A stretch of DNA of 64,000 bases from Nitrosomonadales bacterium (GTDB lineage: Bacteria; Pseudomonadota; Gammaproteobacteria; Burkholderiales; Gallionellaceae): assembly GCA_016235045.1 (NCBI GenBank), contig JACRME010000027.1, positions 1 through 64,000 on the forward strand, given 5' to 3'. A model generated the notes under the pieces. It was given only the letters and a program-made list of their open reading frames with translations, searched no databases and was not told the origin of the DNA. Position numbers and translations under genes: made by a program. Positions 1 to 64,000 of the stretch are shown one piece after another; position 1 is the stretch's first letter, and every line of letters begins with the position of its first letter.

Positions 1-1
1 C

Positions 2-814
2 GGGCCGGAAGTGATCCAGCAGCGCCTGCCCGGCATCCGCGAACTGGCTATGAAATTCGCCCACGTCGATCCGGCTACCGACCCGATCCCGGTGGTGCCC
101 ACGGTGCATTACATGATGGGCGGCATTCCTACCAATCTGCGTGGCCAGGTGGTCATGCCGACCCGGACCGGCCCGGAAGAAGCGGTGCCCGGCCTCTACG
201 CCATCGGCGAATGCGCCTGCGTCTCGGTGCATGGCGCCAACCGCCTGGGCAGCAATTCGCTGCTCGACCTGATCGTGTTCGGCCGCGCGGCCGCGCGCCA
301 GATCATCGAAGACCTCAAGAACAATCCGAACCCCAAGCGACTGCCCGCCGATGCGACCGATCGTCCGCTGGCGCGCCTGGCGCGGTTGGAAAACCAGAAG
401 AACGGCGAGAGCGTGGCCGAGGTCGGCGACGCGATGCGCAGAACCATGCAGGTGCATTGCGGCGTGTTCCGCTTTCCCGACCTGATGGCGCAAGGCGTGA
501 CGAAAATACGCGAAGTGGCGGAGCGTGCGCGCAATACCGAAATCGGGGACAAGAGCAAAGTGTTCAACACGGCACGCATCGAGGCGCTGGAGCTGGACAA
601 CCTGATCGAAGTCGCGCAGGCCACCATGACCGCCGCCGAAGCGCGCAAGGAAAGCCGCGGCGCGCATGCGCGCGAGGATTTCCCCGAGCGCGACGACAAG
701 GGCTGGCTGAAGCATTCGCTGTATTACAGCGAAGGGCATCGCCTCGATTACAAGCCGGTGCGGCTGAAGCCGCTGACGGTGGAATCGTTCCCGCTCAAGG
801 CGCGGGTGTACTAA
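2..814 (+). CDS. sdhA: Succinate dehydrogenase flavoprotein subunit, 3' part only
   Basis: This is the C-terminal 270 residues of the FAD subunit of succinate dehydrogenase (complex II), which oxidises succinate to fumarate on the cytoplasmic side of the membrane. The reading frame is open to the left window edge, so the N-terminal FAD domain and most of the active site lie outside. Visible landmarks are [14 protein letters not shown], the [19 protein letters not shown] stretch typical of the FAD-binding fold, and the helical C-terminal domain ending with a hydrophilic tail around [15 protein letters not shown]. sdhB follows in the same direction but is separated by an inserted GxxExxY element, so the usual tight sdhA-sdhB junction is broken. 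Identification by family motifs is firm. Confidence 0.95.
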
Positions 815-822
815 TACTTTTG

Positions 823-1255
823 TCCGCAGATTACACAGATTAAACAGATTGTTCGATGAAAGAACGTGATGAGCTGACTTACTCGATTATTGGTGCTGCG
901 ATGAGCGTACACAAGGAATTGGGTTGTGGTTTCCTTGAGGCCGTGTATCAGGAGGCATTGAGCATCGAATTGACGCATGCGGGAATTCCGCATTTGCGGG
1001 AAGTCGAGTTGCCGATCCAGTATCGCAGTCAAATATTGAGTACGGTCTATAGAGCCGATTTTGTATGTTTTGATTCGGTAATTGTCGAGCTGAAAGCAAC
1101 AGATGGTTTGAATTCGCGGGACGAAGCACAGTTGTTGAATACCTGAAGGCCAGTGGAAAGGAAAAAGGGTTACTGCTGAATTTTGGAAGCCGCAGCCTCG
1201 AATACAAACGAATGGTTCGCGCTTTTAATCTGCGTGAATCTGTGTAATCTGCGGA
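823..1255. mobile_element. Inverted-repeat-bounded unit carrying a GxxExxY gene
   Basis: A perfect 19-base inverted repeat (left arm 823-841, TCCGCAGATTACACAGATT; right arm 1237-1255) encloses the GxxExxY reading frame. The similarity continues inward with one gap (AAACAGATT on the left, CACGCAGATT when the right arm is complemented). The unit sits exactly between sdhA and sdhB, which are normally adjacent, so it looks inserted. I recall that GxxExxY genes in unrelated bacteria are often flanked by repeats of this kind; no transposase is present and the mechanism of spread is unknown to me. Confidence 0.7.
856..1247 (+). pseudogene. GxxExxY family protein, frameshifted
   Basis: The first frame (856-1146) encodes 96 residues beginning MKERDELTYSII and carrying the family signature GFLEAVY (GxxExxY) near residues 25-31, then a VELKATD stretch expected of the family's presumed PD-(D/E)XK-like nuclease fold. 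It stops just after EAQLLNT. In the next frame the sequence continues as [17 protein letters not shown], the normal end of the family, running to a stop at 1245-1247. One missing T near 1138-1141 (AATACC where AATTACC would restore the frame) explains the break. It is either a real frameshift mutation or a sequencing error. No convincing ribosome binding site precedes the ATG. Function of the family is not established. Confidence 0.8.
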
Positions 1256-1279
1256 TAACACGCTTTTAAGGTTTGAATA

Positions 1280-1975
1280 ATGAAATTCAGAATCTATCGC
1301 TACAACCCGGATACCGATACCAGGCCCTACATGCAGGACTACGACCTGAGCATGGAGGCGGGCGATGCCATGTTGCTGGACGCGCTGATGTTGCTGCGGC
1401 AACAGGACGACAGTATCGGCTTCCGCAAATCCTGCCGCGAAGGCGTGTGCGGTTCGGATGCGATGAACATCAACGGGCGCAACGGGCTGGCCTGCATCAC
1501 TCCCTTGTCATCGCTGAAACAGCCGGTCGAGATACGCCCGCTGCCGGGACTGCCGGTCATCCGCGACCTGATCGTGGACATGACGCAGTTCTTCAAGCAG
1601 TACCATTCGATCAAACCCTACCTGGTGAACAACGATCCGCCGCCGGAAACCGAGCGCCTGCAGTCGCCGCGGGATCGCGCCGAGCTGGATGGACTGTACG
1701 AATGCATCCTGTGCGCCTGCTGCAGCACGTCCTGCCCTTCGTTCTGGTGGAATCCGGACAAGTTTGTCGGACCGGCCGGGTTGCTGCAGGCCTATCGTTT
1801 CATCGCCGACACGCGCGACCAGGATACCGCCGCCCGTCTGGATGATCTGGAAGACCCGTATCGCCTGTTCCGTTGCCACACCATCATGAACTGCGTCGAT
1901 GTCTGCCCGAAAGGGTTGAATCCGACCGAGGCCATCGGCAAGATCAAGGACATGATGGTGAAGAGGGTGGTATGA
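1280..1975 (+). CDS. sdhB: Succinate dehydrogenase iron-sulfur subunit
   Basis: SdhB (231 residues) carries electrons from the FAD of SdhA to quinone through three Fe-S clusters. The [2Fe-2S] site is visible as Cys52, Cys57, Asp60 and Cys72 in SCREGVCGSDAMN...LAC, with the aspartate ligand seen also in E. coli. The [4Fe-4S] and [3Fe-4S] ligands are in CILCACCSTSCPS and CHTIMNCVDVCP. Length is normal for the family. The ATG at 1280 follows the inverted-repeat unit by only about 25 bases, so expression must cross that unit or start from within it. The stop codon overlaps the ATG of sdhE. Confidence 0.96.
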   Translation: MKFRIYRYNPDTDTRPYMQDYDLSMEAGDAMLLDALMLLRQQDDSIGFRKSCREGVCGSDAMNINGRNGLACITPLSSLKQPVEIRPLPGLPVIRDLIVDMTQFFKQYHSIKPYLVNNDPPPETERLQSPRDRAELDGLYECILCACCSTSCPSFWWNPDKFVGPAGLLQAYRFIADTRDQDTAARLDDLEDPYRLFRCHTIMNCVDVCPKGLNPTEAIGKIKDMMVKRVV

Positions 1976-2310
1976 AGATGCAGGATTCGGGATACGGGAT
2001 ACAGGATGCTGAAATACGCGACCAGCTTGCGGATGCGGAACCCGGTTTCCCGAATCCCGTATCCTGTATCTCGACTCCCGAGACGGAACGCCGTCTGCGT
2101 TGGCGCTGTCGGCGCGGCTTGCTGGAACTGGATATCGTGCTGGGGCATTTTGTCCGGCAACGCTATCCGGAGATGAACCACGAGCAGCGTGTGGTCTTCG
2201 ATGAGTTGCTGGATTTGCCGGATACGGAACTATGGGATTTGATTACGGACAAAAAGAAAACAACGCATGCGCATCAGCGCCAGGTGTTGGAGTGGTTGCA
2301 AGGGGCTTGA
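1972..2310 (+). CDS. sdhE: SdhE-type FAD assembly factor with an extended N-terminus
   Basis: SdhE (also called CptB/YgfY) promotes covalent attachment of FAD to SdhA. The family core starts at about residue 38 (ETERRLRWRCRRGLLELD) with the RGxxE motif at residues 48-52, and ends in a helical tail EVLEWLQGA-like segment. The ATG overlaps the sdhB stop. The first 35 or so residues do not look like SdhE: they translate an imperfect palindrome (1983-2072). Typical SdhE proteins are 80-95 residues, this one is 112. Either the palindrome inserted in frame, or an internal start is used; I see no internal ATG before the core. Family assignment is firm, the start is less so. Confidence 0.85.
   Translation: MKMQDSGYGIQDAEIRDQLADAEPGFPNPVSCISTPETERRLRWRCRRGLLELDIVLGHFVRQRYPEMNHEQRVVFDELLDLPDTELWDLITDKKKTTHAHQRQVLEWLQGA
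1983..2072. repeat. Imperfect palindromic repeat inside the 5' end of sdhE
   Basis: The left arm (1983-2006, with GGATACGGGATACAGGAT) and the right arm (2049-2072, with CCCGAATCCCGTATCCTG) are imperfect reverse complements sharing the core GGATACGGGAT. They are about 45 bases apart. Tandem-like GGGATACGGGAT units of this sort are usually dispersed intergenic repeats, but here the repeat is translated as part of sdhE without breaking the frame. Confidence 0.65.
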
Positions 2311-2328
2311 ACTAAACGAGGTGAAACT

Positions 2329-3615
2329 ATGGAAAAACAACGTGTCGCAACACTGACCCTGGACGACGGCCGCAGCCTTGAATTGCCCATCCTGTCCGGT
2401 ACGCTCGGTTCGGATGTGATCGACATTCGAGCGTTGGGCAAGCTCGGTGTTTTCACCTACGACCCGGCATTTTTTTCCACGTCGAGCTGCACTTCCACCA
2501 TCACCTTTATCGACGGCGATGCCGGGCTGCTGTACTACCGCGGCTATCCCATCGAGCAACTGGCGAAGAACTCGGACTTTCTCGAGGTCAGCTACCTGCT
2601 GCTGAACGGAGAATTGCCGAGTGCCGAGCAGTATGCGGCGTTTTCCAAACGCATGACGCGGCACACCATGGTGCACGAGCAACTGGCGCGTTTCTTCAAC
2701 GGCTTCCGCCGCGATGCGCATCCGATGGCGGTGATGGTCGGCGTGGTGGGCGCGCTGTCGGCCTTCTACCACGATTCGCTTGACATCAATAACCCGGAGC
2801 ATCGCGAGCTGTCGGCGATGCGCATGCTGGCGAAAGTGCCGACCATCGCGGCAATGGCGCACAAGTATCACACCGGCCAGCCGTTCATGTACCCGCTGAA
2901 CAAGTTCGGCTATGCGGAAAACCTCATGTACATGATGTTCGCCACCCCGACCGAGGAATACAAACCGAATCCGGTGCTGGTGCGCGCACTGGACCGCATC
3001 CTCATCCTGCACGCCGACCACGAGCAGAACGCCTCCACCTCGACCGTGCGTCTGGCCGGTTCGAGCGGTGCCAATCCGTTTGCCTGCATCGCTTCCGGCA
3101 TCGCCGCATTGTGGGGGCCCGCTCACGGCGGGGCGAACGAAGCGGCACTGAAGATGCTGGAAGAGGTCGGCGACATCTCGCGCGTAAAAGAATACGTGCA
3201 AGGCGTGAAGGACAAGAAATACCGCCTCATGGGTTTCGGCCACCGCGTCTACAAGAACATGGATCCGCGCGCCGCGGTGATGCGCGAGACCTGCTACGAA
3301 GTGCTCAAGGAGCTGAAACTGGAGAACAACAAGCTGTTCGAACTGGCCATGGAACTGGAACGGACTGCCCTGAGCGACCAGTATTTCATCGACCACAAGC
3401 TGTATCCGAATGTGGACTTCTATTCCGGCATCGTGCTGCGCGCGCTGGGCATCCCGATCAACATGTTTACCGTGATCTTCGCGGTGGCGCGCACCGTGGG
3501 CTGGATTTCGCAATGGAACGAAATGCTGGCCGACTCCGAACACAAGATCGGCCGTCCGCGCCAGTTGTATCGCGGCGCGACGCGGCGCGACTATGTGCCG
3601 CTGGCGAAACGCTGA
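2329..3615 (+). CDS. gltA: Citrate synthase, type II
   Basis: Citrate synthase (428 residues) condenses oxaloacetate and acetyl-CoA, the entry step of the TCA cycle. The length and the N-terminal beta-rich segment ([20 protein letters not shown]) match the hexameric, NADH-sensitive Gram-negative type. The active-site histidines are in [10 protein letters not shown] and [14 protein letters not shown], and the catalytic aspartate region is NVDFYSGI. A ribosome binding site (GAGGTG) lies 8 bases upstream of the ATG. It follows sdhE by 18 bases and precedes sucA by 18 bases, so the genes very likely form one operon. Confidence 0.97.
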
Positions 3616-3633
3616 ATCCGAGGGAGGTGGATC

Positions 3634-6485
3634 ATGAATGCACCCGAAAAAAATTATCTGCAAACCATGACGAACACCTCGCTGCTGTCCGGCGGCAACA
3701 ACTTGTTCGTCGAGAGCCTGTACGAGGACTATCTGCGGGACGATTCCTCCGTCCCCGCAGAATGGCGCGCCTGGTTCGACAAGCTGCAGGCCGCCAACAT
3801 GCGGCATGACGTGCCGCACAGCCCGGTGCAGCGCGGATTTCTGGAATTGGGCAAACGCCTGGCTGCGGCGCCGGTACACCCCGACGAGGCGCGCAAGCAG
3901 GCTGCGGTGCTGCAACTCATCAACGCGCACCGTTTCCTGGGGGCACGCATTGCCGATCTCGATCCGTTGAACCGGCACCCCAAGCCGGAAGTGGCGGAGT
4001 TGAACCCGTCCTACTACGGACTGGGCGAAGCGGATATGGACACCACCTTCTTCACCGGCTCGCTGGAGGGCGGCAAGCGCATGACTTTGCGCGAGATACT
4101 GCAGCGCGTGAGCCGCATCTATTGCGGCACCGTCGGTGCCGAGTACATGTACATCAACAGCGTCCCGGTCAAGCGCTGGATCCAGGCCCGCCTGGAAGGG
4201 CCGGCCGGTGAGCAGCCTTATCCCAACAGGATCAAGAAGCGCATCCTGGAACGGCTGACCGCGGCCGAGGGGCTGGAGCGTTACCTGCATACCAAGTATG
4301 TCGGGCAAAAACGCTTCTCGCTGGAGGGCGGCGATACGCTGATCCCGCTGCTGTATCACCTGCTGCAACGCGCCGGCGAGCAGGGCGTGAAAGAGTCGGT
4401 GATCGGCATGGCGCACCGCGGCCGCCTGAACGTGCTGATCAATACGCTGGGCAAATTGCCCAGGGATCTGTTCGCCGAATTCGAAGGCATCCATACCGAA
4501 CACCTGACCTCGGGCGACGTGAAGTACCACCAGGGTTTCTCGTCCGACATCGCCACACCCGGCGGTCCCATGCACCTGACGCTGGCGTTCAACCCCTCGC
4601 ATCTGGAGATCGTCAATCCGGTGGTGGAAGGCTCGGTGCGCGCGCGCCAGCACCGCCGCGGCGATTTCAAAGGCAAACAGGTATTGCCGATCCTGATCCA
4701 TGGCGATGCGGCATTTTCCGGCCAGGGGGTGAACCAGGAAACGTTCAACCTGTCGCAAACGCGCGGCTACGGCACCGGCGGCACGGTGCATATCGTGGTC
4801 AACAACCAGATCGGGTTTACCACCTCCGACCCGCGCGATGCGCGCTCGTCCCTGTATTGCACCGATGTTGCCAAAATGGTGGAGGCGCCGATCTTCCACG
4901 TGAATGGCGACGATCCCGAGGCCGTGCTGAGGGTGACCGAGATCGCGCTCGACTACCGCATGCAGTTCGGCAAGGACGTGGTGGTGGACATGGTGTGTTT
5001 CCGCAAGCTCGGGCACAACGAGCAGGACGAGCCGCTGGTCACGCAGCCGCTGATGTACCGCAAGGTGAACCAGCACCCGGGCACGCGCGCCTTGTATGCC
5101 AGGCGGCTGGTCGAGCAGGGCGTGGTCGCGGCAGGCGAACCGGAAGAAATGGTCGCCGTTTACCGGCGCGCAATGGACGAAGGGCGCAACCCGGTGCAGC
5201 CGGTGCTGACCGGATTCAAACTGGAATTTGCGGTGAGCTGGTCGAAATACCGCGACGTCTCGTGGAAAACTCCCGCGGTGACCGGCCTGCCGCGCGAGCG
5301 GCTGCAACAACTGGCGGCACGCCTGGTCACGATTCCGGATAATTTCAAACTGCACTCGCGCGTGGAAAAGATCATTGCCGACCGCACGGCGATGGCCAGG
5401 GGCGAACAGCCGCTGGATTGGGGCATGGCGGAAAACCTGGCCTATGCCAGTCTGGTGGCCGAAGGCTATCCGGTGCGTTTGTCGGGCGAAGACTGCGGCC
5501 GCGGCACCTTCTTCCACCGCCATGCCGTGCTGCACGACCTGAGCCGCGAACAATGGGACAGCGGCATCCATATTCCGCTGCAGCACATTGCGCCGGATCA
5601 GGCCGATTTTGCGGTGATCGATTCCATCCTGTCGGAGGAAGCGGTGCTGGGTTTCGAATACGGCTATGCCACTGCCGAGCCGGTTACGCTGACCTTGTGG
5701 GAAGCGCAGTTCGGCGATTTTGCCAACGGGGCGCAAGTGGTCATCGACCAGTTCATCGCCTCCGGCGAAGCCAAGTGGGGCAGGTTGTGCGGCCTCACCA
5801 TGCTGTTGCCGCACGGTTACGAGGGGCAGGGGCCGGAACACTCGTCCGCCCGTATCGAACGCTACCTGCAACTCTGCGCCGACTACAACATCCAGGTGTG
5901 CGTCCCCTCCACGGCGGCGCAGATTTTCCATCTGCTGCGCCGCCAGATGGTGCGCCCCTATCGCAAGCCGCTCATTGTGTTTACCCCCAAGAGCCTGCTG
6001 CGCAGCAAGGACGCGTCTTCCCCGCTGGAGTTATTCTCGGAGGGGGCATTCCAGACGGTGATACCTGAAGTCGAGCCATTCGATGCGAAGAAAGTCAAAC
6101 GCATCATCATGTGCAGCGGCAAGGTGTACTTCGACCTGGTCAAATACCGGCGCGAAAAAGGGATCGAAAATGTCGCCATCGTGCGGCTGGAACAACTCTA
6201 TCCCTTCCCGCACGAAGAGTTCTCCGCGCTGATCGTGGCTTATCCCAATGCGAAGGAAGTGGTGTGGTGCCAGGAGGAGCCGGGCAACCAGGGGGCGTGG
6301 CACCGCATCCAGCATTACCTGCTGCGCCACATGCGTCCCAACATGCGTCTCGACTACGCATTGCGTCCGTCGTCGGCCTCGCCCGCTGCCGGTTATCTTG
6401 CAGTACACAACGAACAACAAAAAGATGTGATTGCGGCGGCCTTCCGTCCCAATCTCAATATCAAGAACACACCGGGAGCGCACTC

Positions 6486-6489
<4 letters not shown>
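3634..6489 (+). CDS. sucA: 2-Oxoglutarate dehydrogenase E1 component
   Basis: SucA (951 residues) is the thiamine diphosphate-dependent decarboxylase of the 2-oxoglutarate dehydrogenase complex. The N-terminal segment [15 protein letters not shown]...[10 protein letters not shown] is the E2-binding region of the family. The ThDP/Mg site is marked by [15 protein letters not shown] and [17 protein letters not shown], and the C-terminal transketolase-like half contains [19 protein letters not shown] and [21 protein letters not shown] strong GGAGGTGG precedes the ATG. The last codon overlaps the sucB ATG, indicating translational coupling. Confidence 0.97.
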
Positions 6490-7709
<1,220 letters not shown>

Positions 7710-8705
7710 ATGACGGCATTCAACGCTTACCGCATTTTCGAAGAGAACGGCAAATCGATCGGACGTTTCGTCGAGTTGTCCCTCGATGACATCGATCCGG
7801 GCACGGTGGTCATCCGCACGCATTATTCCGGCGTCAATTACAAAGATGCGCTGGCCGCGACCGGCGCGGGCAAGGTCGTGCGCCGCTTTCCCTGCGTCGG
7901 CGGGGTCGATGCCGCCGGGGTGGTGGAGTCCACGCAGGATGCGCGTTTCAAGGTCGGAGACCGGGTATTGGTGACCGGCTATGAAATGGGCGTGGCGCAC
8001 GACGGCGGATTTGCCGAATACGTGCGCGTTCCGGCAGACTGGGTGGTGCCCCTGCCTTCCGGCTTATCGCTGTTCGACGCGATGGCTTTGGGTACGGCCG
8101 GGTTCACGGCCGCGCTGTCCATCCATCGCCTGGAGCAGAACGAATTGACGCCGGAAAAAGGCAAGGTGGTGGTGACCGGTGCGACCGGCGGCGTGGGCAG
8201 TCTGGCGGTACGCATGCTGTCGCAACTCGGCTACCAGGTCGTCGCACTGACCGGCAAACCGGCGCAGGAGGAATACCTGCGCTCGCTGGGCGCGAGTGAA
8301 ATCCTGTTGCGCAGCAAAATCGATTTCACCAGCCAGCGTCCCCTGGAAAGGGCGCAGTGGGCGGGCGCGCTGGACGCAGTGGGGGGCGACACGTTGTCCT
8401 GGCTGACCCGTTCCATGCAGCAGAACGGCGCCATCGCCAGTTTCGGCAATGCCGGGGGGCTTGAACTGCACACCTCGATTTTTCCCTTCATCCTGCGCGG
8501 GATCAAATTGCTTGGAGTGGATTCCGCCGCGACCCGGATGCCGTTGCGCAAACAGATGTGGCAGCGGCTGGCGGGCGACCTGCGCCTCGACCGCTACGAT
8601 CTGATTGCCCATCGCATTGCCCTGAGTGACCTGCCCGAAGTCTGTGCCAGGTTGATAGACGGCGTGTCGCATGGGCGTTCTGTCGTGGAATTCGTGCCGG
8701 ACTAG
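7710..8705 (+). CDS. acuI: YhdH/YhfP-type quinone oxidoreductase, probable acryloyl-CoA reductase
   Basis: This 331-residue medium-chain dehydrogenase/reductase has a GroES-like N-terminal domain and a Rossmann domain with the NADPH-binding GATGGVGSLAVRML motif and a following basic segment (TGKPAQ). The pattern HYSGVNYKDALAATG and the overall length fit the YhdH/AcuI subgroup, whose tested members reduce acryloyl-CoA to propionyl-CoA with NADPH. No zinc ligands of classical alcohol dehydrogenases are seen. The ATG abuts the sucB stop, so it belongs to the TCA operon. The symbol is assigned from family resemblance; the substrate in this organism is not shown. Confidence 0.75.
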   Translation: MTAFNAYRIFEENGKSIGRFVELSLDDIDPGTVVIRTHYSGVNYKDALAATGAGKVVRRFPCVGGVDAAGVVESTQDARFKVGDRVLVTGYEMGVAHDGGFAEYVRVPADWVVPLPSGLSLFDAMALGTAGFTAALSIHRLEQNELTPEKGKVVVTGATGGVGSLAVRMLSQLGYQVVALTGKPAQEEYLRSLGASEILLRSKIDFTSQRPLERAQWAGALDAVGGDTLSWLTRSMQQNGAIASFGNAGGLELHTSIFPFILRGIKLLGVDSAATRMPLRKQMWQRLAGDLRLDRYDLIAHRIALSDLPEVCARLIDGVSHGRSVVEFVPD

Positions 8706-8723
8706 AAACCGCTCGGTTATAAT
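8695..8723 (+). promoter_or_regulatory. Probable promoter of tRNA-Leu
   Basis: A perfect -10 hexamer TATAAT (8718-8723) lies 15 bases before the tRNA, with a poor -35 (TGCCGG, 8695-8700) at 17-base spacing. A GCGCGCC stretch after the -10 resembles the GC-rich discriminator of stringently controlled stable-RNA promoters. Confidence 0.6.
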
Positions 8724-8738
8724 GCGCGCCCCTCACGT

Positions 8739-8823
8739 GCGGAAGTGGCGGAATTGGTAGACGCACTGGATTTAGGTTCCAGCGCCGCAAGGTGTGCAGG
8801 TTCGAGTCCTGTCTTCCGCACCA
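8739..8823 (+). tRNA. tRNA-Leu (anticodon TAG)
   Basis: This is an 85-base class II tRNA. The acceptor stem GCGGAAG pairs with CTTCCGC, the anticodon stem CTGGA/TCCAG holds the loop TTTAGGT (anticodon TAG, reading CUA and other CUN leucine codons), a long variable arm follows, the T loop is GGTTCGAGTCC, and CCA is encoded. Confidence 0.95.
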
Positions 8824-8896
8824 GCATCTGGCAGCAGAACCCCCATGCGGCAAATGTTATTCCTTGTTACAAGCCGGTTAATCTTTCGATTTTGAA

Positions 8897-8925
8897 TTGC
8901 TCCAACCAGGCTAACCGGCTATATT
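8897..8925 (+). promoter_or_regulatory. Possible sigma70 promoter for the glycogen cluster
   Basis: TTGCTC (8897-8902) and TATATT (8920-8925) are 17 bases apart, upstream of glgB. The -10 is reasonable and the -35 keeps the TTG. No terminator separates it from tRNA-Leu, so read-through is also possible. Confidence 0.4.
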
Positions 8926-8944
8926 GTGCTTCAGGAGCAACGAA

Positions 8945-11116
8945 ATGCCGAGTGACACACAGAACAAGCGCTCCATTCTAGACGCGCGTCATCACGACCC
9001 TTTCTCGTATCTGGGGTTGCATCAGCACAAGTCCGGTTGGGTTCTGCGGGTCTTTCAACCCCATGCGACCGACATCTCTGTGCATGACGGCAACGGCTGG
9101 GTACCCCTGCAGCGCGACCAGGTCGACGGTTTCTACTGCTGGCAGGGCAAGCAGGCGCCGCCTGCCCCGTGCCGCCTCAAGCTGAATTTCTTCAACCATG
9201 TCGTCGAAGTGCATGATGCCTATTCTTTCGGCAGCAGCATCAGCGAGCACGATCTCTATCTCTTTTCCGAAGGCCGCCTGCAACAGGCTTACCGCATGCT
9301 CGGCGCGCACCACATGGAGGTGCAGGGAGCATGGGGCGTGCGCTTTGCCGTGTGGGCGCCGAACGCGGAACGCGTCAGCGTGGTGGGCGATTTCAACGGC
9401 TGGGACGGGCGTATCAACCCGATGCGGGCGCTGGGCAGCACCGGCGTGTGGGAAATATTCGTGCCGGACATCGGGGTGGGAGAATTCTACAAGTTCGAGA
9501 TCCGCAACCGCTTTTCCGGCGAGGTGTTTACCAAGACCGACCCCTACGGGCTGAGATTCGAAATGCGCCCCGGGACGGCCGCCAGGGTGGCGGAGCTGGA
9601 CGTTTACCAATGGCGCGATACGGCCTGGCAGGAGCAGCGCCCCGGCCGCGACTGGATACATCAGCCCATGAACGTGTACGAGGTGCATGCCGGTTCCTGG
9701 AAGCGGCATTGGGACGGGCGTTTCTACAATTTCCGCGAACTGGCGGACAGCCTGGTGCCTTATGTGCAGGAAATGGGATTCACGCATATCGAGCTGATGC
9801 CGATCAGCGAGCATCCGCTGGACGAATCGTGGGGCTACCAGACGACGGGCTATTACGGCATGACCAGCCGCTACGGCGCGCCCGACGATTTCCGCTATTT
9901 CGTCGATGCCTGCCATATCGTCGGCATCGGCGTGATCCTCGACTGGGTTCCGGCGCATTTCCCCAAGGATAGTTGGGCGCTGGCCCGCTTCGACGGCACC
10001 GCGCTGTATGAACACGAGGATCCCCGCCTCGGCGAGCACCAGGACTGGGGTACGCTGATCTTCAATTACGGCCGCAACGAGGTGCGCAACTTCCTGCTGG
10101 CCAATGCGCACTACTGGCTGGGCGAATTCCACATCGACGGCCTGCGCGTCGACGCGGTGGCGTCCATGCTGTATCTCGATTATTCGCGCAAGGCCGGGCA
10201 GTGGTTGCCGAACAAATACGGCGGACGGGAAAATATCGAGGCGGTGGATTTTTTCCGCGAACTCAACGTGATGACCCACGAGCGCTTCCCCGGTACGCTG
10301 ACGCTTGCCGAAGAGTCGACTTCGTGGCCGATGGTGTCGCGCCCGACCTATCTGGGCGGTTTGGGATTTTCCATGAAGTGGAACATGGGCTGGATGAACG
10401 ATACGCTCGCCTATTTCGGGCACGACCCGGTACACCGGCGCTATCACCACAACATGCTCACGTTTGGCCAACTTTACAGCTACACCGAGAATTTCGTGCT
10501 GCCGTTCTCGCACGACGAAGTGGTGCATGGGAAGCGGTCGCTACTGGACAAGATGCCGGGGGACGGCTGGCAGAAATTCGCCAATCTGCGCCTGCTGTTT
10601 ACTTACCAGATGACGTATCCCGGCAAGAAGCTCAATTTCATGGGCAACGAGTTTGCGCAAGGGCACGAGTGGAAGGTCGGAACGGAACTGGACTGGAACC
10701 TGCTCGGGCGCGCCCAGCACAGCGGGGTGCAGTCCGCATTGCGCGACCTGAACCGCCTGTACGCAGGCGTCCCCGCGTTGCACGAACTGGATTTTTCGCC
10801 GGAAGGTTTCGAGTGGCTGGACTGCAACGACGCCGACCAGTCGGTGTTGAGTTACCGCCGCTTCACGCGCGATGGCGCCTACGTGATCGTGCTGCTGAAC
10901 TTCACGCCGGTGCCGAGAATCGGCCACCGGGTCGGCGTTCGCCACAAGGGATGTTACCGCGAGATATTCAACAGCGACTCGCATTACTACGGCGGCTCCA
11001 ATATGGGCAACGGGCTGGGACTCGACACTTCGGATATCGGTTGGAACGGCGAGCTGCAATCGTTGGAACTTACACTACCGCCGCTGGCAGGGATCGTATT
11101 GCAACGGGTTAGCTGA
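8945..11116 (+). CDS. glgB: 1,4-alpha-glucan branching enzyme
   Basis: GlgB (723 residues, GH13) forms the alpha-1,6 branches of glycogen. An N-terminal carbohydrate-binding module (up to about residue 110, starting [15 protein letters not shown]) precedes a second CBM48 ([22 protein letters not shown]) and the (beta/alpha)8 catalytic domain with [22 protein letters not shown] (nucleophile Asp), [10 protein letters not shown] (acid/base Glu) and [10 protein letters not shown]. The ATG at 8945 is preceded by AGGAG at ideal distance; an earlier TTG at 8924 in the same frame has no such site. First gene of the seven-gene glycogen cluster, all in the same direction. Confidence 0.96.
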
Positions 11117-11135
11117 CCGCAATAAAGGGGAGAGG

Positions 11136-12782
11136 ATGTCTGCACTGACACAATCAGAAGCGTGGCAAGCCTTGCTTGCCCATTGTGCCGCGAACAAGCA
11201 GCTTTCCATGCGCCGCCAGTTCGCCGACGATCCGCACCGGTTCGAGCGGTTCTCGTTGCGCATGGACGACCTGCTGTTGGACTATTCCAAGAACCTGGTG
11301 ACGCAGGAGACGATGGCGCTGCTGTTCGCACTGGCCCGCCATGTGCAAGTGGAAAGCTGGCGCGACCGGATGTTTTCCGGCGCCAGGATCAACTCCACCG
11401 AGCATCGCGCGGTGCTGCACACGGCATTGCGGGCGGCGGTCGATCCGCAGCATCCCCCGGTGATGCTCGACGGGCGGGATGTGCTGCCGGGCGTGCGCCG
11501 CGTCATGGACAAGATGCGCAGCTTCAGCGACAAGGTGCGCAGCGGGGAATGGCGCGGTTATACCGGCAAGGTCATCACCGATGTGGTGAACATCGGCATC
11601 GGCGGCTCGTTCCTCGGGCCGATGATGGTGTGCGAGGCGCTGAAGCCGTATAACGGCAAGGTGCAGTTGCATTTCGTCTCCAACGTCGACGGCACCGACC
11701 TGCTGAAAAAACTGCAACGCCTCGATCCGGAGACGACCCTGTTCATCGTCGCTTCCAAGACCTTCACCACCCAGGAAACCCTGATGAATGCGCACTCGGC
11801 GCGTGACTGGTTCCTGCGCAGCGCGGCCGATGCCGGACATATCGCGCGGCATTTCGTGGCGCTTTCCACCAACGCCGGGAAGGTCACGGAGTTCGGCATC
11901 GATGCCGAAAACATGTTCGAGTTTTCCGATTGGGTCGGCGGCCGCTATTCGTTGTGGTCTGCCATCGGCCTGTCCATCGCGCTGGCGGTGGGCATGGACA
12001 ATTTCGAGGAACTGCTGCGCGGCGGCTACGACATGGACCGGCACTTCTGCACGGCGCCGCTGGAGCACAACATGCCGGTGGTGCTCGCGCTGCTGGGCGT
12101 GTGGTACAACAATTTCCACCGCAGCACCAAGCAGGCGTTGCTGCCCTACGATCAGGCGCTGGAGCATTTCGTGCCCTATTTCCAGCAGGCCGACATGGAA
12201 AGCAACGGCAAGCGCGTGGATCGCGACGGCAATATCGTGGACTACGCGACCGGCCCCATCCTGTGGGGCGGCGTCGGCACCAACGGCCAGCATGCCTATT
12301 TCCAGTTGCTGCATCAAGGTACGCAGATGTTCCCGGCGGATTTTATTGCGGCGGCGCAGACCCAGTATCCGCTGGGAGAGCATCATGCGATTTTACTGTC
12401 GAATTATTTTGCCCAGACCGAGGCGCTGATGCGCGGCAAGGACGAAGCCGAAGTGCGGGCAGAGCTGCGGGCCTCGGGCATGGGTGAAAAAGACATCGCA
12501 GCGTTGCTGCCGCACAAGGTGTTCGCGGGCAACAAGCCCAGTAATTCCATCCTGTTCCGGGCGCTGACGCCGCGCACGCTGGGGCGCCTGATCGCGCTGT
12601 ACGAACACAAGATATTCGTGCAGGGCGTGGTCTGGAACATCAATTCGTTCGATCAGTGGGGCGTGGAACTGGGCAAGCAACTGGCCACCCGTATCCAGGC
12701 CGAGTTGCGCAGCGGAACGGAGGTCACCACGCACGATTCTTCCACCAACGGATTGATCCACCATTACAACGCGCTCAAATGA
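11136..12782 (+). CDS. pgi: Glucose-6-phosphate isomerase
   Basis: Pgi (548 residues) interconverts glucose 6-phosphate and fructose 6-phosphate. The long bacterial/eukaryotic type is indicated by its length and by [13 protein letters not shown], the phosphate-binding [15 protein letters not shown], the catalytic region [18 protein letters not shown], and [13 protein letters not shown] near the C-terminus. GGGGAGAGG precedes the ATG. Its place between glgB and glgA is unusual but logical: it feeds fructose 6-phosphate into glucose phosphates for glycogen and returns them during breakdown. The stop overlaps the glgA start. Confidence 0.96.
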
Positions 12783-14209
12783 AGATACTGTTCGTCACCT
12801 CCGAAGTCCACCCACTGATCAAGACCGGCGGCCTGGCCGACGTCAGCGGCGCGCTGCCGGCGGCATTGCAGGCGCTGGGACAGGATGTGCGGCTGCTCAT
12901 CCCGGGCTATATCCCGGTGCTGGACAAGCTGAAAGACAAGCGCACGGTTGCAGCGCTCAGCGTGTTTGCCGGCCAGCCGGAGGTGAGGCTGTTGAGCGCG
13001 ATGATGCCGGAGACCGGGGTGCCGGTGTATGTGCTGGATGCACCACAATACTATTGCCGCGTGGCGGGGCCGTACCAGTACGAACTGGGTGGCGACTGGC
13101 CGGACAACGCCATGCGCTTCGGCATGTTGTCCAGGGTGGCGGCGTTGCTGGGCAGCGATGCGTCGCCGGTTGCGTGGCAGGCCGACATCGTGCACTGCAA
13201 CGACTGGCAGAGCGGTCTGGCGCCGGCCTATCTGCAACTGACCCCGAGTACGCACGCAAAAAGCGTGATGACCATCCACAACATCGCTTTTCAGGGCAAC
13301 TTCGACCGCGACTGGCTGGCGCCGCTCGACCTGCCGCAGTCCTGTTTCGACATGCACGGCGTGGAGTTTCACGGTTACCTGTCGTTCCTGAAGGCCGGTC
13401 TGCACTATGCCGATCGCATCGTGACGGTGAGCCCGACTTATGCGCATGAAATCCAGTCGACCGAGATGGGTTACGGCATGCAGGGACTGCTGACCGTGCG
13501 CAACGGCGACGTCAGCGGTATTCTCAACGGCATCGACGAGCAGGAATGGGATCCGGCGACCGACAAATACCTGACGCTCAGGTACGATAGCAGCAACCTC
13601 GCGCCCAAGACGGCAGGCAAGCTGGCCTTGCAGCAGCGCCTCGGACTGGAGGTCGATGAAAAAGCACCCTTGCTCGGTGTGGTCAGCCGGCTTACCTACC
13701 AGAAGGGGCTGGATATGTTGCTGGAATGCCTGCCCAAACTGCTGGATGGCGGTGCACAATTGGCCGTGCTGGGAAGCGGCGAGAGCGATCTGGAGCAGCG
13801 CTACCTGCAACTGGCGCAACGCTACCCCGGACGCGTTTCGGTAACGGTGCGCTTCGACGAAGGGTTGTCGCATCAGGTCATGGCGGGGGTGGACATTTTC
13901 CTCATGCCTTCGCGTTTCGAGCCGTGCGGCCTGAACCAGATGTACGGCATGCGCTACGGCACGCCGCCGGTGGTGCGCAGGACGGGCGGCCTGGCGGATT
14001 CGGTCACCGATGCGAAAGCGCCAGACGGCACCGGCTTCGTTTTCGACGAGGCCGATCCGGCAGCGCTGTATCGTTCCGTGGTGCGCGCGATCGAGTGTTA
14101 CCGGGACGGCAAGAAATTCCGCAGCATCCAGTTGAACGGGATGCGCCGCGATGTCGGGTGGCGCGGCAGCGCGCAGCGCTACGTCGACTTGTACCGGACG
14201 ATGGCATGA
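12779..14209 (+). CDS. glgA: Glycogen synthase (ADP-glucose)
   Basis: GlgA (476 residues, GT5) adds glucose from ADP-glucose to the growing glycogen chain. The N-terminal KTGGLADV motif (Lys15) binds the ADP-glucose phosphate, and the GT-B fold's second half carries [16 protein letters not shown] and the catalytic E-x7-E-like segment [21 protein letters not shown]. The ATG at 12779 overlaps the pgi stop (ATGA), so translation is coupled. Length is the standard bacterial size. Confidence 0.97.
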
Positions 14210-14246
14210 CGTTATATTGAAGGCGACTCTAAGGGGAGGCAGCAAT

Positions 14247-15530
14247 ATGGTTCAAGAAATGCGTTCGCCACGTTTCATCAGTGCACTGACCAAGAATACC
14301 GTCGCCCTGGTACTGGCCGGGGGGCGCGGCAGCAGGCTGCACAACCTGACCGACTGGAATGCCAAACCGGCCGTGCAATTCGGCGGCAAGTTCCGCATCA
14401 TCGATTTCCCCCTGTCCAACTGCATCAATTCCGGCATCCGCCGCATCGGCGTGGTAACCCAATACAAGGCGCATACGCTGATCGAGCATATCCAGAAAGG
14501 CTGGGGTTTCCTGCGCGGCGAGTTCAACGAGTTCCTGGCCCTGCTTCCGGCCCAGCAACGCATCCAGGAAGAGTGGTATCGCGGCACCGCGGATGCGGTG
14601 TTCCAGAACATCGACATCTTGCGCGGCTATAACCCCGAGTACATCGTGATCCTGGCGGGCGACCACATTTACAAGATGGACTACGGCGAGATGCTGGCCT
14701 ATCACGTGAGCAGCGATGCCGACATGACGGTGGGCTGCGTCGAAATGCCTGCGACGGAGTCCATGTCTTTTGGCGTGATGTCGGTCGACGAAAAGGATCG
14801 CATTATCAGGTTCAGCGAAAAGCCGGCCACGCCGGACGAGATTCCGGGCAAGCCCGGGCGCATCCTGGCCAGCATGGGCATTTACGTGTTCAACGCCAGG
14901 TTCCTGTACGAGCAGTTGATTCGCGATGCCGATACCAAGAAGTCGTCGCACGATTTCGGCCACGACCTCATTCCCTACCTGATCGACCGCTACCGCGTGT
15001 ATGCCCATCGTTTCGAGCGGAGTTGCGTCGGTACCACGGACGGGGTCGAGCCTTATTGGCGCGATGTGGGAACCATCGATGCCTATTGGGAAGCCAATAT
15101 GGAAATGGTCAGCGTGACGCCGGCGCTGGACTTGTACGACAAGAGCTGGCCGATCTGGACCTACCAGGAGCAATTGCCGCCGGCCAAGTTCGTGTTCAAC
15201 GACGAGGACAGGCGCGGCGTGGCGATCGACTCGATGGTCTCCGGCGGGTGCATCATCAGCGGCGCCAGGGTACACCATTCCCTGCTGTTTTCGGACATCC
15301 GGGTGGGATCGCGCAGCGAGGTCACCGATTCGGTGATCCTGTCCGGCGCCCGCATCGGGGAGAACGTAAAGCTGAAACGGGTGGTGCTCGACAACAACTG
15401 CGCGATCCCGGACGGGATGCATATCGGTTTCAACCACGAAGAGGACGCGCATCGTTTCCATGTTTCGCCCGGTGGAATCACCCTGGTCACCCCCGATATG
15501 CTGGGGCAATCGATCCACCATATACGTTGA
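14247..15530 (+). CDS. glgC: Glucose-1-phosphate adenylyltransferase (ADP-glucose pyrophosphorylase)
   Basis: GlgC (427 residues) makes ADP-glucose from glucose 1-phosphate and ATP, the committed and allosterically controlled step of glycogen synthesis. The nucleotidyltransferase signature [11 protein letters not shown] is at residues about 19-29, followed by [20 protein letters not shown] and a substrate region FSEKPATP. The C-terminal left-handed beta-helix shows hexapeptide-like repeats ([24 protein letters not shown]). AAGGGGAGG at 14231 sets the ATG at 14247; upstream open frame overlaps glgA and is not coding. Confidence 0.97.
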
Positions 15531-15559
15531 GAATATCGGAATGATTTCTGGAAGCCGAC

Positions 15560-17308
15560 ATGCCGCAGAGTAATGTACAAGCCGCCCCGGGCAAGAAACT
15601 GCAGGTCATCCTGTGCTGGCACATGCACCAACCGGATTACCGGGAATACCTGCACGGCGAATATGTGCTGCCCTGGACCTATTTGCATGCCACCAAGGAT
15701 TACACCGACATGGCGTTCCACCTGGAGCAGCATCCTGAGTCGCGGGCGGTGGTGAATTTCGTACCCATCCTGATCGAGCAGTTGCAGGACTACGAGCAAC
15801 AGTTCGACAGCGGCGATATCCGCGACACCCTGCTCAAGATGCTGCGGCACGAGCATCTGGACGAACTGGACGATGCCGGGCGCCAGCACATCCTGGATGC
15901 CTGCTTCAAGAGCAACCATACCAAGATGCTGCAACCCTACCGGGCCTATCAGCATCTGTTCGATCTGCAGAAAATGGTGGAGGGGCACGGCCGCGAGAAC
16001 GTGACCTACCTGTCCGGGCAATATCTGGCCGACCTGCTGGTGTGGTACCACCTGGTGTGGATGGGCGAGAGCGTGCGGCGCAGCAGCGAGACGGTCGCAC
16101 GCCTGATGACCAAGGGCAGCCAGTTTACTTATGCCGAGCGCATGGAATTGTTCGACCAGATCGGGACGATCATCGCCGGCATCGTGCCGCGCTACCGCAA
16201 GCTGGTCGAGCGCGGGCAAATCGAGATTTCGTCCACGCCGTACAACCATCCCATCATGCCGCTGCTGCTGGATTTTGCCGCGGCGCGCGAGAGCGAACCG
16301 AATGCCCCCCTGCCGCAAGCCGCGCAATATCCCGGCGGTATGGCGCGCGTCCACGCCCATCTGTCCAATGCGATCGAGAGCCACAAGCAGAACTTCGGCG
16401 CGGCCCCGAACGGGATGTGGCCGTCGGAAGGCGGCGTGTCGCGCGCCACGCTGAAGCTGATGGCGGAGCACGGTTGCGAATGGACGGCAACCGGGCAAGC
16501 CGTGCTGGCCAACAGCCTGCTGCGCGAGATGAACGACAATCCGCTGCCGGGCACCTCCGGCTACCTGTACAAGCCCTATCTGGTCGAGACCGGCGGCAAT
16601 CCGGTTTACTGTTTCTTCCGCGACGACCGCCTGTCGGACAAGGTTGGCTTCGAATATGCGAAATGGAAGGGCGACGATGCCGCCGCCGATTTCGTCCATC
16701 ATCTGGAGGAAATATTGCGCCACTCCCCGGGCGAGGAAGACCCGGTCGTGACGGTGATCCTGGATGGCGAGAATGCCTGGGAATACTATCCCTACAATGC
16801 CTATTATTTCCTGTCCGAGCTGTATTCCAGGCTGGAAAACCATCCCGATATTCGCACCACGACCTTCCACGAATGCGTGCAGGGCCTGAGCGATCCGAAA
16901 TCGCATGTGACCGCGAGCAAGCTGCAGCAGTTGGTGGCAGGCAGTTGGGTCTACGGCACATTCAGCACCTGGATCGGCTCGCCGGAAAAAAACCGCGGCT
17001 GGGATCTTTTGTGCGAAGCCAAGCGCAGCTACGATTTCGTCATGGCGAGCGGGCGTTTGAGCGACGAGGACAAACGCCTGGCAACGGAGCAGCTTGCCGA
17101 TTGCGAGGGATCGGACTGGTTCTGGTGGTTCGGCGACTACAATTCGGCGCTGAGCGTCGCCTCGTTCGACAGCCTGTTCCGCCGCAACCTTTCCAACCTG
17201 TATGCACTGCTGAAGTTGACACCTCCGCTTGAATTGCAGCATGTCATCAGCGTGGGCAGCGGCGCGCCCGCGACGGGTGGCGCCATGCGCCGTTCCGAGG
17301 GCGTTTGA
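15560..17308 (+). CDS. Glycoside hydrolase family 57 protein (alpha-amylase/amylopullulanase-like)
   Basis: This 582-residue cytoplasmic protein has the GH57 conserved regions: WHMHQPDYR near residue 20, the probable nucleophile glutamate in MWPSEGGVS, and the acid/base aspartate in VILDGENAWEYYPYNA. There is no signal peptide, so it acts inside the cell. Characterised relatives with this layout hydrolyse alpha-1,4 (some alpha-1,6) glucan bonds. Its position after glgC and before a second GH57 gene and glgP implies a role in glycogen trimming or debranching; no glgX/GH13 debranching enzyme is present in the cluster. The exact bond specificity cannot be read from the sequence. Confidence 0.85.
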   Translation: MPQSNVQAAPGKKLQVILCWHMHQPDYREYLHGEYVLPWTYLHATKDYTDMAFHLEQHPESRAVVNFVPILIEQLQDYEQQFDSGDIRDTLLKMLRHEHLDELDDAGRQHILDACFKSNHTKMLQPYRAYQHLFDLQKMVEGHGRENVTYLSGQYLADLLVWYHLVWMGESVRRSSETVARLMTKGSQFTYAERMELFDQIGTIIAGIVPRYRKLVERGQIEISSTPYNHPIMPLLLDFAAARESEPNAPLPQAAQYPGGMARVHAHLSNAIESHKQNFGAAPNGMWPSEGGVSRATLKLMAEHGCEWTATGQAVLANSLLREMNDNPLPGTSGYLYKPYLVETGGNPVYCFFRDDRLSDKVGFEYAKWKGDDAAADFVHHLEEILRHSPGEEDPVVTVILDGENAWEYYPYNAYYFLSELYSRLENHPDIRTTTFHECVQGLSDPKSHVTASKLQQLVAGSWVYGTFSTWIGSPEKNRGWDLLCEAKRSYDFVMASGRLSDEDKRLATEQLADCEGSDWFWWFGDYNSALSVASFDSLFRRNLSNLYALLKLTPPLELQHVISVGSGAPATGGAMRRSEGV

Positions 17309-17327
17309 TTAATTGATGGGGAAGCTC

Positions 17328-19337
17328 ATGGCCAAGTCAGTTTCATTGTTGCTCGGGGTACACGCGCACCAGCCGGTGGGGAATTTTACGCACGTGCTGG
17401 ACGATGCGCATGCGCGTTGCTATGGGCCGTTCCTGCGCGTGCTGCACCGTTATCCCGCGTTCAGGTTTGCCATCCATATCAGCGGCTGGCTGCTGGATTA
17501 CATGCTCAGGCAATATCCTGACGATATGGAACTGCTGAAGGAGATGGTGCAGCGCGGACAGGCGGAACTGGTCGGCGCGGGTTATACCGAACCGGTCCTG
17601 GCGGTGATCCCGGAGCAGGACAGGATGGGACAATTGCAGCGCATGTCGGACCAGCTCGAGCAGACCCTGGGGCAGCGCCCGCAAGGCGCATGGCTGACCG
17701 AGCGCGTGTGGGAGGCGACCGTCGTGCCGTCGCTGGCCGATTCGGGAATACTGTATTCAACGGTGGACGACTACCATTTCCTGTGCGCGGGGAAATCCGC
17801 CAACGATTTGAACGGTTACTACACCACCGAAGAAAACGGCCGCCAACTCGATCTGTTTCCCATTTCCGAAGCATTGCGTTACCGGCTGCCGTTTTCTCCC
17901 GCGCCTGAAGTGGTCGCTTATCTGGAAAGCCTGGCGAAAGAAGATGGCGCGCCGGCGGCGATCTATTTCGACGATATCGAGAAGTTCGGCATCTGGCCCG
18001 AGACCTATAACTGGGTGTACGAACGGGGTTGGCTCACCCAGTTCATCGAGGGGGTGCTGGCATCGAGCATCATCAAGACCGAGCGCTACTGCGATTACCA
18101 TGCGCGCGCCAGGACGCGCGGCGTGGTCTATCTGCCGACCACTTCCTATATCGAGATGAACGAATGGACGCTGCCGGTTCCCGCCGCGCACCACTATGCC
18201 GACCTGGTGCTGGCATCCAAGTCTTCCGGCCAGTTCGAGCAGAATAAGGCGTTTTTGCGCGGCGGCATCTGGAAGAATTTTTTCATGCGCTATCCGGAAT
18301 CGAACTGGATGCACAAGCGCATGCTGGACCTGTCGCGGCGCTTGCATGCGCTGCCGAAAAAGAGACAAACCGCCGAAATGCTGAACGCCCTGTACGAAGC
18401 CCAGGCCAACGACGCCTACTGGCACGGGTTGTTTGGCGGGCTGTATTTGCCGCACTTGCGGCGTGCCGTCTACAACGCCATCGTCAAGCTGGAGGGCTTG
18501 CTGGATGAAGCCAGTCCGCGCCAGCCCAAGCTGTTGCTCGATCTCGACCTGGACGGCGACGATGAAATATTCCTGCACAACGGCGTGTTGCAGGCGGTGC
18601 TCAGGCAGGACGGCAGCGCCGCGATTTGCGAATTCGACTCCTATCGCTTGCACCACAATTTTGCCGACACCTTGTCCATGCCGCACGAGCACTATCATCG
18701 CAAGGTGCATGCCCAGCCCGTCGAACACCTTCAGGGCGACGGCATTGCCAATCCGCATGAACGCGTCAGCCTGAAGCATGAGATCACGCAGGAGGACATG
18801 GCAATCGATAAGCAGCAGAAGCTGATGTTCATGGATCGCTGGCAGGCCGGCGCCGAAGCGGTCGTGCCGGTTTACGTTGCGGCCGAACTCAAAGGCATGC
18901 AGCAGGGGGCGGCGTTTGAAGCCACGCTGGGCGCCGGCAAAGTGCGCAAGTCGGTGGTGATGGACAATGCGCGCCTGTACGTTGCCTATCAATTTGCCGG
19001 TGTCGGCGAGGGAATTTTCCGGGTGGTCGTGAATCTGGCCATGCCGAGCTGCGACGGCCCGGCCGGGCGTTTCCGGGTGGGCGATGAGATTGCGGGCGGT
19101 TTCGGGCAGGTGTTGCAACTGGATGCGATGCAGCGCATCGTGCTGGAAGATGCGGTATTGGGCGGGAAGCTGAACGTCTCGGTGAACCAGCCGGTGTCCT
19201 TCCTTTCCGCGCCTTGCTTCAGTGTTTCGCAATCGGAAGCCGGCTTCGAGAAAATCATGCAGGCAGTCACATTGACCTTCGAATGCGGCAGGGCGGCTCA
19301 GGCAGATACTCTGGAATTTTGTATTGAAGTCGCGTGA
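17328..19337 (+). CDS. GH57 4-alpha-glucanotransferase/alpha-amylase with DUF1925-DUF1926 domains
   Basis: The 669-residue protein matches the Thermococcus-type GH57 4-alpha-glucanotransferase. The five GH57 regions are HAHQPVGNF, GAGYTEPVLAVIP, AWLTERVWEATV (nucleophile Glu), YFDDIEKFGIWPETY (acid/base Asp) and YLPTTSYIEMNEW. The C-terminal half is a beta-rich DUF1925/DUF1926-like region. It would disproportionate maltodextrins and could replace MalQ/GH13 enzymes in glycogen turnover. The ATG at 17328 has GGGGA at good distance; in-frame starts at 17313 (TTG) and 17316 (ATG) are possible alternatives. It follows the first GH57 gene by about 20 bases. Confidence 0.88.
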   Translation: MAKSVSLLLGVHAHQPVGNFTHVLDDAHARCYGPFLRVLHRYPAFRFAIHISGWLLDYMLRQYPDDMELLKEMVQRGQAELVGAGYTEPVLAVIPEQDRMGQLQRMSDQLEQTLGQRPQGAWLTERVWEATVVPSLADSGILYSTVDDYHFLCAGKSANDLNGYYTTEENGRQLDLFPISEALRYRLPFSPAPEVVAYLESLAKEDGAPAAIYFDDIEKFGIWPETYNWVYERGWLTQFIEGVLASSIIKTERYCDYHARARTRGVVYLPTTSYIEMNEWTLPVPAAHHYADLVLASKSSGQFEQNKAFLRGGIWKNFFMRYPESNWMHKRMLDLSRRLHALPKKRQTAEMLNALYEAQANDAYWHGLFGGLYLPHLRRAVYNAIVKLEGLLDEASPRQPKLLLDLDLDGDDEIFLHNGVLQAVLRQDGSAAICEFDSYRLHHNFADTLSMPHEHYHRKVHAQPVEHLQGDGIANPHERVSLKHEITQEDMAIDKQQKLMFMDRWQAGAEAVVPVYVAAELKGMQQGAAFEATLGAGKVRKSVVMDNARLYVAYQFAGVGEGIFRVVVNLAMPSCDGPAGRFRVGDEIAGGFGQVLQLDAMQRIVLEDAVLGGKLNVSVNQPVSFLSAPCFSVSQSEAGFEKIMQAVTLTFECGRAAQADTLEFCIEVA

Positions 19338-19367
19338 GTTCGCCGGCGACCAGTTCAGTACCGGGAA

Positions 19368-21878
<2,511 letters not shown>

Positions 21879-21882
21879 AGGC

Positions 21883-21908
21883 GGGCGGGTCTTCCCGCCC
21901 CGTTTCAT
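21883..21908 (+). terminator. Rho-independent terminator after the glycogen cluster
   Basis: GGGCGGG (21883-21889), loop TCTT and CCCGCCC (21894-21900) form a perfect 7-base GC stem five bases after the glgP stop, followed by a short T-rich tail (CGTTTC). Confidence 0.75.
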
Positions 21909-21971
21909 GTATCATTCCACCCGCGATATTCGTTTTGTGAAGCCAGCCTAAATTTCAAAGAAAGTGTCAGT

Positions 21972-23276
21972 ATGTCAAATGTAGAAACCCTGAGCGGATT
22001 GCAGCGCCGTTTGAATGCATCCATCCCCCAGCAGCAATTGCGCGGCGAAATGGAGGCGCGGCTGAAGCATATCGGCCGTACTGCCAAGGTGCACGGCTTC
22101 CGTCCGGGCAAAGTCCCTTATAAGGTATTGGAACAGCAATACGGCCAGTCGGTGCAGCAGGAAGTGCTGGGCGAGAGCCTGCAGCGTTCTTTTGCCGAAG
22201 CCGCCATGGCCAACAAGCTGCAAGTGGCCGGTTATCCCCAGTTCGAGATCAAGACTGCCGACCTGAATGCGCCGCAAATCGAATTCAGCGCAACCTTCGA
22301 GGTCTACCCGGAAGTCGCCATCGGCGACATCTCCGGCGAAAGCATTGACCGCGTGACGTTCACGCTGAGCGATGCGGATGTGGAAGAGACCATCACCACG
22401 CTGCGCAAGCAGCGCGCGGAGTTCAGGAAGGCCGACCGTGCCGCGAAGAACGACGACCAGGTGCGCATCGACTTTACCGGCAAGCTGGACGGCGTGGTGT
22501 TCGAGGGCGGCGAAGCCAGGGATTTCGCGGTGGTACTGGGAACGGGACGCATGCTGCCTGACTTTGAAAAAGCCATCGTCGGCATGAAGGCGGGCGAGAC
22601 CAAGTCCTTCGACATGACCTTTCCGGCCGATTATCACGGCAAGGATGTGGCGGGGAAGCAAGTGACTTTCACCATCGCCGTGCATGCGGTGGAGGAAGCG
22701 CACCTGCCCGAGGTGAATGCCGAGTTCGCCAAATCGCTGGGTGCGGTCGATGGGGATGTGGAAAAACTCAAGCAGGAGATCCGCGACAACGTCGGGCGCG
22801 AAGCGCAACGCCGTGCCAAGGGGCGCAACAAGGACAGCGCGATGGAGTTGCTGCTCAAGGTTGCGCAACTGGATGTGCCCAAGGCGCTGCTGGAAAGCGA
22901 GGCGCAGCAATTGATGCAGCAGGCCCTGCAGGATATGGAAGGCCGCGGCATCAAGATACCGAAAGGCACGCAGCTACCGACGGACATGTTCATGGAGCGC
23001 GCCGGCAAACGCGTAAAGCTGGGCCTGATCCTGGCAGAGTTGATCAAGAAACACGAATTGAAAGCCAAGCCGGAACAGGTAAAAGCGCTGGTGCAGGAAT
23101 TCGCGCAAAGCTACGAGCATCCGGAAGAGGTGGTGCGCTGGTATAACGCCGACCCTGCACGTTTGCGCGAAGTGGAGAATCTGGTGCTGGAAGACAACGT
23201 GGTGGCCTGGGTGATGGCCGGTGCCAAGGTGAGCGACAAGGCCGTCACGCTGACCGAACTGATGGGGAGTAACTGA
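21972..23276 (+). CDS. tig: Trigger factor, ribosome-bound chaperone
   Basis: Trigger factor (434 residues) binds the ribosome exit tunnel and shelters nascent chains. The N-terminal ribosome-binding domain contains the signature [17 protein letters not shown] (family GFRxGKxP) at about residues 44-60. The middle FKBP-like domain (about 155-240) includes [20 protein letters not shown], and the helical C-terminal arms contain the usual long hydrophilic helices. It stands directly upstream of clpP and clpX, the common proteobacterial order. Confidence 0.96.
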
Positions 23277-23278
23277 AC

Positions 23279-23905
23279 ATGCTGCAAAACGCTGCCGCGC
23301 AAATGACGGAACCGCAGGACATCGGCATGATCCCGATGGTGGTCGAGACCAGCGGGCGCGGCGAACGCGCCTACGACATTTATTCGCGCCTGCTCAAGGA
23401 GCGCGTGGTGTTCCTGGTCGGCGAGGTCAACGATCACACCGCCAACCTGATCGTGGCGCAGATGCTGTTCCTGGAATCGGAGAATCCGGACAAGGACATC
23501 CATTTCTACATCAACTCGCCGGGCGGCTCCATCTCTGCCGGCATGGCGATCTACGACACCATGCAGTTCATCAAGCCGCAGGTTTCCACGCTGTGCATCG
23601 GCATGGCGGCTTCCATGGGCGCATTCCTGTTGCAGGCGGGTGAAAAGGGCAAGCGCTTCGCTTTGCCCAATTCCACCGTGATGATCCACCAGCCGTTGGG
23701 CGGGTTCCGCGGCCAGGCTTCGGACATCGAAATTCATGCCAAGTACATCCTGAGTTTGCGTGAGCGCCTGTATGCCTTGATGGCCCATCACACCGGGCGT
23801 ACCGTGGAAGAGATCGCACGCGACAGCGAACGCGATAATTTCCTGTCGGCGCAGGAAGCGGTGGCGTACGGCCTGGTGGATCAGGTGCTGGATAAACGGG
23901 TTTAA
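23279..23905 (+). CDS. clpP: ATP-dependent Clp protease proteolytic subunit
   Basis: ClpP (208 residues) is the serine protease barrel that works with ClpX. The catalytic triad is Ser112 ([11 protein letters not shown]), His137 ([12 protein letters not shown]) and Asp186 (RDSERDNF), with spacings equal to those in E. coli. The handle helix region [10 protein letters not shown] is intact. The ATG follows the tig stop by two bases; a second ATG eight codons in (MTEPQDIG) may be the true or processed start, as ClpP is made with a short propeptide. Confidence 0.96.
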
Positions 23906-23948
23906 GAGCGATTTGCAAAGCTGCCGATAATTTCGGAGCGGAGGTACC

Positions 23949-25205
23949 ATGACGACGGACAAAAACAAGGGTGACAAGCTGTTGTATTGTTCTTTCTGCG
24001 GAAAGAGCCAGCACGAGGTGCGCAAGCTGATTGCGGGGCCGTCGGTGTTCGTGTGCGACGAATGCATCGCGCTGTGCAACGACATTATCCGCGAAGAAAC
24101 GCAGAGCAGCGTAGTCGGAGAAAAATCGGACAAGAACGAGTTGCCGATACCGCACGAGATTTGCGAGCGCCTCGACGAGTATGTCATCGGGCAGCGCCAG
24201 GCCAAGAAGATCCTGTCCGTGGCGGTGTACAACCACTACAAACGCCTGAAGAACACCGACAAGGACGGCGTGGAGCTGGCCAAGAGCAATATCCTTCTGG
24301 TTGGCCCGACCGGTTCCGGCAAGACTCTGCTGGCGCAGACGCTGGCACGCTTGCTCAACGTTCCGTTCGTGATGGCCGATGCAACCACGCTGACCGAAGC
24401 CGGTTACGTCGGGGAGGATGTCGAGAACATCATCCAGAAGCTGTTGCAGGCTTGCGAGTACGATGTGGAGCGTGCGCAACGCGGCATCGTTTATATCGAC
24501 GAGATCGACAAGATTTCGCGCAAGTCGGATAACCCGTCCATCACCCGCGACGTGTCGGGCGAGGGGGTGCAGCAGGCACTGCTCAAGCTGATCGAGGGCA
24601 CCAAAGCGTCGATTCCTCCCCAGGGCGGACGCAAGCATCCCAACACCGAATTCCTGCAGGTGGACACCACCAACATCCTGTTTATCTGCGGTGGGGCCTT
24701 CGACGGCCTGGAGAAAGTGATCCGCAACCGTTCGGAAAAGTCCGGCATCGGTTTCTCGGCCAATCTATCCAAGCGCGAGGACAACAAGGATATCGGCAAA
24801 GTCCTGCGCGATGTGGAACCGGAGGACTTGATCAAGTTCGGCCTGATTCCCGAGTTCGTCGGGCGTTTGCCCGTCGTGGCAACATTGGAAGGGCTGGATG
24901 AGGCGGCCCTGATCCAGATCCTGACTGAGCCGAAGAATGCGCTGACCAAGCAATACCAGAAACTGTTCGCGATGGAAGGCGTGGAACTGGAATTCCGCGA
25001 AGGCGTACTGAACACGATTGCCAAGAAAGCGCTGGCGCGCAAGACGGGCGCGCGCGGATTGCGCTCCATTCTCGAGCACGCCCTGCTGGATACCATGTTC
25101 GATTTGCCTTCGGCGGAGAATGTGAGCAAAGTGGTGCTGGACGAAAACGGCACGGGTGAAATCAAACCCATCGTGATGTATGCGGACACTCCAAAGGCCG
25201 CGTAA
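23949..25205 (+). CDS. clpX: ATP-dependent Clp protease ATP-binding subunit ClpX
   Basis: ClpX (418 residues) is the AAA+ unfoldase that feeds ClpP. The zinc-binding domain has Cys14, Cys17, Cys36 and Cys39. The Walker A is GPTGSGKT, Walker B is VYIDEIDKI, and the sensor and arginine regions ([23 protein letters not shown]) are normal. The ClpP-docking IGF loop is represented by SGIGF. A GGAGCGGAGG stretch upstream gives a strong ribosome binding site. Confidence 0.97.
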
Positions 25206-25226
25206 TCAAGGCCTTGGAGAGCGGGG

Positions 25227-25254
25227 CTTGAATTATCGGGCCTGAACCCCACAT
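25227..25254 (+). promoter_or_regulatory. Sigma32-like heat-shock promoter of lon
   Basis: CTTGAA (25227-25232), a 14-base spacer and CCCCACAT (25247-25254) match the sigma32 consensus (CTTGAA, 13-15 bases, CCCCATNT) closely. It lies 34 bases upstream of the lon ATG in the clpX-lon gap. Confidence 0.8.
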
Positions 25255-25288
25255 CATCGCTACTCCCTAACCATCCGAGTCCCGAATC

Positions 25289-27706
25289 ATGGCCGAATAC
25301 GACACACCTTCTACTACCGCCGAACTCTACCCTTTGTTGCCCTTGCGCGACGTGGTGGTGTTTCCGCACATGGTCATCCCGCTGTTCGTCGGGCGTGCCA
25401 AATCCATCAAGGCGCTGGAAGCGGCGATGGAGGCCGGCAAGAGCATCGTGCTGGTGGCACAGAAATCGGCAGCCAAGGACGAGCCTGCGACCGAGGACAT
25501 TTACCGCATCGGCAGCATCGCCAACATATTGCAGATGCTGAAGCTTCCCGACGGTACGGTAAAAGTGCTGGTCGAGGGTACCCAGCGCGCCAAGGTATTG
25601 AACATATTCGACGACAAGTCGCATCTGGACGCGGAGATACAGCCGGTGCCTATCGACGAAGAGATCGGGCATGAGGCGGAAGCGATGCGCCGCGCCCTGA
25701 TCAACCAGTTCGACCAGTACGTCAAATTGAATAAAAAAATCCCGCCGGAAATCCTGACTTCGCTGGCGGGCATCGACGATGCAGGCCGCCTGGCCGATAC
25801 GATTGCCGCGCATTTGCCGCTCAAGCTGGAACAGAAACAGGAAGTGCTGGAGATTTTCGATGTGCGCCAGCGCCTCGAGCATCTGCTGGGCTTGCTGGAA
25901 GCCGAACTGGACATCATGCAGGTGGAGAAGCGTATCCGCGGCCGCGTCAAGCGCCAGATGGAGAAGAGCCAGCGCGAGTATTACCTGAACGAGCAGGTCA
26001 AGGCGATCCAGAAGGAACTGGGCGAAGGCGAAGACGGCGCCGACATCGAAGAGGTCGAGAAGAAGATCAAGGCCGCGCACATGCCCAAAGATGCACGTGC
26101 CAAGGCCGAGGCCGAACTGAAAAAGCTGCGGTTGATGTCGCCGATGTCGGCCGAAGCGACCGTGGTGCGCAACTACATCGACGTGTTGCTCGGCCTGCCG
26201 TGGAAGAAGAAAACCAAGATCGATACCGATCTCAAGCATGCCGAAGACATACTTGAGGCGGATCACTACGGCTTGGACAAGGTTAAAGAGCGCATCGTGG
26301 AATATCTCGCGGTGCAACAGCGCGTGACCAAGATGAAGGCCCCGATTCTATGTCTGGTCGGTCCTCCCGGCGTGGGCAAGACGTCGCTGGGGCAGTCCAT
26401 CGCACGTGCGACCAATCGCAAGTTTGTGCGCATGTCGCTGGGCGGAGTGCGCGACGAGTCCGAAATTCGCGGGCATCGCCGTACTTACATTGGCTCGATG
26501 CCGGGCAAGATATTGCAGAACATGAGCAAGGTCGGGGTGAAGAATCCATTGTTCCTGCTGGATGAAGTGGACAAGATGGGCATGGACTTCCGCGGCGACC
26601 CGTCTTCGGCATTGCTCGAGGTGCTCGATCCCGAACAGAACCATACTTTCGTCGACCACTACGTCGAAGTCGAATACGACCTGTCGGACGTGATGTTTGT
26701 CGCAACCTCGAACAGCATGAACATTCCCGCTCCGTTGCTGGATCGCATGGAAGTGATCCATGTCTCGAGCTATACCGAGGACGAGAAGGTCAACATCGCC
26801 ACGCGTTATCTGTTGCCCAAAGCAATAAAAAATAACGGGTTGAAGGCTGAAGAGATCAGTGTTTCGGAAAGTGCGATTCGCGATATCCTGCGCTACTACA
26901 CGCGAGAAGCGGGTGTGCGCAGTCTGGAGCGCGAACTGTCCAAAATATGCCGCAAGGTTGTGAAAGCATTGTTGCTGAAAGGCCGTGAAAACAAAGTCAT
27001 TATCAACGCCCGCAATCTGGACAAGTATCTGGGCGTGCGCCGCTATAGCTATGGCATCGCAGAAAAGACCAATCAGGTCGGGCAAGTGACTGGCTTGGCC
27101 TGGACGGAAGTCGGAGGGGAGTTGCTGACAATCGAAACTGCCGTGTTGCCTGGCAAGGGCAAGACCACGACTACCGGCAAACTGGGCGAAGTGATGCAGG
27201 AATCCATACAGGCTGCGCTCAGCGTGGTGCGCAGCCGTGCGCGGACTTTGGGCATCGCCGGCAACTTCTACGAAAAGAGCGATCTGCACATTCACTTGCC
27301 GGAGGGTGCCACGCCCAAGGATGGCCCGAGTGCGGGTATCGGCATCTGTACTGCAATGGTCTCTGCGCTAACCGGAATTCCGGTGCGCGCGGATGTGGCA
27401 ATGACCGGCGAGATCACCTTGCGCGGCGAGGTGTTGCCGATCGGCGGTTTGAAGGAAAAGCTGCTGGCGGCGCAGCGCGGCGGGATCAAGGTTGTTTTGA
27501 TTCCTGAAGAAAACACTAAGGATCTGGTCGAGATACCGGATAACGTGAAAAACAAACTGGATATTCATCCCGTTAAATGGATTGAACAGGTTTTGGAAAT
27601 GGCGCTGGAGCGCAAGCCGGAGCCTTTGCCAGAGCCGGATGTAGCCCCAGTCGCATCGCCAGCGGTCATCGGCGAAACAAGTGCCTCCCCTGCAATCAAG
27701 CATTGA
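25289..27706 (+). CDS. lon: ATP-dependent Lon protease
   Basis: Lon (805 residues) degrades misfolded and regulatory proteins. Domains in order are the N-terminal substrate-binding domain (from [21 protein letters not shown]), a long coiled-coil helical region, the AAA+ module with Walker [12 protein letters not shown] and Walker [12 protein letters not shown], and the protease domain with the catalytic Ser in [11 protein letters not shown] and Lys in the [10 protein letters not shown] segment. The C-terminal tail after the protease domain is Pro/Ala-rich and variable. A sigma32-like promoter precedes it. Confidence 0.97.
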
Positions 27707-27753
27707 CGGGGGTTGGCAAGAGGGTGGGGTAATTAAAATAATTTTGCATTAGC

Positions 27754-27782
27754 TTGACCCTTTCAAAATCCCTTGATATAAA
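27754..27782 (+). promoter_or_regulatory. Sigma70 promoter of the HU gene
   Basis: TTGACC (27754-27759), 17 bases, TATAAA (27777-27782). Both hexamers are near consensus with optimal spacing, about 50 bases before the HU start codon. Confidence 0.85.
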
Positions 27783-27833
27783 GCCGCTGCAGGGCTTTCC
27801 TGTGTTCTCAACTAACAAGCAAAGGGGAATCGC

Positions 27834-28109
27834 GTGAGTAATAAATCTGATCTGATCGAAGCAATTGCAAAATCCGCCGACATTTCCAAGGCCGCTGCTG
27901 GTCGTGCATTGGACGCGACTATCGAATCCATCAAGAAATCCCTGAAGAAGGGGGAACTCGTGAGCTTGGTTGGTTTTGGTACGTTCTATGTTGGCAAACG
28001 TGCTGCGCGTAATGGCCGCAATCCTCGCACTGGTGCCACCATCAAGATCAAGGCAGCTAAAGTTCCGAAATTCCGCGCTGGCAAAGGTTTGAAAGATGCT
28101 GTAAACTAG
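27834..28109 (+). CDS. hupB: DNA-binding protein HU-beta
   Basis: HU (91 residues) is a small dimeric nucleoid protein. The sequence begins with the family helix [27 protein letters not shown], has the hinge [21 protein letters not shown] with the DNA-intercalating RNPRTG arm tip, and ends [12 protein letters not shown]. The start is GTG with AAAGGGGA just upstream. The lon-hupB-ppiD order is common in proteobacteria. Confidence 0.97.
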
Positions 28110-28120
28110 TTGTCTTTGTC

Positions 28121-28196
28121 GGGTGCTTAGCTCAGCTGGTAGAGCACCGCCCTTACAAGGCGATTGTCGGCGGTTCGATCCCGTCAGCACCCACCA
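28121..28196 (+). tRNA. tRNA-Val (anticodon TAC)
   Basis: The 76-base gene has acceptor stem GGGTGCT/AGCACCC, D loop AGCTCAGCTGGTAGAGC, anticodon TAC in CCTTACAAGG, T arm GGTTCGATCC and an encoded CCA. Confidence 0.95.
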
Positions 28197-28214
28197 GATG
28201 TTTTAAAGTTTTAT

Positions 28215-28291
28215 GGAGTGGTAGTTCAGTTGGTTAGAATACCGGCCTGTCACGCCGGGGGTCGCGGGTTCGAGTCCCGTCCACTCCGCCA
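28215..28291 (+). tRNA. tRNA-Asp (anticodon GTC)
   Basis: The 77-base gene has acceptor stem GGAGTGG/CCACTCC, anticodon GTC in GCCTGTCACGC, T arm GGTTCGAGTCC and an encoded CCA. It lies 18 bases after tRNA-Val, so both are probably cut from one transcript that may begin at the HU promoter. Confidence 0.95.
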
Positions 28292-28297
28292 AACAGA

Positions 28298-28321
28298 GGC
28301 GAACGAAAGTTCGCCTTTTTT
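28298..28321 (+). terminator. Rho-independent terminator after tRNA-Asp
   Basis: GGCGAAC (28298-28304), tetraloop GAAA, GTTCGCC (28309-28315), then six T. A textbook intrinsic terminator. Confidence 0.92.
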
Positions 28322-28367
28322 CATATGGGATGTCCGATGTGGCGTCCGTTCTTTCGGGTAGGTTGCT

Positions 28368-30254
28368 ATGTTCGATTTCGTTCATGAAAACAGACGGCCG
28401 GTGCAGATCGTACTGGCACTCATCATTGTGCCATTTGCCCTGTGGGGAGTGGATTCGTACCGCAAATCCGGAGAGGTCGAATCGCTGGCAACAGTAAATG
28501 GTACGAAAATCGGCCAGCAGGAATTCGATAACGCGCTGAGGCAACAGCAGCAACGGATTCGCGAAATGGCGGGACCCAATTTCGACCCGGCGTTTTTCGA
28601 CAAACCGGAGATCAAGCATTCCATTCTGGACGGACTGGTTACGCAGCATTTGCTGGGAGATGAAGCGCGCCGTATCGGGCTGATCCTGACGGACGAACAG
28701 ATCGCGCAGATCATTGCCAGCATCGGTGTGTTCCAGGTAGATGGAAAATTCGATAAAAAGCGCTATGAAGAGGTATTGAACGAGAAAGGGATGAACCGCT
28801 TCGAGTTTGAATCGCGCATCCGCCAGGACATGCTGGCGCGCCAATTGACCGATGCGTATGCGCAAAATGGCTATGCTGCGGGCACGGTTGCAACAAACCT
28901 GATTCGGCTTAATGAACAGCAGCGAATGGTTGCCGTGGCGAGCATAGACGGTGCGGCATTTGCAAAGCAGGTGAAATTGTCCGACAGCGCCGTTAGCGAT
29001 TTCTACAATAGCAACGAGCAGAAATTCCAGATGCCGGAACGAGCCAACGTCGAATACGTAGTGTTTTCCGTCGATTCCCTGCTGCCGCAGGTGACGGTTT
29101 TGGACGAAGAAATAAAACGGTATTTCGAGGAGCATCAGGCTGAGTTTGGCACCCAGGAACAGCGTCAGGCTGCGCATATCCTGATCTCGGTTGCAAAGCA
29201 AGCGTCCGATGCCGAGAAGCAGGCCGCCAAGGCGAAAGCCGAGCAGGTCTTGCAGTTGGTCAAACAATCTCCCTCCAAATTTGCCGAATTGGCGAAACAG
29301 TATTCGCAAGATCCGGGCTCAGCCAATAACGGCGGCGATCTGGGCATGTTCGGGCGAGGTGCCATGGTCAAGCCTTTCGAAGACAGCGTGTTCGGTCTTA
29401 AGGCCGGAGAAGTGAGCGGCTTGGTCTTGAGCGACTTCGGCTACCACATCATCAAACTGGTCGCGGTGAAACCGGCGAAGTTGTCGGCATTGGTCGACGT
29501 GAAAGCTTTGATCGTCCAGCGTTTGAAGGTGCAACACGCTACCGACAAGTTCGCCGAACTGGCAGAAAAATTCAACGACATCGTTTACGAACAAAGCGAC
29601 AGCTTGAAGCCTGCGGCCGAACTGGTGAATACATCGGTACAGCGCGGCATGTGGTTGAGCAAGGGGCAACCAGCAGGCGGGATGTGGACGGACAAGGCGC
29701 TTCAGGCAGTTTTCTCGGAGGATGTGCTGAAGAACAAACGAAACTCGTCGGCAATCGAGGTCGCCCCGAATACTTTGTTGGCAACGCGCGTGACGGAATA
29801 CAAGCCGGCAAGCGTGCGTCCTTTGGCTGAAGTTGCGGCAAGTATCCGAATGCAGTTGGAGAAGCAGCAAGCGATAGAACTGGCGTTGCAGCAAGGCAAG
29901 AAAATTCTGGAGCAATTGCAGGGCGGGGAGAAAGTCAGCTTGAGCTGGAAAGCGGCGCAAAGCATCACGCGCAGCAAGCGTTCCGGTATCGAGCCTGCCT
30001 TGGCGCAAGCGGCGTTTCAGGCAGATACCGCCAAGTTGCCCGCATATGTGGGTGTGGGCGGATCGAATGGTTTTGTGTTGGCGCGTATTGAGTCTGTGAA
30101 AGAAGCGCCGCCGGGAGACGAGAACAAACGCGGCGGTTACGAGCAGCAGATACGTCAAATCACCGGAGAGGAATTGTTGACAGCGTATCTGGCAGAACTG
30201 AAAAAGGGCGCGAAAATAACAATGAAAGACTTTGAAATCGATAAGAAGAAGTGA
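28368..30254 (+). CDS. ppiD: Periplasmic membrane-anchored peptidyl-prolyl isomerase PpiD/SurA-like
   Basis: This 628-residue chaperone has an uncleaved N-terminal anchor (residues about 12-30, [18 protein letters not shown]), a SurA_N-like chaperone region with [18 protein letters not shown], and one parvulin domain (about 262-365) with [38 protein letters not shown] and GYHIIKL. The length and domain order fit PpiD, which assists folding of secreted and outer-membrane proteins at the Sec translocon. Neighbouring lon-hupB is the usual context. Confidence 0.93.
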
Positions 30255-30280
30255 CCGACGCTGAATTGTTGTATCAAGCG

Positions 30281-30308
30281 AAACGCCGCCTTGAGCGGCG
30301 TTTTGTTT
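30281..30308 (+). terminator. Rho-independent terminator after ppiD
   Basis: AAACGCCGC (30281-30289), loop CTTGA, GCGGCGTTT (30295-30303), then TGTTT. The gap from here to 30555 holds no further gene I can support. Confidence 0.9.
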
Positions 30309-30555
30309 GTTGGAACCCAAAGTTCACTCCACTCAATTTGCGCTACCTGTCAGCTTTTGTCAGAATTTATCGGTGAAAATCAGCAATACGCAAGATATGA
30401 TGTAATACAATCTTTCCAAGTGCGGTCTTTAAATATCCCGGCAGGTCATTTGCGCATTGTAAGGCGATCATGTTTGAGATTGCATGCAAATCAATAATCG
30501 ACCCAATGCCGCGTGCGATTTGCGATTACCCGAAAAATGAGGGAGAGACAATCAA

Positions 30556-31212
30556 ATGACCCCAAATGAATCCATTTCTGCGTGCAGCCTGCGACATCGA
30601 CGGGCTGTACGGGTTATCGAGTCGTTTCTGTTGTTGATGCTGGCAATTTCAATTCCCTTGGTTGTGCCGATTGCGGCCCGCGCGGAAGGTGCGCCCAATC
30701 CCTTGTGTGCCGGTTGTCATATGGAGGACGGCAACAGCGTAACCCCCGATTTCCCGAAAATTGCAGGACTGGATGCGGCTTACATTAGCAAGCAAATAAT
30801 GGATTTCAAGAAATTCAAACGTGTCAGCGAGATCATGGGGCCGATGGCCACCCAGATATCGGACTCGGAAATTGACGCATTGGCGATGTACTACAGCAAG
30901 CAAAAGCGGACACCCGGTGTCGTGACTGACAAGAATCTCGCTGAGCAAGGGCAGTTGATATATACCGACGGGATAGTGAATAGCGCCGTACCCGCATGTT
31001 CCGGCTGTCACGGCGAAAAGGGCGAGGGCACGGATAAATTTCCGCGTCTGGCGGGCCAGCACACGGCCTATCTGAATACCCAGATGAGTAATTTCAAGAA
31101 CATCGTGCGCAATAACGATGCCCGGGGAGTGATGCGGGCCATCACATTGCGCATGACCGATCAGGAAATGAAAGCCGCATCCGAATATATCGCCAGTTTA
31201 AAAGGGGAATAA
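30556..31212 (+). CDS. Diheme cytochrome c, cytochrome c4-like
   Basis: This 218-residue protein has two c-type heme sites, CAGCH (residues 51-55) and CSGCH (148-152), each opening a small cytochrome domain of about 100 residues, the c4 layout. A hydrophobic segment at about residues 20-42 ending ARAEG is a signal peptide, so the protein works in the periplasm. Candidate axial methionines are MGPMA and MRAIT-proximal residues. The ATG has GAGGGAGAG upstream. The next gene, a second diheme cytochrome, begins three bases after the stop, so the two likely form one electron-transfer unit; their partners are not shown here. Confidence 0.88.
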   Translation: MTPNESISACSLRHRRAVRVIESFLLLMLAISIPLVVPIAARAEGAPNPLCAGCHMEDGNSVTPDFPKIAGLDAAYISKQIMDFKKFKRVSEIMGPMATQISDSEIDALAMYYSKQKRTPGVVTDKNLAEQGQLIYTDGIVNSAVPACSGCHGEKGEGTDKFPRLAGQHTAYLNTQMSNFKNIVRNNDARGVMRAITLRMTDQEMKAASEYIASLKGE

Positions 31213-31215
31213 CCG

Positions 31216-31926
31216 ATGAGAATATTGTTGATAATTGCCCTGGCATTGTTGCCGACAGCGTCGGTTCTTGCCGAGACGCCCTCGGATGCTGCGACATACC
31301 AGGGGATTGGAAGCAAAGGGTATGTTTGGAACAAATTGACTCCGGAGCGAGCCGAAGCATTACGCTTGAAAGGTGACATGGATCGCGGGCGCGAGGCGTT
31401 TCGCGGTTGTCGCGGCTGTCACAAGCAAGACGCCTTCGGCCGTGTTGACGGCATTTATCCCAGATTGACCGGGCAGTATGCTTCGGTGATTATCAAACAA
31501 TTGACCGATATACGCGCCGGTTTGCGTCTGAATCCGAAAATGGAACCATTTATTTCGCCCGATGCGGTCAGCGTTGAAGAGATCGCAGATATTGCCGTCT
31601 TCTTGTCCTCTTTGACCACCATCAAGGAAAACGGCAAGGGGCCGGGCGATCAGGTACGCCAAGGCGAGGCGCTATACGTGCAAAGAGGGTGCATCAAATG
31701 CCACGGCAGCCGCGGCGAGGGTAATGAGGAAAAAATATATCCAGCGTTGGGTGCCCAGCATTACAGCTATTTGTTGCGCGAAATGGAACTCATCAAGGTT
31801 GGCGCCCGCGGGAACTCCCATCCCGACATGGTGGTCGCGTTGAAAGAAATATCTACCGCCGACATGGAGGCATTGGCGGACTATCTGGCCAGGTTGCCGG
31901 ATCGTCGTCAGGCCGGGATGAAGTAA
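31216..31926 (+). CDS. Diheme cytochrome c
   Basis: A 236-residue secreted cytochrome with signal peptide MRILLIIALALLPTASVLAE and two heme sites, CRGCH (65-69) and CIKCH (159-163). The first domain shows RLTGQYASVIIKQLTDIRAG and the second ALGAQHYSYLLREMELIKVG, both typical of cytochrome c4/c-class I domains. It is directly downstream of the other diheme cytochrome and upstream of the ccm operon that attaches heme to such proteins. The tandem may shuttle electrons to a terminal oxidase or from an outer donor; no direct evidence. Confidence 0.87.
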   Translation: MRILLIIALALLPTASVLAETPSDAATYQGIGSKGYVWNKLTPERAEALRLKGDMDRGREAFRGCRGCHKQDAFGRVDGIYPRLTGQYASVIIKQLTDIRAGLRLNPKMEPFISPDAVSVEEIADIAVFLSSLTTIKENGKGPGDQVRQGEALYVQRGCIKCHGSRGEGNEEKIYPALGAQHYSYLLREMELIKVGARGNSHPDMVVALKEISTADMEALADYLARLPDRRQAGMK

Positions 31927-32138
31927 GCAAGGGCTGTTCCGCATTGAAGCTTGTTCCTGGCATAAAATAATCGGAAACATTTATGCTGCAGTTGGAAATG
32001 AGGTTATTGTTCCGATCTGGATGACAAAGTGCGATGTCAATCGTCTGCTCACGAGACACATGTCGTGGTCGTACCAAAGGCAGGCAATTCACAATATAAA
32101 ATGCTGTGTAAGGCTGTTTGGCGGGCGCGCCGGGCAGT

Positions 32139-32167
32139 GTGAACCACCCCGTTTAATCGTATATAAT
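32139..32167 (+). promoter_or_regulatory. Probable promoter of the ccm operon
   Basis: TATAAT (32162-32167) is a perfect -10, 30 bases before ccmA. GTGAAC (32139-32144) at 17-base spacing is a weak -35. The remainder of the 270-base gap between the cytochrome gene and ccmA shows no gene. Confidence 0.55.
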
Positions 32168-32196
32168 CCTGCGCTATTCATTTCGGATACCCGTTC

Positions 32197-32811
32197 ATGC
32201 TGGAAGTCGCCAATCTCGCGTGCAGTCGCGGCGATCATCGTTTGTTTTCCGGATTGACCTTTTCGTTGCATCCCGGAGAGATCATGCAGGTGCAGGGCGC
32301 GAACGGCAGCGGCAAGACCAGTCTGCTGCGCACGCTGTGCGGCTTCATTCAGCCGGACGAAGGCGATATCCTGTGGAACGGCAAGCGCGCCCACGACTTG
32401 GGCGAGGATTATTACGCCGAGTTGCTGTATCTGGGGCATCTGAACGCCATCAAGGACGAGTTGAACGCGCTGGAGAATCTGCAAATGAGCGCGGGAATGG
32501 CGGGCTACACGGTGACCGAGCAGCAGGCCATCGCCGCATTGCGCCGCATGGGGCTGCAGCGCCGCGAACATCTGCCGGTGCGGGTGTTGTCGCAAGGGCA
32601 GCGGCGCCGGGTGGCGCTGGCGCGCTTGCTGACTGGCGATGCGCATTTGTGGATACTGGACGAACCTTTAACCGCACTCGATGTGGGTGCAGTGGGCCTG
32701 ATGCAGGAACTAATCGGCGAGCACCTGTCGAAAGGCGGCATGACGATATTCACCACGCACCAGCCGCTGCAGGTTGCGGGCGTGGAAACGAGGCAGTTGA
32801 CGCTGTCATGA
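32197..32811 (+). CDS. ccmA: Heme exporter ATP-binding protein CcmA
   Basis: CcmA (204 residues) is the ATPase of the CcmABCD complex that releases holo-CcmE in System I cytochrome c maturation. Walker A is GANGSGKTSLL, the ABC signature is LSQGQRRRVALARLL, Walker B is LWILDEPLTALD and the H-loop histidine is in FTTHQPL. Length is normal for CcmA. It opens the ccmABCDEFGHI set, but 154 bases separate it from ccmB, unlike the usual overlap. Confidence 0.95.
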   Translation: MLEVANLACSRGDHRLFSGLTFSLHPGEIMQVQGANGSGKTSLLRTLCGFIQPDEGDILWNGKRAHDLGEDYYAELLYLGHLNAIKDELNALENLQMSAGMAGYTVTEQQAIAALRRMGLQRREHLPVRVLSQGQRRRVALARLLTGDAHLWILDEPLTALDVGAVGLMQELIGEHLSKGGMTIFTTHQPLQVAGVETRQLTLS

Positions 32812-32890
32812 CACGGTGCGCGAACGCGATGGGTGCGGGAGTGACAGCGGGGCACCTCCTCCCGCAAACGGCTGGCTTCGACATAACCAG

Positions 32891-32923
32891 CGACTTAGCG
32901 AGCGTTGTTTGCTCGCCTAGTCG
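32891..32923. repeat. Hairpin in the unusual ccmA-ccmB gap
   Basis: CGACTTAGCGAGC (32891-32903) and GCTCGCCTAGTCG (32911-32923) are complementary at 11 of 13 positions around the 7-base loop GTTGTTT. The gap 32812-32965 contains no open frame of note. The hairpin lacks a T run, so it is not a clear terminator; it may be an mRNA stability or processing element, or a remnant of an insertion. Confidence 0.5.
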
Positions 32924-32965
32924 AATGGCTAGTAGTTCGATCAGTAACGTGTCGGAGGTGCGGTC

Positions 32966-33649
32966 ATGAATAAACTGTCTTTGATGGGGTTGTTTGGATT
33001 GGTGGTGCGGCGCGACCTGCTGCTGGCGATGCGCCGCCGCGCGGATGTGCTGACCACGCTGATCTTTTTTGTGATGGTGGTGAGCCTGTTCCCGCTCGGT
33101 GTCGGGCCGGAAATGGACATGTTGCGCAAGATGGCGTCCGGCGTGGTGTGGGTCGCTGCGTTGCTGGCTTCCATGCTGTCGCTGCCGCGCATGTTTTCGG
33201 CGGATCACGCGGATGGCACGCTGGAGCAGATGATGCTCGCACCGCAGTCGTTGTCGGTGCTGGTGCTGGGCAAAATCGTGGCGCACTGGATGCTGTCCGG
33301 CCTGCCCTTGGCCTTGATCGCGCCGGTGCTGGGGTTGCAGTTTGATATGTCGCCCGAGGCCTTGTGGATACTGGTGCTTGCGCTGTTGCTGGGCACCCCG
33401 GTATTGAGCATGATCGGTGCAGTCGGTGCTGCGCTCACGCTGGGCTTGCGCGGCGGCGGCGTGCTGGTTTCGTTGTTGGTATTGCCCTTGTGCATTCCGG
33501 TGCTGATCTTCGGCGCGGGTGCGGTGGAGGCGGTCACCAGCGGCATGAGTGTGGCATCCAACCTGGCATTTTTGGGGGCGTTCATGTTGTTCGCGTTGGT
33601 GTTTTCGCCGTTCGTTGCGGCACAGGCATTGCGTATTTCGATGGAGTGA
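32966..33649 (+). CDS. ccmB: Heme exporter membrane protein CcmB
   Basis: CcmB (227 residues) is an integral membrane subunit of the CcmABCD complex. Six hydrophobic helices can be followed from TTLIFFVMVVSLFPLGVG to AFMLFALVFSPFVAAQALRI. The cytoplasmic start LFGLVVRRDLLLAMRRRADV is characteristic. GGAGGTG lies just upstream of the ATG. The downstream ccmC starts four bases after the stop. Confidence 0.94.
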   Translation: MNKLSLMGLFGLVVRRDLLLAMRRRADVLTTLIFFVMVVSLFPLGVGPEMDMLRKMASGVVWVAALLASMLSLPRMFSADHADGTLEQMMLAPQSLSVLVLGKIVAHWMLSGLPLALIAPVLGLQFDMSPEALWILVLALLLGTPVLSMIGAVGAALTLGLRGGGVLVSLLVLPLCIPVLIFGAGAVEAVTSGMSVASNLAFLGAFMLFALVFSPFVAAQALRISME

Positions 33650-33653
33650 TAAT

Positions 33654-34409
33654 TTGGCAATCAACTGGTTCAAATATTCGGCGCCGACCACCTTTTACGG
33701 ACTGGCTGGCAAGCTGATTCCCTTCTTTGCTTGGCCCGCTGCGATTCTGTTTGCCTACGGTCTCTATATCGGCTTTTTTGTGGCGCCGACGGAAGCGACG
33801 CAGAGCGAAGCCTATCGCATCATCTTTTTGCACGTTCCCGCGTCGATCCTGTCGATGTTCATCTACCTCATCATGGCGGGGTACGCCGCGCTGGGGCTGA
33901 TCTTCAAGACCCGGCTGTCTTCAATGATGGCACAGGCGCTGGCGCCGACCGGCGCCTTGTTCGCCTTCATCTCGCTGTGGTCGGGCGCGCTGTGGGGCAA
34001 GCCGATGTGGGGAGCGTGGTGGGTGTGGGATGCGCGCCTGACTTCCGAACTGATCCTGCTGTTCCTGTACCTCGGCTACATCGCCTTGCAGGCGTCCATC
34101 GAGGATCCGCGCCGCGCGGACCGTGCCAGCGCCCTGCTTGCCATCGTCGGTTCGGTGAATGTGCCCATCATCTATTTCTCGGTGAAATGGTGGAACACCC
34201 TGCATCAGGGGGCAACCATCAAGATGACCGGCACCAGCATGCACATCGCCATGCAGCAGGCCATGTTTGCGGTGCTGATCGCCTGCTGGCTGTATGTCAT
34301 CGCGGTGACGCTGGCACGCGTGCGCAGCATCATTCTGGAACGTGAAGCCAATACGCAATGGGTGAACGACCTGCCCGAGGTGAAGCAAGCGAATGGAGGG
34401 CAACAGTAA
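33654..34409 (+). CDS. ccmC: Heme-handling membrane protein CcmC
   Basis: CcmC (251 residues) presents heme to CcmE. It is a heme-handling protein with a WWD motif on the periplasmic side, seen as GKPMWGAWWVWDARLTSELIL, and two flanking histidines (IIFLHVPASI and MHIAMQQAMF). Six membrane helices are apparent. The start is probably TTG at 33654, giving the normal N-terminus INWFKYSAPTTFYGL, with GGAG at proper distance; a longer frame upstream runs inside ccmB. Confidence 0.93.
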   Translation: MAINWFKYSAPTTFYGLAGKLIPFFAWPAAILFAYGLYIGFFVAPTEATQSEAYRIIFLHVPASILSMFIYLIMAGYAALGLIFKTRLSSMMAQALAPTGALFAFISLWSGALWGKPMWGAWWVWDARLTSELILLFLYLGYIALQASIEDPRRADRASALLAIVGSVNVPIIYFSVKWWNTLHQGATIKMTGTSMHIAMQQAMFAVLIACWLYVIAVTLARVRSIILEREANTQWVNDLPEVKQANGGQQ

Positions 34410-34579
34410 TGAACTGGGCTGAATTTTTTGCCATGAACGGCTATGCCTTCTACGTGTGGGGCTCGTACGGTGTGGCGCTGCTGGTGTTTGCAATCGAGAT
34501 CGCGCTGGTGCGCAATCGCAGAAAAAATGCATTGCGCACACTGCGCCTGATGCGCGATGAAATGGGAGAATCGGCATGA
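34409..34579 (+). CDS. ccmD: Heme exporter small subunit CcmD
   Basis: CcmD (56 residues) is the tiny single-helix protein that helps release holo-CcmE. It begins [21 protein letters not shown], has one membrane helix (about residues 18-36) and a basic cytoplasmic tail [12 protein letters not shown]. The ATG overlaps the ccmC stop by one base, and the stop overlaps the start of ccmE. Confidence 0.9.
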
Positions 34580-35064
34580 CAGCCCGGCAGAAAAGACTGG
34601 CGTTTATCGTGGGCGGGGTCATGCTGGTGGCGGCGGCAGTCGGCCTGGTGCTGTATGCATTGAAGAACAACGTCAGCCTGTATTTCACGCCGACCCAGGT
34701 CTATAACAAGGAAGCGCCGCAGGGTCGCAGCTTCCGCATCGGCGGCCTGGTCGAGGTGGGTAGTCTGCAGCGCGAGAAAGACGGCTTGACCGCGCATTTC
34801 AACATCACCGATAACGACAAGACCATGGCGGTGGTGTACAAGGGCATCCTGCCCGACCTGTTCAAGGAAGGCAAGGGCGTGGTTGCCCAGGGCAAGCTGG
34901 AGGCCGACAACGTGTTCCATGCCGACGAAGTGCTGGCCAAGCACGATGAAAACTACATGCCGCCGGAAGCCGTCGATGCGCTGAAAAAAGCCGAAGCGGC
35001 CAAGGCGGCCAAGCCCGAAGCGCCGGCAAGCGGCTCTTCCGCAGAATACCCCGTAGCCAAATAA
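34576..35064 (+). CDS. ccmE: Cytochrome c maturation heme chaperone CcmE
   Basis: CcmE (162 residues) carries heme covalently in the periplasm and delivers it to CcmF. After one N-terminal anchor (residues about 8-27) comes the OB-fold domain with [10 protein letters not shown]. The heme-binding histidine is His123 in [12 protein letters not shown], with the conserved Tyr127. The C-terminal tail is Ala/Lys-rich. The start overlaps ccmD by four bases. Confidence 0.96.
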
Positions 35065-35081
35065 ATACTGAAAGCTCCAGC

Positions 35082-37067
35082 ATGATTCCAGAAATCGGTA
35101 ATTTCGCACTCATCGTTGCCCTGTTTATTTCTCTCATACAAGGTGCGCTGCCCATTATTGGCGCGGCACGCAATGATTCGGTGCTGATGGGCACGGCACG
35201 TACCCTGGCGGTGGGGCAGTTCCTGATTGTCGCGGTTGCCCTGGGCTGTCTGGCGCAGGCTTTTATCGCCAACGACTTCTCCGTGATGTATGTCGCACAG
35301 AATTCCAATTCGCAATTGCCGGTGCAATACCGCATCTCGGCGATCTGGGGCGGGCATGAAGGTTCGCTGCTGTTGTGGACGTTTATCCTGACAGTATGGA
35401 CGGTTGCCGTCGCCATGTTCAGCCGGCATTTGCCGCAGGAAATGGTGGCGCGCGTCATCGGCGTGATGGGTCTGGTTTCGAGCGGCTTCCTGCTGTTCAT
35501 GCTGTTCACTTCCAACCCGTTCGATCGCCTGCTGCCCGCTGCGATGGATGGCCGCGACCTCAACCCGCTGCTGCAGGATCCGGGCCTGGTGATACACCCG
35601 CCGATGCTGTACATGGGCTACGTCGGCTTCTCGGTGGCATTCGCCTTTGCGCTGTCCGCACTGTTGGGCGGCAAGCTGGATTCAACCTGGGCGCGCTGGT
35701 CGCGCCCGTGGACGACGGTGGCCTGGGTGTTCATGACCATCGGCATCGCGCTGGGCAGCTGGTGGGCATACTACGAATTGGGCTGGGGCGGCTGGTGGTT
35801 CTGGGATCCGGTGGAGAATGCCTCGTTCATGCCGTGGCTGGTGGGTACGGCGCTGATGCATTCGCTGGCGGTGACGGAAAAACGCGGCGCGTTCAAGAGC
35901 TGGACCGTGCTGCTCGCCATTGCGGCATTCTCGCTCAGCCTGTTGGGCACCTTCCTCGTGCGTTCCGGCGTGCTGTCCTCGGTGCATGCATTTGCGACCG
36001 ATCCCAAGCGCGGCGTTTTCATCTTGTCGTTCCTGGTGGTGGTCATCGGTTCTTCGCTCGTGCTGTTTGCCTGGCGCGCTCCCAAGATCGGTTTGGGCGG
36101 CAAGTTCGAACTCGTTTCGCGCGAATCGATGCTGCTCTCCAATAACGTGTTGTTGTCGGTGGCTTCCGCCTCGGTGTTTCTCGGCACGCTGTATCCCCTG
36201 TTCATGGATGCGCTCGGCATGGGCAAGCTTTCGGTCGGGCCGCCCTATTTCCACACCGTGTTCGTCCCCCTGATGATTCCCATGGTGATGATGATGGGGC
36301 TGGGGCCGGTCGCGCGCTGGAAGCAGGCGAGCCTGCCGGATATCTGGCAGCGCGTGCGCTGGGCATTGGCCTCCAGTGTGGTCATCGCCCTGCTGTTGCC
36401 GCTGGTCATGGGCAAATGGACGCCGCTGATCGCAGTGGGGATGTTGCTGGCAGCCTGGGTCATCATCACTTCGCTGCTCGACTTGCGCAGACGCATAGCC
36501 GGTGCTGGCAGCCTGATGCAACGCATGAAGATTCCCTCGCTCAGCTACTACGGCATGCTACTGGCGCACTTGGGCATCGCGGTGTTCATCATCGGCGTGA
36601 CCATGGTGAAAGGCTATGAGACCGAGCGCGACGTGCGCATGGATGTCGGCGATACGGTCGAGGCGGGTGGCTACGTGTTCCGTTTCGACGGCGTGAGCGA
36701 CCAAGCCGGCCCCAACTATATGGCGGCACAAGGACGCGTGACGGTGCGCAAGGATGGCAAGATCGTTACCGTGCTGAATCCGGAAAAGCGCCAATACAAT
36801 GCCTCCGGCATGCCGATGACCGAAGCGTCCATCCGTACCGGCATACTGCGCGACCTGTATGTGTCGCTGGGCGAACCGATTCCCGGCACCAATGCCTGGG
36901 CGGTGCGCGTCTACATCAAGCCGTTTGTGGACTGGATCTGGTTCGGCTGTTTCATGATGGCGCTGGGCGGCATGCTGGCGATCAGCGACCGCCGTTATCG
37001 TATCCACGCACGCAAGGCGCAGGCGGCCGCCACCGGCGGTGCGAAATTGAAGGAGAAGACAGCATGA
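35082..37067 (+). CDS. ccmF: Heme lyase subunit CcmF
   Basis: CcmF (661 residues) is the core of the heme ligation complex CcmFGH. The periplasmic WWD motif reads GWGGWWFWDPVENASFMPW. Conserved histidines appear in IWGGHEGSLLLW, VIHPPMLYMGYVG and HSLAVTEKRG, and about fifteen membrane helices can be traced. Length is standard. Stop overlaps the ccmG start. Confidence 0.96.
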   Translation: MIPEIGNFALIVALFISLIQGALPIIGAARNDSVLMGTARTLAVGQFLIVAVALGCLAQAFIANDFSVMYVAQNSNSQLPVQYRISAIWGGHEGSLLLWTFILTVWTVAVAMFSRHLPQEMVARVIGVMGLVSSGFLLFMLFTSNPFDRLLPAAMDGRDLNPLLQDPGLVIHPPMLYMGYVGFSVAFAFALSALLGGKLDSTWARWSRPWTTVAWVFMTIGIALGSWWAYYELGWGGWWFWDPVENASFMPWLVGTALMHSLAVTEKRGAFKSWTVLLAIAAFSLSLLGTFLVRSGVLSSVHAFATDPKRGVFILSFLVVVIGSSLVLFAWRAPKIGLGGKFELVSRESMLLSNNVLLSVASASVFLGTLYPLFMDALGMGKLSVGPPYFHTVFVPLMIPMVMMMGLGPVARWKQASLPDIWQRVRWALASSVVIALLLPLVMGKWTPLIAVGMLLAAWVIITSLLDLRRRIAGAGSLMQRMKIPSLSYYGMLLAHLGIAVFIIGVTMVKGYETERDVRMDVGDTVEAGGYVFRFDGVSDQAGPNYMAAQGRVTVRKDGKIVTVLNPEKRQYNASGMPMTEASIRTGILRDLYVSLGEPIPGTNAWAVRVYIKPFVDWIWFGCFMMALGGMLAISDRRYRIHARKAQAAATGGAKLKEKTA

Positions 37068-37591
37068 TGCGTTTCACTTTGCCGCTGGTGGTTTTTCTGG
37101 CGTTGGCAGGATTTCTCTATGTCGGCCTGGGGCTGGATCCGCATGAAGTGCCATCCCCGCTGATCGACAAACCCGCACCCGCATTCAATCTGCCGCAGTT
37201 GCATGATACGGGCAAGAATTTCTCCTCCGAAGGAATGAAGGGCCAGGTCTGGATGCTTAACGTGTGGGCGTCCTGGTGCGTGTCGTGCAGGGAAGAACAT
37301 CCGGTGTTGATGTCTTTGGCGCAGCAGAACATCGTGCCGATCTACGGACTCGACTACAAGGACAAAAGGGAAGACGGGCTGATGTGGCTGAGCCAGGGCG
37401 GAAACCCCTATACTCTGAGCGCGATGGATCGGGATGGCCGTGTCGGCATCGATTACGGCGTCTATGGCGTGCCGGAGACTTACGTGATCGACAAGCAGGG
37501 CATCATCCGCTACAAGCAGATCGGCCCGGTCACCCATCAGAGCCTGCGCGAGAAGATATTGCCACTGGTAGCGGAGCTGCAGAAAAAATGA
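37064..37591 (+). CDS. ccmG: Thiol:disulfide interchange protein CcmG/DsbE
   Basis: CcmG (175 residues) is a membrane-tethered thioredoxin-fold reductant for the apocytochrome CXXCH cysteines. It has an N-terminal anchor (residues 5-23) and the active site WASWCVSCREEHP with Cys72 and Cys75; the more common family form is WCPTC or WCxxC. The GVPETYVIDKQG motif, with its cis-proline neighbourhood, follows. Overlaps both neighbours by four bases. Confidence 0.94.
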   Translation: MMRFTLPLVVFLALAGFLYVGLGLDPHEVPSPLIDKPAPAFNLPQLHDTGKNFSSEGMKGQVWMLNVWASWCVSCREEHPVLMSLAQQNIVPIYGLDYKDKREDGLMWLSQGGNPYTLSAMDRDGRVGIDYGVYGVPETYVIDKQGIIRYKQIGPVTHQSLREKILPLVAELQKK

Positions 37592-38049
37592 AAAAACTAC
37601 TGATACTGATGATCTGCCTGCTGCCTACCCTGACGTATGGCGGCGAGGCAAAAGACATGGCCGCCGATCCGGTACTGGAAAAACGCATGATCGGCCTGGC
37701 CGAGAACCTGCGCTGTCTCGTTTGCCAGAACGAATCGCTGGCCAGTTCGCACGCCGAACTGGCGGAAGACCTGCGCCGCGAAGTGCGCGAGCAGATGGCG
37801 CAGGGCAAGGACGATCAGGAGATCATCGACTACCTCGTGGCGCGCTATGGCGATTTCGTGCTGTACAAGCCGCCCGTGAAGAGCTACACCGTGCTGCTTT
37901 GGTTCGGCCCGTTTGCGCTGCTGCTGATCGGCGCGGGCGTGCTGGTATACCAGTTGCGCAAACGCCGCCAACTGGTCCAGGAATCCGAGCTTTCTCCAGA
38001 AGCGCAGCAACGCGCCGCCTCCTTACTCAACCAAGAAGAAAACAAATGA
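37588..38049 (+). CDS. ccmH: Cytochrome c maturation protein CcmH
   Basis: CcmH (153 residues, CycL type) is a periplasmic thiol-oxidoreductase of the heme ligation complex. A signal peptide (MKKLLILMICLLPTLTYG) precedes the three-helix domain with the active motif LRCLVCQNESL (Cys43, Cys46), and a single membrane helix (about 108-127) ends in a basic tail. The ATG overlaps the ccmG stop. Confidence 0.95.
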   Translation: MKKLLILMICLLPTLTYGGEAKDMAADPVLEKRMIGLAENLRCLVCQNESLASSHAELAEDLRREVREQMAQGKDDQEIIDYLVARYGDFVLYKPPVKSYTVLLWFGPFALLLIGAGVLVYQLRKRRQLVQESELSPEAQQRAASLLNQEENK

Positions 38050-39284
38050 CTTTATTCTGGATCATCTGTGCGGTGCTGCTGGTCATCGCCATCCTGTTCG
38101 TCGCGATACCGCTGTGGCGCGGCACTTCGAAAAACAATTCCGTGGAGCGGAATGCGGCGAATCTGGAAATCCTGCGCGACCAGATCGCCGAGATGGATGC
38201 CGACCTGAAGAACGGCCTGCTCACGCCCGAGTTGCACGCACAGGGCAAACGCGAACTGCAAGCCCGGCTGCTGGAAGAAGTGGGGGAAACGCAGGCGGCC
38301 GAGGCAACGAACAAGCCGCATCCGCTCAAGATCACTGCGGTCGTTTTATCCATCTTGTTGCCGCTGGCTTCGGTGGGCCTGTATTTCAAAATCGGCAACC
38401 TGGATGCTTTCCGCCCCATGCATGGCGGGTTTGCCATGGCGCATAACGAAACCGACCTCAAGTCGCTGGAAGACAAAGTCGAGCAGAATCCGGACGACCC
38501 CGAGGCGATCGTGGTCCTGGCGCGCTCCTATGTCGAGCTCGAACGTTATGCCGATGGATCGCGGATGTACGAAAGACTGGTCAAAATCATTCCGGACGAA
38601 CCCATACTATGGACGGACTACGCAGACGCCCTGGCGATGACGCATAGCAGTCTGCAGGGCGCTCCGACCAAGTTGCTGGAGCGCGCGCTGGAACTCAATC
38701 CGAACCATGAAAAGGCGTTGGCCCTGTCCGGCTCGGCTGCCATGGAGCGCGGCGATTACGCTGCGGCCGTTCGACATTGGGATAAATTGCTCAAGCTGCT
38801 GCCTGCCGGGGATTCCGAAAATGCGAAAATGATCGGCGAAGCGCTCAGTCAGGCCCGCCACATGCTGGCGCAGAGCCAGGGCGGAAGGGCTGCCCCGGTT
38901 CAGATCAGCGAACCTGCGCCGCGGGCGCAAGCTGGCGGCAAGGAACGCATCACCGGAACCGTGACGCTGAACGCCGCCCTCAAGGGCAATGCCGATCCGG
39001 GCGACACCGTGTTCGTGCTCGTACGCGCCGCCCACGGTCCCAAGATGCCGCTGGCAATCCTGCGCAAACAGGTAAGGGACCTGCCGTTGAATTTCTCGCT
39101 CGATGACAGCATGGCGATGTCGCCGGAAATGAAGATGTCCAACTTCGATCAGGTGGTCATCCTGGCGCGCATCACCAAATCCGGAAATGCCATGCCGCAA
39201 GCAGGCGACCTGCAGGGCATGACCAAGCCGCTCGCCCTGGGGAGTTCCGGCATCAGGATCGACATCGATCAGCTGATAAAGTAA
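38046..39284 (+). CDS. ccmI: Cytochrome c maturation TPR protein CcmI
   Basis: CcmI (412 residues) binds apocytochromes and passes them to CcmFH. Two membrane helices (about residues 3-21 and 92-112) enclose a cytoplasmic loop with a CcmI-type NLEILRDQIAEMDADLKNG sequence. TPR repeats follow (about 130-260, e.g. DPEAIVVLARSYVELERYADG), then a C-terminal beta-rich periplasmic domain beginning ITGTVTLNAALKGNADPGDTV. This is the fused ccmH/CcmI C-terminal form. Last gene of the operon. Confidence 0.92.
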   Translation: MTLFWIICAVLLVIAILFVAIPLWRGTSKNNSVERNAANLEILRDQIAEMDADLKNGLLTPELHAQGKRELQARLLEEVGETQAAEATNKPHPLKITAVVLSILLPLASVGLYFKIGNLDAFRPMHGGFAMAHNETDLKSLEDKVEQNPDDPEAIVVLARSYVELERYADGSRMYERLVKIIPDEPILWTDYADALAMTHSSLQGAPTKLLERALELNPNHEKALALSGSAAMERGDYAAAVRHWDKLLKLLPAGDSENAKMIGEALSQARHMLAQSQGGRAAPVQISEPAPRAQAGGKERITGTVTLNAALKGNADPGDTVFVLVRAAHGPKMPLAILRKQVRDLPLNFSLDDSMAMSPEMKMSNFDQVVILARITKSGNAMPQAGDLQGMTKPLALGSSGIRIDIDQLIK

Positions 39285-39305
39285 TCGGGCATTGCCGAAA
39301 CAGAA

Positions 39306-39340
39306 AAGGGCTGGCACTTGACGCGCCAGCCCTTATTTTT
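39306..39340. terminator. Bidirectional terminator between ccmI and tRNA-Asn
   Basis: AAGGGCTGGC (39306-39315) and GCCAGCCCTT (39325-39334) form a 10-base stem. ATTTTTT follows on the plus strand for ccmI and a CTTTTCTG tract on the minus strand for the tRNA. Confidence 0.85.
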
Positions 39341-39416
39341 TGGCTCCCCGACCTGGACTCGAACCAGGGACCTGCGGATTAACAGTCCGTCGCTCTACCG
39401 ACTGAGCTATCAGGGA
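39341..39416 (-). tRNA. tRNA-Asn (anticodon GTT)
   Basis: On the minus strand the 76-base gene reads TCCCTGATAGCTCAGTCGG at its 5' end, has the anticodon stem-loop GGACTGTTAATCC (anticodon GTT), T arm GGTTCGAGTCC and an encoded CCA. Confidence 0.95.
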
Positions 39417-39431
39417 ATTGATGAGGGCGCT

Positions 39432-39460
39432 ATACTAATGACTGCGAGCGTTTTGGTCAA
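39432..39460 (-). promoter_or_regulatory. Promoter of tRNA-Asn
   Basis: On the minus strand TTGACC (39455-39460), a 17-base spacer and TAGTAT (39432-39437) lie 15 bases before the tRNA, with a GC-rich discriminator (AGCGCCC). Confidence 0.8.
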
Positions 39461-39548
39461 TACGAGAAATGCTCGGGCATGTGAATTTCGGGGGCTTTTT
39501 TCGCTGCAGGTCATGCATTCAAGGATGCGTGATCGATGAATCAATCTA

Positions 39549-42500
39549 ATGTGGATCATGGATAAGAAAACTGTCTTTATAAAAACTGCCAAGGGTGAAC
39601 GCGAAGGCGCTGACCTTTCCAGCGATCTCAAACGCATCATGTCGCTCATCGACAACAAATCCAAAGCAGATGAATTGGCCAAACGCGCGCCGCCGAGTTT
39701 GCGGGAAGGCTGGATGGAACTTCTGGGGGAGTTGGTCGAAGGGGGATATATCTGCGACAAGAACAAGCCCAGCTTCGAACCGAAGATCGCAAAGCCGAAA
39801 TCCTCGCTGCTGAAGATGTTTACCCCCAAACCAACCGCCGCCGCTGCTCCGCCAATGGAGGAACTGGATTACAACACTGCCTATGCGCCCAATGCGGCCG
39901 AGCTTGCGGCTAAACAGAAGGCCAACGAAGCGGCACGTATGCGTGCCGAAATGGAGGCCGCGGTTGCAGCGGCCAAATTGAGGGCGAGCGCAGAGGCAGA
40001 AGCCAAGGCAGAAGCCAAAGCCAAACAGGAAGCCGAGGCTGCGGCTAGAGCCAGGGCACTGGTCGAAGCCGAGGAAGCAGGCAAGGCCGAATATAAGGCC
40101 AAAAAGGAAGCCGAGAGTGCTGCACGAGCACGAGCCGCGGCTGATGCCAGGGAACAACAGGGAGCTGCGCTGCATTCGCAAGCTGAAGCCAAAGCCAAAC
40201 TGGAAGCGGCAGCGCGGATGAAGGAGCAGCAGGAAGCAGCCAAGGCCAAGGCGGCGCTGGAAGCGGCAATGCGCGTCCGCGCCGAGATCGAGGCGGCGGC
40301 TCGCGCCCAGCAAGTGGCCGAGTCGAAGGCCAGGATGGAAGCCGAGGCGTCGGCGAAAATCAAGGCAGAACTGGTGGCCACGGCAAAAGCCAAGGCGGAA
40401 ATCGAAGCGAGGGCAAAAATGGATGCCGAGGCGGCGCGTTTGAAGGCCGAGCGCGAAGCTGCAACAATCAAAGCGGAACTGGAGGCGGCGGCGAGGGCCA
40501 AGGTGGAAGCGGAACAGGCTCTCCTGAAGGCCGAAAAGGAGGCCGCTCGCGTCAAGGCCGAACTGGAAGCAGCCAGGGTCCGCGCCGAAGCCGAAGCGAA
40601 GGCAGCAGCCGAAGCCCGCGCCAGACAATTGGCCGAGGAAAAAGCCAAACAGGAAGCGGAAGTTGCGCGCTTGAAAGCGGAGCAGGAGGCTGTCATTGCG
40701 CGCCTGGTAGCCGAAGCAGAAGAAAAGGCCAGGCAGGAAGCCGGTGAAAAAGCCCGACTGGAGGCCGAAGCGGCACGATTGAAAGTGCAGCAGGAGGCGA
40801 CGATTGCCCGCGCCGTGGCTGAAGCGGAGGCAAAGGCCAGAAACGATGCCGAGAACAAGTCGCGACAGGAAGCCGAGGCGGCACGCATCAGGCTGGAACG
40901 GGAAACCGCACGAATCAGGGCAGAACATGAAGCCATGTTGCGTGCCGGCAGCGCAGCGCCTGTGCCGCCTGCCTACACGCCTGCGCCCCCATCCGCTCCC
41001 GCATTCGAAATACAGTTGGATGACTTCATGAAGAAAACGGCTGAACCGGCGGCGCAAGCCCCGGTTCCTTCAGGCCGTGCACAGGCTGCAGAGCAACAGG
41101 CGGAAGCCGAGCGCCGTGCGGCGACCGAGGCCAAGCTCGAAGCGGACAAGCTGTCGATACAGAACGTGGCTGCCGAGATGGCCAGACTGAAGGAAGAAGC
41201 CGAGGCCGTGCGGCGCAAGGCGGATGAGGATGCGCGCAGGCGCGCGGAGGAGCGGGCGCTGGAAGAAGAGCAGGCCAAGGCGTGGGCGGAAGCCGAACAA
41301 CGCGCCAAGGCTCAGGCCATCATCGAAGCCGAGCAGGCAGTCCAGCAAGCGGCGCTGTCCCAGGCCAGGGCGACAATAACGCCCATTGCCAGGAAACACC
41401 GCAAGCCGCTGCCGCTGGTGAAAATCGTATTCGGCCTGTCGGTGCTGGCGTTAATGGCTGCGTTGATTGTCCCATATGTTTATCCGCTGGCCGAATATAT
41501 CGCACCGCTTGAGGGCAAGCTTTCTGCATTGCTGAAACAACCCGTTCGGGTCGGGGGGATGAGCGCATCATCCATACCGCCAGCATTGAAACTCCAGAAC
41601 GTCACGTTGGGAAATGCGAAGGAAGTGAAGATCGGCAGCGTCGAATTGAATTTCGACCTGTTCTCCCTGCTTTCCGAAGTCAAGGTCGTCAGCGACGCCA
41701 CGCTGGACGACGTCAGCATCCAGGGCAACGTGCTCGATAAACAGGTGGCGAGCCTGAAATTGCTGGGCAGCGACCTGCAATATCCGGTGCGTCACCTTAA
41801 TTTGCAGCGCGTGAAGATCGTTACCGATGAGATTGCCGTACCGGAGCTGAGCGGGATTGCAGAACTGGCGGATGCGGGCTCGTTCAGCCGTATCGCGCTG
41901 CATAGCGCCGACGACAAGCTCGGCATCGACCTGCAGCCCGTTCAGGGGCACTGGGAACTGGGCGTGAACCTGAAGGAAAGAAGCCTGCCGATGTTGCCGA
42001 ACCTCGTGTTCGGCGACCTTAGCGCCAAGGGCATAGTGGGCGACGAAGGGGTGAATTTCAGCGAGATAGATGCGCACCTCTTCAACGGCATTCTGCTTGG
42101 AAAAGCGAAGCTAACCTGGAGCAAGGGCTGGCAGCTGCAAGGCAGCCTGGAAGCCAAAACTTTCGATCTGGATAAAATGTTCGACAAGTATGGCATCACA
42201 GGCGAACTGTATGGCGAAGGCGCGTTCTCGATGAGCGGCGCCAAGCTGTCGCAGTTGGGCGAAGATCCGCGTCTGGATGGCTCTTTCTCCGTGAAGTCCG
42301 GAACCATCAACATCGACGTGGTGGAGACGGCGCGGCTCATGAGCCGCGAGCATCTGGTCGGCGGGCGCACCCACTTCGACGAACTGATCGGCCTTGTGCA
42401 GTATGAAAACAACGCGAGCCATTTCCGCCAGTTGAAGATCATTTCCGGAATGCTGAGCGCCAGCGGATCGTTCGACGTTTTGCCGGGCAGCCAACTGTCC

Positions 42501-42596
42501 GGCAACCTGAACGCCGAGATCAAGATGCGCCCGGGCAACAACCCGCTGACGCTGTACGGCACGTTGACCGAGCCGAAGCTGCGCGCCGGACGCTGA
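39549..42596 (+). CDS. Large Ala/Glu/Lys-rich coiled-coil protein with membrane helix and AsmA-like C-terminal domain
   Basis: This 1015-residue protein has four parts. Residues 1-80 form a small globular domain (KTVFIKTAKGEREGADLSSDLKR...LLGELVEGGYICDKNK) resembling winged-helix/PilZ-adjacent sensory N-termini but not assigned. Residues about 110-605 are an almost unbroken charged coiled coil of AKAEAEA- and ARLKAE-type repeats, interrupted by a Pro-rich hinge near 470-500. A membrane helix follows at about 625-650 (VFGLSVLALMAALIVPYVYPL). The last 360 residues are beta-rich and AsmA-like (KLSALLKQPVRVGGMSASSIPPALKLQNVTLGN, GSVELNFDLFSLL, ISGMLSASGSFDVLPGSQLSGNLNAEI). The topology suggests a cytoplasmic rod and a periplasmic AsmA-like domain. 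ATG 39549 or 39558 may be the start. Function unknown. Confidence 0.8.
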   Translation: MWIMDKKTVFIKTAKGEREGADLSSDLKRIMSLIDNKSKADELAKRAPPSLREGWMELLGELVEGGYICDKNKPSFEPKIAKPKSSLLKMFTPKPTAAAAPPMEELDYNTAYAPNAAELAAKQKANEAARMRAEMEAAVAAAKLRASAEAEAKAEAKAKQEAEAAARARALVEAEEAGKAEYKAKKEAESAARARAAADAREQQGAALHSQAEAKAKLEAAARMKEQQEAAKAKAALEAAMRVRAEIEAAARAQQVAESKARMEAEASAKIKAELVATAKAKAEIEARAKMDAEAARLKAEREAATIKAELEAAARAKVEAEQALLKAEKEAARVKAELEAARVRAEAEAKAAAEARARQLAEEKAKQEAEVARLKAEQEAVIARLVAEAEEKARQEAGEKARLEAEAARLKVQQEATIARAVAEAEAKARNDAENKSRQEAEAARIRLERETARIRAEHEAMLRAGSAAPVPPAYTPAPPSAPAFEIQLDDFMKKTAEPAAQAPVPSGRAQAAEQQAEAERRAATEAKLEADKLSIQNVAAEMARLKEEAEAVRRKADEDARRRAEERALEEEQAKAWAEAEQRAKAQAIIEAEQAVQQAALSQARATITPIARKHRKPLPLVKIVFGLSVLALMAALIVPYVYPLAEYIAPLEGKLSALLKQPVRVGGMSASSIPPALKLQNVTLGNAKEVKIGSVELNFDLFSLLSEVKVVSDATLDDVSIQGNVLDKQVASLKLLGSDLQYPVRHLNLQRVKIVTDEIAVPELSGIAELADAGSFSRIALHSADDKLGIDLQPVQGHWELGVNLKERSLPMLPNLVFGDLSAKGIVGDEGVNFSEIDAHLFNGILLGKAKLTWSKGWQLQGSLEAKTFDLDKMFDKYGITGELYGEGAFSMSGAKLSQLGEDPRLDGSFSVKSGTINIDVVETARLMSREHLVGGRTHFDELIGLVQYENNASHFRQLKIISGMLSASGSFDVLPGSQLSGNLNAEIKMRPGNNPLTLYGTLTEPKLRAGR

Positions 42597-42621
42597 TTGC
42601 CGCACTGGCCGGAACGCAGGA

Positions 42622-42657
42622 AAAAGCCGGGCAACACATCTGTGTTGCCCGGCTTTT
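42622..42657. terminator. Bidirectional terminator between the coiled-coil gene and the aminotransferase
   Basis: AAAAGCCGGGCAACACA (42622-42638) and TGTGTTGCCCGGCTTTT (42641-42657) are perfect reverse complements; the T and A runs at the ends serve both convergent genes. Confidence 0.92.
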
Positions 42658-42708
42658 ATTTGCGGCGACGGCAACTGCTGGCCGGTACCGCCGTTCCGTT
42701 TCCCGCGT

Positions 42709-43902
42709 TCAGGACAAGGCCTTGGCCATGCGCTCCAGCGCCTTCTTCAGGTTTTCCATCGAAGTGGCGAAGGACAGGCGCACATAACCTTCGCTGCCGA
42801 AGGCCGAGCCGGGCACCACTGCCACGCCGGCTTGCACCAGCAGGTATTCGGAGAAGGCGAGGTCGTTGGCTTCCTTGATGACGCCCTTCTTGTGCAGCGC
42901 GGCGATTGCCTTGCGCGTATCGGGGAAAGCATAGAACGCGCCGCCGGCCATGATGCAACTCACGCCGGGCATCTTGTTCAATTCGTCCACCACAAAGAGG
43001 TGGCGCTCGCGGAAAGCCTTGAGCATCGGAGCGATGCAGCCCTGGTCGCCGTTAAGCGCGGCCTCGGCGGCCACTTGCGAAATGGAAGTCGGGTTGGAAG
43101 TGCTTTGCGACTGCACGTTCTCCATCGCGGTGATGATGTTCTCCGGCCCTGCCGCATAGCCGATGCGCCAACCGGTCATGGCGTAAGCCTTGGACACGCC
43201 GTTCAGCACCATGGTGCGCGGGTAAAGATCGGGGCAGGCATTCAGGATGTTGACGAACTTCGCATCGGTCAGCGCGATATGCTCGTACATGTCGTCCGTG
43301 GCAATCAGGATGTTGGGGTGCTTGCGCAACACATCGCCCAGCGCCTTCAAATCTTCCAGCGTGTACACCGCACCGGAAGGGTTGCTCGGGCTGTTGATCA
43401 CCACCATCCGCGTCCTGGGCGTGATCGCCGCCGCCAGTTGCGCGGGCGTCATCTTGAAGCCCTGTTCGATGCCTGCCTGCACGATCACCGGCTTGCCTTC
43501 AGCGATCAGCACGATATCGGGATAAGACACCCAGTACGGCGCGGGGATGATGACTTCGTCGCCGGGATTGATGGTCGCCAGCGCGAGATTGAAGAAACTC
43601 TGCTTGCCGCCGCAGGAAACCAGAATCTGCTTGGCGGTATAGTCTAGTCCGTTATCGCGCTTGAACTTGGCAATGACCGCCGCCTTCAGCGTCGCGGTCC
43701 CGCCGACCGGGGTGTACTTGGTGAAACCTTTGTTGATCGCGCCGATGGCTGCGTCCTTGATGTGTTGCGGCGTATCGAAATCCGGTTCGCCTGCGCCCAG
43801 CCCGATAATGTCCTTGCCTTCGGCTTTCAGCTTGGCCGCACGGGCGGTGACGGCAAGAGTGGGGGAGGGTTTGATGGCCTGTACGCGAGTGGAGAGAGAC
43901 AC
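42709..43902 (-). CDS. aspC: Aspartate aminotransferase, class I (subgroup Ib-like)
   Basis: This 397-residue PLP enzyme starts with a GTG preceded by AAGGAAA on the minus strand. It shows the subgroup Ib N-terminus SLSTRVQAIKPSPTLAVTARAAKLKAEG, the GAGEPDFDTP substrate region, the SPSNPSGAVYT motif, and the PLP lysine in NGVSKAYAMTGWRIGY. Relatives transaminate aspartate with 2-oxoglutarate, and some also use prephenate, so the arogenate route is an alternative role. It is monocistronic between two terminators. Confidence 0.92.
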   Translation of the reverse strand: MSLSTRVQAIKPSPTLAVTARAAKLKAEGKDIIGLGAGEPDFDTPQHIKDAAIGAINKGFTKYTPVGGTATLKAAVIAKFKRDNGLDYTAKQILVSCGGKQSFFNLALATINPGDEVIIPAPYWVSYPDIVLIAEGKPVIVQAGIEQGFKMTPAQLAAAITPRTRMVVINSPSNPSGAVYTLEDLKALGDVLRKHPNILIATDDMYEHIALTDAKFVNILNACPDLYPRTMVLNGVSKAYAMTGWRIGYAAGPENIITAMENVQSQSTSNPTSISQVAAEAALNGDQGCIAPMLKAFRERHLFVVDELNKMPGVSCIMAGGAFYAFPDTRKAIAALHKKGVIKEANDLAFSEYLLVQAGVAVVPGSAFGSEGYVRLSFATSMENLKKALERMAKALS

Positions 43903-43932
43903 GATATTTCCTTGGGGTTAAAAAGTGGTGAG

Positions 43933-43938
43933 ATTATA
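43933..43938 (-). promoter_or_regulatory. -10 element of the aminotransferase promoter
   Basis: TATAAT on the minus strand, 31 bases before the GTG start codon. A weak -35 (TTCATT, 43955-43960) is at 16-base spacing. Confidence 0.5.
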
Positions 43939-43989
43939 CCCGTACCCCGGTATGAATGAATCTGAAGGAAACAGTCCGCATGAAATTCA

Positions 43990-44020
43990 ATAATGGCTTG
44001 CAAAATTTGCAAGCCATTAT
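43990..44020 (-). terminator. Palindromic terminator downstream of the EF-hand gene
   Basis: ATAATGGCTTGCAAA (43990-44004) and TTTGCAAGCCATTAT (44006-44020) are perfect reverse complements with a single central base. The hairpin follows the EF-hand stop codon by about 18 bases. The T tract is better on the plus strand than on the minus. Confidence 0.65.
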
Positions 44021-44037
44021 ATTTTAATCTGAATCTA

Positions 44038-44718
44038 TCAGGCCAGCAGCGACAGCGTGCTATTGCTGCTGGCATCGCTGCCGGAATTATAGGCCTGCAT
44101 CAACTGCATGATCTGTTGCAATACTCTGCCTGCCGTATCGGTTGAGGAAGTGTCCGAAGTCGATGAAGCGCTATCACTACTGTTTGTGGAAACCGTGCTG
44201 CTCGAATTCGACTGCTCGAACGCCATTGCTTCCCGCATGCTGACCTTGCCGTCCCCATCGGTGTCCGCCTGGTCGAAGTTTGCAATCACGCTCGAAATCA
44301 GGCTGGAGCGTGTGTTGTCGGAGGAGCCGATCTCGTTCAGTTGGGCGGTCAGTTCATCCTTGGTGAATCCGGCGTTATTTTGCGGAGGAGGGGGAGGCGG
44401 CATGCCGCCGCTCTGCAGGTTGGCATTGGCCTGAAGCTGGCCCTCGAGTTGCTGCAGCGTATCGGTAAATTCCTGTTTGGTGATTTTTTCGTCACCATTG
44501 GCATCCAGTTTGGAAAATAATTCATCAACGCTCGTTGTCGTGGGAGTAGAGCTCGAACTGGATGAAGTTTTCTCCAATGCTGCCTGCAGCGTTGATTTGT
44601 CGATATACCCCTGACTTGAGGTGTCGAGCTGGGAGAACAGATTCTCTGCCATTTTTTGACGCATGTTTTGAATCATTGACCAGCCATTATTTCCGCTGAC
44701 GCCGCTGATGCTGCTCAT
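44038..44718 (-). CDS. EF-hand calcium-binding protein
   Basis: This 226-residue protein has two clear EF-hand loops, DANGDEKITKQE (residues 72-83) and DTDGDGKVSMRE (152-163), and one degenerate loop DTSSQGYIDKST (32-43) lacking the central Ca ligands. Between them is a PPPPPP stretch (about 107-112); Ser-rich linkers sit at 51-63 and 170-200. There is no signal peptide; the N-terminus MSSISGVSGNNGW is polar. A strong AAGGAG precedes the ATG. Similar EF-hand proteins are common in beta- and gammaproteobacteria (XopAW-like), with roles largely unknown. It is monocistronic. Confidence 0.82.
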   Translation of the reverse strand: MSSISGVSGNNGWSMIQNMRQKMAENLFSQLDTSSQGYIDKSTLQAALEKTSSSSSSTPTTTSVDELFSKLDANGDEKITKQEFTDTLQQLEGQLQANANLQSGGMPPPPPPQNNAGFTKDELTAQLNEIGSSDNTRSSLISSVIANFDQADTDGDGKVSMREAMAFEQSNSSSTVSTNSSDSASSTSDTSSTDTAGRVLQQIMQLMQAYNSGSDASSNSTLSLLA

Positions 44719-44853
44719 GGTTTTCTCCTTTTCTATTTAAGGTTCACGCTGTGCATTACATCCTGCACATGGTTCAATTATCGTCATCATCCCTTGTTAA
44801 CTTCATAGCGCACCGCGTAAATTCAGGTAAAACCGCGTCAAGATATTTGCATG

Positions 44854-45378
44854 TCATTTTTTGTGCAGATACGTCGATCGAGCGTAAATCTGCTTGCGCT
44901 GTTCCGCGGATAGCACCGACCATATCTGTGCCTGGATTACCGTGTTCAGGTAGGCTAGCTCGGCGAGTGCTTTGCCGTGCGCCTCCGCCTTGGACTTTGC
45001 TTTGGCGGCATCGAAGCGTTCGGACCGGGTGAGTTGCTGCAGCTCCTGCATGGCCCTGCGCGCGATCTTTTCATTTTCAAAAAGTGCGGGCGCTTTATCG
45101 TGCATCAACTTGAAAACCTTGTCCTGCTGTTCATCGGTCAGGTCGAGTTGGGCAAAAAAAGGCTGCGGCATGCCCATTGGCAACGGCGGGAACGCATCCT
45201 TCGGCATCGCAAGACCGCTCATGCGACCGCAAGCAGGAGGTACCCCGGGAGGCGCATCATGCGCATAGGAAAACAGCGGCAATGCAGACAGCACAACGCA
45301 CGCTATGGCATAAGGAAAAAAGGACAGCAGCAGGCTGGAGGTGTCAGCGTGTCTGGTTTGTTGAATGGGCGTCTGCAT
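44854..45378 (-). CDS. Spy/CpxP-family periplasmic protein
   Basis: This 174-residue protein has an N-terminal hydrophobic segment (about 15-38, ending FSYAHD) acting as signal peptide. Two LTxxQ-like motifs mark the Spy/CpxP family: LDLTDEQQDKVF (about 79-90) and LSAEQRKQI (about 155-163). Spy is a periplasmic chaperone and CpxP an inhibitor of the CpxA sensor. It is transcribed away from an adjacent CpxR/CpxA-like pair, the normal arrangement of cpxP and cpxRA, so I infer that it is a target and feedback regulator of that system. A Pro-rich stretch (PPGVPPACGR) follows the signal. Confidence 0.8.
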   Translation of the reverse strand: MQTPIQQTRHADTSSLLLSFFPYAIACVVLSALPLFSYAHDAPPGVPPACGRMSGLAMPKDAFPPLPMGMPQPFFAQLDLTDEQQDKVFKLMHDKAPALFENEKIARRAMQELQQLTRSERFDAAKAKSKAEAHGKALAELAYLNTVIQAQIWSVLSAEQRKQIYARSTYLHKK

Positions 45379-45541
45379 AATGGTTCTCCGATAGGGTTAT
45401 CCCGATGGAGGCGAATGTGCGGGCGGCGTAATACGCTTTCAGGCGAGGTAAATTTGCGTAAAGACGGGACTCTTGCCGACAATGCAGGCCGGTGATTGGA
45501 TAACATCGGTATTGTCAAGATTGACGGAGCGATACTGGACG

Positions 45542-46228
45542 ATGGCCGAAAGAATATTACTGATCGATGACGATGTGGAACTCGTCGAGATGATTCGCGA
45601 CTATCTGACGCGGGAAGGGTTCGAGGTCAGCAAGGTGCACGACGGTGAATCGGGCGTGCGCGAAGCGCTGAGCGGACGTTACGCCATTGCCGTCGTCGAC
45701 GTGATGATGCCGGGCTTCAACGGCATCGAAGTGCTGCGACGCGTTCGCCGCGAGAGCACAATGCCCGTTCTCATGCTGACAGCACGCGGCGACGACACTG
45801 ACCGTATCGTCGGGCTGGAGCTGGGGGCGGACGACTATGTCCCCAAACCCTGTACCGCCAGAGAACTGACCGCGCGCATTCGCGTCATCCTGAAACGAGC
45901 CGGCCATCCCGGAGAAACTGTATCCCGTGCATTCAAAGTCGGCGTTCTTGCCGTCTGGCCGGAGAAACGCAGAGTCGAGCAGGCAGGTCAACCCGTCGAA
46001 CTGACCAGCACCGAATTCAGCTTGCTTGAAGTACTGGTGCGCAACGCAGGTCAGGTCGTCAGCAAGGAAGAATTGTCCGAGCAGGCCCTGGGCAGGCCGC
46101 TGATGCGCTTCGACCGTTCCATCGACATGCACATGTGCAACATCCGGCAGAAACTGGGAGAAGCGCCGGATGGGCGGTCGCGCATCCAGACCGTCATCCG
46201 CAAGGGTTACATGCTGATCAAGGAGTGA
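45542..46228 (+). CDS. Response regulator, OmpR/CpxR-like
   Basis: The 228-residue regulator has a receiver domain with acidic pocket LLIDDDVE (residues 7-14), phospho-acceptor Asp53 in VVDVMMPG, Thr80 and Lys102, and a winged-helix DNA-binding domain with LTSTEFSLLEVLVRNAGQVVS and DMHMCNIRQKLG. It pairs with the kinase just downstream (three-base gap). Divergence from a spy/cpxP-like gene makes CpxR the best analogy. Confidence 0.92.
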   Translation: MAERILLIDDDVELVEMIRDYLTREGFEVSKVHDGESGVREALSGRYAIAVVDVMMPGFNGIEVLRRVRRESTMPVLMLTARGDDTDRIVGLELGADDYVPKPCTARELTARIRVILKRAGHPGETVSRAFKVGVLAVWPEKRRVEQAGQPVELTSTEFSLLEVLVRNAGQVVSKEELSEQALGRPLMRFDRSIDMHMCNIRQKLGEAPDGRSRIQTVIRKGYMLIKE

Positions 46229-46231
46229 TGC

Positions 46232-47476
46232 GTGGGAAAACGATGGGAGCGCCGACGACTCGTCGGCTGTTTTGTGCAGATACGGAGCAAAGGCTGGGGT
46301 ATGGGCAGACTGTTCTGGAAATTCTTCTTCATTTTCTGGTTGGCCCAAGTGTTCACTTCCTTCGGCGTCGGCCTTGCAGTCTGGGCACTGCGCCCGGAAA
46401 TGCCACAGGCATTCGTACTGCCCATGCCGGGCGATCAGCCCGGGCGTCCGCCGTTTCCTCCGCCTGAAAGCCGCGAAAACATACCGTCGCCACCGGGCAC
46501 GCAATCCGGCATGCCCCCTCTCGCTCCGCCGACCGGTATGGGTATACCCCGGCCGCCGCCGCGCCCGCAGGGATTCATGCCCCCCTTACTGCCGGTCTTT
46601 GCCGGGAGCCTGGCGAGCCTGATCTTTGCCGCGCTGCTCGCGTGGTACTTCGCGCGCCCCATCCGCACCCTGCGCACGGCTTTCGATTCGGTTGCCAACG
46701 GCAAGTTCGATACGCGCATCGGCTTGTCCATGAGCGGTAGACGCGACGAGCTGGCCGACCTGGGGCAGGACTTCGACCGCATGGCCTCCCGGCTGCAAGG
46801 CCTGATGGACGCGCAGCGCCGCCTGTTGCACGACATTTCGCACGAACTGCGCTCGCCGCTGGCCAGGCTGCAGGCGGCAACCGACCTGATGCAGCAACAA
46901 CCCGACCGGGCGGCGGAGTTCATCCCGCGCCTGGAACGCGACACGGGACGTATCGATGCGCTCGTGGGCGAGCTGCTCACGCTTGCGCGTCTCGATTCCG
47001 GCATGGCGGGAAGGATGGATGAGCCGGTCGATGTTAGCGAGATACTTGAACATATTGCCAGCGATGCCCGTTTCGAAGCCGCATCCAGACAATGCAGCGT
47101 CGACGTCAATGTGCCCGAGCACATCCCGGTCAAAGGCAATCAGGAACTGCTGTTCCGGGCGCTGGAAAACGTTGTGCGCAATGCCGTGCTGCACACTCCC
47201 GGGGGCAAGCGTGTCGCGCTTGCGGCCAAGTACGATGCCTTCGGCAAAGAGTGGCGCATCACCGTGCTCGACGAAGGCAGCGGCGTGCCGCCGTCGGAGC
47301 TGGAAACCATCTTCCAGCCCTTCTTCCGCAGCAAGGCACACAGCAGCTATGCAGGTTATGGACTAGGGCTGGCGATTACGCAGCGCGTCGTGCAGGCGCA
47401 TGGCGGCACCGTGACGGCGGCGAACCGGCCGGAGGGCGGCCTGGCGGTAACAATTACCCTGCCTGCGGGTGAGTAG
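46232..47476 (+). CDS. Sensor histidine kinase, CpxA-like, with a Pro-rich periplasmic loop
   Basis: The 414-residue kinase has two membrane helices (about 28-52 and 117-140) that enclose a short loop of about 65 residues made almost wholly of Pro, Met and Gly (for example GRPPFPPPES, TGMGIPRPPPRPQG). A HAMP domain (141-195), the H-box LLHDISHELRSPL (His204), the N-box NVVRNAV, and G-boxes DEGSGVP and GYGLGLAI follow. The loop is too short and Pro-rich for a folded PAS sensor. AGGAG spaced six bases before the GTG at 46232 supports that start; ATG 46301 (MGRLFWKFF) is an alternative. It works with the preceding regulator. Confidence 0.9.
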   Translation: MGKRWERRRLVGCFVQIRSKGWGMGRLFWKFFFIFWLAQVFTSFGVGLAVWALRPEMPQAFVLPMPGDQPGRPPFPPPESRENIPSPPGTQSGMPPLAPPTGMGIPRPPPRPQGFMPPLLPVFAGSLASLIFAALLAWYFARPIRTLRTAFDSVANGKFDTRIGLSMSGRRDELADLGQDFDRMASRLQGLMDAQRRLLHDISHELRSPLARLQAATDLMQQQPDRAAEFIPRLERDTGRIDALVGELLTLARLDSGMAGRMDEPVDVSEILEHIASDARFEAASRQCSVDVNVPEHIPVKGNQELLFRALENVVRNAVLHTPGGKRVALAAKYDAFGKEWRITVLDEGSGVPPSELETIFQPFFRSKAHSSYAGYGLGLAITQRVVQAHGGTVTAANRPEGGLAVTITLPAGE

Positions 47477-47632
47477 TGCGGCGGGGTGCAGCCATTCCGC
47501 ATGGCTACATGCAGGCAATGGACAATTGCATGACGAAGAAAGGGTTTACCCGACCCGGCGGACCGCCACCCGGACAAGGCCGCAATCCGCCGCCGTCAAA
47601 GAAATAGCTGTCGAGACTCCGTGTCCTGAATA

Positions 47633-48781
47633 TCAGGGCAGCGCGATGTGACTGGCGAACAGCCGGAAATTGGGCGCAGTGGCGTTGTATTCGCTGTAGA
47701 TGATGCCGCTGCCCGTTGCGCCCGGATCGTATCCGCATGCGCCGTTGAAACTGCCGCTGCTGCCGGAAATGCGCTTGGCCGGCATGGGAACGCCGTTGCT
47801 GCGGTACAGGGTTGCGGTGGCAAGGTTGCTGATGCGGAACGCCAGGCAGCCGCGGTAGGTATCGGGCGGCGGCTCATAGGGGGTAACGATGAGGTAATCG
47901 TTGCCGCCCGCGGTCACCATCTCCGTTGCGGCAAAACCGTTCAGCGCCTGGCCGCTTTGCGAAAACTGCGCCGCCTCCGCACCGGCCAGAAAGTCGCCGA
48001 GATAAACGCAGTTGGCGAATGCCCTGTCGCAACGCAGGCCGATAATTTTTTGCGGGCTGCCTGCGCATTGCAGACTGACATGGATACCGTCCGATTTCGC
48101 CAACATGCCGGGTTCGGTAAAGGCAGCGCAGCCGGAGAGGGCGGCATCCAGAGTGTTGAGCCGGATTTCGGGAGCGCCGACGAACGTATCCGCAGTGGAA
48201 GCATACGAGGAACCGACGAACAGTTTGCGCTCCGCGCTCCAGGGCCCGCTGGGCGAAGAGGCGGCACTGAGTCCGATCCAGCTATTGTCGATGGACGGAA
48301 CGCTGTTTCCGCCCGTCTCGAAATACAACATGCGATGCCACAGCATCTTCCAGCGCCGGCTGGCGTCAGCATCGTCAGGGTCGTAAAGCAAGCTCGACAC
48401 TTCATAATGCCAGTCGGCCCACAGGGTTCCGCCGGAGGGGTTGGGAATTTGCAGATCCGGACTGGAATTGTTATTCGGGTCGATGCCGGCATCCGTCCAG
48501 GTCGATCCGCCATCGGCGGAAGAGGCGATGCGCGTGCGGACTTCGGTAAGTGCCGCGTCGTTGGCCGAATAATTGACGGTCGAGTAACTCATCCACAAAT
48601 TGCCAGCCCCGTCCGACCTGGGGGAAGTATCGAAGACCCCGTTGGTCGCCACGACGCCGCTGACACTCAGCGCAGTTGCGGCGACTGGCGGGGTGGGCAG
48701 TTCATTGCTGCTGCCGCTCCCGCAGGCGGACAGCAAACCGGCAAGAACGCAATACCAGCAAGACACAGACAGTTTCTTCAT
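47633..48781 (-). CDS. Lipoprotein with sialidase-like Asp-box
   Basis: This 382-residue secreted lipoprotein starts at MKKLSVSCWYCVLAGLLSACGS, a signal peptide with lipobox LSAC. The mature part contains an Asp-box SSADGGSTWTDAG, found in beta-propeller glycosidases and many non-enzymatic propellers, and TWTD/WADWHYEVSSLLYDPDD-type repeats. It ends in YDPGATGSGIIYSEYNATAPNF. No catalytic signature for a sialidase is complete, so I do not call an enzyme. An upstream in-frame ATG at 48853 would overlap the next gene, so 48781 is preferred. Confidence 0.7.
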   Translation of the reverse strand: MKKLSVSCWYCVLAGLLSACGSGSSNELPTPPVAATALSVSGVVATNGVFDTSPRSDGAGNLWMSYSTVNYSANDAALTEVRTRIASSADGGSTWTDAGIDPNNNSSPDLQIPNPSGGTLWADWHYEVSSLLYDPDDADASRRWKMLWHRMLYFETGGNSVPSIDNSWIGLSAASSPSGPWSAERKLFVGSSYASTADTFVGAPEIRLNTLDAALSGCAAFTEPGMLAKSDGIHVSLQCAGSPQKIIGLRCDRAFANCVYLGDFLAGAEAAQFSQSGQALNGFAATEMVTAGGNDYLIVTPYEPPPDTYRGCLAFRISNLATATLYRSNGVPMPAKRISGSSGSFNGACGYDPGATGSGIIYSEYNATAPNFRLFASHIALP

Positions 48782-48843
48782 CGGGACATTTCTCTCTTGC
48801 AGACAATCCGGACAAGCGTACGTTAAGCGCCTCACATTCTGCA

Positions 48844-50790
48844 TTAATTGCATGCGGGAGCAAACACCTGCACCTTGTCGCGCCCGCGCTGCTTGGCCTG
48901 ATACATGGCGATGTCTGCGTAATTCATCATTTCAGTCTCGTTCTTCGCATGTTCCGGAAACAACGCCATGCCGATGCTGCACGAGATGTGCAGACTCTGC
49001 TGCGCGAGGTCGAAAGGCCGGTTGAGCGCGCTGCGAATTTTCTCCGCTACCATCACCGCGTCCGCGGTGCTTTCGATCGAACGCAACAGCACCACGAATT
49101 CGTCGCCGCCGACCCGGGCGACGGTGTCCGAGTCGCGTACGCATTCGCGCATGCGGCTCGACACTTGTTTCAGCAGCCAGTCCCCGACGACGTGCCCCAA
49201 TGTGTCGTTGATCGGCTTGAAGCGGTCGAGGTCGATGAACATCAGGGCGACGCGCTGCTTGTCGCGTTTGGCATAGGACAATGCCTGCTGCAGACGGTCG
49301 GTCAACAGCGCCCGGTTGGGCAGGTCGGTCAGCGTGTCGTGCTGCGCCAGATGACGGATGCGCTCGTCGTTCAGCTTGCGCTCGGTGATGTCGTGGAACA
49401 CCACCACCGCCCCCTTGTTTCCGCCGTCCACCAGATTGGGCGAAACCGTGATGGCAACCGGAAAACCCGTGCCGTCCTTGCGCCAGAACCATTCTTCGCC
49501 GCTGCGCGTCTGGCCGTCGATCAACGACAGGTAGACAGGGCAATCGTGTCCCGGATAGACGCTGCCATCGGGGCGGTGATGATGGAATATCGCGTGCTGA
49601 TCGTAACCGGTCACTTCGTCCTCGCCGAATCCCAGCATGCGCAGGGCGGCAGGGTTGATGAAAATGCAGCGCCCGTCGTGGTTCACGCCGTAGACCCCCT
49701 CGCCCAAGGCATCGAGCAAACCATGGCGCAGACGGGTTTCATATTCCAGCTTGACGCTCTTGCTCTTCAGGCTGCGATTGACCAGGAACAAACTGATCGT
49801 CAACAGCAAGATCACCAGGCCGGCAGAAACAGCCGAAACGGATTGCCAGTAATAGCGCGTCCAGACATCGTGCAGCGTGAATTTCGGCGTGCCGTCGAAC
49901 GGCGGCAAGCGCAATTCGCGTTGCAGTTCTTCGACCTGGGAATAGTCACTGGGGGTGGTAAAGCCGCGTATGCCTATGGCACGGGTGGCAGCCTTGTCCT
50001 CTTCCAGTTGGAACAATGCGGCGGCAACGCGCCGCGATATATTTCCGTCCGCATGCGGCAGGGCGGCGAAAGGCCATTCGGGGTAGAGCCGTGTGGAAAG
50101 CGGCAGCGGAAAATTCGCGATGTGCTGCCGATTCAAAATCCTGATTTTTGACATATCCAGCTTGCCTTCGCGCGCCATCGACTCCAGCAGGCCGGTGCGG
50201 ACAAACCCGGCATCGAAGCCCCCTTTCAGCACGGCATAGACGGCATTGTCATGCGGCATGCCGACAACCTGGATCGCGGCATCGCCCGGCAACCGCACGC
50301 CGGCCAACGCCAATTCGTAGGCCTGCGCCTGGTAGCCGCCGAAGGAACCCAGGTCCGGCGTCACCAGGCGTTTGCCTTTCAGGTCGGCGAGTTCATTCAG
50401 GTCGGTGCGCTCGGCCAGGGTGAAGATCACGCCGCCGAAGGCGGACAAGGGCAGGCCGTTGTCTTCGATGATGAGCGTCGCCAACGGCGCAGACACGCCG
50501 AGACGCCTGCTCAACAAAATGAAGTGCGCCGGATTGGTGAGCACGAAGTCCACGCGCTTTTCGGAAACTGCCTGTTCCAGTTCCGGATAGGTGTAGGTCA
50601 CGATCCTGAAATCATGCTGCGGAATGGCGCGCTTGAGCGCTTTTTCCAGCGGCTGCCATTGCTTCAGCATCTCCGCCTTGGGGCGGAACGCGAGCACGCC
50701 GATCTGCACCGTTTGTGCGGCGGCGAAAGATGACCACAGCATCCCGGCGATGCAGAGCAGTGTCAGTAGCGTGCGATAAATCGAAGGCAT
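48844..50790 (-). CDS. Membrane diguanylate cyclase with periplasmic phosphonate-binding-like domain, PAS and GGDEF
   Basis: The 648-residue protein starts with a signal peptide (1-25). A PhnD/SsuA-type solute-binding domain follows (about 27-285; VQIGVLAFRPKAEMLKQWQPL, VDFVLTNPAHFILLSRR, AVLKGGFDAGFVRTGLLESM). After a membrane helix (about 312-335) come a PAS domain (from RHGLLDALGEGVYGVNHDG to FHDITERKLND) and a GGDEF domain with the intact active site ARVGGDEFVVLL near residue 565. No EAL domain is present. It would make cyclic di-GMP in response to a periplasmic ligand; the ligand is unknown. Family variants are common in Gammaproteobacteria and Betaproteobacteria. Confidence 0.88.
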   Translation of the reverse strand: MPSIYRTLLTLLCIAGMLWSSFAAAQTVQIGVLAFRPKAEMLKQWQPLEKALKRAIPQHDFRIVTYTYPELEQAVSEKRVDFVLTNPAHFILLSRRLGVSAPLATLIIEDNGLPLSAFGGVIFTLAERTDLNELADLKGKRLVTPDLGSFGGYQAQAYELALAGVRLPGDAAIQVVGMPHDNAVYAVLKGGFDAGFVRTGLLESMAREGKLDMSKIRILNRQHIANFPLPLSTRLYPEWPFAALPHADGNISRRVAAALFQLEEDKAATRAIGIRGFTTPSDYSQVEELQRELRLPPFDGTPKFTLHDVWTRYYWQSVSAVSAGLVILLLTISLFLVNRSLKSKSVKLEYETRLRHGLLDALGEGVYGVNHDGRCIFINPAALRMLGFGEDEVTGYDQHAIFHHHRPDGSVYPGHDCPVYLSLIDGQTRSGEEWFWRKDGTGFPVAITVSPNLVDGGNKGAVVVFHDITERKLNDERIRHLAQHDTLTDLPNRALLTDRLQQALSYAKRDKQRVALMFIDLDRFKPINDTLGHVVGDWLLKQVSSRMRECVRDSDTVARVGGDEFVVLLRSIESTADAVMVAEKIRSALNRPFDLAQQSLHISCSIGMALFPEHAKNETEMMNYADIAMYQAKQRGRDKVQVFAPACN

Positions 50791-51014
50791 GCCGTGTTTT
50801 TCTCAGTGTGGGGGCGGAGCAGCTATTTTCGGTCAGTCTATCGAATATGGAGCGGGATTGAATTATTGTGCTCCCAGTGCCGCTGCCAGTATCGGCTTTG
50901 CTTTACGGTTTTGCAATTGCGCATTCGTTCATTTTGCGACCCAAATTGTAACTGACCCGGTACCGGACTAGAATCGACAAAGAGGTGACAGGCAATGAAA
51001 AGTCAGGATCCATC

Positions 51015-52277
51015 ATGAGGTTATTGCTGTGTTGGCTATGGCTGGCGCTGTTCGGCAGCGCCAGCGTTGCCGAACCGGTCGAGCGGCGCAAGGATCAGTT
51101 CGGCAAGGACTTCGCCTACTACCTCTATCCCATCGCGGGCGAGATACCCGGCATGGGCACGGCCGCCGGGATCGGCGCCAGCGTGTCCAACATGGGCGAC
51201 AGCGACACCGACTTCACCGGCTACTACGTGCGCGGCGACATCAAGGCCACCGGCGCCGCCCTGCTCGATTACCACCTATTGCCGCAGCGCCTGATCGTCG
51301 ATGTCGGCTACAACGACTATAAGGTCGCCTCCACCTCCTACAATCGCGGCATCGATTCCTCACCCGACGACCTGATCCGCCCCAAGGTGGAAGGGAATTA
51401 CCTCATCGGGCAAATGACCCTCACGTTCGATGAGCGCCGCTATGAACTGTTCATGCGCGCGTTGAGCGGGCGCAACCGTTTGATCGAAGTGCTGGACAAG
51501 AACAACCAGGCATTCGCGGGTGTGGATACCAGCTGGAAGAAAGGCAACTATTACTCTGTTGGCGGTTCGCTCGACCTGACCGACGACCGCCTCGACCCGC
51601 GCAGCGGCGTGCGCCTCGAATTCGTCAGCCGCCTGCCCAACAGCGATAGTGCAGACGAGAGCGAGTATTACGTCAACGACTACAACCTCACCGGTTATGC
51701 GCCGATGCGCAAGTGGGACACGCTGGCCTTCAACCTGTTTTACTCGCGCGCCCATGTCACCCGTCAGGGGTTGACCGATACAACCTTGTTGCAACAGCGT
51801 TACGGCCTGAACTGCACCCAGTATCCCGCCGGCCCCGAGCGCGATGCCTGCCAGGCCACCGAAGACAAACTGCTGGCGGGCAAACTGGCGAACAACCTCT
51901 ACGGCACCGCCTCGCCGCTGGGCGGCACGCAGCGCCTGCGTTCCTACGACAACTGGCGTTACTACGCCGGGCAGTCGCTGTTCTACGGCGTCGAATACCG
52001 CTGGAACCTCACCGACGAACGCACCCCGTTCAACATCTATCTGGCCAAGGGCGTGCGCACCGGCATCCAGCTCGCCGCGTTCTGGGAGCGCGGCATGGTG
52101 GCGGACGAATTCGGGCAGTTGTTCAAAAATGGACGCGACAGCTACGGCATCGGTGCGCGCCTGATCCTGTCCGGCGTCGTCATCCGTTTCGATCTGGCGC
52201 ATGGCAGGGAAGGAGCGCAAAGCCAGTTGTTCATCACCTATCCGTGGAGCATGTTCTCGGTGGACAATCCTGGCTGA
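51015..52277 (+). CDS. Outer-membrane beta-barrel protein (BamA/TamA-like surface antigen type)
   Basis: The 420-residue protein has a signal peptide (MRLLLCWLWLALFGSASVAE) and alternating amphipathic strands typical of outer-membrane barrels: GMGTAAGIGASVSNMGDSD, YYSVGGSLDLTDDRLDPRSG, GVRLEFVSRLPNSDS. It ends near RFDLAHGREGAQSQLFITY, a BamA/bacterial surface antigen-type C-terminal signature. There are no POTRA domains, so it is not BamA itself. The ATG at 51015 has AGGA at good spacing; an earlier in-frame ATG would put polar residues before the signal peptide. It is divergent from the GGDEF gene. Confidence 0.75.
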   Translation: MRLLLCWLWLALFGSASVAEPVERRKDQFGKDFAYYLYPIAGEIPGMGTAAGIGASVSNMGDSDTDFTGYYVRGDIKATGAALLDYHLLPQRLIVDVGYNDYKVASTSYNRGIDSSPDDLIRPKVEGNYLIGQMTLTFDERRYELFMRALSGRNRLIEVLDKNNQAFAGVDTSWKKGNYYSVGGSLDLTDDRLDPRSGVRLEFVSRLPNSDSADESEYYVNDYNLTGYAPMRKWDTLAFNLFYSRAHVTRQGLTDTTLLQQRYGLNCTQYPAGPERDACQATEDKLLAGKLANNLYGTASPLGGTQRLRSYDNWRYYAGQSLFYGVEYRWNLTDERTPFNIYLAKGVRTGIQLAAFWERGMVADEFGQLFKNGRDSYGIGARLILSGVVIRFDLAHGREGAQSQLFITYPWSMFSVDNPG

Positions 52278-52350
52278 TACCGGGAGGCAAAATCGGTCTC
52301 CGCTTACGTTGATGTTAGGACCGCGGGTCAAATTTATAAGGCGACGCAGG

Positions 52351-53550
52351 ATGTCTGAAATTTCAACAACAAGCAGTTTCGATCATGTCATCCGGCGAGG
52401 CGGAACAGCCAGTCTGAAATACGACGCGCGCGAAGCATACTTCGGCAGAGCGGACATCATTCCGCTCTGGGTGGCCGATATGGATTTTGCCGTGCCCGAA
52501 ACGGTGCAGCGCGCGCTGACGGAACGTGCTGCCCACCCCGTTTTCGGTTACACCGTCCATCCCGAATCGCTGTACGAGTCGTTGATCCTTTGGCTGGGCA
52601 ACCGGCACGGTTGGGCAATCAAGCGCGAATGGATCGTTTTCTGCCCGGGCGTCGTCCCTTCGTTGCATGCTTCCATCATGGCACTTTGCCCGCCTGGTGC
52701 CGGAGTGATCGTTCAGCCGCCCGTGTACGCGCCTTTTCTATCCGCACCGGTAACGACCGGACGAAAACTGTTGCTCAACCCGCTCAAGTTGGAAGACGGA
52801 AGGTACCGGTTCGATCCGGACGATCTCGAACGTTGCGCGGCGGAAGGCGGGCGCTTGTTGATCCTCTGTTCGCCGCACAACCCGGTGGGGCGAGTGTGGC
52901 AGCGCGAGGAATTGCAGGCACTGCTGTCGGTATGCGAAAGGCACGGCATCGCCGTGGTGTCGGACGAAATCCATGCCGACCTGGTCTATCCCGGCATGCG
53001 GCATGTGCCGCTCGCCACGCTGGGCGACAAGGTGAAGATCGTCACCGCCGTCGCGCCCAGCAAGACGTTCAACATCCCCGGACTCGGCCTTTCCGCACTG
53101 GTTGTGCCGGAGCAGGATGATCGCGCTGCGATCACCCAAGCGTTCGATACTTTGCACGTCAGTGCCGGCAACCCGTTCAGCATCGCGGCATTCGAGGCGG
53201 CATATCGCGGGGGTGCGCCCTGGCTGGATGCGTTGCTGGAATACCTGGCGGGCACGCGCGATATGGTGCGCGAATTCCTGCATCAGTGTCTGCCGCAGAT
53301 CAAGCTGATCGAGCCGGAAGGAACTTATCTGCTGTGGCTGGACTGCCGCGCGATGGGCTTGAACGACCATCAGCTCAGGCACTTCTTTGTGCAGGAGGCG
53401 GGAGTTGGGCTGAGTGCAGGGACGTTATTCGGCGAGCAAGGCAGCGGTTTTATGCGCATGAACATCGGCGCGCCGCGTAGCGTGATCCAGCAGGCACTGA
53501 AGAACATTGCCGGTGCCGCGGCTTCGCGCAACTGCTCGCATTTGTCCTAA
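52351..53550 (+). CDS. patB: PatB/MalY-type PLP C-S lyase
   Basis: This 399-residue aminotransferase-fold protein has the PatB/MalY hallmarks: FDHVIRRGGTASLKYD, WVADMDFAVPETVQRAL, PPVYAPF, SPHNPVGRVW and the PLP lysine Lys238 in APSKTFNIPGLG. Characterised relatives cleave the C-S bond of cystathionine and related thioethers, releasing a thiol, ammonia and pyruvate. It converges on the egtB-egtD genes. Ergothioneine synthesis ends with such a C-S lyase (EgtE in actinobacteria), so this enzyme may fill that role here; that is inference. The start at 52351 gives the usual N-terminus. Confidence 0.85.
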   Translation: MSEISTTSSFDHVIRRGGTASLKYDAREAYFGRADIIPLWVADMDFAVPETVQRALTERAAHPVFGYTVHPESLYESLILWLGNRHGWAIKREWIVFCPGVVPSLHASIMALCPPGAGVIVQPPVYAPFLSAPVTTGRKLLLNPLKLEDGRYRFDPDDLERCAAEGGRLLILCSPHNPVGRVWQREELQALLSVCERHGIAVVSDEIHADLVYPGMRHVPLATLGDKVKIVTAVAPSKTFNIPGLGLSALVVPEQDDRAAITQAFDTLHVSAGNPFSIAAFEAAYRGGAPWLDALLEYLAGTRDMVREFLHQCLPQIKLIEPEGTYLLWLDCRAMGLNDHQLRHFFVQEAGVGLSAGTLFGEQGSGFMRMNIGAPRSVIQQALKNIAGAAASRNCSHLS

Positions 53551-53640
53551 AAAATGTAGTTGAACATTTGGATCACGAAGAAAGCCTGCTAGTTGGCTTT
53601 TGCGCCTTCGATGCAACTCACTCATTGGGTGGAGCTGTTG

Positions 53641-53707
53641 CTGTAGGAGCGCGATTTATCGCGCGATTGATCCGGCGTCTATCGCGCGATAAATCGCGCT
53701 CCTACAG
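53641..53707. repeat. Perfect 27-base palindrome, REP-like, between patB and egtD
   Basis: CTGTAGGAGCGCGATTTATC and its continuation (arm 53641-53667) are the exact reverse complement of 53681-53707, around a 13-base centre. The motif TGTAGGAGCGCGATTTATCG is a widespread dispersed palindrome in proteobacteria. It lies between convergent genes and could act as a bidirectional terminator. Confidence 0.8.
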
Positions 53708-53748
53708 GGGGCAACGAAGGTTTTCAGGTGAATTTGCGCAAAAAAGCA

Positions 53749-54735
53749 TCAGCGCGCCAACTTCAGCGGCTCGGTGGCGGACAGGCTCAGGTAATGCACG
53801 TCGAACATTCCCGCGCCGTCGCGCCAGGTCGATTGCAGATGCCAGCCTGCAGAGCGCGCCAGATGCTGAAATTCCTGCGCAGTGTATTTGTACGAATTCT
53901 CGGTGTGGATGGTCTCGCCCGCTTCGAACGCGAAGGATTCCCTGTCCAGCCGAATCTCCTGGCGGCAGCGGCTGACCAGGTGCATCTCGATGCGTCCCAA
54001 TTCCTCGTTGTAATACGCATGGTGTGCGAATTGCTCCGCGTCGAGCTGCGCGCCCAATTCGCGCTGCATGCGCGCCAGCAGGTTGAGGTTGAAGGCGGCG
54101 GTGTATCCGGCGGCATCGTTGTAGGCCGCATTCAGCACGGCGGGCGATTTCTTGCAGTCCACGCCGATCAGCAATCCGCCGTTGGGGCCGACCTGTTCGG
54201 CTGCATGCTGCAAAAGCCGTATCGCGCCCTCCGGGGTGCAGTTGCCGATGGTGGAGCCGGGAAAGAACACGACTTGCCGCCGACCCGCGTGGCGCTTGAA
54301 CGCATGCGCGGGGAGCCGATGGTAATCGGTGCACAGCGGCTGCATCGTCAGCGCCGGGAACATCGCCTGCAGGCGCTGCGTGCTGTGCAGCAGATGCGGT
54401 TCGCAGATGTCGATGGGCACATACACGGCATCGTCGGACAAGTGCCGCAGCAGCAGCGGCGTCTTGATCGCGCTGCCGCTGCCCAGCTCGATCAGCACGC
54501 AGGAGGCGCCGATCATTTCGGCCATCTCCGCACCGTGGCGTTCGAGGATGCCGATTTCGATGCGCGTCGGGTAATACTCCGGCGTGGTGCAGATCAGGTC
54601 GAACAGGTGCGAACCGTGCGTGTCGTAAAAATATTTCGGCGGGATGGACTTGGGCTGCCGGCGCAGACCCTCGCGCACGCTGGCGAGGAAATCGTGCTCG
54701 TGTTCGGCCTGGGATGTTTGGGATTCGCAACGCAT
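53749..54735 (-). CDS. egtD: L-histidine N-alpha-methyltransferase (ergothioneine step 1)
   Basis: EgtD (328 residues) makes hercynine by adding three methyl groups from S-adenosylmethionine to histidine. The SAM-binding motif is IELGSGSAIKTPLLLRHL, preceded by PPKYFYDTHGSHLFDLI and followed by FFPGSTIGNCTPEGA, LLIGVDCKKSPAVLNAAYND and NLNLLARMQRELGA, the last two forming the histidine site. The ATG (54735) overlaps the egtB stop by one base, so the two are coupled. Length and motifs are standard. Confidence 0.95.
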   Translation of the reverse strand: MRCESQTSQAEHEHDFLASVREGLRRQPKSIPPKYFYDTHGSHLFDLICTTPEYYPTRIEIGILERHGAEMAEMIGASCVLIELGSGSAIKTPLLLRHLSDDAVYVPIDICEPHLLHSTQRLQAMFPALTMQPLCTDYHRLPAHAFKRHAGRRQVVFFPGSTIGNCTPEGAIRLLQHAAEQVGPNGGLLIGVDCKKSPAVLNAAYNDAAGYTAAFNLNLLARMQRELGAQLDAEQFAHHAYYNEELGRIEMHLVSRCRQEIRLDRESFAFEAGETIHTENSYKYTAQEFQHLARSAGWHLQSTWRDGAGMFDVHYLSLSATEPLKLAR

Positions 54736-55982
54736 CAGACATCCTCCGCCAGACGCAGGCCGGAGAACGGCCAGCGATCCGCCGCGCGGAAAAAGTTGCG
54801 GTAGCTGGCGCGCAGGTGATCCCGCGCGGTGACGCAACAACCGCCGCGCAGCACCATCTGGTCGCTCATGAACTTGCCGTTGTATTCGCCCAGCGTGCCG
54901 GGCAGCGGTTTGAAGCCGGGGTAGGGCAGGTAAGCGCTCTGCGTCCACTCCCACAGGTCGCCGTAAAGCTGTGACATCCCGGCCTGTTGCGCGGGCCGCG
55001 GCACATACAATCCGTTGTCGAGGAAGTTGCCTGCGATGGCTTGCGTGCCAGCCGCATGCTCCCACTCCGCTTCGGTCGGCAGGCGTTTGCCCGCCCAGCG
55101 CGCGTAGGCATCCGCTTCGTAATAACTCAGGTGCGACACCGGCTCGTCCATGCGCAAGTCGTGCGCGCCGGTCAGGTCGAAATGCATCCAGTCGCGTCCT
55201 TCGCTGAACCAGTACAGCGGCGCCTGCCATTGCCGTTCCCTGATAGTGCGCCAGGCGTCGGACAGCCACAGATCGACACGGCCATAACCGCCGTCGTCGA
55301 TGAAGGCCAGGTATTCCGCATTGGTGACCAGCCGCGTGCCGAGACGGAAATCCTGCACGTAGGTCTTGTGCCGGGGGCGCTCGTTGTCGTAGGCGAAACT
55401 GTCGCCGTCGTGGCCGATCTCGACGATGCCGCCCGCGAATTCCTGCCAGCCCATTTCAGGCACCGGGTTGGTCGGCGCGGGGATGATCACGTTGTGGTAC
55501 GCCGGTTGCAACGGGTTGATGGAGAAGTTGTAGCGCGTATCCATCAGCAACAACTCCTGATGCTGTATCTCGTGCTCGATGCCGAGCTGCAATCGTTGCC
55601 GGATATCGGCGGCGTGCTGTTCCGGCGGATGTGCCAGCAGTTCCAGCATCGCGGCATCGACATGGCTGCGATAGCGATAGACCTCGGCCACGGTGGGGCG
55701 CGACAGCATGCCACGCTGCGGACGCGGGAAGAAGGTGCCCGCGGTCTCGTAGTAGGAATTGAACAGGTGCGCATATTCCTCGCGCAGCATGCGGTACTGC
55801 TTCGCATACGGCACAAGGATGAACATCTCGAAGAACCAGGTGACATGCGCGAGGTGCCATTTCGGCGGACTCACGTCGGCCATCGCCTGGATGCAGTAGT
55901 CCTCAATCTCCAGCGGCGCGCACAGCGACTCGGAGCGGGCGCGGATCGTCTGGTAACGTTCCATCAATGCGGCATCGTTCAT
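54735..55982 (-). CDS. egtB: Ergothioneine biosynthesis sulfoxide synthase
   Basis: EgtB (415 residues) uses a non-haem iron to join hercynine to a thiol (gamma-glutamylcysteine or cysteine) and oxidise it to a sulfoxide. The N-terminal DinB domain has the iron ligands His46 (HLAHVTWFFEMF), His137 and His141 in EHEIQHQELLLMD (HX3HXE motif). The C-terminal FGE-sulfatase domain includes FAYDNERPRHKTYVQDF, FDLTGAHDLRMDEPVSHLS and RLPTEAEWEHA. The thiol donor cannot be inferred: no egtA or egtC is present in this window. Confidence 0.94.
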   Translation of the reverse strand: MNDAALMERYQTIRARSESLCAPLEIEDYCIQAMADVSPPKWHLAHVTWFFEMFILVPYAKQYRMLREEYAHLFNSYYETAGTFFPRPQRGMLSRPTVAEVYRYRSHVDAAMLELLAHPPEQHAADIRQRLQLGIEHEIQHQELLLMDTRYNFSINPLQPAYHNVIIPAPTNPVPEMGWQEFAGGIVEIGHDGDSFAYDNERPRHKTYVQDFRLGTRLVTNAEYLAFIDDGGYGRVDLWLSDAWRTIRERQWQAPLYWFSEGRDWMHFDLTGAHDLRMDEPVSHLSYYEADAYARWAGKRLPTEAEWEHAAGTQAIAGNFLDNGLYVPRPAQQAGMSQLYGDLWEWTQSAYLPYPGFKPLPGTLGEYNGKFMSDQMVLRGGCCVTARDHLRASYRNFFRAADRWPFSGLRLAEDV

Positions 55983-55989
55983 CGTCGCG

Positions 55990-56280
55990 TCACTCCTCTA
56001 TTCGGACGCCATGCCAGAAGGCGATGTAGTCCTTGATGCGGGCGGCCATGGCAGACGGTTCAGGGTAATACCATGCTGCATCCTCGTTCACCTTTCCGTC
56101 AACCTCTACGTTGTAGTAACTCGCTTCGCCCTTCCATACGCAATGGGTGTGCGACTCGCTCGGCTTCAGGAATTCGCGCTTCACTGCGGCGGGAGGGAAG
56201 TAGATATTTCCCTCCACGCGGTGAATTTGCTCGCTCGGCGCTTCGGCGATGACCCGGTTGTTCCAGATGGCTCTGGGCAT
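55990..56280 (-). CDS. DUF427 family protein
   Basis: This 96-residue protein matches the DUF427 family by EGNIYFPPAAVKREFLKPSESHTHCVWKGEASYYNVEVDG-type features (seen as HTHCVWKGEASYY and AAWYYPEP). Its function is not known. It is the first gene of a three-gene minus-strand unit (DUF427, egtB, egtD) with only a 7-base gap to egtB. AAGGAG precedes the ATG and an ECF-like promoter lies 44 bases upstream. Confidence 0.85.
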   Translation of the reverse strand: MPRAIWNNRVIAEAPSEQIHRVEGNIYFPPAAVKREFLKPSESHTHCVWKGEASYYNVEVDGKVNEDAAWYYPEPSAMAARIKDYIAFWHGVRIEE

Positions 56281-56323
56281 GATGTTCTCCTTGCTTGGGT
56301 GGCGCGACTTTGTCCTTCACTCA

Positions 56324-56352
56324 TTAGTCGGTGCAGGCAGCCAAACCTTACA
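56324..56352 (-). promoter_or_regulatory. ECF-type promoter-like element upstream of DUF427-egtB-egtD
   Basis: On the minus strand TGTAAGGT (56345-56352), 14 bases, CGACTAA (56324-56330). The same two boxes with the same spacing occur upstream of three other units in this region. Distance to the ATG is 44 bases. Confidence 0.75.
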
Positions 56353-56362
56353 GCCGGGCATG

Positions 56363-57229
56363 TCAGGTAGCAACCACCACACCGTGCCTGCGTAGCACTT
56401 CCAGGTAGGTATCCGGTTCCGGTCGCACCCGGTAGTTGTCGGTCTCGTGCGTCCACACGATCTTGCCATCCTTGCCGGTGATGATGACGGTGGGCAGCAC
56501 CGTGTCGTTTTCGTAACCCAGCATCTGCATGCCCATGGGCAGACCGTTCACATGCTCGATGCCAAGCGCACGTGCCGCCGCATTGCCTTCGTCAGTGAGG
56601 AAATCGAATTTCGCGTCATAGGTCTTTGAAATTCCCACCGTGTTCTCGTGCGGCTGCGGGGCGATCATCGTGACGCGCACGCCGAGCGAGTCGATCTCCT
56701 TGTAACGCGCGATCAGTTCCCTGAGCTGTGCGGTGCAGAACGGGCACCAGTTGCCGCGATAGAAGATCAGGATGGCGGGCCTGTCGGTCAATTGGGCCGA
56801 GCTGACGAGATTGTCGTGCACATCGCGCACGGTGAAGTGGGGCAGCTTGGCGCCCACCACCAGTTTCATGCTGGGCTGCCGGTTGCCGAAGGTCGAGAAC
56901 CAGTATGCATACAACAGGAAGGAAACCCAGCCGACGGCGGACAGCAGCGCTGCCAGGCCTTCAGTGCCTGTGCTGGCCCATGCGTATCCGCTGAGCGCAG
57001 TGCCGGCGAGCCCCAGCAGGTTGATCAGCGGGAAATGCGCGCTGGTGCGAGCCACGTTCCTGAACATCATCACATAGCCGATCACCATCAAGATAGGCGC
57101 GCCCGTCAGCAGCACGCCGCTCCATGCTGTCAGGTTCCCGCCTTGGTAAAGCATCCAGCCCGCGTAAGCGGCAACGCCCATGATCGCCATCATGTAGCTG
57201 CTGATAAAGATCGATTTGAGCAAGTTCAT
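56363..57229 (-). CDS. Membrane-anchored redoxin (AhpC/TSA-type) with N-terminal helices
   Basis: The 288-residue protein has an N-terminal membrane region with three or four helices (about residues 8-28, 36-56, 70-86, 95-115) and a C-terminal thioredoxin-fold peroxiredoxin-like domain. The domain opens PHFTVRDVHDNLVSS, and the active site YRGNWCPFCTAQLREL holds Cys162 and Cys165 (CPFC). The later GLPMGMQMLGYENDTVLPTVIITGKDG is typical. The start at 57229 has AAAGGA at proper spacing; an earlier ATG at 57235 has the site too close. It follows an AhpD-like gene on the same strand. Likely role: reduction of peroxides or disulfides at the membrane. Confidence 0.8.
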   Translation of the reverse strand: MNLLKSIFISSYMMAIMGVAAYAGWMLYQGGNLTAWSGVLLTGAPILMVIGYVMMFRNVARTSAHFPLINLLGLAGTALSGYAWASTGTEGLAALLSAVGWVSFLLYAYWFSTFGNRQPSMKLVVGAKLPHFTVRDVHDNLVSSAQLTDRPAILIFYRGNWCPFCTAQLRELIARYKEIDSLGVRVTMIAPQPHENTVGISKTYDAKFDFLTDEGNAAARALGIEHVNGLPMGMQMLGYENDTVLPTVIITGKDGKIVWTHETDNYRVRPEPDTYLEVLRRHGVVVAT

Positions 57230-57314
57230 GTTCATATCCTTTCTTGAATCGGGTTGGCGCGCTTCTCCCGAATCGGGCGGTGCGAAGCGCGCGGAATGAA
57301 AGTGCCGCCCAGGA

Positions 57315-57902
57315 TTACGCCGCCTCCCGGCAGCAGGCGTAGTCGTCCGGCAATTCCCATGCCTCGTTGGCGAAAGCGGCATCCAGCGGTGTGTCGGTGA
57401 GGTGGTTGGCGTAATTGCTCAGCGTCTTCATGGTGACGCCGAGCACGACTTCCAGCGCGTTCTGCGGGGTATAGCCGGCGGCGAAGAACTCGTTCAGTTC
57501 CCGGCTGCCCGCGACCCAACCGCGCTCGCGCACCACAGACTTGGCGAAAGTCGCCAGCGCGTTCAGCTTCACATCGGGCAGGGCTTGACCGCTGCGCAGG
57601 GCGGCGATGATGTTGTCCGGAACCTTGACCATGTTGCGTGCGAGGAAGGAGTGCGCTGCCACGCAATAGGCGCAATTGTTTTCGATACTCACGGTGATGA
57701 GTACGACTTGCTGTTCCGTTGGTGAGAGCGAGCTCTTCTCCAGCAGGGCGCCCAACTGCTTGTAGGCTTCCAGCGCGTTGGGCGCTTCGGCCAGATGGGC
57801 GTAGAGATTGGGGATGAATCCCAAACCTTTATTGGCGGCTTCAAGTATGGGCAAGGCGCCGACAGGGGCAGTGGCGGGGGTGTGCAGTTTGAACGGGTTC
57901 AT
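57315..57902 (-). CDS. Carboxymuconolactone decarboxylase/AhpD-like protein
   Basis: The 195-residue protein has the AhpD-type active site ENNCAYCVAAHSF with Cys77, Cys80 and His84, used by alkylhydroperoxidases to reduce peroxides or regenerate peroxiredoxins. A predicted helical all-alpha fold fits. The C-terminus ends CCREAA, two extra cysteines. The start at 57902 has AGGAGA at the right spacing. It is upstream of the membrane redoxin and downstream of the AraC regulator, so a peroxide defence pair controlled by the AraC protein is a reasonable inference. Confidence 0.82.
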   Translation of the reverse strand: MNPFKLHTPATAPVGALPILEAANKGLGFIPNLYAHLAEAPNALEAYKQLGALLEKSSLSPTEQQVVLITVSIENNCAYCVAAHSFLARNMVKVPDNIIAALRSGQALPDVKLNALATFAKSVVRERGWVAGSRELNEFFAAGYTPQNALEVVLGVTMKTLSNYANHLTDTPLDAAFANEAWELPDDYACCREAA

Positions 57903-57911
57903 GACAGTCTC

Positions 57912-57956
57912 CTGAATGGGTTGGGCAACATGTTTGTTGCTGGAACCCATTGTCAG
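57912..57956 (-). promoter_or_regulatory. Palindrome covering the leader of the AhpD-like gene
   Basis: CTGAATGGGTT (57912-57922) pairs with AACCCATTGTCAG (57944-57956) with a 2-base bulge, and inner arms GGCAACA/TGTTGC add a second stem. In the mRNA the hairpin ends beside the AGGAG, so it could gate translation, or as DNA it could be an operator. Confidence 0.45.
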
Positions 57957-58045
57957 GAAACGGAGGGTTGGCCTCCATGACCGCAACAGCGTGAATTATG
58001 TCTGAACGTCCAGAGATGCTGCTCTATCTCGGATACACCGAAACA

Positions 58046-58206
58046 TCCCCTCCCCCTTGCAGGGGGACTGCGGAAGGGTCGCCGCAAAGCGGCGGGGTAC
58101 CCACCGGCGTACCCCTTGCGGGTGTGGTTAGGGTGGGGGTAGAAACTTAGCCATGCCACAACTCTACCCCCATCCCAACCTTCCCCCTGCAAGGGGGAAG
58201 GAGCAG
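58046..58206. repeat. Dispersed repeat element, copy 1
   Basis: A 160-base element with perfect 16-base inverted termini (CCCCCTTGCAGGGGGA, 58052-58067, and its complement, 58182-58197). It contains GGCGTACCCCTTGCGGGTG. A related copy lies at 59966-60112. It fills most of the gap between the AraC gene and the AhpD-like gene. No ORF. Confidence 0.65.
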
Positions 58207-58234
58207 GTTTGGTTCTGATGATTTTATGGTTTAA

Positions 58235-59134
58235 TCAACCGCGCACTTTACCCGGCGTAACCCCAACGATGCGCTTGAACGCCTTGCGGAACGCGGCCTC
58301 CGATTCATAGCCGCACTTCATGGCGATATCCAGCATGTTGGCGTTCTCGTCGGCGAGCATGCCTGTCGCCAGTTGCATGCGCCAGGTCGCGACGAATTCC
58401 ATCGGCGGCATCCCGACCAGTAGGCTGAAGCGTTCCGAGAAGGCGGAGCGCGACTGGCAGGCGAGTCCGGCCATGCGTTCCACCGTCCAGCTATCGGCCG
58501 GCGCGTCGATGAAAGCCATGACGGCGGCGCGCAGATGCTCGTCCGACAATGCCGCCAGTAGCGGCGAGAGTTTTGGCTCGTGATGCAGGGTGTGGCGGAT
58601 GACATACAGGAACAGCGTGTCCGACAGGCGATCCAGGATCGCGGTCACGCCGAGGTCGTTCTGTGTCGCCTCTTCGGTCATCATTTCGATCAGTTTGCGC
58701 AGTTGATGACCTACCTGGCTTTGATCCGGACGGATCAGCATGAACTCGGGGAATGAAGCGAGCAGCAGGCGGCGGATATGCGCGGGCAGTCTCAGGTGGC
58801 CGCACAGCAAACCGGTGCCGGGGGCATGCGCGTCCAGCGGGGCAGGGCGAGAGTAGTCGAACGCTTGCTGCGGGATGTCGGGCTCTGCGCTGAAGGCGTG
58901 CGCCGCATCGTGCGGAAAGAAAGCGATGTCGCCCGCCGCCATGCGCGTCGGCGCGCTGCCGTCCCGCATATGAATCCACGCCGCGCCGTTGCACACCAGA
59001 TGGAAAGTCGTGGCGTCGCTGCCGCCCGGCGTGGACATGTGCCAGGCATCGCACAACTGGCCGACGTAATACACCTCGGAGCCCAGATGCAGGCGGCGCA
59101 GGAAGTCGTTGAGTTGTGGTGCAGATACAGGCAT
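58235..59134 (-). CDS. AraC-family transcriptional regulator with cupin domain
   Basis: This 299-residue regulator has an N-terminal cupin (about 1-180; LGSEVYYVGQLCDAWHM, FFPHDAAHAFSAEP) that binds an unknown ligand, and a C-terminal double helix-turn-helix AraC domain (VERMAGLACQSRSAFSERFSLLVG and LDIAMKCGYESEAAFRKAFKRIVGVTPG). It is the third gene of the sigma, anti-sigma, regulator unit, five bases after the anti-sigma stop, and lies upstream of an AhpD-like and a redoxin gene on the same strand. No convincing ribosome binding site is seen, so it is probably translated by coupling. Confidence 0.87.
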   Translation of the reverse strand: MPVSAPQLNDFLRRLHLGSEVYYVGQLCDAWHMSTPGGSDATTFHLVCNGAAWIHMRDGSAPTRMAAGDIAFFPHDAAHAFSAEPDIPQQAFDYSRPAPLDAHAPGTGLLCGHLRLPAHIRRLLLASFPEFMLIRPDQSQVGHQLRKLIEMMTEEATQNDLGVTAILDRLSDTLFLYVIRHTLHHEPKLSPLLAALSDEHLRAAVMAFIDAPADSWTVERMAGLACQSRSAFSERFSLLVGMPPMEFVATWRMQLATGMLADENANMLDIAMKCGYESEAAFRKAFKRIVGVTPGKVRG

Positions 59135-59139
59135 CGTGC

Positions 59140-59316
59140 TTACAGTTTGCGCGGCAGCTCGCGCGCCACCTTGCGGATGAAGGCGAGCTGCTTCTCGAAA
59201 TTGCGGCAGCCCTTGCACATCATCAGGTGCATGCGCATCGCCATCCGCTCGCGCAGGGTGATCGGACGGTCATACGATTGCGACAGCAGTTCGGCGTTGT
59301 GTTTGCAGTCCAGCAT
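59140..59316 (-). CDS. Small zinc-finger anti-sigma factor
   Basis: The 58-residue protein MLDCKHNAELLSQ... carries the HxxxCxxC signature (His30, Cys34, Cys37 in HLMMCKGC) of zf-HC2 anti-sigma factors, and an extra Cys4/His6. It has no membrane segment, so it is a cytoplasmic redox- or metal-sensing type. Its start codon lies two bases after the sigma-factor stop and the SD overlaps that stop, so the pair is coupled. Loss of zinc on oxidation or metal exchange would release the sigma factor; inference from known family members. Confidence 0.8.
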   Translation of the reverse strand: MLDCKHNAELLSQSYDRPITLRERMAMRMHLMMCKGCRNFEKQLAFIRKVARELPRKL

Positions 59317-59318
59317 AT

Positions 59319-59882
59319 TCACCTCGCATTTCCAAACCAGTTGAGATCGAGACATTCGCGCAATGCCAGCCGCGCGCGGTGCAGGATCACCCAGCAGTTA
59401 GTCGTGGAGATCGCGAGTTCCTGACAGATCTCGTCGGTCGACATCTCCATGAACTCGCGCATCATGAAAGCGCGCGCGCTGTTGAGCGGCATGCGCCGGT
59501 TGCATTGCTCGAACACTTCCCAGAAATGGGTGTTCTCCATGGATTGTTCGGGTTCGTTCCAGGTCTGCGGCGGCGACGCCCAGCGACCGTTCTCCTTGAA
59601 CAGCGCATCGACCAGTTCGTTCTCGTCCTCGCCCTCGGCCACGTTCAATTGCGGCTCGCGCGCCCGCTTGCGCAGCATGTCCAGTATCTTGTGCTTGAGG
59701 ATGCCGACCAGCCAGGTGCGCAGCGAGGACTGCTCCGTGAATTTGCTGCGGTTCTCGATGGCGGCGACCAGCGTTTCCTGCACCGCATCCTCCGCCAGAT
59801 GCGGATCGCGCAACTGCAGGATGGCATAGCGCACCAGATAGCTGCGGTGCTGTTGCAGTGCATCGGGATCGACGGCGCTCAT
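59319..59882 (-). CDS. ECF sigma factor, RpoE-type
   Basis: This 187-residue sigma-70 family protein has region 2 (YAILQLRDPHLAEDAVQETLVAAIENRSKF, with SLRTWLVGILKHKILDMLR) and region 4 (MREFMEMSTDEICQELAISTTNCWVILHRARLALRECL). A middle linker of about 40 residues is acidic. It is followed by a zinc-finger anti-sigma and an AraC regulator. Four nearby units carry a common promoter-like element, and none of the other known sigma genes in the window would be expected to use it. I infer that this factor reads them. I see no copy of the element upstream of its own gene. Confidence 0.9.
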   Translation of the reverse strand: MSAVDPDALQQHRSYLVRYAILQLRDPHLAEDAVQETLVAAIENRSKFTEQSSLRTWLVGILKHKILDMLRKRAREPQLNVAEGEDENELVDALFKENGRWASPPQTWNEPEQSMENTHFWEVFEQCNRRMPLNSARAFMMREFMEMSTDEICQELAISTTNCWVILHRARLALRECLDLNWFGNAR

Positions 59883-59965
59883 TCAGACTCCATAGTGCGG
59901 GGCTGTCGAATGGTAACACCCGCCCGCCGGAATGTTTTTCCCAGATAATCCATTAGAGCCAAACA

Positions 59966-60112
59966 CGCTCCTTTCCCCTTGCAGGGGCTGCGCCAAGACC
60001 GACCGAAGGTCGAGTGTCTGGCGGCGTACTCCTTGCGGGTGGAAGGTTGGGATGGGAGCGATAGCGTTTCTACCCCCTCCCTAGCCCTCCCCCCGCCAGG
60101 GGGAGGGAATGC
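59966..60112. repeat. Dispersed repeat element, copy 2
   Basis: A 147-base element related to that at 58046-58206, in the same orientation: CTCCTTTCCCCTTGCAGGGG at the left, GGCGTACTCCTTGCGGGTG inside, TACCCCCTCC and GGGGGAGGG at the right. It fills the gap between the ECF sigma gene and the cytochrome operon. The copies differ by substitutions and small gaps. Confidence 0.6.
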
Positions 60113-60138
60113 TTCGGCTAATGGCATATTTGGGTTAA

Positions 60139-60726
60139 TCAGTGTGGCTTCGCCGCACACGGGTTGCCGCTTGCCCTGAAGCCCTTCTGCAACGATGCCG
60201 TGTACGCCGTCAGCGCCGCCAGTTCCTTGCTATCCCAGGCCAACGGTTTCGCCGCCATCGGCACCACCATGCAGAACTGCACCATCTCGTCCAGATGCAC
60301 GGTCTTCACGGCGGAACGGTCATGCGCCATCTGCACCTGATGTGGATACGGCTGGGCGAAGGTGTTCTGGAACGCGCCATTGCCCTGGTGGCAGGTGTGG
60401 CACGACATGCCGTTGCTGCTCAAGCTCGTGTCCCGGAACAGCTTCTCGCCATAAGCGGTGAGTGCGGCGATATCGCCACGGTAGGGGCGATAGTGCTTCG
60501 GGCGCAGCACCAGCCCGGTATCGACGCGATCCGCCATCGCTGCCGCGCAGGGGTTCTTTGCCGCACATGGATTTTTTGCGGCACAGGGGTTGTTCATACG
60601 CGACGAGGCCGGCCGCGGTGCACAGGGATTCGCCGGGCGGCAGGGCGCAGCATGTGCCGCACCGCCCAGCGACAGGGTCAGCGCGCCGGACGAGACCAGC
60701 GCACGCATCAGGGCAGAGTGTTTCAT
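60139..60726 (-). CDS. Secreted cytochrome c with NPCAAK repeats
   Basis: The 195-residue protein has a signal peptide (1-26, ending GGAAHA), then a Cys-rich segment with five PC motifs (APC, NPC, NPC, NPC, NPC; residues 28-62), then a c-type cytochrome domain with heme motif CHTCH (109-113), and ends NPCAAKPH. The repeat and signal are shared with the NPC-repeat protein at 63500-63796, so the two are related by their N-terminal part. The repeat is unlike any heme site and could bind soft metal ions. It follows a 42-residue protein by 18 bases; AAGGAG precedes the ATG. Confidence 0.82.
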   Translation of the reverse strand: MKHSALMRALVSSGALTLSLGGAAHAAPCRPANPCAPRPASSRMNNPCAAKNPCAAKNPCAAAMADRVDTGLVLRPKHYRPYRGDIAALTAYGEKLFRDTSLSSNGMSCHTCHQGNGAFQNTFAQPYPHQVQMAHDRSAVKTVHLDEMVQFCMVVPMAAKPLAWDSKELAALTAYTASLQKGFRASGNPCAAKPH

Positions 60727-60744
60727 ATCGTTCTCCTTTCGCGC

Positions 60745-60873
60745 TCAGGCCAGGAACAAATACGCGGCGATACCGGCGACGGCGAGCAGCACCACGACCA
60801 GCATCATCTTTTCGTGGACGCACATACCGGGCGTGGTCTCGCAACTGCTGTTCATTTTGCACATGATGGACAT
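60745..60873 (-). CDS. Small Met/Cys/His-rich membrane protein (42 residues)
   Basis: This ORF encodes MSIMCKMNSSCETTPGMCVH followed by a helix (about 24-41, LVVVLLAVAGIAAYLFL). The N-terminal 24 residues hold three Cys (5, 11, 18), one His (20) and six Met (1, 4, 7, 17, 23, 24), a composition that suggests soft metal binding near a membrane. AAGGAG is six bases before the ATG and an ECF-like promoter 50 bases upstream. Stop-to-start distance to the cytochrome gene is 18 bases, so it is the first gene of that operon. No homologue is recalled. Confidence 0.72.
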   Translation of the reverse strand: MSIMCKMNSSCETTPGMCVHEKMMLVVVLLAVAGIAAYLFLA

Positions 60874-60922
60874 GTCAACTCCTTAAGAATGGTTAAGTCA
60901 CGCTTTGCGACGGTGACGTGCG

Positions 60923-60952
60923 TTAGTCGTGTGTAACGAAATAATCCTTACA
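60923..60952 (-). promoter_or_regulatory. ECF-type promoter-like element upstream of the 42-residue protein
   Basis: On the minus strand TGTAAGGA (60945-60952), 15 bases, CGACTAA (60923-60929), ending 50 bases before the ATG. Confidence 0.72.
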
Positions 60953-60964
60953 AACGAATAACCA

Positions 60965-60993
60965 TGTAAGGAATCCGCCTGTCCAACGACTAA
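60965..60993 (+). promoter_or_regulatory. ECF-type promoter-like element upstream of the thioredoxin gene
   Basis: TGTAAGGA (60965-60972), 14 bases, CGACTAA (60987-60993), ending 49 bases before the ATG at 61042. It lies back to back with the minus-strand element, so one region serves both divergent units. Confidence 0.75.
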
Positions 60994-61041
60994 GACATAG
61001 CGGTACATACCCACTCGATTAACCTTATCAAGGAGAGCACC

Positions 61042-61422
61042 ATGAGAACGCTAATGAAATTCGTGACTCTGCTGTCATTGCTGTTCCCGTTGTTCGCCCA
61101 GGCCGTCGGCGATCCCTACACCCAGGACAAACTGGACGCGCTGAACAAGTCCGGCAAACCGGCGCTGGTGTTCATCCATGCCGACTGGTGCCCAACCTGC
61201 CGCGCGCAGGATGCCGTGCTGGAGAAATTGCTGCCGACCGAAGAGTTCAAAGCCATCACGACACTGAAGGTCGACTTCGATACGCAGAAGCCCGTGGTCA
61301 AGGCTTTCGGTGTCATGTATCAGAGCACGCTCATCGTGTTCAAGGGCGGCAAAGAAGTTACCCGCGTGACCGGTGAGACCGACCGCGACAAGATTGCAGC
61401 GCTGTTGCGCAAGGGGCTGTAG
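61042..61422 (+). CDS. Periplasmic thioredoxin-like protein
   Basis: A 126-residue protein with a signal peptide (about 1-21, MRTLMKFVTLLSLLFPLFAQA) and a thioredoxin fold with active site HADWCPTCRAQ (Cys50, Cys53) and STLIVFKGGKEV. Its CPTC motif suggests a reducing role. AAGGAGAGC supports the ATG at 61042. A CcdA-like gene, the usual electron donor across the membrane, lies 142 bases downstream. Confidence 0.88.
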   Translation: MRTLMKFVTLLSLLFPLFAQAVGDPYTQDKLDALNKSGKPALVFIHADWCPTCRAQDAVLEKLLPTEEFKAITTLKVDFDTQKPVVKAFGVMYQSTLIVFKGGKEVTRVTGETDRDKIAALLRKGL

Positions 61423-61435
61423 ACGACCTCACCGC

Positions 61436-61457
61436 GTGGGCACAAAGACGTGCCCAC
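61436..61457. repeat. Short palindrome after the thioredoxin gene
   Basis: GTGGGCAC (61436-61443) and GTGCCCAC (61450-61457) enclose AAAGAC. It follows the thioredoxin stop by 13 bases and may serve as a terminator stem or be a dispersed repeat. Confidence 0.55.
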
Positions 61458-61496
61458 TCTACGAATAATTAAGGTTCATGGCTTGGTGGAGAGTCA

Positions 61497-61545
61497 GTAG
61501 GGTGCGCCTGCGCACCATTCGCAACGGTACGTAAACGCACCCTAC
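61497..61545. repeat. Inverted repeat GTAGGGTGCG ... CGCACCCTAC
   Basis: Perfect 10-base arms at 61497-61506 and 61536-61545 with a 29-base centre. It lies in the gap between the thioredoxin gene and ccdA. The form resembles dispersed palindromes common in Betaproteobacteria. Confidence 0.6.
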
Positions 61546-61564
61546 ACAGGAAAACGGAGAATAT

Positions 61565-62047
61565 ATGGAATTAACCGCAACCAGCTACGGCCTGTCCTTC
61601 CTCGCGGGCGTATTGTCCACGCTGTCCCCCTGTGTGCTGCCGCTTATCCCCATCCTGATGGGCTCGGCAGCGAGCACGCATCGCTTCGGCACCTTCGCGC
61701 TGGTAGGCGGGCTGATGTTGTCGTTCACGCTGATCGGCGTGGGGCTGGGTTCGCTGGGCGGCAGCATCGGACTGGAGCAGGGTACCTTGCGCATCGTCGG
61801 CGGCGTGCTGTTGATCCTGTTCGGCGCGGTGCTGTTCTCCAGCCGCTTGCAGGACAGGTTCAGCGCGGCGGTCAGCCGAATGGGCGTGGGGCAGGGCTTG
61901 TTGGCGCGGTTTAATCTTAACGGCTTGCACGGCCAGTTCCTGCTTGGCCTGTTGCTGGGCATCGTGTGGAGCCCGTGCGTCGGCCCCACGCTGGGCGTGG
62001 CGATCACGCTGGCCAGCCAGGGTCAGGTACTGGCGAGACGGTCATGA
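61565..62047 (+). pseudogene. ccdA: CcdA/DsbD-type membrane protein, C-terminally shortened
   Basis: This 160-residue protein has the CcdA helices and both redox cysteines: Cys23 (STLSPCVLPLIPI) and Cys137 (GIVWSPCVGPTLGV). Normal CcdA proteins run to about 220-240 residues with six helices; this one stops after ITLASQGQVLARRS, losing the last two. The stop overlaps the ATG of the DUF302 gene, so a deletion may have fused the ccdA 5' part to a following gene. It could be a non-functional remnant or a reduced protein; the pathway from cytoplasmic thioredoxin to the periplasm needs the missing helices. Confidence 0.72.
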
Positions 62048-62496
62048 AACTGTTGTCATTCATATTTGCCGCACTGTTGGTTTCCTTCTCATCGTTGGTA
62101 CTGGCCGCCGACGGACTCGTCGCCGTGAAAAGCCCGCACAGCGTCTCCGCCACGATGGATAGATTTGAGGCATTGGCAAAGCAACGCGGACTCGCCGTGT
62201 TTGCACGCATCGATCATGCTGCGGGGGCGGCAAAAATCGGCAAAGCGCTGCGTCCCACAGAAGTGATCATCTTCGGCAATCCGCAAGGCGGCACACCATT
62301 CATGGAATGTGCGCAGACCGTGGGTATAGACCTGCCGTTGAAAGCGCTGGTCTGGGAGGATGCATCCGCCCAGGTATGGCTTGGCTACAACGATCCTGAT
62401 TATTTGGCCAAGCGTCACGATGTGGCGAAGTGTCCGGTTGTCGAGAATCTGCGCAAGGCGTTGGCGGGCTTGGCGGAAGCTTCAGTAGCTCCGTGA
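62044..62496 (+). CDS. DUF302 family protein
   Basis: This 150-residue protein has a signal peptide (about 1-21, FIFAALLVSFSSLVLAAD) and a DUF302 domain with HSVSATMDRFEALAKQRGLAVFARIDH and EVIIFGNPQGGTPFMECAQTVGIDLPLK. DUF302 proteins are common near metal and sulfur redox genes, but have no settled function. The ATG overlaps the end of ccdA by four bases. Confidence 0.85.
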   Translation: MKLLSFIFAALLVSFSSLVLAADGLVAVKSPHSVSATMDRFEALAKQRGLAVFARIDHAAGAAKIGKALRPTEVIIFGNPQGGTPFMECAQTVGIDLPLKALVWEDASAQVWLGYNDPDYLAKRHDVAKCPVVENLRKALAGLAEASVAP

Positions 62497-62508
62497 TGTG
62501 GAATTCGC

Positions 62509-62730
62509 TTAACTGCAACAGCCCTTGCCGTTTTCCTGCACCGGCGGACACGGCACGCTGCCATAGGAACAATACACGCAGCAATCGCCGGGCTTGGGTT
62601 TGAGCAGGACGTGGCAGTGGGGGCATTCGTAGAACCACTGGCATGCGTCTGTCGGCATGGTTTCCAGTTGCCGGTGTCCGCAGTGCGGGCAGGTGAGCAG
62701 CGATTCCAGTACGGGTTTGAACGGGGTCAT
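62509..62730 (-). CDS. GDCCVxC domain protein
   Basis: This 73-residue protein has three Cys clusters: CPHCGHR (residues 14-20), CPHCH (36-40) and GDCCVYCSYGSVPCPP (48-63), and a C-terminal CCS. The GDCCVxC motif defines a family whose members occasionally hold selenocysteine and which often accompany metal-resistance genes. The first two pairs look like a zinc ribbon. The ATG overlaps the stop of the preceding gene (four bases). Confidence 0.82.
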   Translation of the reverse strand: MTPFKPVLESLLTCPHCGHRQLETMPTDACQWFYECPHCHVLLKPKPGDCCVYCSYGSVPCPPVQENGKGCCS

Positions 62731-63515
62731 GGCTGGCTTTCCCGGGTGGTGATCTCCCGTTCGATTCTACCCAGAATATCCTCCACTGAAATATCGATCT
62801 GGCTGGTGATGTCCAGTGCCCGGTCTTCGAACACGTCCTCGCCGGGATGCGCGTCTGCCCAGGCCCACACGATCTCGTCGCGCTTTTTCAGCAACGCTTC
62901 GATGTGCGGACGGTAGAGTACGAACATCGCGCTGATCCAGCGGTTTACCGGCAACGAGGGGAATGCATGGTCGATGACGAAACTATCCAACATTCGTATC
63001 ACCTGCTCGGCGGGATACCAGGCTTCGGCGGTGACCCAGCGGTTGGTGGTGAACAGTGTTGTCGGAAAACCGTAGCCGTCCATGGCGATGGCGACCAGGT
63101 GCGACAGCGCTTCGTCGCCTGTCGGCCACGGATCTGTTGCTGGATATTCGATGGGTGCGACACCGTCAGTCATGCCCTTGGGACGCAGGAAGCAATGGAA
63201 ATGTCCGTGCTCTCCCGTTTCGCTGCGATGCGCGTGGTAGTAATACTGCGCATGCGTTTCGCGGTCGTACACGTCGTCTTCGGGGTAGTGGTTGAATTCG
63301 TAGAACGTCTCGCCCCGGTTCAGGGAATCGCGCAACACTTCGCCGACGATGTTCAATCCGGCCTTGCGCAACGCACGATAACTCGCGGCGATCTCATGCC
63401 CCGCCTGCCGCATTGCATGCAACTGCTCCGGCGGCAGGCGGGAGAGATCGGGCGCAACAACCAGCCTCGATTCGAGGCCGGTCGCAGGTACTGCCTGTTT
63501 TAGTGCGCTGCGCAT
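62727..63515 (-). CDS. Uncharacterised protein with HGHFHCF motif
   Basis: This 262-residue protein has no signal peptide. A conserved-looking centre ETHAQYYYHAHRSETGEHG followed by HFHCFLRPKG is rich in His, Tyr and Cys, and could bind a metal; later features are ATDPWPTGDEALSHLVAIAMD and AEAWYPAEQVIRMLDSF. I recall a similar family named DUF6969 but cannot confirm it. The start overlaps the 3' end of the NPC-repeat gene by 16 bases, and its stop overlaps the GDCCVxC gene. The likely start is ATG at 63515; no good SD is seen, so coupling is assumed. Confidence 0.65.
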   Translation of the reverse strand: MRSALKQAVPATGLESRLVVAPDLSRLPPEQLHAMRQAGHEIAASYRALRKAGLNIVGEVLRDSLNRGETFYEFNHYPEDDVYDRETHAQYYYHAHRSETGEHGHFHCFLRPKGMTDGVAPIEYPATDPWPTGDEALSHLVAIAMDGYGFPTTLFTTNRWVTAEAWYPAEQVIRMLDSFVIDHAFPSLPVNRWISAMFVLYRPHIEALLKKRDEIVWAWADAHPGEDVFEDRALDITSQIDISVEDILGRIEREITTRESQP

Positions 63516-63796
63516 GGATTTTTTGCACCGCAGGGGTTCTTCGCAGCACACGGGCTTTTGGCTGCGCAGGGATTCTTGGCCGCGCACGGGTTGGCCTTCT
63601 TCTTGGATTTCGCCATGCACGGGTTCTTGCCGGCACAGGGATTCTTCCCGGCGCAGGGATTGGCGCTTGCCGTCTGACGCGAACGCGCCGCGCAGGGATT
63701 AGCTGCGCCGCAGGGGGCGGCACAGGCTGCACCGCTTACGGCCGCTGCCAGTGCGCCGGAAGATAACAGTGTCTTGGCGATTTGATTGAGGTTCAT
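63500..63796 (-). CDS. Secreted Cys-rich NPCAAK-repeat protein
   Basis: This 98-residue protein has a signal peptide (1-26, ending GAACA) and a mature part built of about ten short units, each with Pro-Cys: APCGAA, NPCAAR, NPCAGK (twice), NPCMAK, NPCAAK (twice), SPCAAK, NPCGAK and NPCAAH. Ten cysteines, each after proline, lie three to fifteen residues apart and many lysines follow. It has no tryptophan or long hydrophobic stretch after the signal, so it is likely disordered and metal- or thiol-active. The ATG has AAGGAG; an ECF-like promoter lies 50 bases upstream. First gene of a three-gene unit. Confidence 0.8.
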   Translation of the reverse strand: MNLNQIAKTLLSSGALAAAVSGAACAAPCGAANPCAARSRQTASANPCAGKNPCAGKNPCMAKSKKKANPCAAKNPCAAKSPCAAKNPCGAKNPCAAH

Positions 63797-63846
63797 TGGA
63801 GTTCTCCTTGATTGTGATGGCATGGCCGAAATGGCGGATGCGGGAG

Positions 63847-63875
63847 TTAGTCGGGGCAGGGGCGGATTCCTTACA
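63847..63875 (-). promoter_or_regulatory. ECF-type promoter-like element upstream of the NPC-repeat operon
   Basis: On the minus strand TGTAAGGA (63868-63875), 14 bases, CGACTAA (63847-63853), ending 50 bases before the ATG at 63796. Even the spacer start ATCCGCC is shared with the element at 60965. Confidence 0.78.
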
Positions 63876-63969
63876 GGGCAAAGCAGAGCATCACCGCGAT
63901 CAATCGAATACCTGCCCGCTGCTATAAAGTAGAATCCGCTACGATGGCTTGATCGGGAAAAGCGAGAAC

Positions 63970-64000
63970 ATGATCGGACTGATACAACGCGTCAGCGAAG
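63970..64000 (+). CDS. dtd: D-aminoacyl-tRNA deacylase, 5' end only
   Basis: The last 31 bases encode MIGLIQRVSE, the highly conserved N-terminus of Dtd, which removes D-amino acids from tRNA. The gene runs out of the window. A possible -10 (TATAAA near 63922) lies upstream. Confidence 0.75.
   Translation, partial: MIGLIQRVSE

Follow-up and report, generated by a model that had tools for sequence, protein, structure and literature searches.

A two-box promoter-like motif around a TIGR02943-type ECF sigma factor gene, with a candidate fifth copy inside the gene itself

The window analysed here, a 64,000-nt stretch of a Gallionellaceae genome (contig JACRME010000027.1), carries an ECF sigma factor gene amid genes for ergothioneine synthesis, thioredoxin-DsbD and NPC-repeat proteins. 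The relevant features are listed below, with profile scores and cut-offs in bits; those called promoters are predicted.

53749..54735 (-): egtD (TIGR03438, 378.5, cut-off 290.9)
54735..55982 (-): egtB (TIGR03440, 563.4, cut-off 360)
55990..56280 (-): DUF427 protein (PF04248, 107.7, cut-off 22.1)
56324..56352 (-): putative promoter 1, TGTAAGG-N15-CGACTAA, upstream of DUF427-egtB-egtD
59140..59316 (-): anti-sigma factor gene, 58 aa from MLDCKHNAEL (NF052368, 74.5, cut-off 50; PF13490, 27.5, cut-off 22.2)
59319..59882 (-): ECF sigma factor gene, TIGR02943 family (251.5, cut-off 162.2)
59398..59426 (-): candidate promoter 5 within the sigma gene, TGTCAGG-N15-CGACTAA, with 81 nt between it and the anti-sigma start
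60139..60726 (-): NPC-repeat c-type cytochrome with a SoxA/TsdA-like domain (PF21342, 39.7, cut-off 27)
60745..60873 (-): p42, a 42-aa Cys-containing membrane peptide (read from the sequence)
60923..60952 (-): putative promoter 2, N16 spacer, upstream of p42 and the NPC cytochrome
60965..60993 (+): putative promoter 3, N15 spacer, upstream of the periplasmic thioredoxin and DsbD_TM
61042..61422 (+): thioredoxin with leader (PF00085, 54.2, cut-off 23.5)
61565..62047 (+): DsbD/CcdA-type membrane protein (PF02683, 39.5, cut-off 27.1)
62509..62730 (-): GDCCVxC protein (NF041374, 109.7, cut-off 40)
62727..63515 (-): DUF6969 protein (PF22308, 275.3, cut-off 27)
63500..63796 (-): NPC-repeat Cys-rich protein (read from the sequence), with the MNLNQ Met at 63796 as its assumed start codon
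63847..63875 (-): putative promoter 4, N15 spacer, upstream of the NPC-repeat protein, DUF6969 and GDCCVxC genes

Among equivalog models only TIGR02943 passes for the sigma factor, the others scoring under their cut-offs, and both region 2 (PF04542, 58.6 bits, cut-off 24) and region 4 (PF08281, 35.8, cut-off 25.7) are present. The anti-sigma ORF adjoins the sigma gene and carries the zinc pattern C-x24-H-x3-C-x2-C, which fits the C/H-x23-26-H-x3-C-x2-C of the small ZAS type. For the ergothioneine pathway, the EgtB and EgtD models both exceed their cut-offs, and the SenA model falls below its own on the egtB product (337.5 against 420). No Pfam or NCBIfam family exceeded its cut-off for p42 or matched the NPC-repeat Cys-rich protein; relatives of the DsbD/CcdA-type protein are longer (241 aa in most labelled ones), and a PDB search with the predicted DUF6969 structure (mean pLDDT 68) gave no match at E ≤ 0.001. 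A role of the NPC proteins as bufferin/MNIO RiPP precursors was considered; a term search found 'NPC' absent from the main text of PMC12452194. A profile search found no MNIO match among the proteins scanned from 53.7-63.8 kb. An AraC-family gene is also conserved in the cluster.

The four extragenic sites share the pattern TGTAAGG-N15/16-CGACTAA, which occurs four times in the window against 0.00 expected in 100 dinucleotide-preserving shuffles. The original prediction had placed them at these positions, in both orientations, around an ECF sigma gene with a zinc-finger anti-sigma in mid-cluster, and in this it was right. Its spacer of 14/15 bases described the same sites, but had counted the A/T after TGTAAGG into the first box; the spacer is 15 bases at three sites and 16 at one. 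The distance to the start codon, given as 44-50 bases, proved closely similar, measuring 43, 49, 48 and 50 nt from the -10 box. TGTAAGG occurs seven times in the window, three of them lacking the second box at the motif distance, as had also been noticed. CGACTAA alone occurs five times (2.98 expected), and its fifth copy, at 59398-59404, belongs to the near-match inside the sigma gene.

Across the whole genome (3,145,614 bases in a 33-contig assembly, 95% complete), the exact motif has four matches, all in the cluster, and the backwards pattern none. The relaxed form TGTAAGN{15,17}CGACYA recovered the same four only, but is non-specific on its own because its backwards control gives five. A different relaxation, TGTMAGN{15,17}CGACYAA, gave six matches against a backwards control of zero: the four extragenic sites, the intragenic site and G000:C10:28523-28552.

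The motif is conserved in relatives before the same genes. With the -10 box written CGACYAA, it stands upstream of p42 relatives in 13/14, thioredoxin relatives in 8/13, NPC-repeat relatives in 7/10 and DUF427 relatives in 8/10. Six control genes gave 0/78 and the AraC gene 1/17; the backwards motif gave 0. The motif also co-occurs with the sigma factor. In a family-wide scan a TIGR02943-type sigma was found in 17/20 motif-bearing genomes versus 35/150 of all genomes (backwards pattern 9 matches versus 33 for the motif), and in a class-wide scan in 20/25 versus 48/370 (13 versus 42); seven genomes had the motif but no sigma at E ≤ 1e-15. The motif was also found beside TIGR02943-family sigmas in distant phyla. 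Beyond the window's own family, only five extragenic copies were counted in 582 kb beside compatible sigmas, a low number that weighs against the regulon reading there (control none). Viral contigs yielded eight loci, none of them a close relative. In some relatives a sigma paralogue, at 43-46%, adjoins AraC, AhpD, DUF427 or egtB genes; this paralogue may read the same motif there.

Because the footprints are conserved at targets and not at controls, are confined genome-wide to the cluster rather than spread before unrelated genes, and co-occur with the sigma, the sequence comparisons strongly support the four sites as one ECF regulon, probably read by the sigma encoded in mid-cluster. The proposal of one stress regulon is thus partly supported, holding as a single ECF regulon on conservation, confinement and co-occurrence; it had overlooked the candidate fifth site, which lies in the sigma gene ahead of the anti-sigma start and is the most unusual part.

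That site lies in the sigma codons for C-Q-E-L-A-I-S-T-T-N, in the region-4.2 helix-turn-helix, and its -35 box in the window's lineage, TGTCAGG, is one base from the extragenic TGTAAGG. Codon choice here is strongly constrained across the family. Among compatible sigma genes, a class set after the codons of the window's own family had been seen, 47 of 58 carry the whole site against 1.48 expected, as do 24 of 32 representatives against 0.86 expected (P = 1.6e-32). Synonymous shuffles within each gene gave a mean of 4.03 and a maximum of 12 in 300, versus the 47 observed. The codon before Thr-Asn is NCG in all 58 compatible genes despite encoding Thr (27), Ser (14), Pro (11) or Ala (6), and when 178 columns are ordered by third-base constraint, codons of the motif take places 1, 3 and 4. 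Other Cys codons and non-compatible sigmas are generally close to expectation, though not uniformly: one other Cys is TGT in 29/58 (19.9 expected), and the same Cys in non-compatible sigmas in 38/80 (28.1 expected). A further codon of the gene, Leu62 CTC, shows synonymous constraint of similar strength. In total, 48 of 147 sigma genes have the intragenic site, and in 47 of these 48 a zinc-motif ORF begins 42-158 nt past it. The full match is missing in the close relatives L064 and L066 and in 11/58 compatible genes; on a quick tree the site needs 27 changes, and has therefore often been lost or gained.

Three alternatives can be weighed against these data. Selection of the intragenic letters for a non-promoter role, as part of an RNA element, say, or in coupling translation to that of the anti-sigma gene, fares best and is still improbable: it could accommodate Leu62, but the letters under constraint, like their spacing of 15 bases, equal those of the extragenic promoters. 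We give even less weight to a real extragenic regulon whose intragenic likeness arises by chance from the amino-acid code (C-K/Q-E-L-x-I-S-x-T-N) and codon bias. The conserved helix-turn-helix residues alone do permit a match, and the -35 of the window's own lineage is imperfect, but the synonymous positions are fixed far above both codon usage and within-gene shuffles while other Cys codons and non-compatible sigmas stay near expectation, and we dismiss protein-coding coincidence on these codon statistics. A third reading, in which the motif is no sigma promoter but serves as operator to the AraC-family regulator kept in the cluster, is very hard to credit, since the sigma is far commoner in motif genomes than in others, the motif stands beside TIGR02943-family sigmas in distant phyla (a comparison of motif and sigma alone), and two boxes 15-16 bases apart match the -35/-10 geometry of ECF promoters.

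We therefore favour an intragenic promoter, and think it likely that the codons of the -35-reading helix are doubly selected, for the residues that would read the promoter and for a promoter copy that would make the inhibitor. This self-referential overlap probably recurs, with many gains and losses, among distant relatives within one ECF family. The whole explanation, to which we also assign a good probability from sequence comparison, is a TIGR02943-type sigma with four units and a fifth, intragenic promoter driving its anti-sigma. A small zinc-type anti-sigma, whose gene follows directly downstream, would sequester the sigma, and we infer that oxidation or metal binding at the inhibitor's zinc site is the release signal. 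Freed sigma would then transcribe four units from TGTAAGG-N15/16-CGACYAA promoters: DUF427-egtB-egtD (unit 1), p42 with the NPC cytochrome (unit 2), thioredoxin-DsbD (unit 3) and NPC-repeat-DUF6969-GDCCVxC (unit 4). The sigma gene lies further downstream of promoter 2 in the same direction, and possible read-through into it would form a positive loop. The fifth promoter, in the region-4.2 codons and aimed at the anti-sigma gene, would supply inhibitor without sigma, a negative loop. Oxidants or soft metals as the stimulus would fit the gene content and, judging from the accessible part of PMC7907618, the oxidant response in H. influenzae and N. meningitidis relatives.

By description, the system resembles the ECF group 13 pairs RpoE2-HrsE of Haemophilus influenzae and SigE-MseR of Neisseria meningitidis. 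In H. influenzae the sigma is co-transcribed with a zinc-pattern anti-sigma of 67 aa, and we also list as shared an oxidant response, presumptive here, and a regulon of few genes, for repair of thiols or methionine and for DUF proteins; those regulons target msrAB, a dmt transporter and a DoxX/DUF692-type cluster, as opposed to ergothioneine genes, thioredoxin-DsbD and NPC-repeat proteins here (accessible part of PMC7907618). In Corynebacterium glutamicum, the SigH-dependent rshA promoter sits inside the sigH coding region, sharing with our locus a zinc-type anti-sigma and, both presumptive here, an anti-sigma promoter within the sigma gene and a link to thiol stress; it differs in ECF branch and promoter type (GGAA / GTT), and the accessible part of PMC3489674 does not mention a helix-turn-helix codon position or cross-species codon conservation. 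Here, as there, what would be the sigma's own motif lies inside the sigma gene upstream of the anti-sigma start, and sigH/rshA may serve as a precedent for the logic of an intragenic anti-sigma promoter.

NrsF, the anti-sigma of the ECF16 factors SigF (Caulobacter crescentus) and RpoE7 (Sinorhizobium meliloti), is of another type than the zinc-type one. These systems share a small metal- or DUF692-linked regulon and have related promoters (GTAACC-N16-CGAA and TGTAAC...GCGAAT), but differ in their -35/-10 letters and in a sigma gene with its own upstream promoter (accessible parts of PMC3511200, PMC6180224); NrsF is also named with bufferin clusters in PMC12452194. The EcfG regulon of Sphingopyxis granuli likewise includes putative egtB and egtD, under a general stress response sigma of another family (accessible part of PMC7083833). 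Acinetobacter baumannii SigAb was ruled out as a relative by its GTCAAC / CGTT promoter, as given in the accessible part of PMC12153292.

A literature search that included few subscription papers returned no description of the TGTAAGG/CGACTAA motif or of a helix-embedded promoter, nothing pairing TGTAAGG with an ECF sigma factor, and unrelated content only for TIGR02943; a term search of PMC8103513 gave no hits. Among the matches listed, CGACTAA was absent for ECF/anti-sigma, 'intragenic promoter' for anti-sigma/ECF negative feedback, and the corresponding phrase for an internal promoter with an anti-sigma factor gene.

The proposed regulon would place ergothioneine synthesis and thioredoxin-DsbD, together with the uncharacterised NPC-repeat proteins, under one sigma whose promoter is sharply defined and testable, a tie that suggests a stress role for these proteins. 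The intragenic site would be a regulatory element overlapping the code of just that segment of the protein which would read it; this permits a clean recoding test of the feedback. Since the site is detectable from codon choice alone, other sigma families could be searched cheaply for anti-sigma promoters concealed in the same way.

An ECF-type promoter element, TGTAAGG-N15/16-CGACTAA, had been predicted four times in the window (56324-56352, 60923-60952 and 63847-63875, minus strand; 60965-60993, plus strand). Exactly four copies were recovered at these positions, where shuffled sequences lead one to expect 0.00, and a scan of the whole genome (3,145,614 bases) likewise returned exactly four, with none for the pattern reversed. 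The copies lie 43, 49, 48 and 50 nt from their start codons, against a proposed range of 44-50 nt. A relaxed form (first box without its last G, CGACYA allowed) found the same four matches genome-wide but five in its backwards control, indicating that specificity is carried by the strict form. One further match beyond the cluster, TGTCAG-N17-CGACCAA, lies in the window's own genome (G000:C10:28523-28552).

We compared upstream regions in 40 stretches of at most 20 kb from 34 family genomes, picked for a sigma or motif hit, with genes labelled by BLAST against the window's proteins and counted at ≥45% identity over ≥60% of the protein, window included. Because ORF starts are uncertain, TGTAAG-N14-18-CGACYA was sought on the same strand from -170 to +150 of the start. 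The boxes recur before genes for the 42-aa protein (13/14), thioredoxin (8/13), the NPC-repeat protein (7/10) and DUF427 (8/10), with a -10 box reading CGACTAA or CGACCAA. The NPC cytochrome, second gene of its unit in the window, was preceded by the motif in 5 of 14 cases and AraC in 1 of 17. In these stretches the same test found no motif before sigma (0/24), AhpD (0/15), TlpA-like (0/10), DsbD (0/13), GDCCVxC (0/6) or egtB (0/10) genes, and the backwards motif before none of the gene classes tested.

Several features of the cluster stand apart from the promoters. The NPC-repeat and DUF6969 genes overlap (62727-63796), a pair kept in several relatives; DUF6969 has invariant histidines (HxH...EHGHxH), a fold search of the PDB gave no match for it, and it could act on or together with the Cys-rich repeat protein. 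The DsbD_TM ORF (61565-62496 region) runs into a DUF302 ORF and spans 160 aa here versus 241 aa in most labelled relatives; it looks C-terminally shortened in the window's genome. Two related C/G-rich intergenic repeats in opposite orientation (58032-58220 and 59951-60117) flank the sigma/anti-sigma/AraC block.

The motif tends to occur in genomes that carry the sigma. The window's genome has one sigma of the TIGR02943-type family at E ≤ 1e-20. Among 150 family genomes (one per species here and in the class, some incomplete), 35 have the sigma at this threshold and 20 the strict motif (33 matches versus 9 backwards, 5 of the 33 inside sigma genes), 17 of the 20 being among the 35. Across 370 class genomes, the sigma was found in 48 at E ≤ 1e-40 and TGTAAGG-N15-CGACYAA in 25 (42 matches versus 13), of which 20 were among the 48; setting aside five genomes with an intragenic match only, the motif is present in 15/48 sigma genomes versus 5/322 others. 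One of the five class genomes without a listed sigma, G268, has four motif copies and a sigma of the same family split over two overlapping frames, with a weaker E value; the other four, and the three such family genomes, have no sigma at E ≤ 1e-15. Loci of same-family sigmas in Pedobacter and Mucilaginibacter, and in one acidobacterium and one verrucomicrobium, also contain the motif, so that the motif-sigma pairing looks old. Extragenic motifs near compatible sigmas (defined below) outside the family are few, 5 in 582 kb (control 0). A sigma paralogue (43-46% identity) lacking the intragenic site adjoins AraC, AhpD, DUF427 or egtB in some relatives, where it may read the same motif. Separately, four Mucilaginibacter and Pedobacter loci (L155, L156, L158 and L160) have the promoter motif directly upstream of the sigma gene; in three of them (L155, L156 and L160) a second copy follows the anti-sigma gene, and that of L155 and L156 precedes Lys/Met-rich small proteins.

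A fifth candidate site lies within the sigma gene, its -35 differing from the extragenic form by one base in the window's own lineage:

59426-59398, minus strand: fifth site, TGTCAGGAACTCGCGATCTCCACGACTAA (region 4.2 codons for C-Q-E-L-A-I-S-T-T-N)

Translation of the anti-sigma (from MLDCKHNAEL) would begin 81 nt past the site, at 59316. Several more distant relatives have an exact TGTAAGG at this site, and two of the closest sigmas (L064 and L066) have no full match.

A profile search of the window, of L063-L102 and L224-L274, and of the first 59 among 80 loci from one search (the 21 weakest being excluded) gave 147 sigma genes from 145 loci. Region-4.2 codons played no part in finding these loci, for which the whole protein, a profile or region-2 peptide patterns had served as query; the exception is some family stretches picked for a motif hit. 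Residues compatible with the site (C; K/Q; A/S/T/P; T; N) occur in 58 of the 147. Against each locus's own codon usage, these 58 use TGT in 56 (expected 19.9), AAG/CAG in 56 (29.9), NCG in 58 (15.5) and ACY in 51 (33.3), and 47 carry the whole site versus 1.48 expected. Among 32 representatives below 70% identity, the counts are 31, 30, 32 and 27, with 24 whole sites versus 0.86 expected (P = 1.6e-32, taking representatives as independent, although kinship remains). The residue of the NCG codon varies (Thr 27, Ser 14, Pro 11, Ala 6), so the letters CG are kept although the encoded amino acid differs. Within-gene synonymous shuffles (300 trials) averaged 4.03 sites, maximum 12, against 47 real ones, and 2.38, maximum 7, against 24 in the representatives. 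Other Cys codons of the compatible genes are TGT in 15/58, 7/24 and 29/58 (expected 19.9, 7.3 and 19.9), and non-compatible sigmas have TGT at the same Cys in 38/80 (28.1) and NCG in 13/43 (11.8), two of the codon controls slightly exceeding expectation. The idea arose from the window's own family, whose genes are among the 58; the site is present in 18/20 compatible genes there and 29/38 outside. Motif codons rank 1, 3 and 4 for third-base constraint among 178 columns. Second in strength comes a synonymous constraint at Leu62 (GILKHK, 59697-59699), which is CTC in 22/31 representatives (5.6 expected), with no recognised motif there.

In all, 48/147 sigma genes carry the site, and in 47 of these a zinc-type H-C-C ORF begins 42-158 nt beyond it, most commonly 81, with starts set by a ribosome-site heuristic. 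The 320 nt upstream of sigma contain a loosely defined motif (TGTAA-N16-18-CGWCYA) in 0/48 genes with the intragenic site versus 8/99 without. A quick tree, made from 133 sigmas with the motif residues removed, requires 27 changes of the site, compared with 39.5 when labels are shuffled; well-supported branches force at least 14 of the changes. The site is common across these sigmas yet turns over, being often gained or lost.

The proposed logic, with an anti-sigma promoter within the sigma gene, resembles that of Corynebacterium glutamicum, for which a SigH-dependent rshA promoter inside sigH is described as experimentally found (PMC3489674). The window's anti-sigma shares the zinc pattern described for Haemophilus influenzae HrsE and Neisseria meningitidis MseR, whose partner sigmas are reported to respond to oxidants (PMC7907618). 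ECF control of egt genes is not new per se, as egtB and egtD are reported to belong to an EcfG regulon of Sphingopyxis granuli (PMC7083833). Once released, the sigma would transcribe four units from the two-box promoters and, from the candidate promoter within its own gene, its own inhibitor. The unit of the 42-aa protein and NPC cytochrome lies on the same strand as sigma, 256 nt apart, and transcription of this unit from its two-box promoter could run on into sigma, forming a positive loop.
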